A DNA stretch of 38,890 bases from a virus. The translations under genes were made by a program, and so were the position numbers. Below are positions 1 to 38,890 of the stretch, one piece after another. The notes beneath the pieces were generated by a model. It made no database searches. It was not told the DNA's origin and worked only from the letters and a program-made list of their open reading frames with translations. Each line of letters opens with the position of its first letter. Positions within the stretch are counted from its first letter, which is position 1. The DNA lies in IMG/VR virus record IMGVR_UViG_3300042988_001432, positions 1 through 38,890 of that record. The stretch is one strand, 5' to 3'.

Positions 1-105
1 GCATGAGAAAACAAGAATTCACAAATGGCGCACTCAATGAAATTCTGCAAGAACATTTCATGTATCTATTGCATAGGTTTTTTAGGGTAAAAGATGAGCA
101 ATGAA
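1..105 (+). CDS. Possible 3' end of a gene continuing from the right edge of the window
   Basis: Read with the last base of the window placed in front of base 1, the frame of the gene that starts at 38776 stays open for another 34 codons and ends at TGA 103-105. This would make a protein of about 72 residues. The first ATG inside the window is at base 3, without a clear ribosome binding site. The reading is real only if the molecule is circular or permuted; otherwise this is an unassigned open stretch. Confidence 0.3.
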
Positions 106-130
106 CGAAATGGCGACGCAATCCCCTGAA

Positions 131-147
131 GTAAAACCGCTTTACAT
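131..147 (-). repeat. Dispersed palindrome, copy 1
   Basis: On the minus strand this reads ATGTAAAGCGGTTTTAC, a near-perfect palindrome also found at 6181-6197, 22099-22117 and 22544-22560. The ATG and TAA inside it are the last sense codon and the stop of the 61-residue gene that ends at 142. It could be a weak hairpin at the end of the transcript or a protein binding site. No T-run follows it here. Confidence 0.7.
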
Positions 148-327
148 TAGAGGATGCTTCTCAATCCACACATCATAAAAGTCATGTAAAGCCAAGAACT
201 TCACGCAATAATTCTTGGCTTCCTCGTAAGTTGGACGCACTGCAATCACTCGGTCATTCTCGTGCTCATCAATGCCAAGAATTACGTACACATGTTGATC
301 TATGTCATGAAGGTTAATAGCAGACAT
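142..327 (-). CDS. Small hypothetical phage protein (61 aa)
   Basis: I do not recognise this 61-residue protein. It is mostly hydrophilic with a short central beta-like run (YVILGIDEHE) and an aromatic C-terminal part. The start ATG at 327 has a good Shine-Dalgarno (CAGGAG) upstream. The gene overlaps the end of the preceding gene by 14 bases, so it is the last member of the leftward early operon. Its stop codon lies inside the dispersed palindrome at 131-147. Confidence 0.6.
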   Translation of the reverse strand: MSAINLHDIDQHVYVILGIDEHENDRVIAVRPTYEEAKNYCVKFLALHDFYDVWIEKHPLM

Positions 328-535
328 TTTTCGGCTCCTGGCTTTGCTTGATTATTTGATCCATTCCGATTTCTACATTTTTCAGATGACGTATCGATTC
401 AGATAAATGATCTAACACGAATCCATTTTTGAATAATGAATTCTCTTCTAACAAAATCTCTTGAATAGAACCTAGAATTACCTTGGCACATTCTAAATAA
501 CCATAAGCTATATCTTCCCTACTAGGCTTCTCCAT
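314..535 (-). CDS. Small hypothetical phage protein (73 aa)
   Basis: Unrecognised, probably helical, 73 residues. The open frame extends upstream to a TTG at 547, but the ATG at 535 has GAGG six bases in front of it and gives a normal N-terminus (MEKPSREDIAYG), so I chose that start. It overlaps the 3' end of the resolvase gene by 14 bases, as expected for translational coupling inside the early operon. Confidence 0.6.
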   Translation of the reverse strand: MEKPSREDIAYGYLECAKVILGSIQEILLEENSLFKNGFVLDHLSESIRHLKNVEIGMDQIIKQSQEPKNVCY

Positions 536-1013
536 GTGTAACCTCAATCTCTATGTGTTTCTTGATATCTTCTATTATCGCTTCATAGTCTGGCTTTACA
601 TCGTCCAATTCCTTCACGTAGAGGACGGTTTCACCTTCTTTAGCAAAGGTCAAGCTCTTGCTTCGGAGCAGCCACGCTATCTGCGAGTCATCGTTCCAAA
701 CAAGACCCGTTAAGCAGTCATTCAGGAACTTTTCGAGGTTGTCTCCGTCGGGCCTTATTATGTGCGGCTTCAGGTGCTGCGGCCTTCGCTTTACTTGCGG
801 TCTGCCCAGGGGTGCCGGGATCCGAAAGTGGCATATCACTAGCAGAGGTCCCGTCAGCCTTGGCATTGGATTCGCTTCGAGATGCTTGATCACATGCGCC
901 TTCACCAGGTTCATGCCCTTCGCACTCGGATTGTAGTGGCCGCCGTACTTGCTTACTCGGACTGATGCTTTCGCCTTCGGAGTATACGGAATCGTGATCT
1001 TGAAATCTGACAT
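522..1013 (-). CDS. rusA: RusA-family Holliday junction resolvase
   Basis: RusA enzymes are small dimeric endonucleases that cut four-way DNA junctions using Mg2+ held by three aspartates (D70, D72 and D91 in E. coli RusA). This 163-residue protein shows the signature clearly: PDGDNLEKFLNDCLTG at residues 88-103, then WNDDSQI at 106-112. That supplies D89, D91 and D108/D109 as the active-site set. The basic KAKASVRVSK near residue 13 fits the N-terminal loop. It probably resolves recombination or replication intermediates, and may trim branched DNA before packaging. The gene lies in the early operon and overlaps, in another frame, a second RusA-like gene starting at 1461. Confidence 0.9.
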   Translation of the reverse strand: MSDFKITIPYTPKAKASVRVSKYGGHYNPSAKGMNLVKAHVIKHLEANPMPRLTGPLLVICHFRIPAPLGRPQVKRRPQHLKPHIIRPDGDNLEKFLNDCLTGLVWNDDSQIAWLLRSKSLTFAKEGETVLYVKELDDVKPDYEAIIEDIKKHIEIEVTHGEA

Positions 1014-1461
1014 AATCTTCCCAGCTCATGAATTGAAAAACAGTTCTTGGATTCTTGCTATAGAACTTGTCCATCTCGACTTTGACTATCTGCTTGTACG
1101 AGTTAATCAGTACGTGATGCAGCATTTCTATGAACGACAACAGGTAATCGCATAGCTCGTAAGAGAACACCGCCGGCACAGATTCGCTCTTAAGCCGCTG
1201 CGCGCTAATACTCACTGAATCTGGCGGCGTAACATAGAAGCGCACGATTACCACAACAGGCGTCTTTGTCTTGTAATAAGAGCGAAAGTAACACCGAAGC
1301 AGCGACTTCCACTTCTCGTTACGGAAGAACTGCACGCCTCTTCTTCTATGGCCGACACTGTACTTGATGCTATAGATCAGCGGCTCACCCGGAAGCTCTA
1401 ACTCGCACGTGGCCGCATTCTTTAGGATCTGCTGACGCTTAATTAATTGCTTGAGGCTCAC
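718..1461 (-). CDS. RusA-like protein lacking the catalytic aspartates
   Basis: The first 150 or so residues follow the RusA plan. There is an LPGEP start of the fold at residue 23, then FFRNEKWKSLLRCYF, VVVIVRFYVTPP at 69-80, and the C-terminal hallmark KQIVKVEMDKFYSKNPRT at 123-140. Where active RusA has DxDN and DD, this protein has ELCD (102-105) and SY (121-122), so the metal-binding aspartates are gone. The start is a GTG behind GGAGG; no ATG is available. Beyond about residue 150 the frame runs for about 98 codons over the active rusA gene as a low-complexity Ser/Gly/Ala-rich tail of uncertain reality. It may be a pseudo-enzyme partner of the active resolvase or a decaying duplicate. 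Confidence 0.65.
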   Translation of the reverse strand: MSLKQLIKRQQILKNAATCELELPGEPLIYSIKYSVGHRRRGVQFFRNEKWKSLLRCYFRSYYKTKTPVVVIVRFYVTPPDSVSISAQRLKSESVPAVFSYELCDYLLSFIEMLHHVLINSYKQIVKVEMDKFYSKNPRTVFQFMSWEDYVRFQDHDSVYSEGESISPSKQVRRPLQSECEGHEPGEGACDQASRSESNAKADGTSASDMPLSDPGTPGQTASKAKAAAPEAAHNKARRRQPRKVPE

Positions 1462-1672
1462 ATTCCTCCGCGGTTTCGATTATTTCATCTGCGATTTGGC
1501 CTGTAAGATTCGCAAGCTCGTTCTTCATGCGACTGATTGCTTCATCTGCGGCCACTTCCATTACATACTCGCAAAGCGTCATCCACGAATCAAACACTTC
1601 CCCAGTCCCAGCCAACGGATGATTGAGACGATACTGGATTCTGCGCCCCTGCTTGAGCTTTACTGCCATCAT
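1439..1672 (-). CDS. Small hypothetical phage protein (77 aa)
   Basis: Unrecognised 77-residue protein with an acidic helical C-terminal half containing two cysteines (EECEP). AAGGAAGCAT precedes the ATG at 1672. The gene overlaps the upstream SpoVG-like gene by 83 bases and the downstream RusA-like gene by 23 bases, which is compact packing typical of a phage early operon. Confidence 0.55.
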   Translation of the reverse strand: MMAVKLKQGRRIQYRLNHPLAGTGEVFDSWMTLCEYVMEVAADEAISRMKNELANLTGQIADEIIETAEECEPQAIN

Positions 1673-1961
1673 ATGCTTCCTTAGGTTTCATGGTTTTAAT
1701 AGCCGCAAGTACTGCTGCTTGAAGCTGCTGAAGATACTCTTTGTTTAGGTAAGAGATGTAAGGAATGTACTCGGACTTTCTGCCATCTGGATACTTAACT
1801 TCCTTCTGAGGGAAATTAAACCATTTCTTTTCGCCATTCTCGAAATACTTGCAATCGATGATCTTTTCCCCTTGCGGATAGATAACTAAAGAAAAGAATG
1901 CTTTGAGGCTGCCTTTGTTAACCTCGCGATACTGACCGACTTCGACTTTGATTGGATTCAT
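1590..1961 (-). CDS. SpoVG-like protein
   Basis: Residues 1-90 follow the SpoVG pattern: a basic N-terminal strand, then LKAFFSLVIYPQGEKIIDCKYF, then a FPQKEVKYPDG loop and a terminal helix around QLQAAVLAAIK. SpoVG is a small nucleic-acid-binding regulator in many bacteria and occurs in phages. The similarity is at pattern level only. The tail after residue 95 is Ser/Gln-rich and probably disordered. The 123-residue gene lies between unknown genes in the replication operon, so a role in early regulation or replication is an inference. Confidence 0.5.
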   Translation of the reverse strand: MNPIKVEVGQYREVNKGSLKAFFSLVIYPQGEKIIDCKYFENGEKKWFNFPQKEVKYPDGRKSEYIPYISYLNKEYLQQLQAAVLAAIKTMKPKEAYDGSKAQAGAQNPVSSQSSVGWDWGSV

Positions 1962-2230
1962 AGACTGCGCAGCTCCTCTGAGATTTTCTCGATTCCTACA
2001 GAAACATATTCTTTGAGCGTTTCAGAAACTGTCGCGCGGCAATCAAAATCTGTTCTATCAAGAGAGTAAATGCACATATCAACTAGCGACTGGAGGCGAT
2101 CGAGTTTTTTTACAGCGATAGAAAGCAAGAGCGCTTCTCGCGTTTTAGCTCGCACCTTCTCCATTAGCTTAACTGTCTCCTCAGCTCCGCTAGCTTCCCA
2201 ATCATCTTCACGCTCGCAACATTTATCCAT
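1958..2230 (-). CDS. Small hypothetical helical protein (90 aa)
   Basis: Unrecognised. It is predicted helical and highly charged, with two internal cysteines (DMCIYS and FDCRAT). The ATG at 2230 follows AGAGGTTAACC, part of which overlaps the stop of the upstream zinc-binding gene. Its stop overlaps the start of the SpoVG-like gene by four bases (ATGA), so it is translated as part of the same leftward operon. Confidence 0.55.
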   Translation of the reverse strand: MDKCCEREDDWEASGAEETVKLMEKVRAKTREALLLSIAVKKLDRLQSLVDMCIYSLDRTDFDCRATVSETLKEYVSVGIEKISEELRSL

Positions 2231-2232
2231 GG

Positions 2233-2460
2233 TTAACCTCTTCTTTTTTTGTAATCTCTAATTAAGGCTCTAATAACCCATTTCTTCTCGTTGACTGTGC
2301 ACCCATCCATCGCTTTTGAGATCTCAGGGCGCGCATACTCCACCACTTCCTTTTCAGTGAAACAGTCGCGGCAAACAGCAGGGATAGAGCTATCTGGCCG
2401 GAACGATTCCTCGTTTTGATACATCATGCATCTTGCGCATATCGCACCTTTGAATTTCAT
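2233..2460 (-). CDS. Small zinc-binding protein
   Basis: This 75-residue protein has two CxxC pairs, CARC near residue 8 and CRDC near residue 30, spaced as in a zinc ribbon. A basic helical tail ends RDYKKRRG. Such small Zn-ribbon proteins are common beside phage replication genes and may bind nucleic acid or a protein partner. The start ATG overlaps the stop of the helicase gene by four bases, suggesting translational coupling to the helicase. Confidence 0.6.
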   Translation of the reverse strand: MKFKGAICARCMMYQNEESFRPDSSIPAVCRDCFTEKEVVEYARPEISKAMDGCTVNEKKWVIRALIRDYKKRRG

Positions 2461-3323
2461 ATGTCTTTTAGTTCTCCGTAGCCATCCCAGCGCGGTTGAT
2501 AGAAGAGGTACGTGTTGCCCTCGACACCAAACATGCGGTTCTTGGCGATTCTTACCTTTACTTTGTCTGGATCTGATTGGCTGTCTGTTCTTGCGCAGCG
2601 ATGCAGGATGATGATGTTGTCGGCGTACTGCTTGATTGATGAGGAGCCTTTGAGGGCATGCATCCCCACTTCTTCAGAACCAGTACTTGATTGGCGAGGA
2701 TGACAAATAAGAAGGAAATGCATAGACAGATCAAACGCAAGCTCATGTAGTCTTTTGACGGTTTCATCGATAGCCTCATGGAGTTTTTCTTTCTTTGCAT
2801 TGACCAAGTAATCCAAGTGATCGAGCATGACGATTTCAATGCCCATCTCCTTAGCTTTAATAAGTTGCTTTGCTAAGAAGGCGATATCTGTGCCGCTTGT
2901 GTTTTGATTGATGTAGATCTTGTAGTGCGAGGCCCACTCGTCGAACTGCTGATTGTCTTCGCGTGTGAAATTATAGATCTTCATTGGCCTGCGTAATATG
3001 ATAGACGCAAGCTTACGCATGGTCACCTCGGGGCGCATCTCCCATGAGTTGAGCCACACAGGATGGCCTTGCATTGCACAGTTGACCATTAGCTGCGTAC
3101 AGAAGGTGGTTTTACCAACGCCAGTATCTGCCGTGATGACAGTAACCTCTCCCTTGCGCAAGCCTTGTATGTATTTATCTACGCACTTCCAGCCAGTAGA
3201 GATTCCCTTGTCAATCTCGTCGCGATAATGACGTGGCAAAGCATCTAACGGCGTAAGACAGAGCGCTTCTAAATCTTTTTCCTTATTGTGTTGAATTCCA
3301 GGACGTGGCGGCATCTCTCCCAT
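2457..3323 (-). CDS. DnaB-type replicative helicase (RecA-like core only)
   Basis: This hexameric-helicase-type ATPase probably unwinds DNA at the phage replication fork. Walker A is ADTGVGKT at residues 65-72 and Walker B is IEIVMLDHLDYL at 162-173. A sensor segment LLICHPR follows at 204-210. The DnaB signature GSSSIKQYADNIIILHR at 226-242 contains the likely arginine finger. At 288 residues it lacks the N-terminal primase-binding domain of full-length DnaB (about 450-470 residues), so it resembles phage helicases made of the C-terminal domain alone. GAGG lies five bases before the ATG at 3323. The upstream gene overlaps it by 55 bases and may encode its loader. Confidence 0.88.
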   Translation of the reverse strand: MGEMPPRPGIQHNKEKDLEALCLTPLDALPRHYRDEIDKGISTGWKCVDKYIQGLRKGEVTVITADTGVGKTTFCTQLMVNCAMQGHPVWLNSWEMRPEVTMRKLASIILRRPMKIYNFTREDNQQFDEWASHYKIYINQNTSGTDIAFLAKQLIKAKEMGIEIVMLDHLDYLVNAKKEKLHEAIDETVKRLHELAFDLSMHFLLICHPRQSSTGSEEVGMHALKGSSSIKQYADNIIILHRCARTDSQSDPDKVKVRIAKNRMFGVEGNTYLFYQPRWDGYGELKDI

Positions 3324-3604
3324 AGATCCTCTAAGTATTCATCAAGGTCTAGGCGCAGGGGAGTATCTCGCTCATCAGGCACGATCACAGGCTCTACGTT
3401 TTTTAGCCAATTCATTATAAAGCCAAGATGACCCTTGCGCTTTTTCCCCTTCGGAGAATTTAACCACAATTGCATCTTGTTCAACTCTAAATCGACATTG
3501 ACACCAACGTATGTTTTTTTTAGCCGAGAAATTACATCTTCGTTTAGGCCAATAAAACAACCTTTGACGCGATCGAAAGAGACAGAAATGTTTCCCTTAG
3601 CCAT
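3269..3604 (-). CDS. Probable replisome/helicase-loader-like protein
   Basis: The middle of this 111-residue protein (VDLELNKMQLWLNSPKGKKR then FIMNWLKN, residues 36-68) matches the C-terminal signature of phage replisome-organiser and DnaT/DnaD-like proteins. In those, an acidic helix ends in a WL...P...K...F..NWL motif that contacts ssDNA or the helicase. It lies immediately upstream of the helicase gene and overlaps it, as expected for a loader-helicase pair. The N-terminal 30 residues are unrecognised and too short for a DNA-binding domain. The initiator-like protein at 31069 may supply origin recognition instead. Confidence 0.5.
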   Translation of the reverse strand: MAKGNISVSFDRVKGCFIGLNEDVISRLKKTYVGVNVDLELNKMQLWLNSPKGKKRKGHLGFIMNWLKNVEPVIVPDERDTPLRLDLDEYLEDLWERCRHVLEFNTIRKKI

Positions 3605-3654
3605 ATATTTTTTTTGTTTGCTATTGGGATAAATTACACACTTCTGGTAGTTTG

Positions 3655-3751
3655 ATAGTATGGTTGATCAAACGACCGGAGTTGGTAGCTCCTGTCCAGA
3701 AATGAACTTATCCGAAAAAGAGTGGCTTTTGCAGAGTCGCTCTTTTTTTTT
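3655..3751 (+). ncRNA. Candidate small RNA with intrinsic terminator
   Basis: This lies between two minus-strand genes and faces the other way. A hairpin (stem 3674-3681 with 3689-3696, one mismatch, loop TTGGTAG) is followed by a classical terminator at 3718-3751. The terminator stem pairs fully on the plus-strand RNA only by using two G-U wobbles; on the minus-strand RNA these would be mismatches. No open reading frame of note is present. The 5' end is a guess because only a poor promoter (TAGTAT near 3655) is visible. Confidence 0.35.
3718..3751 (+). terminator. Rho-independent terminator
   Basis: Stem 3718-3726 with 3736-3744 (nine pairs, two of them G-U), nine-base loop, then T9 at 3743-3751. 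The wobble pattern favours plus-strand transcription. It could work poorly in the minus direction for the gene that ends at 3789. Confidence 0.65.
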
Positions 3752-3788
3752 GCTAAGCTAGTATATTTAGGCTTTGCAAGCAAGTATT

Positions 3789-4019
3789 TTATTTAAATCT
3801 TTTCGTAATATGGCTCCGGCTACGTCTAAAGCTCTCTCTTAATCGCTCGTTATCGCCATAAGTATAATTTACCGCGTCACGTATCAGCTCTTGCGCGCTT
3901 ATCTTTTTGCCTGAATTTATTGACTCTAGCGCCGCAATGTCTTGCACCTTTCGGTATTCTTCCGCTTCGAATCTAACCGAAATAACTAACGTCTCATTAA
4001 ACCGCGACTGCCTCGCCAT
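3789..4019 (-). CDS. Ribbon-helix-helix DNA-binding regulator (76 aa)
   Basis: A beta strand (ETLVISVRFEAEEYRKVQDIAA) followed by two helices (ISAQELIRDAVNYTY) gives the Arc/MetJ-type ribbon-helix-helix fold over residues 8-55. A basic tail ends SRSHITKRFK. Such proteins bind operators as dimers through the strand. The gene is divergent from the recombination operon at 4126, and candidate promoters for both directions share their -35 region (4058-4064). It is therefore a good candidate for an autoregulated repressor of that operon. GGAGG lies four bases before the ATG. Confidence 0.7.
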   Translation of the reverse strand: MARQSRFNETLVISVRFEAEEYRKVQDIAALESINSGKKISAQELIRDAVNYTYGDNERLRESFRRSRSHITKRFK

Positions 4020-4036
4020 ACATCCTCCAATTGAAG

Positions 4037-4064
4037 ACCATAATTAATATAATGAACTTGACAA
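4037..4064 (-). promoter_or_regulatory. Candidate promoter for the RHH regulator
   Basis: On the minus strand TTGTCA (4064-4059) and TATGGT (4042-4037) are 16 bases apart. The -35 overlaps that of the divergent plus-strand promoter. The leader to the ATG at 4019 would be only about a dozen bases, barely including the ribosome binding site, so this is tentative. Confidence 0.3.
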
Positions 4065-4086
4065 TAACAATGTTGCCAGGTATGAC
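4058..4086 (+). promoter_or_regulatory. Candidate sigma70-like promoter for the recombination operon
   Basis: Consensus -35 TTGACA (4058-4063), 17-base spacer, -10 TATGAC (4081-4086). It is well placed about 40 bases upstream of the small membrane peptide at 4126 and the nuclease/ERF genes. Confidence 0.5.
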
Positions 4087-4125
4087 CCATATTGGTAAAT
4101 TAAAATTTTAAGTTTACAAAGATTG

Positions 4126-4269
4126 ATGATCGATAAAGCAAAAAAAGCGTTGAATTGGAGTGAACAAGCGTTTATAGGCCTAGCGGTATCTGTGAGCTTG
4201 ATAATCTTCTTAGTGCTTGCCGCGCTTCTTATCGTTTTTGCCATTATAATTCTTGCTTCCAAGGTGTAA
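4126..4269 (+). CDS. Small single-span membrane peptide (47 aa)
   Basis: The frame begins MIDKAKKALNWSEQAFIG, followed by one long hydrophobic segment from about residue 17 to 44 (VSLIIFLVLAALLIVFAIII) and a short KV tail. Its TAA is directly followed by the ATG of the nuclease gene at 4270, and it lies just behind the best promoter in the region. It is therefore probably the first gene of the operon, although its own ribosome binding site is weak. Function unknown. Confidence 0.5.
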   Translation: MIDKAKKALNWSEQAFIGLAVSVSLIIFLVLAALLIVFAIIILASKV

Positions 4270-4845
4270 ATGGATTACCCGAGAGTAACAGAAATTTTGA
4301 AATGTTTTACCAGCTATGACCAAGTTCCTAAGGATATTCTCGACGAAGCAGCAGCACGAGGAAGTACCGTGCATGCTCTGTGCGCCGGAATTGCCAAAGG
4401 AGCATGGATTCCAGATGGCATGATTGGCGCAGAATACATGGGATATATAAATTCTTTCAAGAAATGGTCAGAGGCGCAAGTTAAAGAATTCATTATCATA
4501 GAGAAGCGATATCATAGCGCTGCGCTTAAATACTCGGGGCAGCTCGATTGCGTGATAACTGGCAGCGACGGAGAGCTGTATCTTGTTGATTTCAAGACAA
4601 GCTCGCGGCCGCAAAAGACCTATCCCGTACAGATGGCCGCCTACAATCATTTGCTAATCATGAATAACGTTCGAGTCAAGGGATCAATGCTGGTGTACCT
4701 CGATAAAAATGGCGAGTTCCCAAACATACATCTCATCGAAGACATGACCGAAGAATGGAACACATTCGTATCGGCACTCAACTGTTGGCACTATTTTCAC
4801 AAAGGTAAAAAGAATGGAAGTAAAGCAAGAAAAAAAGACACTTAA
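4270..4845 (+). CDS. PD-(D/E)XK exonuclease (RecB/lambda-Exo-like)
   Basis: The PD-(D/E)XK nuclease core is clear: H35 in a RGSTVHALC helix, E78, YSGQLDCVI with D93, the catalytic YLVDFKTS with D107 and K109, then QMAAY (121-125) as the following helix. These residues form the Mg2+-dependent active site of RecB/AddB and Cas4-type exonucleases. At 191 residues it is a stand-alone nuclease. It overlaps by 32 bases the ERF single-strand annealing gene, so the pair probably acts like lambda Exo/Beta. The nuclease resects double-strand ends and the annealing protein pairs the exposed strand for recombination or genome circularisation. Confidence 0.82.
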   Translation: MDYPRVTEILKCFTSYDQVPKDILDEAAARGSTVHALCAGIAKGAWIPDGMIGAEYMGYINSFKKWSEAQVKEFIIIEKRYHSAALKYSGQLDCVITGSDGELYLVDFKTSSRPQKTYPVQMAAYNHLLIMNNVRVKGSMLVYLDKNGEFPNIHLIEDMTEEWNTFVSALNCWHYFHKGKKNGSKARKKDT

Positions 4846-5461
4846 TATCTACCAGAAAATCTTAGGTGTCATGTCCGAACTAAAATACATTCAAAAGGGC
4901 TCAAACAAAGTCAATGGCATGTACAGCTTTGTTAGCCACGACCAAGTTACAGCTGCGATTCACCCGCTACTCGTAAAGCATGGCATTGTAATCGTCCCCA
5001 CAGTAGAGGAAATTAAGCAAGAAGGCAATCGCACACAGGTTCTTTTGCGAGTTCTGTTTGTTAGTGCTGATGTGGACCATAATTGTTATGTTGATGCAAA
5101 TAGATACTCTTTTAGCGTACTCTCTTGCGGGTATGGTATAGACTCAGGCGACAAGGGACCCGGCAAGGCGATCTCCTATGCCTACAAATACGCCCTTTTG
5201 AAGACGTTTTGCCTTGAGACGGGCGATGATGCAGATAACGATGCTAACGCGTCCTACGAGCCCGAGAAGTGCCTAGAATTCGATTTGCAGCTACCGATTG
5301 ATATGTCCGAAAAAGACCGTGCTAAGCTGGCAAAGTTCTTGGTTTATAGTGCGCAAACAATGAAGAAGCATGTCGAAGATGTTAAACGCGAGGCTGTAAA
5401 GCGCATGCCTGAGTTCATGACCGCATTTAAGAACTGGAGCCCTAAGAAGGAGAAAGAGTAA
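4814..5461 (+). CDS. erf: ERF-family single-strand annealing protein
   Basis: ERF proteins (named from phage P22) form rings on ssDNA and anneal complementary strands. The family core is visible: an N-terminal helix, GMYSFVSHDQVTAAIHPLL at 35-53, a beta segment, then CGYGIDSGDKGPGKAISYAY followed by KYALLKTFCLETGDDAD. This GD..G.GKA.SYA.K..L....L..GDD.D pattern is diagnostic of ERF. The C-terminal third (after about residue 145) is charged and helical. The protein is 215 residues long, its gene overlaps the upstream exonuclease gene, and its stop overlaps the start of the next gene by one base. Confidence 0.88.
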   Translation: MEVKQEKKTLNIYQKILGVMSELKYIQKGSNKVNGMYSFVSHDQVTAAIHPLLVKHGIVIVPTVEEIKQEGNRTQVLLRVLFVSADVDHNCYVDANRYSFSVLSCGYGIDSGDKGPGKAISYAYKYALLKTFCLETGDDADNDANASYEPEKCLEFDLQLPIDMSEKDRAKLAKFLVYSAQTMKKHVEDVKREAVKRMPEFMTAFKNWSPKKEKE

Positions 5462-5904
5462 TGAGTGATGCAGAAGAAGTCGTTGTATTTAAATTTTGGT
5501 TTTATTTGTTTTTATGTGTTTTGTTTTTTATTGTCTTGCCTTGGTTTGTATATGCTAATTTCATCTCACCCAACATTCACGTATGGCAGCAAGCTAAAGT
5601 CGGAGAGGCAGAGCTTGCAAGAGCAGAATCCAATAGACAAATCGCTACATTGGAAGCCGTCGCCAAGAAAGAGTCATCAAAAGCGCTGGCAGACGCAGAA
5701 GTTATCCGCGCGGAGGGTGTCGCGAAGGCAAATAGGATCATAGGCGACAGCTTGTCCGGAAATGAAGGGTACTTGCGCTACTTATGGATACAAGGCTTAC
5801 AAACAAATAATATGAGTGTAGTATATATCCCCACTGAAGCAAATTTACCTATTATGGAAAGTGGAAGATGGTCGGAAGAGCAGCGATTGAAGGAGATTAG
5901 GTAA
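5461..5904 (+). CDS. Membrane-anchored protein resembling an SPFH/prohibitin C-terminal part
   Basis: Residues 10-33 form a single transmembrane segment. Residues 45-95 are an Ala/Glu/Arg-rich coiled coil (RAESNRQIATLEAVAKKE, then ALADAEVIRAEGVAKANRII). This is followed by GYLRYLWIQGL and VVYIPTEANLPI. The order membrane segment, AEG-containing coiled coil, Y-L-Q-L helix, IP strand is that of prohibitin/HflK/stomatin proteins, but the SPFH domain itself is missing (147 residues against 260 or more). It may insert into host SPFH rings or form a small membrane scaffold; both ideas are inference. It is translationally coupled to erf (TAATG). Confidence 0.5.
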   Translation: MSDAEEVVVFKFWFYLFLCVLFFIVLPWFVYANFISPNIHVWQQAKVGEAELARAESNRQIATLEAVAKKESSKALADAEVIRAEGVAKANRIIGDSLSGNEGYLRYLWIQGLQTNNMSVVYIPTEANLPIMESGRWSEEQRLKEIR

Positions 5905-6035
5905 TGCACGTTGAATGCGATTCTTTATATGATATACGCGATCAAATCGATGTACTAATTAGTCAAATGGATAAGCTAATTAATCTAATAGAAAGAAAAA
6001 TAGAAAGGGATGAAGATGAAAACGATAGTGATTAG
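5904..6035 (+). CDS. Very small coiled-coil protein (43 aa)
   Basis: The ATG overlaps the stop of the preceding gene (TAATG). The product has a heptad-like helix (YDIRDQIDVLISQMDKLI, then NLIERKIERD) and an acidic end. It overlaps the lipoprotein gene by 26 bases. The tight coupling on both sides argues that it is a real gene. Function unknown. Confidence 0.5.
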   Translation: MHVECDSLYDIRDQIDVLISQMDKLINLIERKIERDEDENDSD

Positions 6036-6186
6036 TATTCCTATAATTCTGCTAATCTTTGCAGGGTGCACATTGAGCATGCAAAACATCAGCACGCACG
6101 GAACCGCAACCGACCTAGTAGACGAGACACAAGACACGCAACCGAATGTTTCGCCAGTAATTACCGTGCCAAAGCTGCCAATGTAA
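6010..6186 (+). CDS. Small phage lipoprotein (58 aa)
   Basis: The N-terminus MKMKTIVISIPIILLIFAGC is a signal peptide with lipobox FAGC, so Cys20 should be lipidated by signal peptidase II. The mature part is short and Thr/Pro-rich (THGTATDLVDETQDTQPNVS), a pattern I associate with small lipoproteins in phages and phage-derived islands. AAAGGG lies just upstream of the start. The stop TAA lies within the dispersed palindrome at 6181-6197, where this plus-strand operon ends. It may act at the inner or outer membrane, for example in superinfection exclusion or lysis, but that is not shown. Confidence 0.65.
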   Translation: MKMKTIVISIPIILLIFAGCTLSMQNISTHGTATDLVDETQDTQPNVSPVITVPKLPM

Positions 6187-6197
6187 AGCGGCTTTAC
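6181..6197 (+). repeat. Dispersed palindrome, copy 2
   Basis: ATGTAAAGCGGCTTTAC is a perfect inverted repeat at its core (GTAAAGC-G-GCTTTAC). It contains the stop codons of two convergent genes, the lipoprotein (6184) and the small basic protein (6194). It is followed on the plus strand by T5, so here it could serve as a weak bidirectional terminator. Confidence 0.7.
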
Positions 6198-6325
6198 TTT
6201 TTGCTAGACTTGCGAGCAGTATTCAGCGCGATGGCTACTGCTTGCTTCTGTGGCTTGCCCGCTTCCATCTCAGTTTTGATATTAGATGAAATCGCGGCTT
6301 TACTTTTACCTTTCTTGAGTGGCAT
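6194..6325 (-). CDS. Small basic phage protein, DUF6496-like (43 aa)
   Basis: This 43-residue protein begins [20 protein letters not shown] and continues with [19 protein letters not shown] recognise this layout (basic start, N-I-K-E-M helix, G[11 protein letters not shown]) from a family of tiny proteins frequent in phages. Their function is unknown. AGGAG lies six bases before the ATG. It is the last gene of a four-gene leftward operon. Confidence 0.7.
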
Positions 6326-6354
6326 AAAATCTCCTAATAAAATGTGTGAGTTTT

Positions 6355-6531
6355 TTATTCAACTTTCTTTGCACAAAGTTCCGCTGGAATTATATTTTTC
6401 ATTATCAAAACTGTTTTTATAATTGTTATATCCTTTTCAATTTCGTTGAATTTTCCATTCATCCATAGCATCGCACTCGCAAATGCAGATAACATGATCA
6501 CCGTATCAACGTGCTTTTTTATCCAGTCCAT
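6355..6531 (-). CDS. Small membrane protein, holin-like class (58 aa)
   Basis: It starts [20 protein letters not shown], giving one hydrophobic segment (residues 8-24) followed by an amphipathic helix. It ends KKVE. The neighbouring 81-residue protein has the same plan (MDW start, one membrane helix, coiled coil, KKVE end), and 15 bases around the two stop codons are identical (TTATTCAACTTTCTT). The pair may be a duplication. A holin or antiholin role is possible from size and topology only. GAGG precedes the ATG. Confidence 0.5.
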
Positions 6532-6557
6532 TATTCTCTTCCTCGTTAATGGTAATC

Positions 6558-6803
6558 TTATTCAACTTTCTTTAACAAAACGTGATACACGCCGTCCATT
6601 CGCTTATTTGTTTCTATGACGCGCTGATCCATTTTTCTAACTTCATCCTTCCATTCTTTAGACGTATTATCCATGCGCGTGTTGATTGTGTCGATGTGGT
6701 CATTAATATCGCTTTTGAAATTACGCATAAACGTATAGATCAATCCCACCACAGTTAACCCTGTTCCCACAATAGTCAAAATTAACACCCAATCCATGTT
6801 CAT
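6558..6803 (-). CDS. Small membrane coiled-coil protein, holin-like class (81 aa)
   Basis: Residues 4-26 form a membrane helix (DWVLILTIVGTGLTVVGLIY). The rest is a charged coiled coil with a repeated hydrophobic spacing (INDHIDTINTRMDNTSKEW), ending in LLKKVE. The start overlaps the stop of the upstream RHH gene (ATGA). It is similar in design to the 58-residue neighbour. Candidate roles are holin, spanin-like or membrane tether; none is proven. Confidence 0.55.
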   Translation of the reverse strand: MNMDWVLILTIVGTGLTVVGLIYTFMRNFKSDINDHIDTINTRMDNTSKEWKDEVRKMDQRVIETNKRMDGVYHVLLKKVE

Positions 6804-6946
6804 TTCTTCTTTCCTTTATTAATCTCATTCATCAGTAATTCGATAACCAAATCTTTAAATGTTTTATTATTCTCGGCTAGCAGCATCTTCAACAAAGGAT
6901 AATACTCCCTCGGGAAAGCGACTGACATCTTGACGTAATCCTTCAT
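6800..6946 (-). CDS. Small ribbon-helix-helix-like protein (48 aa)
   Basis: The frame is open to a TTG at 7000, but that stretch overlaps the promoter and terminator, so I place the start at the ATG at 6946. The product reads MKDYVKMSVAFPREYYPLLK followed by MLLAENNKTFKDLVIELLMNEINKG: one strand and two helices, as in ribbon-helix-helix regulators. It heads the small leftward operon and may regulate it. Confidence 0.55.
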   Translation of the reverse strand: MKDYVKMSVAFPREYYPLLKMLLAENNKTFKDLVIELLMNEINKGKKK

Positions 6947-6971
6947 TTTACATTCTCTGTTGTTTAATCTT

Positions 6972-7000
6972 ATCATGCGGAAATGCGGATTTAAAGTCAA
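6972..7000 (-). promoter_or_regulatory. Candidate promoter for the 6194-6946 operon
   Basis: On the minus strand TTGACT (7000-6995) and CATGAT (6977-6972) are separated by 17 bases, about 25 bases upstream of the RHH-like start. The -35 partly overlaps the T-run of the upstream terminator. Confidence 0.4.
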
Positions 7001-7029
7001 AAAAAAACCGAAGAAGCGAACTTCCTCGG
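6999..7029 (-). terminator. Rho-independent terminator
   Basis: Minus-strand stem CCGAGGAAG (7029-7021), loop TTCG, CTTCTTCGG (7016-7008, one G-U pair), then T9. It stands 12 bases after the stop of the collagen-like gene at 7041 and insulates it from the next operon. Confidence 0.9.
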
Positions 7030-7040
7030 CGTATAGGCTA

Positions 7041-7898
7041 TTAATCTAAGAACAATTGCGGGTCGTATGTGAATTCAGTATCGTACTGCGCAGATGTGCC
7101 AGGCATGATATCGCCGATTAGCACTATTGGATCGAGAGCCACGTTTGCGTCGGATCTAGTGCATGCGATATCGTCTCCGTCTACAGTTGGGCTGACCTCT
7201 AATCCGTCTACATTAACGTAGCCAGCTGAATTATTTGTCACCTGAATGAAGACGTGATAAGTTCCATCCACTACGCTGCCCGTTGGGATCTCAACTGAGT
7301 CTGTTGGGAAGGTGAGCGTCGCTGTTCCTAACACAGGCGGATTTGGGTCAATTGCTGGAATGTAGGGAGTAAGAACAACTGCTGTTGCATTGAGCACCTC
7401 TGTGTATACTTGGCCGTCAGGTGTAGATACGCCTAAGATTAACTGAAGAGGAATCGCATCGCCAGCTTCCAGACCCGGATCGGTGAATGTCACGGCGCCT
7501 GGATCGGTAGCAAACTCTGGCACGATAAACGACAAGCTAGCGCACTGATCGGCTACAAATGGGCTTTCGCCTGCGCCAGTTGCACCGGTCGCGCCAGCTG
7601 GGCCAGTTGCGCCTGTTGGGCCGACTGGGCCTGTTGAGCCATCAGATCCGCAAGAGCCAGAGCTGCCGCAATGCCCATGGTGACCGCGAGAGTTACCGGC
7701 AATTGCGCCAGCGATACCGCCCGCTACAATCGCGCCGCCAACTAAAAGGGCTGTTCTCCCCCATCCGCAGCCAGAATCACAGCACTCATCTTGTTGTTGG
7801 CAGCAATAGTCTACTGCTTCTGCTTTAGGTGGAATTGTTAGGAAACTTGCGCCGCAAATTGCAGCTATAAATAACTTGTAAATGCTTTGAATATTCAT
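7041..7898 (-). CDS. Exported collagen-like protein A (285 aa)
   Basis: Signal peptide at residues 1-28 (ends KAEA). It is followed by a cysteine-rich stretch (CCQQQDECCDSGCGWG) and a glycine-zipper hydrophobic segment (ALLVGGAIVAGGIAGAIAG, about residues 50-68). Next comes a His/Gly/Ser linker, then about nine Gly-X-X repeats (GPVGPTGATGPAGATGATGA). The remaining roughly 175 residues form a beta-rich domain with GTYHVFIQVT and a C-terminal TEFTYDPQLFLD. The same layout recurs in the gene at 8132. It could trimerise through the collagen segment and sit at or across a membrane. Whether it is a virion fibre, an adhesin or a host-modifying factor is open. It has its own candidate promoter and a strong terminator. 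Confidence 0.7.
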   Translation of the reverse strand: MNIQSIYKLFIAAICGASFLTIPPKAEAVDYCCQQQDECCDSGCGWGRTALLVGGAIVAGGIAGAIAGNSRGHHGHCGSSGSCGSDGSTGPVGPTGATGPAGATGATGAGESPFVADQCASLSFIVPEFATDPGAVTFTDPGLEAGDAIPLQLILGVSTPDGQVYTEVLNATAVVLTPYIPAIDPNPPVLGTATLTFPTDSVEIPTGSVVDGTYHVFIQVTNNSAGYVNVDGLEVSPTVDGDDIACTRSDANVALDPIVLIGDIMPGTSAQYDTEFTYDPQLFLD

Positions 7899-7933
7899 AC
7901 TAGCCTTTCTCCTTGTTTTTGAGGCTATTCGGC

Positions 7934-7961
7934 AGTATATAAATTAAAGTTTTTAGTAAAA
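7934..7961 (-). promoter_or_regulatory. Candidate promoter for collagen-like gene A
   Basis: On the minus strand TTTTAC (7961-7956), 16 bases, TATACT (7939-7934), in an AT-rich stretch between a terminator and the gene. The -10 is good and the -35 poor. A Shine-Dalgarno AAGGAG follows about ten bases before the ATG at 7898. Confidence 0.35.
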
Positions 7962-8002
7962 GAAATTTTTTAATTAGACGGAAAACTTTTGTCGGAGGGG
8001 GA

Positions 8003-8029
8003 ATAAAAAAGGAGGGACCGCCCCTCCTT
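8003..8029 (-). terminator. Rho-independent terminator of the fibre/collagen operon
   Basis: Minus-strand stem AAGGAGGG (8029-8022), five-base loop, CCCTCCTT (8016-8009), followed by TTTTTTATT. It stands about 100 bases after the stop of the collagen-like gene at 8132 and probably ends the long morphogenesis transcript. Confidence 0.85.
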
Positions 8030-8131
8030 AACACTCTAAGACTTGACGTACACCTACCATGGAGGAAGGCGTATGAACATTCAACTTGAAATTAGCCTAG
8101 TCGGATTTATTTGTTAACACAATTTTCTAAT

Positions 8132-8779
8132 CTACAGAAGATCATGACTATATGTGTACTCTGCGGTAATCTGAGTTTGGTCGACAGGATTGAATTCTAC
8201 GATTTCTGTCTGTTCTAGAATTGTCGTTACGCTGCGATCATTTCGGCTAGCTGTCGCTTCTACTATAAGATTTAGCACCTGCTGATCGAATCCTGCCCCT
8301 TTTGTGAATAGCAACACGCCAACGTGGTACGTGCCCATTACAGGGTTATCGACTAGTATCGCGCCAAGCTCTGCGTGTAGCTCGCCGCCAATGTGCACTG
8401 CGCTTAAGTGAGATGTCACGCCGTTAGGATAGGAAACGAAAGGAATTAGCATTGTGCCATTATCGGCCGCTTTCTCTGTCACGATCGAATATTTGAAACT
8501 CAGAGACGCGCCTTCGTCTACAGTAAAGCAGCCTTGCGCATCTAATCCATCCTGGCCAGCCTCTCCGCGTGAGCCTTTTGCCCCTTGCTCACCTGCTGGG
8601 CCTGCTATTTTCACGAGCTTTGGCCCTTTTAGCGATTGTACTGCGTAGCCTGTGCCTGCGCCGGCAATAGCACCAACGATAATTGCGCCCGTCATATACA
8701 GATCATCCTGATGCCTGTGACTGATCGCGCTTAGATGAAACATAGATAGCAGAGCTAAAATAGACAGAATTAATCTCAT
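8132..8779 (-). CDS. Exported collagen-like protein B (215 aa)
   Basis: Signal peptide (MRLILSILALLSMFHLSAIS) followed by a short His-rich linker, a glycine-zipper segment (TGAIIVGAIAGAGTGYA) and about eight Gly-X-X triplets (GPAGEQGAKGSRGEAGQDG). The C-terminal beta-rich domain begins GASLSFKY, contains GTYHVGVLLFTKGAGF and ends ITAEYTYSHDLL. The same landmarks occur in protein A (CASLSF, GTYHVFIQVT, EFTYDPQLFLD), so the two are paralogues. AGGAG lies six bases before the ATG, and the gene starts eight bases after the tail-fibre gene, so it is probably co-transcribed with the fibre genes. Confidence 0.7.
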   Translation of the reverse strand: MRLILSILALLSMFHLSAISHRHQDDLYMTGAIIVGAIAGAGTGYAVQSLKGPKLVKIAGPAGEQGAKGSRGEAGQDGLDAQGCFTVDEGASLSFKYSIVTEKAADNGTMLIPFVSYPNGVTSHLSAVHIGGELHAELGAILVDNPVMGTYHVGVLLFTKGAGFDQQVLNLIVEATASRNDRSVTTILEQTEIVEFNPVDQTQITAEYTYSHDLL

Positions 8780-8787
8780 AAAATCTC

Positions 8788-11034
8788 CTATCTAGAGTTT
8801 GTTAAATCAATTTGCATAGCGCAATAATCTACTGCGAAGCTTCTGGAACTAGATCCAACAGATTTAATAATCTGAGCAAATGGACAAACTACGGCTGTTG
8901 GGATATTTGTAGATATAGGACTGTTTGCTATCTCCGTTCCATTGATGTAAAAAGAAGCGCTCGTAGCTGCCGCATTGACAACAATAGTCAATCTTACCCA
9001 ATCAGTAGACGCTGCCACGGCTGAGTTGGCGGATGTTCTTGAAGAGGAAGAAGCTGTTTTTCCCACCCAATTGCCAGAGTTGATATTGTCACTATACTCA
9101 AAGTAAACTCCGTTACCAGGCTCAGTAGTATTTGAGCTTGAAAGCCCGCATCTTATTGTAAATCTTTGAGAGCTATCAGATAAGGCTGACATTCTGATAA
9201 CAAATTCAGTAGTTACTTGACCAGCACCCAAAATAACATTTCCCGCTACCGTTGAAGTTCTTTTGGATATATAAGCAACGCCAGTTGAACTGCTACCCGT
9301 TGCCATTGTCACAATCCCTGGATGAGCGGCATCAACATATGAAGGAACGTTTAAGCTGGAGTTGACAGTTCCTGTAGAGTCTTCAGCATCCCACATGGTG
9401 TCTCCGACCATGTGAGCCGATCCGGTAATTGAAAATCCCAACCCAATAAAATCATCTACAAAAGACAGAGTAGTTCTGGCGCTTGTCACAACACTTGGAG
9501 TACTAGAGCTAATCGTCGGATTTCCGCTAATACCATCCGCGTTGCTAATGCTAATACCACTCCCTGCCGCCAATGTGCGCGTTGTCCATGTATCTGTCCC
9601 TGTCCTTACTGCAAGGCCTGTTGTGCTAAGCCCCTCCACTGCTGCAAGGTCGTTAGCCAGCGCCAGGGTAATGCTGCCGGCGCCATTCGTGACGGTTAAG
9701 CCCGCTGCCGGCTGCGTGATCGTGCCAAGCGCCGGATTCGTGCCAGTCGAGCCGATTAGCAGCTGCCCGTTAGTAGGCGCGGCTGTCCAGCTTATAGCCG
9801 ACGATGTTCCCGCGCCATATGGCAAGCCGTTAGAGGTCTGCGTGCCAAGCTTAGCCTTGAGGTCATCAGCTGTGACCGCTTTGGCTGTGTCTGTGCCCGC
9901 AATCGTTTCCGCATTAGTCGCAAGGGCCACGACACCCTTCTGACTTGTAGAAGCGTCCGAGGCTGTCACTGTCACCGTTGCACCTGTGGCCGAGGTCGAG
10001 ATACCCTGGGCAGATGTTCCTGCTACCGTAAGCGTATTCGCAGATGGTGTCGCAGAGCCAGTGTCAGCGTTAAATGTCGTCGGGGTCGAGGCTGACGCAC
10101 TAATGGTCACCGTTCCGCCCAGAGATACAGGCGAGCCAGACACAGAGATGCCCGTGCCGTTCGCGACTGTGATCGAGCTATTGGCTAGCGCTGCATTAGG
10201 TATGTTTGAGTTGCTGATTTGCAGAGAGTTTGCGCCTGTCGAGTACGTGATCCCATTCGAGCCTGTGAGCGTACCAAATGCCGGGGCTGCGGATGTTGCG
10301 CCAAGCAAGACCTGTCCGTTAGTGCCTGCGGTCGTGACGCCAGCTGCGCTCGTTCCATTGCCATACACAACACCGTTTTGCGTTAGGGAAGTTGCGCCAG
10401 TTCCGCCATTAGAGACGCTCACGGGAGTCGATAGCCCCACAGATACAGATCCGCCAAGATTGAGCGAGCCGCCGCCCGTCAAGCCTGTACCGGCCGTTAC
10501 TGTCATGGCATTAGATGTGATCGCGCCCGATGTTGCAGTAAAGTTTGTGGCATTAAAGCTTGCTACCCCCTTCTGTACATCGCTAGCATTGGCTACCGTG
10601 AATGTTAGCGTATCGCCAGATCCAGATGAGGAGACGCCCTGCGCAGATGTCCCCAATACATTCAAGTTATTTGATGAGGGCGTTGCAGTTCCAGAATCAG
10701 CAGTGAAGGTAGTAGGAACGCTGCTTGTCGCCGAGATCGTAGGATTGCCAGACACCCCATCGCCATTCGAGATAGAGACGCCAGTGCCCGCAGTGATTGT
10801 GCGCGTTGTCCATGTGCTAGACCCTGTGCGCACGGCAACCCCTGTAGTACTCAAGCCTTCTACCGCAGCGAGGTCATCAGTTAGCGATAGAGTAGGATTG
10901 CCGGCAGTACCATCCGAATTAGAGACGGCGATCCCAGAGGCAGGCGCATTGATCGCTCTGCCATTAAACGTGCCTGCTCCATCGTACGAGACAAGCCCAG
11001 TAGCCTTAAGATTAATTGCGTTATTTGTTGCCAT
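8788..11034 (-). CDS. Repetitive tail fibre protein with C-terminal lectin-like domain (748 aa)
   Basis: The start at 11034 (MATNNAINLKATG, AGAGG upstream) avoids overlap with the upstream gene; the frame runs on to 11085. The first 500 residues are Ser/Thr/Gly-rich beta repeats. The block LAAVEGLSTTG, AVRTG, GNPTIS appears at least twice, as does PTTF-ADSGTATPS-N-L-V-GTSAQG. This is typical of trimeric phage fibre shafts. The last 220 residues (from DDFIGLGFSITG) form a separate domain with TTEFVIRMS, W-RLTIVV and a SFYINGTEI hairpin, like concanavalin/LamG jelly rolls. It is the likely receptor-binding head. The repeats produce long antisense open frames that are not genes. Confidence 0.75.
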   Translation of the reverse strand: MATNNAINLKATGLVSYDGAGTFNGRAINAPASGIAVSNSDGTAGNPTLSLTDDLAAVEGLSTTGVAVRTGSSTWTTRTITAGTGVSISNGDGVSGNPTISATSSVPTTFTADSGTATPSSNNLNVLGTSAQGVSSSGSGDTLTFTVANASDVQKGVASFNATNFTATSGAITSNAMTVTAGTGLTGGGSLNLGGSVSVGLSTPVSVSNGGTGATSLTQNGVVYGNGTSAAGVTTAGTNGQVLLGATSAAPAFGTLTGSNGITYSTGANSLQISNSNIPNAALANSSITVANGTGISVSGSPVSLGGTVTISASASTPTTFNADTGSATPSANTLTVAGTSAQGISTSATGATVTVTASDASTSQKGVVALATNAETIAGTDTAKAVTADDLKAKLGTQTSNGLPYGAGTSSAISWTAAPTNGQLLIGSTGTNPALGTITQPAAGLTVTNGAGSITLALANDLAAVEGLSTTGLAVRTGTDTWTTRTLAAGSGISISNADGISGNPTISSSTPSVVTSARTTLSFVDDFIGLGFSITGSAHMVGDTMWDAEDSTGTVNSSLNVPSYVDAAHPGIVTMATGSSSTGVAYISKRTSTVAGNVILGAGQVTTEFVIRMSALSDSSQRFTIRCGLSSSNTTEPGNGVYFEYSDNINSGNWVGKTASSSSRTSANSAVAASTDWVRLTIVVNAAATSASFYINGTEIANSPISTNIPTAVVCPFAQIIKSVGSSSRSFAVDYCAMQIDLTNSR

Positions 11035-11042
11035 TTTACCTC

Positions 11043-11576
11043 TTATGCGATTGTTATGTTGCCCATTGATCCGATCACCATCCATTTAGTGTTGGCTACG
11101 ACACAGACGAGCTCTACAGAGTCGCCAACAGCTATGGATTGCAGGTAGCCAGTTGCTCCTGATGTCGTAAAAGAGCTGCCAAGAAAGACCTGCTGGCCAG
11201 CTCCTTGCGTGACCTTCCAGCCATTGCCGCCATAGTCACACACAACGAAAGCGTCGCCCACAGCAGAGGTCGTAGGAAGCTGAACTTCGACCCGCGATCC
11301 TCCGTTAGTAAAGTAGCCTTCTTGAGCTACAGCCATCTGATTTGCTGCGATCACTGACCAGGTAAAGAACGGATTCGATGAGCCGATAGTCAGCGTGTTT
11401 GTGCCTGCGTTGCCTGAGACCGTGATAGCCCCAGTACCCACGACATTGATGTTGTTAGAGCCATCCGCAGACACCGCCCCGCCCGAATTGCCGGTAATCG
11501 ATAGAATACCGTTGCTCGAGCCGCCAATATCCGTGATGTCTAACTTGCGAGTGAATGGATTGAATTTAAAAGGCAC
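11043..11576 (-). CDS. Fibre-associated structural protein (177 aa)
   Basis: The N-terminus MPFKFNPFTRKLDITD is a conserved opening of small phage fibre-associated proteins. A glycine/asparagine-rich segment follows, then a beta domain (residues 70-175) with tryptophans at FTWSVI and KWMVIG. The initiation codon is GTG with AGGAGG directly upstream. It lies between the 99-residue protein and the large fibre, so it is probably a fibre connector or short fibre. Confidence 0.6.
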   Translation of the reverse strand: MPFKFNPFTRKLDITDIGGSSNGILSITGNSGGAVSADGSNNINVVGTGAITVSGNAGTNTLTIGSSNPFFTWSVIAANQMAVAQEGYFTNGGSRVEVQLPTTSAVGDAFVVCDYGGNGWKVTQGAGQQVFLGSSFTTSGATGYLQSIAVGDSVELVCVVANTKWMVIGSMGNITIA

Positions 11577-11584
11577 AAGACCTC

Positions 11585-11884
11585 CTAAGAATAGGTATAA
11601 GACGCCCGATTATCGTAAATAAACTCGTACTCGCTAGATGCCTTTCCGAGAGTGTTCTGTGGCCATGTCGTAGAAATGAGATTATTGTTCCCATCGTACG
11701 CATGCTTTGATATCTGCCATACTGCGGCGGATGTAGCTGCGCCTGGCCTTGCGAATCCTGTATAGATGAGATTCTGCCCTCCTTGGTAGTCTCCTCGGAA
11801 GGCAAGATCATCAGCAGAATCGCTTATGTCTCGGCCATTTGCATCGACCTTAATGTAAGGATAATTCCCTGGGTTAACTGGCAT
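11585..11884 (-). CDS. Small conserved structural protein (99 aa)
   Basis: Unrecognised fold, but it reads like a phage structural protein. The N-terminus is MPVNPGNYPYIKVDANG, followed by an aromatic-rich beta section (AVWQISKHAYDGNNNL) and a YEFIYDNRASYTYS end. AGGAG precedes the ATG at 11884. It is the second gene of a run of four fibre-related genes. Confidence 0.55.
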   Translation of the reverse strand: MPVNPGNYPYIKVDANGRDISDSADDLAFRGDYQGGQNLIYTGFARPGAATSAAVWQISKHAYDGNNNLISTTWPQNTLGKASSEYEFIYDNRASYTYS

Positions 11885-11896
11885 GTGAAACTCCTA

Positions 11897-12589
11897 TTAG
11901 TTTACGATCCACCAATTCACTGTTGATGTATCTGTATTGCTAGAAGAGTTAATAACAAAGCTTGTTCCGGCTACTATGGATGCTGTTGGAGCGGACAATA
12001 TCCCTGGTGTTCCGCCTGGAGTGTTTGCCATAAGGAATATCTTGGAAGAGGCTGTCACTGCTGTCGTGCTTATGGTAACGGATCCCGCTGTCATGGCCAC
12101 CGATGTTCCAACGGAGGCATTGGATCCGGTAGCAATAGAGAGCTTGTTACCTGCTGTGCCCAATACTAAGTTTCCGTTTGTAGCGGTGATTGCGCCTAAA
12201 GTGGCTGTTAGAGTTGTGGAAGCTGTCAGAGACCCTGTTACCTCTGTGTTCCCTGTGGCGTTCCCGATGTTGGTTGCGCCTGTCCCGCCAGTCCCGATAG
12301 TTGTTGTCGCCGAGCCGCTTGTGTTTATTGTGGTTGCCCCCACAGCGCTTAGTGTGGTCGCATGCACTGGCCGAGGTGTCGTGCTACCAAAGCCAAGCAC
12401 CGGAGGAGACGCGAAGTCTAGCGCTGTCGCAGAGTCGGCGGTTGCTGGGGATATGTACACATTGGTAAGAGTGCCTGTCGCTGCCTCGGTCGCTGTCGCT
12501 GCTCGGACGGTTGAGTTCTGCGTGGTCGGCGTTCCAGTCACTCCTGGTGGATAGCCGGCATATGATAACGGATTGGAAAATAATCCCAT
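11897..12589 (-). CDS. Thr/Ala/Gly-rich fibre-like protein (230 aa)
   Basis: The start is set at the ATG at 12589 (MGLFSNPLSYAGYPPG), which has GGGGG upstream. The open frame reaches 12724 but would cross a promoter-like region. The sequence is a low-complexity beta repeat (TTINTSGSATTTIGTGGTGA, ASTTLTATLGAITATNGNL) typical of fibre or tail-needle shafts. It ends in a short hydrophobic strand with NWWIVN, possibly the trimerisation tip. Confidence 0.6.
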   Translation of the reverse strand: MGLFSNPLSYAGYPPGVTGTPTTQNSTVRAATATEAATGTLTNVYISPATADSATALDFASPPVLGFGSTTPRPVHATTLSAVGATTINTSGSATTTIGTGGTGATNIGNATGNTEVTGSLTASTTLTATLGAITATNGNLVLGTAGNKLSIATGSNASVGTSVAMTAGSVTISTTAVTASSKIFLMANTPGGTPGILSAPTASIVAGTSFVINSSSNTDTSTVNWWIVN

Positions 12590-12612
12590 AAAGTCCCCCT
12601 TAACTTTTCTTG

Positions 12613-12640
12613 TTGATTTTTCTTGATTGTCTTGTATAAT
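12613..12640 (+). promoter_or_regulatory. Candidate plus-strand promoter inside the leftward morphogenesis block
   Basis: TTGATT (12613-12618), 16 bases, perfect TATAAT (12635-12640). It points against the surrounding genes and towards the 28-codon hydrophobic frame at 12669. It may make an antisense RNA to the end of the 871-residue gene. Confidence 0.4.
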
Positions 12641-12668
12641 GATTCTTAAACATAAGTGATTGATACCT

Positions 12669-12755
12669 ATGATTATATTTTTATTAGGCTCTGCTCTTGT
12701 CCTCGGAGTTAAAGCAACTGTCATTGGTGCGCTGTGGGCATGGAATTCCGATTAG
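12669..12755 (+). CDS. Possible 28-residue hydrophobic peptide
   Basis: An ATG about 30 bases behind the plus-strand promoter opens a frame that begins MIIFLLGSALVLGVKATVIG and ends WNSD: one membrane-spanning segment with a polar end. The stop overlaps the stop of the large minus-strand gene. No ribosome binding site is visible, so it may be chance. Confidence 0.25.
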   Translation: MIIFLLGSALVLGVKATVIGALWAWNSD

Positions 12756-15367
12756 AGTATCCCAAATAACATGGCAGCTTTAACGGTTCCGAGCTTCTTC
12801 GCATATTTCTTTAACATATCTGCCGTCACTTTCTTCTTTCCTAAGGCCGCGGCAGATTCTAGTAAGTCTGTGGCCGCTTCTTTTCCCATGATCTCCGAGA
12901 TGATATCGAAATTGTTCCCTTTGTTGATGATGTTATAAAGCTCGCCACCAGTGAACTCGCGCTTTACGTTACCTTCGAATAAGATCTCTTTAATTTTGTT
13001 CTGCCCAATCTCGTTAAAGACTCTTTCGCCGCCTTCTTTCTTTAGTAATTCTTTCCTTAAGTCTTTCAATCCTGTAGGTGTTCCTGTCATCTTTCCGATT
13101 TCTTCAGGCGTGATTTTCATCTTCTTAGACGCCGTTTTCATCGCAGGAGTTGGTTTTACTTCTGGCTTTACAGGGATTTTCACTGATGTAGGTTCTTGGT
13201 AATTAGCTTTTGGTGGTTTAAATAAAGGAATGTTTACCGATTCTATGACCCTCTTCTTTGGCTCCAGTGGTGCTTTCACTTCCTTGATCTTCTTGCTCTG
13301 AACGCCTGATGTGCGTCTTGCGTTGTCAACAGTTCCGCGGATTGCTTGCTCCTCACCGGGTTTTAATACAGGCCGAAGTTCTTCTATAGCTTGATTAAAA
13401 GCGCGCTTGTCCATCTTTCTAGGATTATCAAGGAATGGCTTTAACTTCTTCTCAACGAGCGCTCTTCTTGTTTGAGCTGATACCTGCTGGCCCGCATTGG
13501 TTCTTGATAACACTTTGTCTAGTTGTAAGTAGTCGTCAACATTCAATGAATTTTTAAATGTTCTAGAGAAGCGATGATTGCTTTTGCTACGATAGTTTCT
13601 GATGAATTTGTTTTGGTATAGCTCTGCCCATTCCTTATAACCTTGCCGTGCCGCCTTATTAGCCTCTACAGCAGCCTTATTACCAACAGAGATAGCAGCC
13701 TCTTCGACTGAGTTTTCTATAGCTCCAATCGTTGGTTTAAATATTCCAGAGGAATTGCCATGCGAAAAATCAAAGTCTATCGAATGCCTAAGAGCTTTCG
13801 CTTGATCCATTAAGACTTTATTGCTAACAGGATTAAACCCTATTGCCTGGCCATCTTCACCGAATTTTATTAGCGTATTCAACAGCTTCTTCGTCGTGCT
13901 TATTAATTGCTTCTGATGAGGTGTAGGATCTGGTATAGCTTCTAATTCAACTAAATTTGCTCTTAAATCATTTGCTAAGTTCTCATGCGTCGCAATAACA
14001 CTCTCGTTAAGTTCCTCGCTCGTGTTATACAATTTCTTAACAACATCATAATCTGCTTTGTCGGTGGCTCTTACTGCTTCTATGTTCTTTTGTCCCGCAT
14101 TGTAGGTATTAGTTATTCTGTCTTTAGATATAATAGAACCCACCTCATCCTCTAATGGTGTTCGCGATAATCCAGGAGGTGGACGCACTCCGATATCTTC
14201 TCCTCTAGCAGACACCTTTCCTTGAAGATTGGCAGATGACTCTTGTGGGATATTACTTAAGGTGTTCTCAACCATTTCCTGCCGAGTCTTAGTGCGCTCA
14301 AAATCCACCTTAGATTTCTCGTATTCAGCCATAGCAATTTCATTTTCTTTATTAATTGCTTCTAACTCAGATTCATGCTCAGCCGCTATCTGCTTAACCT
14401 TATTCTGGTACTCTTCTTGATATCTTGCGGCTTCCTCTTGAGAGACTTGCTTCTTTTGCGCAAGCTCATACATCTCTTTTTCGTGCTGTGCCCTAACGTT
14501 AGACATTTTCTGTTCAAAAGCTGCATCATTTTCTTTGACGGCAGTCTCTAACGCGGAAGCATACTCCTCCTCGGCCGCTTGCTGAAGCCTTGGCACAACC
14601 TCGTCTTGGTAGAATTTATAAGATGTAGGTGGTAGGTCTTTTGGAATAGCCCCTTCGACTAGTAATTCTGCTTGCTGAGCTGGATTAAGATCTTTTAACC
14701 ACTTGTAGACAACAGGAGCACCTCTAACAACCGCATCAAATAATCCAAACAATGCTCCATGAATTCCTATTTTCCATGGGCTTAGCTCTTCCCCTTTGAT
14801 AGCTTCCTTCCCAGCTTCCAGGCTAGATCCAGTGACTGCGGCAGCGACTGTAGGATATATTGCTCTGGTATATTTATAAGTTTTCGGAATTGCTTTAAGA
14901 GGTAATGAAAGCGCTTTTAAACTACTTGTAAGAGGAGCTGTTTCACCTATAAGCTCTCCTGCTCCAGCGCCTATATCTTCTTCTTTGACTTTAAGAGAAT
15001 TTAACTTATTAAGGCCGTATCCAAGAACACCAAGAGAAGCTAATGGATACTCTTCAGAAGCTCCTAGTGTAACGCCTTTCAAGACACCCTTATATAATCC
15101 CTCTAATGGCGAATACTCTTGCAGACGCTTCTTTTCTTCTGGAGGAAGAGCGGCGTATTGCTTAGGAGTAAGATGAGCATATTGCAGAGCATAAGGATGT
15201 GAATCAGCTTCGGCAGTAGGTTCTCTATAATCATCAAAGTCGAAACCTTTATCTAATTCTGATGATTTTTCTTCTCGCTCCACCTTTACTGGTTTAGGAG
15301 CTTCTTTCGAAACTTGCCCACCTTCTCTATAATCATCAAAGTCAAAGCTATTATCGAAATCAATCAT
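12752..15367 (-). CDS. Large internal virion (ejection-type) protein (871 aa)
   Basis: Position, size and composition suggest an internal protein injected with the DNA, as in other podoviruses; no enzymatic domain is recognised. The motif FDFDDYRE occurs twice near the N-terminus (residues 8-15 and 42-49). Residues about 80-200 are Gly/Ala-rich and may be amphipathic or membrane-seeking (GVLKGVTLGASEEYPLASLG, then ALFGLFDAVVRGAPVV). A long charged coiled coil runs from about 230 to 370. The C-terminal third is basic and helical with Lys/Pro-rich linkers. The start overlaps the stop of the 446-residue protein by eight bases. Confidence 0.55.
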   Translation of the reverse strand: MIDFDNSFDFDDYREGGQVSKEAPKPVKVEREEKSSELDKGFDFDDYREPTAEADSHPYALQYAHLTPKQYAALPPEEKKRLQEYSPLEGLYKGVLKGVTLGASEEYPLASLGVLGYGLNKLNSLKVKEEDIGAGAGELIGETAPLTSSLKALSLPLKAIPKTYKYTRAIYPTVAAAVTGSSLEAGKEAIKGEELSPWKIGIHGALFGLFDAVVRGAPVVYKWLKDLNPAQQAELLVEGAIPKDLPPTSYKFYQDEVVPRLQQAAEEEYASALETAVKENDAAFEQKMSNVRAQHEKEMYELAQKKQVSQEEAARYQEEYQNKVKQIAAEHESELEAINKENEIAMAEYEKSKVDFERTKTRQEMVENTLSNIPQESSANLQGKVSARGEDIGVRPPPGLSRTPLEDEVGSIISKDRITNTYNAGQKNIEAVRATDKADYDVVKKLYNTSEELNESVIATHENLANDLRANLVELEAIPDPTPHQKQLISTTKKLLNTLIKFGEDGQAIGFNPVSNKVLMDQAKALRHSIDFDFSHGNSSGIFKPTIGAIENSVEEAAISVGNKAAVEANKAARQGYKEWAELYQNKFIRNYRSKSNHRFSRTFKNSLNVDDYLQLDKVLSRTNAGQQVSAQTRRALVEKKLKPFLDNPRKMDKRAFNQAIEELRPVLKPGEEQAIRGTVDNARRTSGVQSKKIKEVKAPLEPKKRVIESVNIPLFKPPKANYQEPTSVKIPVKPEVKPTPAMKTASKKMKITPEEIGKMTGTPTGLKDLRKELLKKEGGERVFNEIGQNKIKEILFEGNVKREFTGGELYNIINKGNNFDIISEIMGKEAATDLLESAAALGKKKVTADMLKKYAKKLGTVKAAMLFGIL

Positions 15368-16700
15368 TTGGATTTTCTTCCTCTTTAGCTAACTTTCCAC
15401 CTTTCTTAAGAGCTGCTCCAACAAGATAATGAGGAATTGACACCTTATTCCCTTCCGGATCAATTACATCAATCGGCCTAGTCATCTCGTCAAACTCATC
15501 TTCAATCAAGTCGGCGTATCTAGCAGGTCTATAGCCACCATTCTTTGCTTTGATGTCTGCTGCGATTTGGCCCCTAAGAAGAGATTGTTGAGCGTATTTC
15601 TTCATTAACTTCATGATCTGCATGTTAACTTCCACCGATTTTCCAATATCAGGGAGTTTGTCTTGCAAAAGTCTTAAGTCGGCATCGGATAAGCGAACAC
15701 CAAACAACTCTTTACGGCCTTCTAAAAAAGCTGGAATAGAAGCGTTAAGAGTGGCTTGATCTTTATTAAGAAGCGCATCACTAATCTTTTTTCCTATATC
15801 ACCAAAGAATCTAAAGACGTTGGCTGCAGAACTTGGCTTTACATTTCCTGATTTTATGGATTTTATTGTGTCATCAATCGCGCTAATTTGTGTTTTTGCC
15901 GCTCTCGTTGCCTTGCTAAGGTCTTCGTCATACTTCTCGGTTTCTTTGTGAAATAGTTCTCTTTCTTTTTGAGTTCTTTCCTCTTGATCTTTTTCTATTT
16001 CGTATTCAGTTTCAGCGTTTTCTCTCGACAAGCCAGCGGAAGTCAACATCTTGTATTTTTCTTTTGCTGGCGCTTTTTGATACTCAGGATCGTCGCGCAC
16101 TTTATCTAGAATTTCTCGCTGCTTAGGGTCTATCGGTCTTGATGCCTGCGTTCCCTTGTCTTCTTTGTTTAGATTTACAGTATCTTTCACAGCTTGGTAG
16201 GATATTAGGCCATTCTCGAAGTCGTCTCTTAGTTTCTGCTTCTTTTCATCTGGGAGCTTGCTATTGTCTATTAAATAACTAGCAGACCTGCTCTCTTTTG
16301 TCTGATTAGCAGATTTCTCATCACTCTTCAGTCTTCTCTCTTCCGCCTCATCTATCAACTTCTGATTAGCTAGGAATTCCTGTACATAATTATGGCGCTG
16401 AGTTTCTTCCAAAGCTGACCTGCGATAATCTTCCTGCTCCCGAGCCTGCTGCCTAAGCTCCTCGAATTTCTCCACGCCAAGATAGTTCTCTAGCATTCTT
16501 TGCTTTGCTGCCGGTGAGTGCGTCTTTGTACTAGTAATCGCGTTTAACAAATCTCTTGCATTCGGATTCGGCCCAAGCTTATCAACCGCCGCCCGCAAGG
16601 CATTTTCGTCCGAGCGATTCATATAACCTTGCGAGAAACCGCTACCAATATTCTCAAAGGCTTTCGCCCAATCGTCTTGTTTTGGAAGTATCGTGACCAT
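15360..16700 (-). CDS. Internal virion protein, coiled-coil rich (446 aa)
   Basis: It starts MVTILPKQDDWAKAFENIG and shows a GSGFSQGYM turn near the N-terminus. A very long Glu/Lys/Gln-rich helical region follows (about residues 65-260), then a globular helical part containing FFGDIGKKISDAL and RLSDADLRLLQDKLPDIG. Its place between a 166-residue and an 871-residue protein, all translationally linked, matches the three ejection proteins of P22-like or T7-like podoviruses by position and size. No sequence identity to those is claimed. Confidence 0.5.
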   Translation of the reverse strand: MVTILPKQDDWAKAFENIGSGFSQGYMNRSDENALRAAVDKLGPNPNARDLLNAITSTKTHSPAAKQRMLENYLGVEKFEELRQQAREQEDYRRSALEETQRHNYVQEFLANQKLIDEAEERRLKSDEKSANQTKESRSASYLIDNSKLPDEKKQKLRDDFENGLISYQAVKDTVNLNKEDKGTQASRPIDPKQREILDKVRDDPEYQKAPAKEKYKMLTSAGLSRENAETEYEIEKDQEERTQKERELFHKETEKYDEDLSKATRAAKTQISAIDDTIKSIKSGNVKPSSAANVFRFFGDIGKKISDALLNKDQATLNASIPAFLEGRKELFGVRLSDADLRLLQDKLPDIGKSVEVNMQIMKLMKKYAQQSLLRGQIAADIKAKNGGYRPARYADLIEDEFDEMTRPIDVIDPEGNKVSIPHYLVGAALKKGGKLAKEEENPND

Positions 16701-16703
16701 ATG

Positions 16704-17204
16704 TTACCCCGCTATTGCTGCGCCGGCGGCTTGACCTAAGCCTTGCCCTGCGCCTTGAATAAAACCTTGAACAGCTCCTGTCTTGCCAGGATCATATATA
16801 TTCTCAAACGCCTGCGTTCCTAGCGCTGTGTTAAGACCTGCCATTCTGTTTTGCTTGTGCTGATTCTTAGCTTCGTACATGAGCTGTGCGAGCTTAGTCT
16901 GCAGATCTGTTGCTGCCTTAAGCTGACCGCGACGCATGCCTGAGCCAAGAACCTGATTGCCGGCGATAAACTTCTCTTGAAGCTGCGGCAGCGTCTCTTC
17001 CTGGAACTGCTGAAGTAAGGGCTTGCTCACACCTTCTTCAAAAGCTCCTTGATCGAACTCACCAAAGAGATCAGCAAAAGGACCCTTGCCACTCTTTAAG
17101 CCTTGAGTAATTAGCGCCAGCAACTTCTCTTGGTCGCGAGTCATGGTCGTTGCTTTCTTGACCTTGCCCTCTGTGCCAAATAAAAAATCATCTACCCCAG
17201 ACAT
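16704..17204 (-). CDS. Small internal virion / DNA-transfer-like protein (166 aa)
   Basis: The protein is helical and ends in a Gly/Ala-rich hydrophobic stretch (VQGFIQGAGQGLGQAAGAAI), a feature of phage pilot and ejection proteins that enter membranes. The middle has QQFQEETLPQLQEKFIAG and GSGMRRGQL. GAGG lies before the ATG. It is the first of three consecutive genes (166, 446 and 871 residues) that I interpret as the ejection set. Confidence 0.5.
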   Translation of the reverse strand: MSGVDDFLFGTEGKVKKATTMTRDQEKLLALITQGLKSGKGPFADLFGEFDQGAFEEGVSKPLLQQFQEETLPQLQEKFIAGNQVLGSGMRRGQLKAATDLQTKLAQLMYEAKNQHKQNRMAGLNTALGTQAFENIYDPGKTGAVQGFIQGAGQGLGQAAGAAIAG

Positions 17205-17212
17205 ATCTCACC

Positions 17213-17695
17213 TCAATTCTTAATGTAATAAACTGTCACGTAGCCCGAGTAAGCTGACCGATTCGTGCCGCCGCTTGTGATTGTGATATTACCGCCATTT
17301 CGCACTATAGATATCTCGTTAGCCGCGACAGCAACATCAATATGCGGCAGAAGAAGCGTGTTGCTGCTGCCAGAAGTTCCATCGCTCAAGCAGCACACGA
17401 TATCGATCACAGTAAAATCACCGCTAATGCCAAGCAGGACAACATTCAATGTTCCGCCAACAGTCCAATTAGACGAAGGAACCTCGATGCTCTTCGTGTA
17501 TATCGGCTTGCTATTGATCCACGTAAATGATGTCTGTCGCTCGCGTGTAAAGAAGCTTTCGTCATCGATTGTCGCATTCACAGAGTTAGCTACCTGAATG
17601 TGCTGCTGCTGTAGCTGAAACTGGAATTGTTCCTTCTGATCCTCTGGCTTGCCCTCGTACTTCTGCCAGCTAAAGTTCGGCTGCAGCTTACCCAT
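17213..17695 (-). CDS. Structural protein with C-terminal beta domain (160 aa)
   Basis: The open frame extends to 17791, but the ATG at 17695 (MGKLQPNFSWQKYEGKPED) overlaps the end of the small upstream gene as ATGGGTAA. This fits translational coupling and avoids a long overlap. Residues 1-45 are Gln-rich and helical. Residues 50-160 form a beta-rich domain (FTWINSKPIYTKSIEVPS) ending in GYVTVYYIKN. Probably a minor tail or neck component. Confidence 0.55.
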   Translation of the reverse strand: MGKLQPNFSWQKYEGKPEDQKEQFQFQLQQQHIQVANSVNATIDDESFFTRERQTSFTWINSKPIYTKSIEVPSSNWTVGGTLNVVLLGISGDFTVIDIVCCLSDGTSGSSNTLLLPHIDVAVAANEISIVRNGGNITITSGGTNRSAYSGYVTVYYIKN

Positions 17696-17867
17696 CGACA
17701 GGCTCCTTCTCAACACCGACGCAAGGCCACCCGCCGCGATCATTTGTCTCGATAAAGTGAACAATGCCCACAGCTGATTCCTCATTGTCAAACGTGTAAA
17801 TCAATCGCTTCTCATCGCCATCATCGCCAGGGAAATACTCGTAGACTGTCCATTTGTATTGATCCAT
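17688..17867 (-). CDS. Small structural-region protein (59 aa)
   Basis: The product begins MDQYKWTVYEYFPGDDGDEK and contains FDNEESAVGIVHFIETNDRG, which looks like a compact alpha/beta protein with W/Y/F core residues. Its ATG overlaps the stop of the 766-residue stopper gene (TAATG) and its stop overlaps the next start (ATGGGTAA). Coupling on both sides makes it convincing despite its size. Confidence 0.6.
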   Translation of the reverse strand: MDQYKWTVYEYFPGDDGDEKRLIYTFDNEESAVGIVHFIETNDRGGWPCVGVEKEPVDG

Positions 17868-20167
17868 TAGCCAAATATCCTTCCTGCTGGTTTCATGTAT
17901 AAGACCATGGCGTGAATGTATATCGGCTGGTCTAAAGTATCCGATGTAAAGTCATCTGCGTTCTGATAGAAACGAATCGTGTGAGACTTGCCAATCGATC
18001 CGACATAAATCCGCTTCCACACCTTTGTCTGATCCGTCGTAGGGCTCATCCCGTCAGTTGGCGTAAACGTTAGCGTTGTCTCCTGGTAGAATCCCGCAGG
18101 CTCATTGTTGCTATCTACATAGAGCTGATCGTTGACGTAGAACTGCACTCTAAGCTTTGATTCCTGGTTAGCTGAAACAAAGAGATCGAGGTATCCAAGC
18201 CTGCAAAGCTCGCCCTGCTCAATGAATGGATTGAAGTTCTTGGTTATCACGCTCATCAGCACCGGAGAGACGCCATCACCAAGCGTATTGCCTGAATTTA
18301 GCTTATACACCTTATCGAACTGATCGCCTGCAAGATCGATTAACGCATTGCTTGTCAGCTGGTAGCTTGCCCACGTGTCTGACATATCATCCCACGTCGT
18401 AAAGATCGTGCCCCAAGTCGGAACATTGATGATCTTGCCAAAGCCTAAGCAGCTAAAAGGGAATTGATATATCGCATAAGTAGAGTCTAAGTAATTGAAT
18501 GCAAGGACATGATCAGATGCTGTCGCTACCGACTGATCTACCGGCTGACTGTTATAGCAAAGCCAACCTTCCTTGATGTCATCGAAGCGCTCACCGTAGC
18601 ATTGCTGAATAGAGGTCTGATTAATGAAAGGAACCGGCGTCTGCTGCGAAAGTCTTGTAGGTTCTGTAAAGTCAGGAATGATATCATCGGCACGACTGAC
18701 ATTAACGCCATCAGAGCCGACAATCGCAGGCTTGCCAACAGACGAAAACCATGAATCATAGTTAATCGCAGAGTATGGCGCATCGCAGGCCCAGATGTTG
18801 TTGGTCGAGTCCCACCTGAACGGGCTAAACGCATCAGCCGTGTAACGAAAGACTCGCTCTGAATTGCTGAAACGTACGATCAAATCTGAGTTAATGAATC
18901 CAATTGTGCGGATCGGCTCACTTGTTGATGCTTGCAAGAGTTCATCATTTGTAAAGTCAAAAGGATCTCCTGCAACAGACCATTGAATCGTGCTCGTTGC
19001 CGGAACCTGATTGATCACAGGCGAGATAAGCAAAAGACGCTCGCGATTAGTAAACACATGCAAGCAGCGCGAGATGTCGTAAGCTGGAACGCCAGAACTA
19101 GAGGTGACGACCTTTGTGCTAAGATTTGTATCGAGATAATGAATCGCAGTGCCGTCATAGTAAAATATCGGATCAACATTGTTGCAAAAGAAAGCGTTGT
19201 ATTGATAATTAGTTAGCGAGAAGAAGTCCGAGATGCTGCCAGTAAATAGATCGCCATAGACTCCAGTTGCGCTATCGAAGTAATTATTAAGCGCCGGAGC
19301 CACTGTGAATGTGATTGTATAGCTACCCGTAAAATAGTTTATAGCCCCGGAGGTGACATTAGAGCCAATCAGACCGCCCGCGCCGTTATCTGTGACCACA
19401 CTACCAGTTGCTACGCCGCTCGAGTTATATTCTGTCCAAACAAGAGTACCGGGCTGGAAAGGTCTACTGCCTGCCACCAATGTTCCTGTAAATGTAACGT
19501 TAACGCCATCTCCTGTGATTACCGCCGATTTATAATAATCATGCGGAATCTCACTCACAGCCTGCAACGCGCCAGAATTAGAAGCTAACACACCTGAATT
19601 GCTGGTGATCTTGCCCACGCGAACTTGATCGAAAACAAGCACATCCTGAGAGCCATTAGATTGAATATATTGCTTGATGCCCATGATCGCTTTAGTGGCA
19701 GTGGGGGCATAGTCATAGACGATAATCGCAAAGCTTCTCGCATTAACCGGAGGAGCTGCATTGAACGTGAAGGTATATGCGCCAGTAGAAATATTTATCG
19801 TTCCAGTTCCACCTGCGGAGCCAGTCAGATTAATAACTGTGGAGGAGGCATCCGAGGTGTATGTAAAAGTTTCTACTGAAGATCCAACACTAATGGTTCC
19901 GTATGCGATGATATTAGTTGTAACCGGAGGCGGAGAAAGGGTCCCTGAGAACACATTGCTACCGCTCGGAGTACCTAGGAAGCCAACCTTGCGATAGGTG
20001 AAAGGAGCATAGAGAGTATAGCCTTCGACCTTCTCCAAAACACCACGGTATAGGTTAGCATTGATCATCGTCTGGTAAGCATCGCGGGGAAGCAGCCAAG
20101 GCTCTACGCTCTCGTTAAACCCAGTGCGAAAGTTAGATATAGCAAACGGCGTATACTCTTTCGTCAT
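17867..20167 (-). CDS. Neck stopper / tail-tube-B-like protein (766 aa)
   Basis: The start at 20167 (MTKEYTPFAISNFRTGFNES) forms an ATGA overlap with the upstream stop; the frame is open to 20191. The N-terminus describes a polypeptide with P-WLLPRDAY-T--NANLYRG-LEKVEG. This is the opening I associate with podovirus stopper or tail tubular B proteins that read FRTGLN-S-DP. Two inserted beta-sandwich modules (around residues 80-150 and 210-300: GDG-N-TFTGTL, V-DNGAGGL-G, INYFTGSYTITF) precede a propeller-like region with repeated DPIFYYDG/W motifs. It should lie between the adaptor ring and the tail tip. Confidence 0.6.
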   Translation of the reverse strand: MTKEYTPFAISNFRTGFNESVEPWLLPRDAYQTMINANLYRGVLEKVEGYTLYAPFTYRKVGFLGTPSGSNVFSGTLSPPPVTTNIIAYGTISVGSSVETFTYTSDASSTVINLTGSAGGTGTINISTGAYTFTFNAAPPVNARSFAIIVYDYAPTATKAIMGIKQYIQSNGSQDVLVFDQVRVGKITSNSGVLASNSGALQAVSEIPHDYYKSAVITGDGVNVTFTGTLVAGSRPFQPGTLVWTEYNSSGVATGSVVTDNGAGGLIGSNVTSGAINYFTGSYTITFTVAPALNNYFDSATGVYGDLFTGSISDFFSLTNYQYNAFFCNNVDPIFYYDGTAIHYLDTNLSTKVVTSSSGVPAYDISRCLHVFTNRERLLLISPVINQVPATSTIQWSVAGDPFDFTNDELLQASTSEPIRTIGFINSDLIVRFSNSERVFRYTADAFSPFRWDSTNNIWACDAPYSAINYDSWFSSVGKPAIVGSDGVNVSRADDIIPDFTEPTRLSQQTPVPFINQTSIQQCYGERFDDIKEGWLCYNSQPVDQSVATASDHVLAFNYLDSTYAIYQFPFSCLGFGKIINVPTWGTIFTTWDDMSDTWASYQLTSNALIDLAGDQFDKVYKLNSGNTLGDGVSPVLMSVITKNFNPFIEQGELCRLGYLDLFVSANQESKLRVQFYVNDQLYVDSNNEPAGFYQETTLTFTPTDGMSPTTDQTKVWKRIYVGSIGKSHTIRFYQNADDFTSDTLDQPIYIHAMVLYMKPAGRIFG

Positions 20168-20745
20168 GGTGTATTCACCTGTATAACCCATTTAACATTA
20201 GGAATAGACCCACCACTTGATATGGCTTGAAAGGCTAATGCACCATCTGTTCCAACAACAATTCCAACTGATGGACCAGCTAATTTACTCAAAATAAGCA
20301 CTCCATTTGCTGAAATAAATGTGCCTGTGTTGTAAAGCAATTGGTTGTTTGTCACTAAAAGCCAGTAAGACCCACAAGAGTTATTAGGAATTGCCAGTAG
20401 AGTATTTGCCACACCTGTGAGGGTAATTGGTCCGCCGCTAAATGTCGAAGGTACAACGCTAGAGTCTGAGGTAACGATGAATCTTGCCGTAGTTCCATCG
20501 TAGAATTTAGGCACTCCACCCTTGACGTAGTACATGCCATTAGTGCTGCTAGGCAAAGCAACAGGATCGCTGCCCTTATTTGGCATAGATGTTTGCAAGT
20601 GATACATATCTGAGCCAGAGCCAGCTACGTTGAAATTATGCTCTTGCTCGATACCAGTCTTAATAAACCCGAAATTTGCCTGGATAAGCGGCTGCGTCGT
20701 TGCAATCTGCTGGTTACCCTGCGGGACGTTATTCGTGTATGCCAT
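20164..20745 (-). CDS. Tail-region structural protein (193 aa)
   Basis: The start at 20745 (MAYTNNVPQGNQQIATTQPL) has AGGAGAG upstream. The frame continues to 20904 only because it overlaps the adaptor gene. The N-terminal pattern, in which an I-TTQ--I--NF-FI-TGI-QEHNF helix leads into a Ser/Gly-rich beta region (MYYVKGGVPKFYDG), is recurrent in phage tail proteins. The C-terminal 90 residues form a beta domain. Probably attached to the adaptor or fibres. Confidence 0.55.
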   Translation of the reverse strand: MAYTNNVPQGNQQIATTQPLIQANFGFIKTGIEQEHNFNVAGSGSDMYHLQTSMPNKGSDPVALPSSTNGMYYVKGGVPKFYDGTTARFIVTSDSSVVPSTFSGGPITLTGVANTLLAIPNNSCGSYWLLVTNNQLLYNTGTFISANGVLILSKLAGPSVGIVVGTDGALAFQAISSGGSIPNVKWVIQVNTP

Positions 20746-20752
20746 AACTCTC

Positions 20753-21685
20753 CTAAAATGCGGGTACTGAGCGCTGATACAAGTACTCTTCATAGGTGTC
20801 TTGCATGCTAACGTCTTTGTACCGGTTATATTGAGGCATGATCTGATCGTATTGGTCCATCTGGTTGAAGTCGGCGAAGATCTCAAGCGAGGCGCCGTAA
20901 GCAATCAGCGGACCTAAATCTGCGCGGAAAGGAACGTCGCTATCACTTACAAACGGCGCAGGTATCTGTATGCCCTGCATCTTGATGAGATAGACGTTGT
21001 CCGGCACAGGACGTAAAACGAAAACCTTGGTGTTATCTCTTACTGCTTGAGTGGCGTCTGATAATGATTGACTCTGAAAGTAGAGAATCCCTTGAGGCAT
21101 GTTCGGTTGATAGGTAGAAGATGTGGCCGAGATGTTCGTATTCGCAGCCGGCGGTGTTGTAAAGCTAAGGCCGCTTACCGTCCCAGTTACATAGTCAATT
21201 GAACCAGATAAAGCGCTGCCAGTAGTAGAATCAACAAATCCACCAGATCCATTGTCCTGGGCGACTTGGGTGCCATCTGTGACATATAAGCTCCCTGCTA
21301 GAATTGGATAGGCCGAGATTGTAAAGCTAAAACTATTGGTTGTTCCGTCTCCAGTCGCGACTACTTGCTTGTTATCTTGCTGCGGATAGTCTTGATAAAA
21401 GAGATCCGGAGACAGATACCACTCAATCGGCCAGCCATCGGCCCATACCTGCGGATTGAGCGTCTGGAACTCCGTCGTCGGTCCAACGTATTGATCAATA
21501 TTCGGCTGCGTAAAGAATTGATAGTACGTGTAGCCCCAAGAGATCTTAAGCTCCTTGGGCAACACGAATTGATAGAACTTATTGGCGTAATCAAGAATGG
21601 TAGAATTCGACATCATAGAAGCATCAACACGGCCAGTAGTCGAGCGAATCTTAGATCTGATATCTGCCCATGTCCAGTTTGCCAT
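20753..21685 (-). CDS. Head-to-tail adaptor protein with inserted beta domain (310 aa)
   Basis: The start at 21685 (MANWTWADIRSKIRSTTG) makes a TAATG overlap with the upstream gene. The N-terminal helices (DIRSKIRSTTGRVDASMMSN) and the C-terminal helical part (SLEIFADFNQMDQYDQIMPQ) resemble podovirus adaptor (gp4 or tail tubular A-like) proteins. Residues about 105-190 insert a beta module (GDGTTNSFSFTI, PILAGSLYVTDGT, DNGSGGF, GSIDYVTGTVSGLSF) that recurs in the 766-residue protein. It probably forms the ring under the portal. Confidence 0.6.
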   Translation of the reverse strand: MANWTWADIRSKIRSTTGRVDASMMSNSTILDYANKFYQFVLPKELKISWGYTYYQFFTQPNIDQYVGPTTEFQTLNPQVWADGWPIEWYLSPDLFYQDYPQQDNKQVVATGDGTTNSFSFTISAYPILAGSLYVTDGTQVAQDNGSGGFVDSTTGSALSGSIDYVTGTVSGLSFTTPPAANTNISATSSTYQPNMPQGILYFQSQSLSDATQAVRDNTKVFVLRPVPDNVYLIKMQGIQIPAPFVSDSDVPFRADLGPLIAYGASLEIFADFNQMDQYDQIMPQYNRYKDVSMQDTYEEYLYQRSVPAF

Positions 21686-22086
21686 TATGACGCCCTCTCG
21701 CAAACGAAATGCGTCTTGTAGCCTGCGATGTAAATCTCTGGCAGACCACTGTTATTCTTGCGATATTTCTCGATATTCTCGCGGCAGCTCTCTAGATTGC
21801 GTATAACCTCAAGCGGAAGATTGTACTTTTCTCCATCAATGAGCTTGTACATCTTGAAAGGATGCGTCTTGCTAGAATAGTGAAACTCAAGCACGTGACC
21901 TGGATCGCGCTGATTTCTGAATATGACCCATTCGTGCTTTGGGATCTCGTTAACTACAACCACCTGCTCATCTTTAAGCTCTGCGGCCACCTGCTCAAGC
22001 GATTCATCAGCCGGACCAGATAAGTGCTGCTCTTGAAGCTGTTCGACAGGGATTTTCTTTTCAGGTTTCTTTACTGTTGCCACCAT
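21685..22086 (-). CDS. Conserved head/neck-region protein (133 aa)
   Basis: The N-terminal 45 residues are Glu/Gln-rich and probably disordered. The rest has a compact core (KHEWVIFRNQRDPGHVLEFH, YKLIDGEKYNLPLEVIRNLE) ending in YKTHFVCERAS. I recognise this type from the region between capsid and adaptor genes in related phages, without a known function. GGAG precedes the ATG. Confidence 0.6.
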   Translation of the reverse strand: MVATVKKPEKKIPVEQLQEQHLSGPADESLEQVAAELKDEQVVVVNEIPKHEWVIFRNQRDPGHVLEFHYSSKTHPFKMYKLIDGEKYNLPLEVIRNLESCRENIEKYRKNNSGLPEIYIAGYKTHFVCERAS

Positions 22087-22098
22087 TTCAAATTCTCC

Positions 22099-22117
22099 AT
22101 GTAAAGCGGTTTTACAT
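22099..22117 (+). repeat. Dispersed palindrome, copy 3
   Basis: ATGTAAAGCGGTTTTACAT, palindromic over 19 bases with one G-T pair. It lies in the 67-base gap between two minus-strand genes, 12 bases upstream of the start at 22086. Confidence 0.7.
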
Positions 22118-22153
22118 TCGAATCAGAGTGGCGGCTCTCGTGATCTATGCTAT

Positions 22154-22507
22154 TTATTGATTGTTATACATAAGGCCCGGAGGCTCTCCAGCTGGCGGTA
22201 CATACGAAACGATATTGATCTGTCCACCAGCGATATAAGGCGTAAAACTTGTGGTATCTACGGGGAATCCTCGAATAGTGTAAAGCTGGAATGTCTTAGC
22301 GTTAGTGTCCAGGTTTCCAACGATATAGCGATTGTCATTGACCTGATACATGCCTTCGACCTTCGAGATTGTCACTGTCTGGCCATTAGCTACTGCAAAA
22401 GAATTAGGATCGGCAACAGATTCAAGCGTCACCATGCCAGGCAAGTTCTGCGAAATGTCAGTGATCCTGTAAATTGTTCCTAGCGGAAACCCTACTAATG
22501 CAGTCAT
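22154..22507 (-). CDS. FCCH-like domain structural protein (117 aa)
   Basis: The body of this protein reads ITDISQNLPGMVTLESV, then ANGQTVTISKVEGMYQVNDN, YIVGN, FQLYTIRGFPVDTTSFTPYI, AGGQ. That pattern (V--NG--V-I--V-GM-QVN---Y-V, F-LY, VDT--F--Y--GG) is the beta-barrel named FCCH after ubiquitin-activating enzyme E1. It is also a recurrent module in phage virion proteins and has no ubiquitin-related meaning there. The same module occurs in the 242-residue protein at 22570. Probably a minor head or decoration protein. Confidence 0.6.
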   Translation of the reverse strand: MTALVGFPLGTIYRITDISQNLPGMVTLESVADPNSFAVANGQTVTISKVEGMYQVNDNRYIVGNLDTNAKTFQLYTIRGFPVDTTSFTPYIAGGQINIVSYVPPAGEPPGLMYNNQ

Positions 22508-22543
22508 CTTATCCCCTTAAATGGGCCGCTCTACACCCACTGA

Positions 22544-22560
22544 ATGTAAAGCGGCTTTAC
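22544..22560 (+). repeat. Dispersed palindrome, copy 4
   Basis: ATGTAAAGCGGCTTTAC, identical to copy 2. It lies ten bases beyond the stop of the gene ending at 22570, in the gap before the start at 22507. Confidence 0.7.
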
Positions 22561-22569
22561 TTTGCTCGA

Positions 22570-23298
22570 TTACCAGCCTGTCGGCGTTGAATACCAAGCT
22601 TCCCAATACAAGACGTCCCCGTTCGATCCGAGCACGCCAGAAGCTAAAGAAACACCTTCGTAACCAATATCGTACTGGTTACCAGCTGGATTTCCTTGTG
22701 CTGTGACCTGGCCTGTTGTCGCATTGATCGTCGGCGCTGTTGAAGGATACGAGATTTGGTTGACGATACCGCCCGAGGAATAAGTTCCAAAAGCAGACGT
22801 ATCGACTGGATTGCCAAACAAATCGTATAATCTGAACTTAGTAGCAGCATCAACTCCCACAGAAGTTACAATGTAGCGCTGCTCATTAACTTGAGTCATG
22901 CCGACTACGCCAGAAATTGTGATTGTCATGCCATTGGCCAACGTAATCGTATTAGTTGGAGTCAAGGATGAGACAGTCACAACGCCAGGATTAGCATTAG
23001 AAATTCCTGTGATTGTGTATTGCGTGCTTTGCCAATCGCCACCCAACTGAACGGCTGTAATCCCATTAGAACCCAAAAGGGTAACCACGGGAGCGCCAGC
23101 TGTATAAGTGGAAATCAAAGCCTTATCATTAGCTACGACATTGTGAATCCATTCGGAATACCCAACGCCAGAGCCGGCAGCAGTCTTTGTATAGTTAGTG
23201 ATCGTAAACCTATCTGGGACAAAGCCTAAGTTTAGATTTACACCACTGCTGATAAGAGCTGTGGTAGAATTGATAATACCGTTTCTATATTGACTCAT
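22570..23298 (-). CDS. FCCH-like domain virion protein (242 aa)
   Basis: Residues 1-95 form a beta domain (GIINSTTALISSGVNLNLGF, DRFTITNYT, EWIHNVV). Residues about 97-180 repeat the FCCH-type module seen in the next gene (PGVVTVSSLTPTNTITLANG, ITISGVVGMTQVNEQRYIV, FRLYDLFGNPVDTSAFGTY). The C-terminus has GYEGVSLASGVLGSNGDVLY and ends in a tryptophan. AGGAGG precedes the ATG at 23298. Immediately downstream of the capsid gene, it is a likely head decoration or completion protein. Confidence 0.6.
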   Translation of the reverse strand: MSQYRNGIINSTTALISSGVNLNLGFVPDRFTITNYTKTAAGSGVGYSEWIHNVVANDKALISTYTAGAPVVTLLGSNGITAVQLGGDWQSTQYTITGISNANPGVVTVSSLTPTNTITLANGMTITISGVVGMTQVNEQRYIVTSVGVDAATKFRLYDLFGNPVDTSAFGTYSSGGIVNQISYPSTAPTINATTGQVTAQGNPAGNQYDIGYEGVSLASGVLGSNGDVLYWEAWYSTPTGW

Positions 23299-23313
23299 TG
23301 ATTCCTCCTATGA

Positions 23314-23947
23314 TTATAATCTTTGGGTGCACAACAGACGTGTGATCCAGTTATCGTTTAGGAGGCGAGTCGCAAACGGATACTTGTAACCCACTGAGCC
23401 TCTTTGATTTAATGGGTCCGATGTACCAGAAGAACCAAGCGGCTTTACAATGAATTCAGCCTCTTTAGATCCTAGCTTTACAACACCATAAGCCTCTTGA
23501 CCTAAGATGATGTTGTTAAACACTGGCGGAGATGCATTTGTTGAATATCCGTTAGTGCTCAAGAGCCAGCGAACGTTGTTAGTTGAACCCCACTCAGCTT
23601 CTAACGCATCCATCGGGTTAGGATAGTTAGCAGCACTAAGGAAGTCCGCGCACGCTTCGAGGTCATTCTGAATTGTGACATCCATGAAGCCCCAATAGCT
23701 CGATCTCACTGGAGAGGTCGCAAAGCGATTTTCCCCTGGGATCGGCTTTGTCATCAGGCGCGCATTACCCAAGCGAAGAGCACGCACAGCATTCTTAATG
23801 TCAGCTGTCGTCACCTCGGTAGGTGTGTTTCCATTGATACCATTGCTACAAGAAATGCTAGATGCAGTCGCAACCATCATGTTTCTGATCAAAGTATCAA
23901 TGGTGAGTCCTAACTGTAACGATAGAACTCTTGTCGCTTCGTTTAAG
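23314..23947 (-). CDS. Major capsid protein, exon 2
   Basis: This is the C-terminal coding part (210 complete codons plus one base) of the major capsid protein. It joins exon 1 at a valine codon (GT from exon 1, C from here), giving QDRV-LNEATRVLSLQLGLTIDTLIR. That restores the N4-gp56-type capsid pattern ITD-V----D-VLNEA--LL--Q----ID-L-R. The rest contains NAVRALRLGNARLMTKP, YWGFMDVTIQNDLEACADFL and QEAYGVVKLGSKEAEFIVKP, in keeping with the long loop and C-terminal fold of this family. Alone, the open frame would start at an internal ATG (23892). Coordinates assume splicing of the group I intron at 23948-24746. Confidence 0.8.
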
Positions 23948-24746
23948 CTTTCTGTTACTTTCGGCTAGCGTTGCCTACTGACCATCTCTGGCGGGTCAAC
24001 CTCTTCGGATCGACCTCACTACCTTTATTTATTCGTAGTGTTCAGACTATCGCTTCCTCTTTCGAGGTCTTCTTATTTAGTCGTTCAGGCTGGTGTTTTA
24101 TTTTTATCTCATTTAAGATTGTATGGTTTTTAACAAAGGAGAATACATGCCTAAACTTAAACCCTATGATTTGTCTAAAGTTACAAGCACCGATCTCGCT
24201 TATTTGGCTGGTTTTATTGATGGAGAAGGATGTTTTTACATTGGTAATATCCAAAGCGTTTCGTATTGCACAGGGAATAAATATTCTAACTACCACTGCA
24301 TCCTTAAAGTCTCTAACAATTCCATTGAAGTTCTCGAATGGATTAATAAGACTTTTGGAGGAAGAATCACTACCCACAACAAAAAAACTAAATCTAAAGA
24401 TAGAAACTTTATTACCTATGAGGTTTATTTTACCGGCAATCTTCTTACCGATCTCACGGAAATGCTTCTTCCATATCTTAAGATCAAAAAACCGCAAGCC
24501 GAAGTTATGTTGAAAATGAGAGCCACATTCCCAAGAAGCGGCAGTAGAGGACCTAAAAAAGCCCTTGAGCCAATCCTTGTTTTGCGTGAAGAACTCCATA
24601 TTCAAATGCATCGACTTAACTCTCGTTTTAAAAACCATTCATCTAAAAAGGACCTTTATGAGCACCTTGCCCCTTGTTTGCCTGCTGCTTAAGCGGCCAG
24701 GCGGTCCAAGTCAATTAAAGAAGATTTATACAGAGCCTCTACGTTA
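23948..24746 (-). ncRNA. Group I intron in the major capsid gene
   Basis: A 799-nt self-splicing intron is deduced from RNA structure. P1: exon ACAGGGU (24753-24747) pairs with guide GCUCUGU (24736-24730), with U-G at the splice site. P10: GAG (24739-24737) with exon-2 CUU. P3: UCUUCUU (24724-24718) with AAGAAGA (24074-24068). P4: CUUG/CAAG (24710-24707/24676-24673). P5: GCCUG/CAGGC (24702-24698/24684-24680). P6: GGC/GCC (24671-24669/24090-24088), extended by GGUG/CACC and CUCAU/AUGAG. P7: GACUA/UAGUC (24082-24078/24049-24045). P8: CCUC-GAAA-GAGG (24067-24056). P9: CACUAC/GUAGUG. The last intron base is G (23948). An opposite-strand endonuclease gene fills the P6 extension. Confidence 0.88.
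24147..24692 (+). CDS. LAGLIDADG homing endonuclease, antisense inside the group I intron
   Basis: The motif LAYLAGFIDGEGCFYI (residues 17-32) is the dodecapeptide helix of LAGLIDADG endonucleases, with the metal-binding Asp/Glu of DGEG. There is one motif in 181 residues, so it should act as a homodimer and cut intron-less alleles to drive intron homing. The C-terminal region (EMLLPYLKIKKPQAEVMLKM) fits the second half of the fold. The start at 24147 has AAAGGAG upstream. Unusually, the gene reads against the intron and the capsid gene, so it needs its own promoter (none is clear). Its 3' end overlaps the P6, P4' and P5 strands of the ribozyme, and its stop codon lies within P5. Confidence 0.9.
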   Translation: MPKLKPYDLSKVTSTDLAYLAGFIDGEGCFYIGNIQSVSYCTGNKYSNYHCILKVSNNSIEVLEWINKTFGGRITTHNKKTKSKDRNFITYEVYFTGNLLTDLTEMLLPYLKIKKPQAEVMLKMRATFPRSGSRGPKKALEPILVLREELHIQMHRLNSRFKNHSSKKDLYEHLAPCLPAA

Positions 24747-25057
24747 ACCCTGTCTTGCACTGTGAACTGGACCTGATCGGTAATAACGCAGAAATTTCCA
24801 TACCACTTAATCTGGGTAGAGAAATCAGTTACCGCTAAGCTATCACCTGGAGGAGTCGTTCCATCCTGAATAGGCACTGTCGCAGCCGTAAGGGTAGCGT
24901 AGCGTCTAAAAATCATCTGATCGCCAGAGTTAAGAGGAATAGTTCTCTTCTGCGCGAACATGTCGTAAATGTAATAGGGTCGTGCCAGAGTCAGCAGAAG
25001 GCGGTCAAAATAGGTCCGCACTTCCGGTGGCACTTGAACTGTTGTTGTAATTGGCAT
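24747..25057 (-). CDS. Major capsid protein, exon 1 (N4-gp56-like)
   Basis: N-terminal 103 codons plus two bases of the capsid gene. Residues show the family features: PPEVRTYFDRLLLTLARPYY, the GDQMIFRRYATL strand, a VPIQDGTTPPGDSL loop, and IKWYGNFCVITDQVQFTVQD. Without splicing, translation would run 19 codons into the intron to a TAA at 24689, giving a 122-residue truncated product. Spliced to exon 2 the protein is 314 residues, a sensible size for this capsid family, and the join removes an otherwise out-of-place insert of about 20 residues. The gene follows the scaffold gene by 14 bases. Confidence 0.85.
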
Positions 25058-25071
25058 ATCAACCTATGTGG

Positions 25072-25827
25072 TTAGATATTCGCCAGATTCCTCGCAGCTA
25101 TCTTCATGAAATCCTCGTCAGACATACTCGCATAGTAGTCAGCAGCGCTAAGTTGACTTTGGCCGCCGACACTCGCTAAAGACTGAGGCTTCTGAGCATT
25201 GACCATTGCCCGCTGACCATTCACACTTGGAGGTGGTGATTGTGGTACAGAAGGTTGATTTGCTCTTGCATTCAGCTCCGCAAGTAAGTATGCTGCCTCG
25301 TAAGGATTAGATGCTTTTTGGATCATCTCGGCAAATATCGGATTCTTACTAGTTAATTGCGGTACGTGCTGTGTAACCATTGAGTTCCAGTCCTGGCGCT
25401 GAGCTTTTGTCTCTACAGCAGTGAGAGCATCTCTAAACTCTTCCCGGAGGCGAGTGTTCTCCTGTCTGATGGCGTCAAAAGCTTTCCTAACATCTCGCGA
25501 GTCATCCCAGTCGAGCGCTGAATACGCGTCTTCCCTAGATGCTTGCGGCTCAGGCTGGCGAGCTGGTATCTTGGCATAGGCTTCCGCTTGACCCTTCCAA
25601 TACTCACGCTCTTCCTTCAACTTGGCTGCTTCTTCACGTAATGCCCGAAAGTTCATCTCCTTATCGGACAATTGCACCTGACCGGCGACGTCTGGCTGAG
25701 TTACGCCCGTATTAAGCGGATCATCGACGACCTGACCCACATTTACGTCTTGATATGAGTTGTATTGTGTAGGCGCACTCTCAGGAAACAACTCAGTCCC
25801 TGGGCGCGACATATCTATATCTTGCAT
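25072..25827 (-). CDS. Capsid scaffolding protein (251 aa)
   Basis: The acidic, Gln/Pro-rich, disordered start (SAPTQYNSYQDVNVGQVVDD) is followed by a charged coiled coil (MNFRALREEAAKLKEEREYW) and a second helical block (ENTRLREEFRDALTAVETKA). It ends in a Pro/Gln linker and a helical tail (SAADYYASMSDEDFMKIAAR). This layout, directly before a major capsid gene, is typical of podovirus scaffolds, which guide procapsid assembly and then leave. GAGGAACGAG precedes the ATG. Confidence 0.75.
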   Translation of the reverse strand: MQDIDMSRPGTELFPESAPTQYNSYQDVNVGQVVDDPLNTGVTQPDVAGQVQLSDKEMNFRALREEAAKLKEEREYWKGQAEAYAKIPARQPEPQASREDAYSALDWDDSRDVRKAFDAIRQENTRLREEFRDALTAVETKAQRQDWNSMVTQHVPQLTSKNPIFAEMIQKASNPYEAAYLLAELNARANQPSVPQSPPPSVNGQRAMVNAQKPQSLASVGGQSQLSAADYYASMSDEDFMKIAARNLANI

Positions 25828-25918
25828 CTCGTTCCTCTTTTAGTCTCGGCGACAGACTTGGATTACGCCCGTTTCAAAAAAAATCTTGTCACTATAGGCA
25901 AAATTTTTTAGAGAAACC

Positions 25919-26329
25919 TTAAGCCAATAAAATCGATCCCGACTTCTTGGCTGCATTTTCAACTGACGGCACGAAGTCTTTACTGCTCTTCGACATCTCC
26001 GTATCACTAACGGGTACGTCGTATGGCAAAGACAGATCCGCTTCGACCGATAACCTTTGTTGCTGATGGCTCCACTTAAAGACTAAGACCCCAACCATCG
26101 CAGCAGGCGGCCGTTTCGCAATCACTTCCCAGCCAGCCACGATCGCATTACTCTGCCTCACGTGCGGCTTCGCAGCATACAGTACCCAAAAGTCACGCTT
26201 GAGACTCTTATCGTACAACTCGGCGAGCTTCTGAGCATCCGTCCAGCAATCTCTTGCCATCGGCTCCCGCGTCTCGCCCATCTCCTGCATGTTGGAGTTG
26301 CGCTTCTGTCCTATCAGCGTCGTTTCCAT
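25919..26329 (-). CDS. Hypothetical protein upstream of the scaffold (136 aa)
   Basis: Unrecognised. Residues 25-100 look folded, with a helix (WTDAQKLAELYDKSLKRDFW) and strands (GWEVIAKRPPAAMVGVLVFK). The final 30 residues are Ser/Lys-rich and flexible. The ribosome binding site is weak. A gap of about 90 bases with a poly-T tract on the coding strand separates it from the scaffold gene, the largest gap in this part of the operon. Confidence 0.5.
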   Translation of the reverse strand: METTLIGQKRNSNMQEMGETREPMARDCWTDAQKLAELYDKSLKRDFWVLYAAKPHVRQSNAIVAGWEVIAKRPPAAMVGVLVFKWSHQQQRLSVEADLSLPYDVPVSDTEMSKSSKDFVPSVENAAKKSGSILLA

Positions 26330-26371
26330 TTATACCTACTTATAGTTGGTTATAGTTAACTTGAGATATAA

Positions 26372-26602
26372 CTATGCCCAATTGTACTCTCTAAACTGCG
26401 AATGGGCCTTGCCGAAATCCTTCTGGACATCGCGCTTGCCTGCCATGCCATAAGCTTCGTCCATAGCTTCCATCTTCATCTCGTAAACACCAGCTTGCCA
26501 ATCGTTTGCTACAGACTTAGGTGTTGTCTCAGATTGATGACTCACCATAGGCTGGCGCGCGTTGTCATGCTCCATGCTCTCAAATCCGGCTTGACTTTTC
26601 AT
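26372..26602 (-). CDS. Small hypothetical protein (76 aa)
   Basis: Hydrophilic and probably disordered in the first half (Gln/Ser/Asn-rich), with a helical second half (YEMKMEAMDEAYGMAGKRDV) ending in REYNWA. Its start overlaps the stop of the 39-residue Lys-rich gene, and AAGGAG lies before the ATG. It belongs to a string of about ten tiny genes between portal and scaffold whose products are not recognised. Confidence 0.5.
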   Translation of the reverse strand: MKSQAGFESMEHDNARQPMVSHQSETTPKSVANDWQAGVYEMKMEAMDEAYGMAGKRDVQKDFGKAHSQFREYNWA

Positions 26603-26718
26603 GCCTTCTTCTCCTTTTTCTTTACTTTTTGCTTCCTCTTTGCACTTAGAGGGGTATTCACATGCTCAGCTTTCTTCAATGCGCTTCTCGCCTTCGATAA
26701 TGCCGATTTCTTCTTCAT
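26599..26718 (-). CDS. Lysine-rich small protein (39 aa)
   Basis: The product opens MKKKSALSKARSALKKAEHV and ends KVKKKEKKA: about 40 percent lysine and arginine, probably nucleic-acid-binding or unfolded. The ATG overlaps the stop of the 39-residue gene upstream (ATGA) and its TGA overlaps the next start, so translational coupling supports it as a gene. Confidence 0.5.
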   Translation of the reverse strand: MKKKSALSKARSALKKAEHVNTPLSAKRKQKVKKKEKKA

Positions 26719-26834
26719 GTTTCGCCTCTCAAAATCTCATCAATTCTCTCTTTCAATTGCTTCAAAGACCATTTTTCTCTGAAAGAAAGTCGGATAGCGC
26801 ACATTAATTCAAATCTCCAATCTTCCTTATCCAT
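26715..26834 (-). CDS. Small helical protein (39 aa)
   Basis: The product begins MDKEDWRFELMCAIRLSFRE and continues KWSLKQLKERIDEILRGET, apparently two amphipathic helices with two tryptophans. Its ATG overlaps the stop of the upstream gene (TAATG) and its stop overlaps the next start (ATGA). Function unknown. Confidence 0.5.
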   Translation of the reverse strand: MDKEDWRFELMCAIRLSFREKWSLKQLKERIDEILRGET

Positions 26835-27004
26835 TAAGACTCTATCGTTATATCTATTGCGCACAATCGGTTATCATTCCGCTTATCTCTTTGGAACTGA
26901 CGAAATTTAATCTTACCTTCCCTCTGCTGTAAGCTTTCTTCTTGCATATCTAATATCTGCTTAATCGCATGCGAAAGAATCCTGATTAACTCTAGCTTAT
27001 CCAT
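26834..27004 (-). CDS. Small hypothetical protein (56 aa)
   Basis: The ATG at 27004 (MDKLELIRILSHAIKQILDM) has GGACGGGG upstream. The frame extends to 27097 only by running over the neighbouring gene. A leucine-rich helix is followed by a basic stretch (KIKFRQFQRDKRND) and a terminal strand. Unrecognised, part of the tiny-gene cluster. Confidence 0.5.
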   Translation of the reverse strand: MDKLELIRILSHAIKQILDMQEESLQQREGKIKFRQFQRDKRNDNRLCAIDITIES

Positions 27005-27338
27005 ATCCCCGTCCTTCTGTTCCGTATTTCGCTGTCGGCAGCAATGTGTTTTGCGTCTCTCGCGGGTTCTCGTACACAGCTTTGCCTGGCGTAACACCTT
27101 GCCACTCTTCCCAATACCTATGCTGTGCTTCTTCAGCTGCTAGCGCTTTTTGTATCTCACTAGAATGATGTCGTCCTGATTTCTCCGTCGATTCCTTGAA
27201 ATGCACCCCACCATTCAATTGATCTCGCGCCCAATCTCCCGGCAAAGGATGAAACTTCGGATCGTAGCTGTTGCTCTGGCCCGGCTGCGGCTTTAGCGTG
27301 TTCATCGGCGCATTGCCATTGCGATTGATCTTGACCAT
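26997..27338 (-). CDS. Hypothetical protein (113 aa)
   Basis: Unrecognised and hydrophilic, with many Pro, Gly, Asn and His residues (PQPGQSNSYDPKFHPLPGDW). A central helix (EIQKALAAEEAQHRYWEEW) is the only obvious structure. The start ATG has GGAA about ten bases upstream. It may be a minor head component since it lies between portal and scaffold genes. Confidence 0.5.
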   Translation of the reverse strand: MVKINRNGNAPMNTLKPQPGQSNSYDPKFHPLPGDWARDQLNGGVHFKESTEKSGRHHSSEIQKALAAEEAQHRYWEEWQGVTPGKAVYENPRETQNTLLPTAKYGTEGRGYG

Positions 27339-27341
27339 GAT

Positions 27342-27449
27342 TTATTTCCATATGCTTTTTACTTTTCCATGCTCATCAACGTACAGATATTGTCTCTTCG
27401 TAAGTAGAAAATCGTAGTACTTCATAATACCCTCTGGTATCGACGCCAT
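27342..27449 (-). CDS. Small hypothetical protein (35 aa)
   Basis: I place the start at 27449 because GAGG stands before that ATG. The longer frame to 27584 would lie inside the upstream gene. The product begins MASIPEGIMKYYDFLLTKRQ and then has LYVDEHGKVKSIWK, a small aromatic-rich alpha/beta peptide. Function unknown. Confidence 0.45.
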   Translation of the reverse strand: MASIPEGIMKYYDFLLTKRQYLYVDEHGKVKSIWK

Positions 27450-27456
27450 TTTTTCC

Positions 27457-27693
27457 TCAAAAAGAACTTTTCCACCCTGGCGCGCTGCCGTCGTTGTGTC
27501 CATGCTCATAGCGATACGTATCCTCGTGCTGCTTTCTTTCGTTTTGTTGCATGAATTGCAGGTCAGACATAGTAGGGCCCACACTTCCTTGTTTTAACGC
27601 TGCCACGGGCCCAGGAATGCGTCCATTTGCGTTTTGGCCAACAACTCTGCTATACCCGCCACTGTCTTGATACATGCTTGCTGTCATAAACAT
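27457..27693 (-). CDS. Small hypothetical protein (78 aa)
   Basis: Unrecognised, Gly/Gln/Asn-rich and probably disordered (SGGYSRVVGQNANGRIPGPV), with a His/Asp-rich end (YRYEHGHNDGSAPGWKSS). It overlaps the upstream gene by ten bases, consistent with coupling. Confidence 0.45.
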   Translation of the reverse strand: MFMTASMYQDSGGYSRVVGQNANGRIPGPVAALKQGSVGPTMSDLQFMQQNERKQHEDTYRYEHGHNDGSAPGWKSSF

Positions 27694-27938
27694 TTCTCCA
27701 GATCAGAGATGAGCCTATTAATTCTTGCTCTGATTTTGTAATACTTCTTAAAATCAAACTCTTTCATGAAATAAGAATTTTTCGCTTGATGAAGATATTT
27801 AATGAAATCATTCGCTTCATCTTTCTGAATCTCTTCACTAGTAGCTAAAGGAACTCTTATCGCTTCTTCACCTGGCATAAAGCGATTCATAATCTCAAAA
27901 GCTTCTTCAGAAGTTAGAACACTTTCCTTAAGTATCAT
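27684..27938 (-). CDS. Small hypothetical helical protein (84 aa)
   Basis: The start at 27938 (MILKESVLTSEEAFEIMNRF) has GAGGG upstream and follows the TGA of the preceding gene by one base. The frame itself extends to 28007. The product is helical and charged, with an aromatic C-terminal half (NSYFMKEFDFKKYYKIRARI). Unrecognised. Confidence 0.5.
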   Translation of the reverse strand: MILKESVLTSEEAFEIMNRFMPGEEAIRVPLATSEEIQKDEANDFIKYLHQAKNSYFMKEFDFKKYYKIRARINRLISDLEKCL

Positions 27939-27939
27939 T

Positions 27940-28167
27940 TCACCCTCGCCATACGCTAAAATGTCTAAGATACTTGTTAATATCGCTATACAACCTGGAT
28001 TGCTCAATTCTGCTATTTACATGATGATCTTTCTTCTGAGGCTTTCGCTTTAACCAGCTCTCGTTCGCTTTCATTATCTTGTATTTCTGTCTGCAAATCT
28101 CGGAACATGTCGCACGAGTGCCTTCCTTGCGGAACTCTATCCCACAAGCCTTACACTCAACGATCAA
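27940..28167 (-). CDS. Small zinc-finger protein (75 aa)
   Basis: CKAC at residues 5-8 and CSEIC at about 21-25 form a four-cysteine zinc site, as in treble-clef or HNH-like fingers. A Lys/Arg-rich segment follows (KANESWLKRKPQKKDHH). The start codon is TTG, preceded by GGAGG at a good distance and overlapping the upstream TGA (TTGA). It is likely a nucleic-acid- or protein-binding accessory factor; no catalytic residues are apparent. Confidence 0.6.
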   Translation of the reverse strand: MIVECKACGIEFRKEGTRATCSEICRQKYKIMKANESWLKRKPQKKDHHVNSRIEQSRLYSDINKYLRHFSVWRG

Positions 28168-28361
28168 GGCGTGCCTCCAAAGTGAATGCCAGCCGGATAG
28201 TCAATCATCTGCCCGGCGATCATCTCAAACTTGCGCTCGCTTCGCATGCAGTTCATCTCTTGCTCTAAATACTCTCTCGCATGAGGCTGCATCCCAACCG
28301 TATCAAGCTGATTCGACCAGCTCTTATCAAGTTCGCCCCTCTGGTACATATCAAGTGACAT
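28164..28361 (-). CDS. Small hypothetical protein (65 aa)
   Basis: Unrecognised. It has helices rich in Gln, Glu and Met (HAREYLEQEMNCMRSERKFE) and a short PAGIHFGGTP tail. GAGG precedes the ATG. It is coupled to the zinc-finger gene through the TTGA overlap. Confidence 0.5.
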   Translation of the reverse strand: MSLDMYQRGELDKSWSNQLDTVGMQPHAREYLEQEMNCMRSERKFEMIAGQMIDYPAGIHFGGTP

Positions 28362-28363
28362 AG

Positions 28364-28558
28364 TTACCTCTTGTAATGATCTTCTAAATGCTTAAGGCGC
28401 ATGTCTCGCGATTCTTTGTGTCTTGCAAGCTCACTGTCTAGCGCTTCTTTCATCGGTCCGCCCTGGCCTGCGAGCTGCCTGCTATGCTGTAAGTCGTCCC
28501 CTGCAATCCGATTGTCGCTCGGCCCCGCACCCATCTGTCCCCAGCCGTCGTTATTCAT
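28364..28558 (-). CDS. Small hypothetical protein (64 aa)
   Basis: I chose the ATG at 28558 (MNNDGWGQMGAGPSDNRIAG) because GGAG lies nine bases upstream; another in-frame ATG at 28564 is too close to it. The end is a charged helix (DSELARHKESRDMRLKHLED). It overlaps the upstream gene by eight bases. Function unknown. Confidence 0.5.
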   Translation of the reverse strand: MNNDGWGQMGAGPSDNRIAGDDLQHSRQLAGQGGPMKEALDSELARHKESRDMRLKHLEDHYKR

Positions 28559-28736
28559 TTTCATTTTCTCCAGGAAATTTCGCATGGCTTGTTGTTTGAT
28601 GTATTGCAATTGCCATGGCTCTACCTATACTCATACCGTCTTCACAACAGTTGATAAGCGTCCAAATGATATATTCCCTGCTAAAACCCACACCAATAAG
28701 CATTTTCATCAATCTCAATTGCTCTTCGAAAGTCAT
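28551..28736 (-). CDS. Small hypothetical protein (61 aa)
   Basis: The start overlaps the portal stop codon (ATGA). The product has a helical N-terminus (MTFEEQLRLMKMLIGVGFSR), a hydrophobic middle (YIIWTLINCCEDG) and a polar end. It is the first gene after the portal. Unrecognised. Confidence 0.5.
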   Translation of the reverse strand: MTFEEQLRLMKMLIGVGFSREYIIWTLINCCEDGMSIGRAMAIAIHQTTSHAKFPGENENE

Positions 28737-30712
28737 AATTCATCTCCTGTCACTAGGCCTGTTACTGCTGGCTGAGGCACAACAGTATCCGCCTGCTTCA
28801 ACCGATGTTCCTCTTCAATACCACGAATCATTTCTAAGATCTTTGTCGCATTGTTGACATCGATCTCGTCTATCTCTTTAATCGCACGCACCTCATTAAG
28901 GGCACTACGCGACCTCTCCTCCTGAGCTGCCGCCAAGCGCTCTTCAGATAATGCCGCGTCGTACTTGATTCTGCTAAGCCGCTCTTGCCCCAAAGCCACA
29001 TCCGTAAATGCCTTCGCCTGAAGTAGCTCGTTGACTTGGCTCTTGTCCTCTTGCTCCTGCTCCTGAGCTGCTTGCGCCGCCTGAGCCCTCTGCTGTATAA
29101 GCTCCATGCCTTTCTTGCTGATCGGATACGGTGATAGCTCCCACAAAAGCTCGTCAGGAACATCCACGCCACCCATCTTCATCGACCACGCCTGCATGAA
29201 CGCCGACTGCTTCTGGTAATCGGTCATCGGCATCTCGGTAAAGTCAATGTCGTACTCAAGGAATGTGTTATTATAAAACTCAGGTGTTGGCTCCTGCTTA
29301 ATCAAGCGCTCAACCTTCTCAGGCGTAAACTTCTGAATCATCTTGAGCACTTTCTTATTCAACAGGTAATCAGCTTCTTTGAAATTATCCATGACAGGAC
29401 CAAGCTGCATAATCGCCATCGATTGCTTCATCTTAAATAGCATGGCGCTCATCCGGTCCGATTGATCATTAGCAAGCGCGCCTAAATCCACGAAGTCCTT
29501 AATATCTGCATCAAAAGACTCCTGAAGCGCAAACAAACTCTCGGGAATATTCGGCGGGTCTATCTTCTCAGCGTCACCAACCTCATAGCCAGGATTGAAG
29601 AAAATCACCTTACCCTGGCCGCTCTGGAACAATGCCTTCGGATTCGATACCGCACCACTCTTTGCCTTCCAACCAACGCCAATCTGCGAATCTACAATAT
29701 CCAGTAACTTGCTCTTGCGCATGTTGTACTCTTCTTGACTGTCTCGTAAGAGTCTCTGTAGTCCCTGTATCTTCCATTGAAATAAGTCATACGACGGATC
29801 AAACACACAGTAGTACGGCACAAACGGATATTCCCCAATTCCCCAAGGATCCTCTCCGCTATATAGAAGACGGTTTTCGACAATAACATTATACTCAACT
29901 GTCTTATAGTAGCCCTCAATAACAGCCAAGTTGGGAAACATCTGTTGTAGCATATCCAAACGCTTCTTATTGCCCTTCCATGGCTTCTGCTCTCCAGTGA
30001 CGCGATCAACAAGTAGCCACCCCTTTTTGTATCGCTGCTTCCAGTATTCATTGTAGGCAAGTAGCTCCTGTAATCCCCATTGGCGCGCATAAGGCTCATA
30101 AGTAAATTTCTCGTCACGATTGCCGTATCCCATCGCATCAACTTCACGCTCGCAGCCAGGGACAAGCGACTTGATAACATCTTTGCTTAGGTACTTTCTC
30201 CTGGCAACAAACGTACAGTCCTCTAAGTCCATCCGCGTGCTAAACGGATCCCAGATGACGTCATTCCAATTATCCAAGTGAAATTCGATCCGGCCATTGA
30301 CATAGTCGCTCCGATAGTCAACCCAGGGTGAGAGCCATGATACGCCAGCAACTAAACTGTTGTGCTTTGCTTTATTTGCCGCTCTATATCCCTTGGGCTG
30401 CATCTGAGTCTGAAGAAGCTCCGTCAATTGCTCGGCTGTCTTCGGATTCGAGTTCTCCCGCGGAACAACAACGCTCTGCTGCTGAGTCGCACTTAAATAG
30501 CCACTCACCATGTTGATGGTCTTGCGGGATTTGTTAAACGTAAATGAGTTTCGCCTCTCGTCATTAAGATACTTGAGCTGATCGAGGCTCCACTGATTGC
30601 CAAGATAGAAGCCAACATCTCTGTAAGCTTCTGCATAGTAAGTGTTTAGCAACATGTAGGCGCGATTGTAATCCTGCGTAAAGTCCGAGACAATATCGTA
30701 GTCTGTCGGCAT
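28733..30712 (-). CDS. Portal protein (P22-like)
   Basis: Portal proteins form the dodecameric ring at one capsid vertex through which DNA is packaged. This 659-residue protein (P22 portal: 725) shows the typical features: an N-terminal AYRDVGFYLGNQW segment, FNKSRKTINMVSGYL near residue 78, WDPFSTRMDLEDC near 155, a wing with Y-E-YPFVPYYCVFDP, and clip/stem helices (DFVDLGALANDQSDRMSAML). A long Gln/Glu/Ala-rich C-terminal helix runs from residue 555 to 640, which could be a barrel like that of P22. AAGG lies before the ATG. It opens the long leftward morphogenesis operon. Confidence 0.85.
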   Translation of the reverse strand: MPTDYDIVSDFTQDYNRAYMLLNTYYAEAYRDVGFYLGNQWSLDQLKYLNDERRNSFTFNKSRKTINMVSGYLSATQQQSVVVPRENSNPKTAEQLTELLQTQMQPKGYRAANKAKHNSLVAGVSWLSPWVDYRSDYVNGRIEFHLDNWNDVIWDPFSTRMDLEDCTFVARRKYLSKDVIKSLVPGCEREVDAMGYGNRDEKFTYEPYARQWGLQELLAYNEYWKQRYKKGWLLVDRVTGEQKPWKGNKKRLDMLQQMFPNLAVIEGYYKTVEYNVIVENRLLYSGEDPWGIGEYPFVPYYCVFDPSYDLFQWKIQGLQRLLRDSQEEYNMRKSKLLDIVDSQIGVGWKAKSGAVSNPKALFQSGQGKVIFFNPGYEVGDAEKIDPPNIPESLFALQESFDADIKDFVDLGALANDQSDRMSAMLFKMKQSMAIMQLGPVMDNFKEADYLLNKKVLKMIQKFTPEKVERLIKQEPTPEFYNNTFLEYDIDFTEMPMTDYQKQSAFMQAWSMKMGGVDVPDELLWELSPYPISKKGMELIQQRAQAAQAAQEQEQEDKSQVNELLQAKAFTDVALGQERLSRIKYDAALSEERLAAAQEERSRSALNEVRAIKEIDEIDVNNATKILEMIRGIEEEHRLKQADTVVPQPAVTGLVTGDEL

Positions 30713-30858
30713 GCGCTAAACCTTTTAAAGAATTTATTATATATGCACACAGTTAAGAAATTTTTTGAATTTATGGCAAGATAGCAAAAAAAACAAAATT
30801 AGCATTTGACAAGTTTCGTGCTTTGGGGATAGATTGGTGGCTTTAAAGAATAGAGGTT

Positions 30859-30894
30859 AAAAAAAAAGCCCACTCATTAGCAGTGAGTGAGCTT
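30859..30894 (-). terminator. Rho-independent terminator or attenuator upstream of the portal gene
   Basis: Minus-strand stem AAGCTCACTCA (30894-30884), seven-base loop, TGAGTGGGCTT (30876-30866, one G-U pair), then T9. It would stop leftward transcripts coming from the terminase side or from the promoter near 31008-31035 before they reach the portal gene. The morphogenesis operon therefore needs a later promoter or antitermination. Confidence 0.8.
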
Positions 30895-30904
30895 AAAGAA
30901 CAAA

Positions 30905-31039
30905 GACGTTGCAGTCCGCATTTCTTTCTTAGACGACTGGAATGGAACTGCTAATAAGAGAATTCTTATAAGAGAATTCTATAATGACAAACACCTCAAT
31001 ACTCACCATTATAGAATACTCCGGAATTTTTGCAACGTC
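30905..31039. repeat. Nested inverted repeats and a direct repeat before the initiator gene
   Basis: Outer arms GACGTTGCA (30905-30913) and TGCAACGTC (31031-31039) enclose inner arms ATTCTATAATG (30976-30986) and CATTATAGAAT (31007-31017), an 11-bp perfect repeat. Just left of the inner arm is a 12-bp direct repeat TAAGAGAATTCT (30955-30966 and 30969-30980), itself palindromic. The region could be a replication origin, an operator for the adjacent winged-helix protein, or a structured leader RNA. Confidence 0.65.
31008..31035 (-). promoter_or_regulatory. Candidate leftward promoter within the inverted repeat
   Basis: On the minus strand TTGCAA (31035-31030), 16 bases, TATAAT (31013-31008). 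The mirror-image arm carries TATAAT on the plus strand at 30980-30985, but with no matching -35. Confidence 0.35.
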
Positions 31040-31068
31040 AAAGATTAACTTGACAGGAGAAATCTATA

Positions 31069-31977
31069 ATGAATACCCATGATACTATCGAACGCTGCCC
31101 ACACGACGAAGAAAATCCATACGTCCAAATCAGCCGAGAGCTCATCCGAGACAAAAGCATCTCACCCAATTGCCGAATGATCATCATATATCTACTATCT
31201 AACAAGGATAAGTGGAACATTCGCGTCGCTCAATTATACAAAGAATTCAAAGATCATATCGGTAGAGACGCACTCTATAATATCATAAATGAAGCTATCG
31301 AAGCCGGTTACATGAAACGAGAGATATACAAAGAAAAAGGCTTTAAACGTTATCGGTATTTCCTCTCAGAGAAGCCAAAATTCAAAAAATCTTTACTGTA
31401 TCCTGAAAATCCGTATACGGAAATTCCGGATGCGGAAAATCAGGGCAGTAAAGAATTAATATCTGAAGGAGAAATATCTAAAGGTAATATTATTGCGACC
31501 CCAGAACCTGAGCCGCCAAAAATAGAGCCGCCAAAAAAGAAAGCAATGCCTGCCGGCGGCAATAATAATTTTTATAAATGCTTAGATAAATGCGAAGACT
31601 TGTCTCCTAAGCAAAAGTCTCAGTTGAGCAAATATCCAGAGCACATAGTCGAGCAGGCAGTCAAGTACACCTATCACCCGGCTACAAAACTCAAAGGACC
31701 GCAAGCGCACATCAAACAGCTCCATGCCTTTTGCAAAGATCCCGATTCTTATGCCGATACAATGAAGGAATTGGACAGTCCACACAGAGGAAAATCACCT
31801 AAAGATCAAATTATTAGTACATTTAAAAAAGGCGAAAGATATAATGGCTACGAGTTTAGCTACAACGATAAGGGACCATACTTCATAAGCCCTAATGGAA
31901 TAAGGACATACGGAATTGAGTGGAAAGAAGCAAAAGACAAATGGAACGACTTACTGAAACACTTAAAGATTGAGTGA
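31069..31977 (+). CDS. Winged-helix replication-initiator-like protein (302 aa)
   Basis: Residues about 15-85 match the winged-helix domain found at the start of many phage replication proteins: YVQISRELIRDKSISPNCRM, IIYLLSNKDKWNIRVAQLYK, GRDALYNIINEAIEAGYMKR. In those proteins it binds the origin. A Pro/Glu/Lys linker (residues about 140-160) leads to a basic helical domain (LSPKQKSQLSKYPEHIVEQA) and a C-terminal beta/helical part (YNGYEFSYNDKGPYFISPNG) that I do not recognise. AGGAG precedes the ATG, and the nested repeats at 30905-31039 lie directly upstream as a possible origin or operator. A transcription regulator is the main alternative. Confidence 0.6.
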   Translation: MNTHDTIERCPHDEENPYVQISRELIRDKSISPNCRMIIIYLLSNKDKWNIRVAQLYKEFKDHIGRDALYNIINEAIEAGYMKREIYKEKGFKRYRYFLSEKPKFKKSLLYPENPYTEIPDAENQGSKELISEGEISKGNIIATPEPEPPKIEPPKKKAMPAGGNNNFYKCLDKCEDLSPKQKSQLSKYPEHIVEQAVKYTYHPATKLKGPQAHIKQLHAFCKDPDSYADTMKELDSPHRGKSPKDQIISTFKKGERYNGYEFSYNDKGPYFISPNGIRTYGIEWKEAKDKWNDLLKHLKIE

Positions 31978-32026
31978 CAACCGATCATGGCAAATAATTA
32001 TATCACAAAAGAGACGCAAGACATGA

Positions 32027-33358
32027 TCAGATGCGCCAGCCCCATAAGCCTTTCATCCGATCATAGTCTGAATCCCCGACGCCGCGATCCGGACGAAAGT
32101 CTTGCTCCGTTACCGCTAACATGCGAAAAGCATCTGAGCCGTGACTTGTATAATCATGAAATGGCTTGTCACCATACACCCGAAACTTCTCGTTATACTG
32201 CTTGCGGTAGTTTTCAAGGCATTTCAAACCATGCTCGCAACGCTTTTCATCAAACCAGCACCTCGATAGAATCATACGCACAGCTTCTATGCCAGATTCT
32301 AAGCTTAACTTTGGTGCAACGCGGAAGCTCAAGCCTAAGCGCCTCGCCGCCTCAAGTCGCGTCTTCCCCGTGGTCAACTCCCTTGCCTGGATATCATGCG
32401 GAGCAACATGCAGATCGTATACACAGCCAGTTTCCATGCGAAATTCGTCCAGTATCCTTGCGTAATGAGCTAGTCCTTCACCCGAATTTTCATAGTAGTT
32501 AATCAGATGAATCTCTTTACCAACAAACTGAGCAAACCAGATAGCCGTAGAGTCGCCGATGCCAAGGTCCCAATAAGTCCTCACCGGCACAGCAGGATCG
32601 AACGGAACCGCACTGATCTGAGTCTTCTTACGCAACTCCTCTATCTGGCGGCCATAGTAAGAGCCTTCCTGACCTCGGTTAAAGTTGCAGTAAAACTCTT
32701 GCTGAATCATGTCTTCCGGCATCCCCTTACGCCTTTCGGACTCGATCTGCTCTTCCGTAAGTACACCCGTATCCCTGACAGTAAGCACCTCAAAAAACCA
32801 CTCGCTCGGATTGCGTCTCGCTATCTCAGCCAAGTCCCAGCCATGATTCTTGCCACGTGGCGTATAGATAAATGCGCACCACCCACCATTAGCAGCCAAG
32901 ATCGGTTTAACGAAATCATACGCCATCGGATCCATCAAAGACCACTCACTAAATATTACGCCGCGAGGATTTGTTCCCATAATCGCATCGTAAGAATCCG
33001 CACCTATCAACTGTATCAAGCTCTGCCCTTTGGCCCCATTGATCCAGACCTTCATCTCCGTATTATTTGGGTTACCGTCAATGATAGCTTTCGGAATGTA
33101 GTCGAGCATCCGTTTGCCGTCGTTCGTCATTCCATCCCATACAACACGCTTGGCCTGAGCAAAACTTGGCAGAAAGTAATAGTAAGTGCCAGGTTCGAGG
33201 TAAGCCCGCTTGATCATGTAATTCCACATCGTCGTGTCTTTTCCACCGCGTCTGTGCACGACCCAACAAGCATTTCGGCAGCCGTCATCTAAAGCTTTCA
33301 GAATGTTTTCTTGGTAATGTCTCGGAGAGTATCCGTATGGCAAAGTAATTTTAGGCAT
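32027..33358 (-). CDS. terL: Terminase large subunit
   Basis: This motor ATPase and nuclease packages the genome into the procapsid through the portal. The ATPase half shows the atypical Walker A VVHRRGGKDTT (residues 33-43) and Walker B GVIFSEWS (133-140) with catalytic Glu138. A coupling segment YTPRGKNHGW follows. The RNase-H-like nuclease half has WDLGIGDST (263-271, Asp264), VAPHDI (318-323, Asp322) and a C-terminal SHGSDAFRML. The 443-residue length is normal. The gene stands alone, with the probable small subunit 2.5 kb upstream at 35803 and regulatory genes between them. Confidence 0.92.
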   Translation of the reverse strand: MPKITLPYGYSPRHYQENILKALDDGCRNACWVVHRRGGKDTTMWNYMIKRAYLEPGTYYYFLPSFAQAKRVVWDGMTNDGKRMLDYIPKAIIDGNPNNTEMKVWINGAKGQSLIQLIGADSYDAIMGTNPRGVIFSEWSLMDPMAYDFVKPILAANGGWCAFIYTPRGKNHGWDLAEIARRNPSEWFFEVLTVRDTGVLTEEQIESERRKGMPEDMIQQEFYCNFNRGQEGSYYGRQIEELRKKTQISAVPFDPAVPVRTYWDLGIGDSTAIWFAQFVGKEIHLINYYENSGEGLAHYARILDEFRMETGCVYDLHVAPHDIQARELTTGKTRLEAARRLGLSFRVAPKLSLESGIEAVRMILSRCWFDEKRCEHGLKCLENYRKQYNEKFRVYGDKPFHDYTSHGSDAFRMLAVTEQDFRPDRGVGDSDYDRMKGLWGWRI

Positions 33359-33414
33359 GCATATCCCGCTTTTTTGTTTCTGGCGGCAATATGTTTGAAT
33401 CTAATTATGAATAT

Positions 33415-33609
33415 TTAAGAAAACTCAGGTATCTCGAAATAAATATCAGCAACAATCGGATGCGAGTTGTTATTCTCCAAGCTAAAAAACTTATCCTCGT
33501 ACAATACATAATAAGCTCGATGCGGGGCAGAAAAAGTTCCATCCGCTCTCCGCCAACTCACAAGATAAGTCTTTTCATCTTGCGGTCTATCTCCTACGCA
33601 TTTCCACAT
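33415..33609 (-). CDS. DUF551-like small protein (64 aa)
   Basis: The product starts MWKCVGDRPQDEKTYLVSWR and has YVLYEDKFFSLENNN followed by VADIYFEIPEF. The frame W--V-D-PQ--K-YLVSWR resembles the DUF551 phage family, in which a W-I-V-D-LP start is followed by a strand pair and a final W or F motif. Function unknown. GAGGGAAT precedes the ATG. A similar start (MKWISIKDRLPRDE) occurs at 38776. Confidence 0.5.
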   Translation of the reverse strand: MWKCVGDRPQDEKTYLVSWRRADGTFSAPHRAYYVLYEDKFFSLENNNSHPIVADIYFEIPEFS

Positions 33610-33639
33610 ATTCCCTCATTTGGCAATTCTTTCCATTCA

Positions 33640-33942
33640 TTATACATCTTCTTCCATCATCTCGTTGTATTCTTCCTCTGTCATCTCCTGGCAATCGTAA
33701 GCCACAATCATCCGATGAATCAACTCAATATGATCCCGACAAAAGCCCACAAATGCAAAAGTCTGCTTAATCACCATGCTAATAGCTTCTCTGTGCGAAA
33801 CAATAGGGATGACTTCAGAGATCTTATTTATCACCCTCGACATCTCATCTAAATCAGAGTAAAACTGCAAAGACTCATCCTTGTTACAGAAGCAATTATT
33901 CATCTTCTCAATAGAATTTTCAGTAATCACAATCTTTTTCAT
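33640..33942 (-). CDS. Small helical hypothetical protein (100 aa)
   Basis: The start at 33942 (MKKIVITENSIEKMNNCFCN) leaves out 18 upstream codons that would run over the structured non-coding element; the ribosome binding site is weak. The protein is helical, with EMSRVINKISEVIPIVSHRE and a very acidic end (EEEYNEMMEEDV). Unrecognised. Confidence 0.45.
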   Translation of the reverse strand: MKKIVITENSIEKMNNCFCNKDESLQFYSDLDEMSRVINKISEVIPIVSHREAISMVIKQTFAFVGFCRDHIELIHRMIVAYDCQEMTEEEYNEMMEEDV

Positions 33943-33965
33943 AAACCAACCATCTAATTTAAAGA

Positions 33966-34060
33966 GAGACCCGGTGCGACTTTCCGGATGCCACACCGTT
34001 TATTAATGTCTCCACTGACCTACCGATCGCGCCGCTAGAAATCTCCGGCAGCTAGGTCAG
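33966..34060. ncRNA. Structured intergenic element, candidate RNA
   Basis: Two hairpins stand side by side in a GC-richer island. The first is GAGAC/GTCTC (33966-33970 with 34008-34012) enclosing CGGTG/CACCG (33972-33976 with 33994-33998). The second is CTGACCTA/TAGGTCAG (34015-34022 with 34053-34060) enclosing GCCG/CGGC (34031-34034 with 34046-34049). The strand cannot be decided. It is not a tRNA: no anticodon/T-arm layout is present. It could be a leader element for the gene at 33942 or a protein binding site. Confidence 0.35.
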
Positions 34061-34118
34061 AATCACCCTAACAAAATAACAAGGAGGAAAATGCAAACAA
34101 AAAAACTAAAAACAAACA

Positions 34119-34358
34119 CTAACACACTTGATTATCAGACGACTTTGCAATATCAATTTCACTATCACCATTCTTTAAATATGCAACAATCTCAACAGCG
34201 CTCTTTTTTACAACACAATAGCGCCCCATATAGAGCCATCGACAAAAAAAACTGCTAAGCTCACTCACAGCACGATGGAAATCAGCCTCATCATGAATAG
34301 AAAACGTCAATCTGTCGCCATTCTTCATAGTCACAAGCATCTTAGGAGCGTGCTGCAT
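34119..34358 (-). CDS. Small hypothetical protein (79 aa)
   Basis: An alpha/beta protein with MLVTMKNGDRLTFSIHDEAD, then YMGRYCVVKKSAVEIVAYLK. Paired strands with a K-N-G-D turn suggest a small beta barrel. The start could be 34358 or the in-frame ATG at 34340. It overlaps the upstream 41-residue gene. On the opposite strand a 55-codon frame with a strong Shine-Dalgarno (34081-34087) overlaps it. Confidence 0.5.
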   Translation of the reverse strand: MQHAPKMLVTMKNGDRLTFSIHDEADFHRAVSELSSFFCRWLYMGRYCVVKKSAVEIVAYLKNGDSEIDIAKSSDNQVC

Positions 34359-34467
34359 CGCGGAACCTCTTAATCCTAGCTTTTATATCCTGTACCAACT
34401 GAAAATAATCCTGATAAGACGCTAAAATGATCTCAAAATCGATAGTTTCAATCTCTTTTGACCTCAT
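34342..34467 (-). CDS. Very small hypothetical protein (41 aa)
   Basis: The product is MRSKEIETIDFEIILASYQD followed by YFQLVQDIKARIKRFRDA, one or two amphipathic helices. The ribosome binding site GGAGG is perfect and well spaced before the ATG at 34467. It overlaps the following gene by 17 bases. Function unknown. Confidence 0.5.
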   Translation of the reverse strand: MRSKEIETIDFEIILASYQDYFQLVQDIKARIKRFRDAARS

Positions 34468-34565
34468 CTAGCACCTCCAAAGCACAATTTAAACAAAACA
34501 GATGATCCATGAAACACACCAGACCATCCGCTTCAGATTAAACAATGCAGAAAAGAAGAATAACT

Positions 34566-34636
34566 GACAAGTTTTTATTTTATTTAAAGCAAAAAAATTC
34601 CGTTAGGCAATCATCGACAAAGACAAGTTTTTATTT
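34566..34636 (+). repeat. 15-bp direct repeat next to the excisionase-like gene
   Basis: GACAAGTTTTTATTT occurs at 34566-34580 and again at 34622-34636, 56 bases apart. The second copy is the end of the coding sequence of the tandem-HTH protein. It may be a small duplication or a pair of binding sites. Confidence 0.5.
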
Positions 34637-35004
34637 AAATGCACTTTCGAATACTTCATCAAGTCCCTAACATCAATCACCCACGCGGCATTTTTCCTCA
34701 CAGCACGAAGCTTGCCAGTGCGCATCGCATAGTATATCTTCTGCTCGTCAACCTTAACCAAAGAAGCTGCCGTCTTTACATCAATAATCCCCTTGCTAGG
34801 ATTGAATATAGGATTGCCATCATACTTAGACTTCTTGCGACACCAACGAGACCGGTCATACTTCTCAAGATCTGAAACAAGCACCATCCAGTTCCTCCCA
34901 ATACGCATCGCATCCAACTTTCCCTCGCTAATTGCTAAATAAACAGCCTGCCTTGTGACATTTTTGATCTTCGCAGCCTCAACAAGAGTCACATATCTAC
35001 TCAT
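34603..35004 (-). CDS. Tandem excisionase-like helix-turn-helix protein (133 aa)
   Basis: Two copies of the MerR/excisionase-type (HTH_17) DNA-binding domain sit in one chain. Residues 3-50 read YVTLVEAAKIKNVTRQAVYL and GKLDAMRIGRNWMV. Residues 73-118 read IIDVKTAASLVKVDEQKIYY and GKLRAVRKNAAWVI. Each has the helix-turn-helix followed by the R-G-W wing. Proteins with one such domain direct recombinases or act as regulators; two in tandem could bind a bipartite site. I start at the ATG at 35004, with AGGTGG upstream, rather than the GTG at 35013. It is a candidate partner of the recombinase at 37190. Confidence 0.7.
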   Translation of the reverse strand: MSRYVTLVEAAKIKNVTRQAVYLAISEGKLDAMRIGRNWMVLVSDLEKYDRSRWCRKKSKYDGNPIFNPSKGIIDVKTAASLVKVDEQKIYYAMRTGKLRAVRKNAAWVIDVRDLMKYSKVHLNKNLSLSMIA

Positions 35005-35111
35005 ATCATCCACCTACCTCGTAAACCTGTTGTTTTTTAAAAATAAATAACTATCAGGATTTAAGCCCAATAAAATAAAACAAAAGCAACAAAAAAATCA
35101 CTGAAAATGTA

Positions 35112-35330
35112 TCAAAATGAAACAAGATCTTTAGCATATACATCAAGAGCTTTCGCTATCCTAAAAACCATCCATAAAGAAGGATTCGCAACGCCTCTTT
35201 CAATATCACCAATTGCTTGCAGAGAACAACCGATTCTTTCAGCAAGGCTCAATTGGGAGAGTCCTAACTGATAACGCCTAACACGCACAGTCGCACCAAA
35301 ACGAAGCAGCACTATAGCCTTGTCATCCAT
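35112..35330 (-). CDS. XRE-family (Cro/CI-like) repressor (72 aa)
   Basis: The chain FGATVRVRRYQLGLSQLSLA, ERIGCSLQAIGDIERGVANP, SLWMVFRIAKALDVYAKDL is a complete five-helix XRE DNA-binding domain with nothing else, like P22 Cro or C2 N-terminal domains. It probably regulates early or lysogenic functions and may act on the AT-rich upstream region. GGGG precedes the ATG at 35330. Confidence 0.8.
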   Translation of the reverse strand: MDDKAIVLLRFGATVRVRRYQLGLSQLSLAERIGCSLQAIGDIERGVANPSLWMVFRIAKALDVYAKDLVSF

Positions 35331-35802
35331 TAACTACCCCAAGGTAAATCAAATGAAAATATTGACAAGACATGCTAAAAGTATACCAACCAAACTAGAT
35401 AATCAATGAAAATGTAAACAAAATTCTTGAATAAGAAAGAGAGAATAGAGAAAGAAAAAGTAACAAAAAGAAAGAGACAAGAGAGAAAGAACCTTGACCC
35501 CCGCCCCGCCCTACCACCACTAATGTACCATTTTTGAAGCTAGTTTGTCAAGAATATATTTTAAAAGCATCTTAACTTCCTAAATAAGAATAAGTTATGT
35601 GATGAGATCTCTAACCTAAACGGAAATATTTTTTCAGTAACCTCCCACGTATCTAAAAAAAATATTCCTTGAATTGGAAAAAATTTTAGTGAGATCCTAA
35701 GTGATAGAGATACGTCCCCCTCATGGGTCCATACCCCTTTCACTCGTAGATTTTCTCAGTATTTTATAACGAAACTTACTGTATACATAATACTAATTAT
35801 GA
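35331..35802. other. Non-coding AT-rich region with a polypurine tract and a C-rich block
   Basis: No convincing gene. The plus strand holds an almost pure A/G run from about 35433 to 35491 (four pyrimidines in 59 bases). It is followed directly by a C-rich block at 35492-35520 whose complement has clustered G-runs (GGTGGTAGGGCGGGGCGGGG). The rest is AT-rich with short T- and A-runs. A TTGACA at 35374-35379 has no good -10. It could be a control region for the XRE and small-terminase genes, an origin, or a packaging site near the small terminase gene. Confidence 0.5.
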
Positions 35803-36225
35803 TTAATCTTGCTTCTCATTATCTTGTGAAGCCTTCTGTGTCGCGTAACTTATAACACTCACGTTAACTTGTCCCTTATGTTCCGCTTCTACTTCAAGCT
35901 TTTCCCTCCAACCATAACGATTGGCCATGTTGTAATACCAAGTCCTACTATTACCAAGACAAGAACCATTAGCTTGTCGACTACCAAGTTCCTCCCAATA
36001 CTGTTTACCCTTACGCATAGCCTCTACCAATTCTTCCTCAACAAACTCTTCAGGGTAAGAATTTAAATATGTTTTAATACTCTTTTCAGACAAGGGAGAG
36101 AAGCAGTCCAAACTCAATCCTCTCGACAGATGTTCGCAAAGCTCCTTGAATATTTTCCTTCGTTCATTTTTATCTGATTCGAGTTTTGCACGTCTTTCTT
36201 TAGCAGTTAATTTCTTGCCTCTCAT
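35803..36225 (-). CDS. terS: Probable terminase small subunit (140 aa)
   Basis: The basic N-terminal part (RGKKLTAKERRAKLESDKNE) and a helical core (KSIKTYLNSYPEEFVEEELV) are followed by SRTWYYNMANRYGWREKLEV and EHKGQVNVSVISYAT. The W----N-YGWR-K-EVE--G-V-V segment is a signature of P22-type small terminases, where it precedes the motor-binding tail. The subunit recognises the packaging site and loads the large subunit. The 2.5 kb separation from the large subunit is unusual. AGGAG lies ten bases before the ATG. Confidence 0.65.
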   Translation of the reverse strand: MRGKKLTAKERRAKLESDKNERRKIFKELCEHLSRGLSLDCFSPLSEKSIKTYLNSYPEEFVEEELVEAMRKGKQYWEELGSRQANGSCLGNSRTWYYNMANRYGWREKLEVEAEHKGQVNVSVISYATQKASQDNEKQD

Positions 36226-36485
36226 CTTGCTTTGACTCCTATTTTAATGCATTGTTACTTGCCTTCATGACATATCTACAATTGTATTTTATATCAACCA
36301 TGCAAATTTAGCTTGTAACAAATGCAGCACATATGGTATGTTATTAGACATTCGAAACAAGCTAACACAGCGAAGTTGAGAACATGCAACGATACAGAAA
36401 GTCTCGCTAGGTGCTCATTAACTTGAGCTAGCTTGTAGCAACTGAATCGAAGCTAGCGAATAACAACCAATAACGTAAGGGTGTA
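36226..36485. promoter_or_regulatory. Divergent control region with repeated TAGCTTGT motifs
   Basis: The gap separates the leftward small-terminase gene from the rightward operon. TAGCTTGTAACAA (36309-36321) and TAGCTTGTAGCAA (36429-36441) are near-identical direct repeats, and ACAAGCTA (36357-36364) is the same core inverted. These look like operator half-sites. A weak promoter (TTGTAA near 36314, TATGTT 18 bases later) overlaps the first repeat. No gene of more than a few codons is evident. Confidence 0.4.
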
Positions 36486-36728
36486 ATGAATATGCAATCC
36501 CCAATCCAAGCATTAATAGATATCGTGACAAATAGAGCTTGCAAACTAGTTAAGTTCAAAACTGGCTCAATGACTGTTGATTTATTCACTGCAAGCGCCA
36601 TTTTAGCAGTTTACAATTCTCTTAAAGATGAAAATAAGCTCAAGTTCAATGAAATGATCAAGACAAAACAGGGGTTTATTAAATTAGCTAACTTTGCATT
36701 AAAAAACACAGCAAACAGAGGAAACTAA
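36486..36728 (+). CDS. Conserved small phage protein (80 aa)
   Basis: The section KLVKFKTGSMTVDLFTASAI followed by LAVYNSLKDENKLKFNEMIK and GFIKLANFAL resembles a family of small proteins seen in many tailed phages, with the signature G-M-VDLFTAS-I--VY-----N. Function unknown. AAGGG precedes the ATG. It is the first gene of the rightward operon that ends beyond the recombinase. Confidence 0.6.
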   Translation: MNMQSPIQALIDIVTNRACKLVKFKTGSMTVDLFTASAILAVYNSLKDENKLKFNEMIKTKQGFIKLANFALKNTANRGN

Positions 36729-36729
36729 C

Positions 36730-36939
36730 ATGAAACCGATCAAGACTTTGATATGCTGCTGCTGTGGTGAATCGACTAAAGGCCGGCAATGGTGGAACAG
36801 AGACACAGGCTTTGGATTATGCAACGCTTGCGCAGATAGAATCTCGACCAGGGAGAGTCAAGAAGAAATGGAAAGCTGCTATGGGAAGAAAGGAGTTCAC
36901 TATTACTTAATAGAAAGGCAGCTAGCTAGCGTCAACTAA
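36730..36939 (+). CDS. Conserved small zinc-binding phage protein (69 aa)
   Basis: CCCCGES near residue 9 and CNACADRI near residue 31 give a CxxC...CxxC zinc site. The stretch GRQWWNRDTGFGLCNACADR and EMESCYGKKGVHYYL matches a common phage family that ends EEM---YG--GVHY. It is coupled to the preceding gene, with GAGG before the ATG. Probably a DNA- or protein-binding accessory factor. Confidence 0.65.
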   Translation: MKPIKTLICCCCGESTKGRQWWNRDTGFGLCNACADRISTRESQEEMESCYGKKGVHYYLIERQLASVN

Positions 36940-37026
36940 CTAGCCGCGACGCACAAAACATGTAGAAATTCACTCTCTAACACACAAGGAATTATATGAT
37001 CAAAACACAATGTAGGCAATACAAAT

Positions 37027-37227
37027 ATGAGCAAGAAGGAAACGCGGCACTTAAGCGTGCGAATACCAGCAGAGTTACACATAATGCTAATGAAGCTATC
37101 GATAGACTTGCAACTATCAGCAACAGAGATCATTGTCAAATATCTAGAATACCTTCAACAGCAGCATTACAAAAAGAGGAGTATACTAGATGAGAACTCA
37201 ACCGATGATTTCCAGCTGGATGAATGA
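37027..37227 (+). CDS. Ribbon-helix-helix protein next to the recombinase (66 aa)
   Basis: The strand ETRHLSVRIPAELHIMLMKL and helix LQLSATEIIVKYLEYLQQQH form a ribbon-helix-helix domain. An acidic tail ends DDFQLDE. It overlaps the recombinase gene by 38 bases, so both are probably co-expressed. It may regulate recombination or the operon. The Shine-Dalgarno is weak. Confidence 0.65.
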   Translation: MSKKETRHLSVRIPAELHIMLMKLSIDLQLSATEIIVKYLEYLQQQHYKKRSILDENSTDDFQLDE

Positions 37228-38095
37228 GAGCCTAGATAAATTCATTGCGCAGCTATCGCTAAGCAAGAGCCGGCCAACAGTTGAAGCATACAGATACGAC
37301 ATTGCAAAGTTCCTAGAGTACCTGCATGAAAACAAGATGAAGCGCATTAGCTCGCTGAAGACGGCGCACATTATTGACTATCTTGCTCACTGTAAGGCAG
37401 CAGGCAAGAGCGACGCAAGCGTGAATCGCTACTACATGGCCTTGCGCTCTTACTGTAAGTTCCTGCGGCAATCTAAGTCGATAGAGTCTGATCTCACGCA
37501 AGACGTTACAGCGCCAAGGAGCAAGCAAAAAGCTCCGAAGATACCAACACTTGAGGAAATGCAGCAAATCTTGAATGTGCCAGATGTTGAGACGCACACA
37601 GGCAGCAGAGACCGCGCGATCTTAGAGCTGCTATACTCTTCGGGCTTGCGCGCCTCTGAGCTGTGCGACCTAAACATAGAGGACTTTAAGGGAGATACTA
37701 TTGTCGTGAGATGTGGTAAGAGAAGCAAAACTAGAAGCGTGCCCGTCACAGAGCAAGCGGTAAATGCAATCAGTGCTTATATAGAAAAGTATCGAGGCAA
37801 GAAACATGGCCCACTATTTCAAACAAGCACAGGAAAGAGGCTTCGCCGAGAAGCTTTGTCTCGCTCGATTGGCAGCTATGCAAGAAAAGCTGGAGTTGAT
37901 AACGTGACAGCGCATACACTGAGACACGCTTGCGCGACACACTTGCTTGATCAAGGCGCAGACTTGCGATTGATACAAGAAGTACTGGGCCACAGCTCGA
38001 TAGCTGCAACACAGAGATACACGCACCTATCGAGTCGCAAAATGCAAGAAATGTTCCAAGCGTTTCATCCAAGGAAAGTACAACATAAGGAATAA
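37190..38095 (+). CDS. Tyrosine recombinase, XerC/XerD-like (301 aa)
   Basis: The N-terminal SAM-like core-binding domain (SRPTVEAYRYDIAKFLEYLH) is followed by a catalytic domain with all key residues. These are Arg154 in SSGLRASEL, Lys177 in CGKRSKTRSVP, His242 and Arg245 in HTLRHACATHLLD, His268 in VLGHSSIAATQRYTHL and nucleophile Tyr277. Length and sequence are closer to XerC/D than to lambda integrase. It may resolve genome multimers or integrate at a host dif-like site. GAGGAG eight bases upstream supports the ATG at 37190; an internal ATG at 37220 is the alternative. The RHH gene overlaps its start. Confidence 0.88.
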   Translation: MRTQPMISSWMNESLDKFIAQLSLSKSRPTVEAYRYDIAKFLEYLHENKMKRISSLKTAHIIDYLAHCKAAGKSDASVNRYYMALRSYCKFLRQSKSIESDLTQDVTAPRSKQKAPKIPTLEEMQQILNVPDVETHTGSRDRAILELLYSSGLRASELCDLNIEDFKGDTIVVRCGKRSKTRSVPVTEQAVNAISAYIEKYRGKKHGPLFQTSTGKRLRREALSRSIGSYARKAGVDNVTAHTLRHACATHLLDQGADLRLIQEVLGHSSIAATQRYTHLSSRKMQEMFQAFHPRKVQHKE

Positions 38096-38101
38096 TTAGG
38101 C

Positions 38102-38326
38102 ATGGAATGGAAAGATTCGTTAAAAGAGCTGCCTGTTTACACTTAGGGCGACGGCGTAAGGTGTTTAGCCTTTTGTGAAATAGAATCAGACAATTCCCCG
38201 TGGGGCCGGACGCGATGGAAAGGATACGTGGACGTGCTGTATCATCCGCAATTCGGCTGGAGACGGACCGAGGACAAAGAACCTGTATGCGTCAAAGAAT
38301 GGATTATGATGCAAAAATTACAATAG
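38102..38326 (+). pseudogene. Small DUF551-like gene broken by an in-frame TAG
   Basis: From ATG 38102, with AAGGA upstream, the frame gives MEWKDSLKELPVYT, then TAG at 38144-38146, then stays open for 59 more codons (GDGVRCLAFCEIESDNSPWG and onwards) to a second TAG at 38324. Composition and W/Y content continue across the stop, so a CAG-to-TAG change or a sequencing error is likely. Sense-decoding of TAG is unlikely because the same frame and other small genes end in TAG. It may still be expressed from an internal start. Confidence 0.55.
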
Positions 38327-38338
38327 CAAGGTGATGAT

Positions 38339-38773
38339 ATGAGACAGTCAAAAGGTAGTCACTCGTATGAGGGCGACTTTTATAAATGGATACGGAATCA
38401 GGCGTTTTATCTAAAGAAGGGCGAATACTCAAAAATAGACATCGAGAATCTGGTAGAGGAGATTGAAACGTTGGGCAGGTCGGAAAAGCGCGCATTAGAG
38501 AGCTACTTACTAGTTCTATTAATGCATATGTTAAAAGTGAAATATCAAGCTGAACTACAATCGAATTCGTGGCGATTATCTATAAAGAATTCTCGTCTCA
38601 AGATCAAAAATCGATTAGAAGAAAGCCCAAGCTTAAAGAAATATCTAAATGAGATTGTCGAAAAAGCTTATCAGCACGCAAGATTAGACGCAGCAGAGGA
38701 AACGGGACTAGACGAAAACGTTTTTCCTTTGCGTTGCCCATGGTCTGTAGAGGAAATATTACAAGGAACATAG
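38339..38773 (+). CDS. DUF29-family protein (144 aa)
   Basis: The sequence follows DUF29 closely: YEGDFYKWIRNQAFYLKKGE, then NLVEEIETLGRSEKRALESY, LLMHMLKVKYQ, SWRLSIKNSRLKIKNRLEES and the terminal FPLRCPWSVEEIL. DUF29 proteins are small and helical, of unknown function, widespread in cyanobacteria and proteobacteria and occasionally carried on mobile DNA. AAGGTGATGAT precedes the ATG. Here it lies after the recombinase in a region of accessory genes and could be a recently acquired cargo gene. Confidence 0.8.
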   Translation: MRQSKGSHSYEGDFYKWIRNQAFYLKKGEYSKIDIENLVEEIETLGRSEKRALESYLLVLLMHMLKVKYQAELQSNSWRLSIKNSRLKIKNRLEESPSLKKYLNEIVEKAYQHARLDAAEETGLDENVFPLRCPWSVEEILQGT

Positions 38774-38775
38774 CA

Positions 38776-38890
38776 ATGAAATGGATCAGCATTAAGGATC
38801 GATTGCCTAGGGACGAATTTCCACGTCATGATCCATGTCCTGACGTTTTAGTTTATTGTTTCGGGGATATTAAAATAGCAAAACAGTGGC
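38776..38890 (+). CDS. DUF551-like protein, truncated by the window edge
   Basis: The frame begins MKWISIKDRLPRDEFPRHDP and continues CPDVLVYCFGDIKIAKQW to the last base. The WISIKDRLP...VLVY pattern is the hallmark of DUF551, a small phage protein family without known function. If the molecule is circular, the frame continues from base 1 to a TGA at 103-105. Confidence 0.65.
   Translation, partial: MKWISIKDRLPRDEFPRHDPCPDVLVYCFGDIKIAKQW

Follow-up and report, generated by a model that had tools for sequence, protein, structure and literature searches.

What is the DNA that divides the major capsid gene of an environmental phage into two reading frames, and how did it come to be there? The question is raised by a 38,890-nt stretch, herein called the window, which comprises positions 1 to 38,890 of the IMG/VR virus record IMGVR_UViG_3300042988_001432. 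Read without splicing, its minus strand contains a 122-codon ORF (25057–24689) and a second ORF ending at 23314, each of which alone matches its own part of phrog_1357. Exon 1 (24747–25057, minus strand, 311 nt, with the ATG start at 25057) corresponds to phrog_1357 positions 23–136, and exon 2 (23314–23947, minus strand, 634 nt including the stop) to positions 175–342. Joining ...GACAGGGT, which ends at 24747, to CTTAAACGAAGC..., which starts at 23947, yields a stop-free protein of 314 residues. As expected by the first-pass annotation, the joined protein belongs to the N4-gp56 major capsid proteins: it scores 195.5 bits against NCBIfam TIGR04387 (cutoff 60) over residues 4–308, thus above the cutoff across its full length. 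Apart from the insert, the capsid coding sequence is intact.

The limits of the insert were determined from alleles that lack it. A scan of IMG/VR with the joined capsid protein gave 80 relatives, 61 of which have an uninterrupted capsid gene of about equal length with 71–96% amino acid identity. All 61 read QDRVLNE(A/S)T(R/K)VLSLQ over the junction without any insertion, the same junction sequence as the QDRV-LNEATRVL that the first-pass annotation had obtained by its join. Since these empty-site alleles are continuous at the junction, the splice sites are fixed to the codon; they are fixed to the base by P1 and by the rule that the exon ends with U and the intron with G. Hence, the 799-nt insert (24746–23948) had been placed correctly to the base. 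An alternative join that retains 19 more codons, already disfavored in that annotation, was rejected, as these residues are missing from 61/61 intronless relatives. The palindrome GCTTAAGC (window 24686–24695, in the P5 loop) provides a stop codon on both strands, namely the TAA of the exon-1 frame 19 codons into the intron and the TAA of a gene running the other way; in several relatives with an intron at the same site, the exon-1 frame is likewise open up to a GC(A/T)GCTTAA stop.

The phage is probably temperate, given a tyrosine integrase gene at 37190–38095 (plus strand, Pfam 2.3e-40), yet no capsid relative was found in GTDB genomes scanned with the capsid alignment. At 7041–8779 (minus strand), two proteins contain collagen-like G-x-y repeats; herein the Pfam Collagen match is below cutoff for 7041–7898, and the second protein was judged by eye.

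The insert has the architecture of a group I intron (23948–24746, minus strand, 799 nt), with U as its first base after an exonic U and G as its last. Six further phage contigs in IMG/VR carry an intron at the identical position, with an exonic U followed by UAAC at the 5′ border and the terminal G followed by exonic CUUAAA at the 3′ border. The terminal G (G23948 in the window) recurs in 6/6 of these relatives. P1 (24730–24753) pairs the exon sequence ACAGGGU (24753–24747) with the guide GCUCUGU (24736–24730); it is paired in 7/7 introns, all of which have a U·G at the 5′ splice site (U24747·G24736 in the window). P3 is formed by UCUUCUU (24718–24724) and AAGAAGA (24068–24074), with compensatory changes in 5/7 pairs, and one other copy has UCGCCUU/AAGGCGA instead. 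The 3′ strand of P6/P6a, CACCAGCC (24088–24095), finds its partner GGC..GGUG near the 5′ end of the intron, again with 5/7 pairs compensatory. P7 (GACUA/UAGUC, with one pair varying between A-U, U-A, and G-C among the copies) encloses the P3 3′ strand and P8 (CCUC GAAA GAGG) at 24045–24082, and the covarying P9, P9.1, and P9.2 hairpins follow at 23979–24040; all of these elements lie on the minus strand. P10, in which the 3′ exon would pair with the guide sequence, is weak; it comprises by eye just 2–3 bp and is without conservation. A gap of 3 nt separates the 5′ strand of P7 from the 3′ strand of P3. Group IA introns possess P7.1/P7.2 at this place, for which a gap of this size would leave no room.

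The fold was assessed in seven aligned cores from the same site, with the loop between the two P6/P6a strands and the P5 hairpin excluded; P5 was seen by eye and left out of the pair counts since its length varies. In these cores, 99.1% of cells are paired under the P1–P9 structure with its P3/P7 pseudoknot, and two-sided changes occur in 25 of 49 pairs, compared with a mean of 11.7 after shuffling and 2–10 for slid partners. The covariation score is 0.502 versus 0.048–0.118 for slid structures. Both the P3–P8 and the P4–P6 domain are thus present, with covariation in P3, P4, P6, P7, P8, and P9, and the inventory of the first-pass annotation (P1, P3, P4, P6, P7, P8 with its GAAA loop, P9, and the terminal G) is recovered and covaries in the seven introns.

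A covariance model, R1, was built from the 3′ half only of the seven same-site cores. It matches the window at 23979–24088 (minus strand), the sequence from which it was in part built, and detects a core in all capsid inserts to which it was applied; the uninterrupted loci L002 and L003 give no match. ORF-less inserts of 223–247 nt elsewhere in the capsid gene have the same core. In 29 distinct R1 matches, whose alignment was fitted to the structure and is therefore biased toward it, pairing extends to 97.5% of cells, and compensatory changes occur in 18 of 24 pairs. The check proposed in the first-pass annotation, a search with the Rfam group I model (RF00028), came out negative: it gave no match to the window, neither at the gathering score nor at E 10. 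This is weak evidence against group I identity because the introns of T4 td (40 bits), T4 nrdB (36 bits), and the mycobacteriophage LittleE (31 bits) also stay below the gathering score of 50. These three are nevertheless found by Rfam at E below 1e-3 and the intron family of the window is not; since it is missed at permissive thresholds too, it is farther from the Rfam model than they are. The best R1 match in the T4 and LittleE stretches lies inside the nrdB intron (E 0.0066), with the P7 5′ strand probably misplaced.

The loop between the two P6/P6a strands, and with it most of the intron, is filled by a gene on the opposite strand. Its product is a LAGLIDADG homing endonuclease with the intact motif LAGFIDGEG; the gene (24147–24692, plus strand, 181 aa) lies antisense to the intron as well as to the capsid gene. 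It is preceded by the ribosome-binding site AAAGGAG (24135–24141, plus strand, read from the sequence), and similar sites precede the homologous endonuclease genes. The 189-aa ORF matches Pfam LAGLIDADG_1 (2.4e-8), and a profile search against the PDB leads to I-MsoI (1.8e-27). The AlphaFold model has a pLDDT of 81, with residues 163–181 below 50, and Foldseek relates the predicted fold to I-MsoI/I-CreI (E about 1e-8). Among seven copies, dN/dS (NG86) is mostly 0.1–0.25 where defined, and differences at codon positions 1, 2, and 3 number 717, 451, and 1548; judged from these substitutions, the gene is under purifying selection. The C-terminal ~19 codons overlap the antisense of the P4–P6 side of the core and are predicted to be disordered. 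A constrained dual coding of the core by this C terminus was considered and rejected, as the tail is variable, predicted to be disordered, and ends at different points in relatives.

A scan for promoters of the antisense gene gave nothing above chance, and 5′ hairpin folds upstream of it were neither above chance nor conserved. About 25 nt ahead of the ribosome-binding site, a stretch like TTCGTTTATACTATATG is conserved (window 24088–24147; equivalents in L082–L087 and L099), and it is accompanied by a −10-like TATACTAT in several copies. This could be a promoter, weaker in the window.

The distribution of intron and empty sites points to mobility. Phages that share the insertion site have capsids mostly only about 46–53% identical to that of the window over the greater part of their length and endonucleases that are 59–70% identical over their full length; the capsids of intronless relatives reach 96% identity. 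An exact exon run of 22 nt across the junction is shared with L083, compared with no more than 11 nt for any of 27 closely related intronless phages. When the exons are divided into 12-nt bins, only the two that adjoin the junction are clearly more similar to the distant intron carriers than to the close relatives. This local resemblance suggests recent homing, and its length fits a LAGLIDADG target together with a short co-converted stretch. Co-conversion need not account for all of it, as P1 pairing and a target-like site may themselves have required part of the match; selection for a target-like site would likewise be homing. The window also contains, at 4270–5461 (plus strand), genes for an exonuclease (phrog_298) and an ERF-type single-strand annealing protein, which could serve the repair step.

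Several other readings of the locus were weighed. No intron at all would be needed if the capsid gene were a pseudogene, frameshifted or degraded, into which a free-standing endonuclease gene had been inserted, or if the locus held an intein or a split gene; a short exon 1 next to an endonuclease gene can indeed mimic a broken gene, and Rfam finds no intron. Such readings are very improbable in view of the exact joining, the covarying P1–P9 core at one position in seven sequences, and the same core in ORF-less inserts; moreover, inteins would be in frame, and capsid coding is otherwise intact. A group I intron with exact splice sites is hence supported as the sole reading that fits empty alleles, covariation, and protein continuity together. 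Least credible of all is the notion that a 198-aa sense ORF (24042–24638, minus strand) is the true intron gene and the antisense frame its shadow. This frame is free of stop codons in the window and almost so in relatives, but the substitutions at codon position 3 of the endonuclease fall on position 1 of the sense frame, and it is the antisense frame that matches known families; by this codon-position pattern, the sense ORF was rejected as a coding shadow.

It is also conceivable that the intron splices while the antisense endonuclease is an inactive passenger, the element now being inherited vertically or moved by other recombination. The lack of a recognizable promoter in the scan and the unconserved, disordered C-terminal tail speak in its favor, whereas purifying selection and the intact LAGLIDADG motif speak against it; so do the fact that distant phages have the intron and 61 closer relatives lack it, and the exon similarity near the junction, all of which point to recent mobility. 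We consider this reading improbable and regard a mobile group I intron with an antisense homing endonuclease as highly probable as a whole. The group I interpretation of the first-pass annotation thus stood; it was incomplete in that the antisense LAGLIDADG gene, the local exon match, and the further introns of the same capsid gene had been missed.

These further introns are numerous. The same capsid gene carries related elements in more than 100 other environmental phage sequences. With a profile built from the antisense endonucleases, 317 stretches were matched in IMG/VR, and the orientation figures rest on the best 80 of these, nine of which already belonged to the capsid comparison. Clustering at 90% identity groups these 80 loci into 62 clusters. 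In 79/80, the strand opposite to the endonuclease gene contains an intron core; the exception, L162, is cut by the contig end. All 132 R1 matches within the 80 loci are on the opposite strand, and so are the capsid exons in 80/80, all of them in the same capsid gene. Querying with a second endonuclease family (at aa 56 and elsewhere) gave opposite-strand cores in 57 of 76 newly fetched loci, 13 of the 57 being contigs already counted, and 14 distant loci with the same strand, mostly outside this capsid gene. In L245, L247–L254, L258, and L264, R1-type group I cores share their strand with distant LAGLIDADG genes; these loci are outside this capsid gene. A third endonuclease family, again of the LAGLIDADG type, sits in the same capsid gene (aa about 12–14, 88, and elsewhere) and is sense in 19/19 loci. 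In this sense family (L174–L192), the proteins of L075 and L079 end in ...EAIV, and their stop codon falls on the 3′ strand of P7 (GCGAUAGUCUGA). Orientation goes with the endonuclease family, and the figures describe loci chosen by their endonuclease, hence a sample biased with respect to frequency.

Inserts occur after about aa 35, 56, 87, 92, 104, 143, 230, and 290 of the capsid protein, with additional sites in distant relatives. Two introns are present in L075, L076, L080, and L085, and three in L086; four cores are interspersed among the capsid exons of L214 and L221, and L118 has five, the first of which precedes the recognizable capsid start. L246 and L113 also belong to the capsid genes with four or five cores between short exons.

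Compared with known systems, the closest arrangement is that of LittleE (JF937101), which contains a group I-type capsid intron of ~819 bp, the splicing of which was demonstrated by RT-PCR and N-terminal sequencing, with a LAGLIDADG gene on the bottom strand (PMC3706429). A capsid intron with an antisense endonuclease is therefore not new. The two systems share the major capsid gene as host, an exon ending in U, an intron ending in G, and an opposite-strand LAGLIDADG gene. LittleE is nevertheless not a member of the family in the window, since R1 gives no match in its stretch (L093) at E 10 and its endonuclease is 18% identical to that of the window in alignment; it represents a different intron family in a different phage group and a single case, as opposed to the widespread family described here. 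The T4 td and nrdB introns also combine a group I core with an internal endonuclease gene (I-TevI and I-TevIII), but these genes are sense and belong to other families (GIY-YIG and HNH); the short P7–P3 spacing of the window is a further difference.

The endonuclease itself resembles I-CreI/I-MsoI in having one LAGLIDADG motif and the same fold, with about 22% identity. These enzymes originate from introns in algal organelle rRNA genes. Isolate phages contain distant relatives of the endonuclease, and no antisense capsid intron gene was recognized among the matches listed; the relative in Caulobacter phage CcrRogue, the sole one whose context was read, is free-standing. Other group I introns described with an endonuclease gene in antisense orientation are mainly those of nuclear rDNA; an example is Dsq.L2066 of Didymium, in which a His-Cys box gene antisense to the intron is expressed and the homing site is cut (PMC9548176). 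The opposite-strand gene is what it has in common with the window, whereas it is a group IE intron of eukaryotic rDNA with its gene in P9, for which an RNA polymerase II transcript was proposed. A literature search, in which few subscription journals were covered, yielded one phage capsid case (LittleE) and no phage family of this kind.

In the preferred reading of a mobile intron, the capsid transcript (minus strand) would fold into the P1–P9 ribozyme, which would cut after U24747 and ligate the exon to C23947, giving back the 314-residue capsid. From the plus strand of the P6a loop region, a presumably homodimeric LAGLIDADG endonuclease of the I-CreI/I-MsoI kind would be translated separately and would cut intronless capsid alleles at a ~22-bp site across the junction. 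The break would then be repaired by recombination, perhaps with the ERF protein and exonuclease that the phage itself encodes, and the intron would be copied along with short flanking exon sequence. Self-splicing, cleavage at the junction, homing, and production of the endonuclease from an antisense transcript are what we infer from the features described above; the antisense gene probably encodes the enzyme that spreads the intron.

Why the gene should be antisense is a matter for a more tentative proposal, one we hold to be rather doubtful. The placement may be an adaptation fixed in the endonuclease family, giving the gene its own promoter and uncoupling it from late capsid transcription while keeping its ribosomes off the ribozyme as it folds; capsid splicing may also be held down by the antisense RNA until late infection, with the capsid gene being a battleground in which as many as four or five introns coexist. 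Standard phage gene callers would readily fragment or overlook capsid genes with that many introns, and this intron family escapes Rfam. An orientation that is constant over many insertion sites, beside a family that is always sense in the same gene, provides a natural comparison for why orientation matters.
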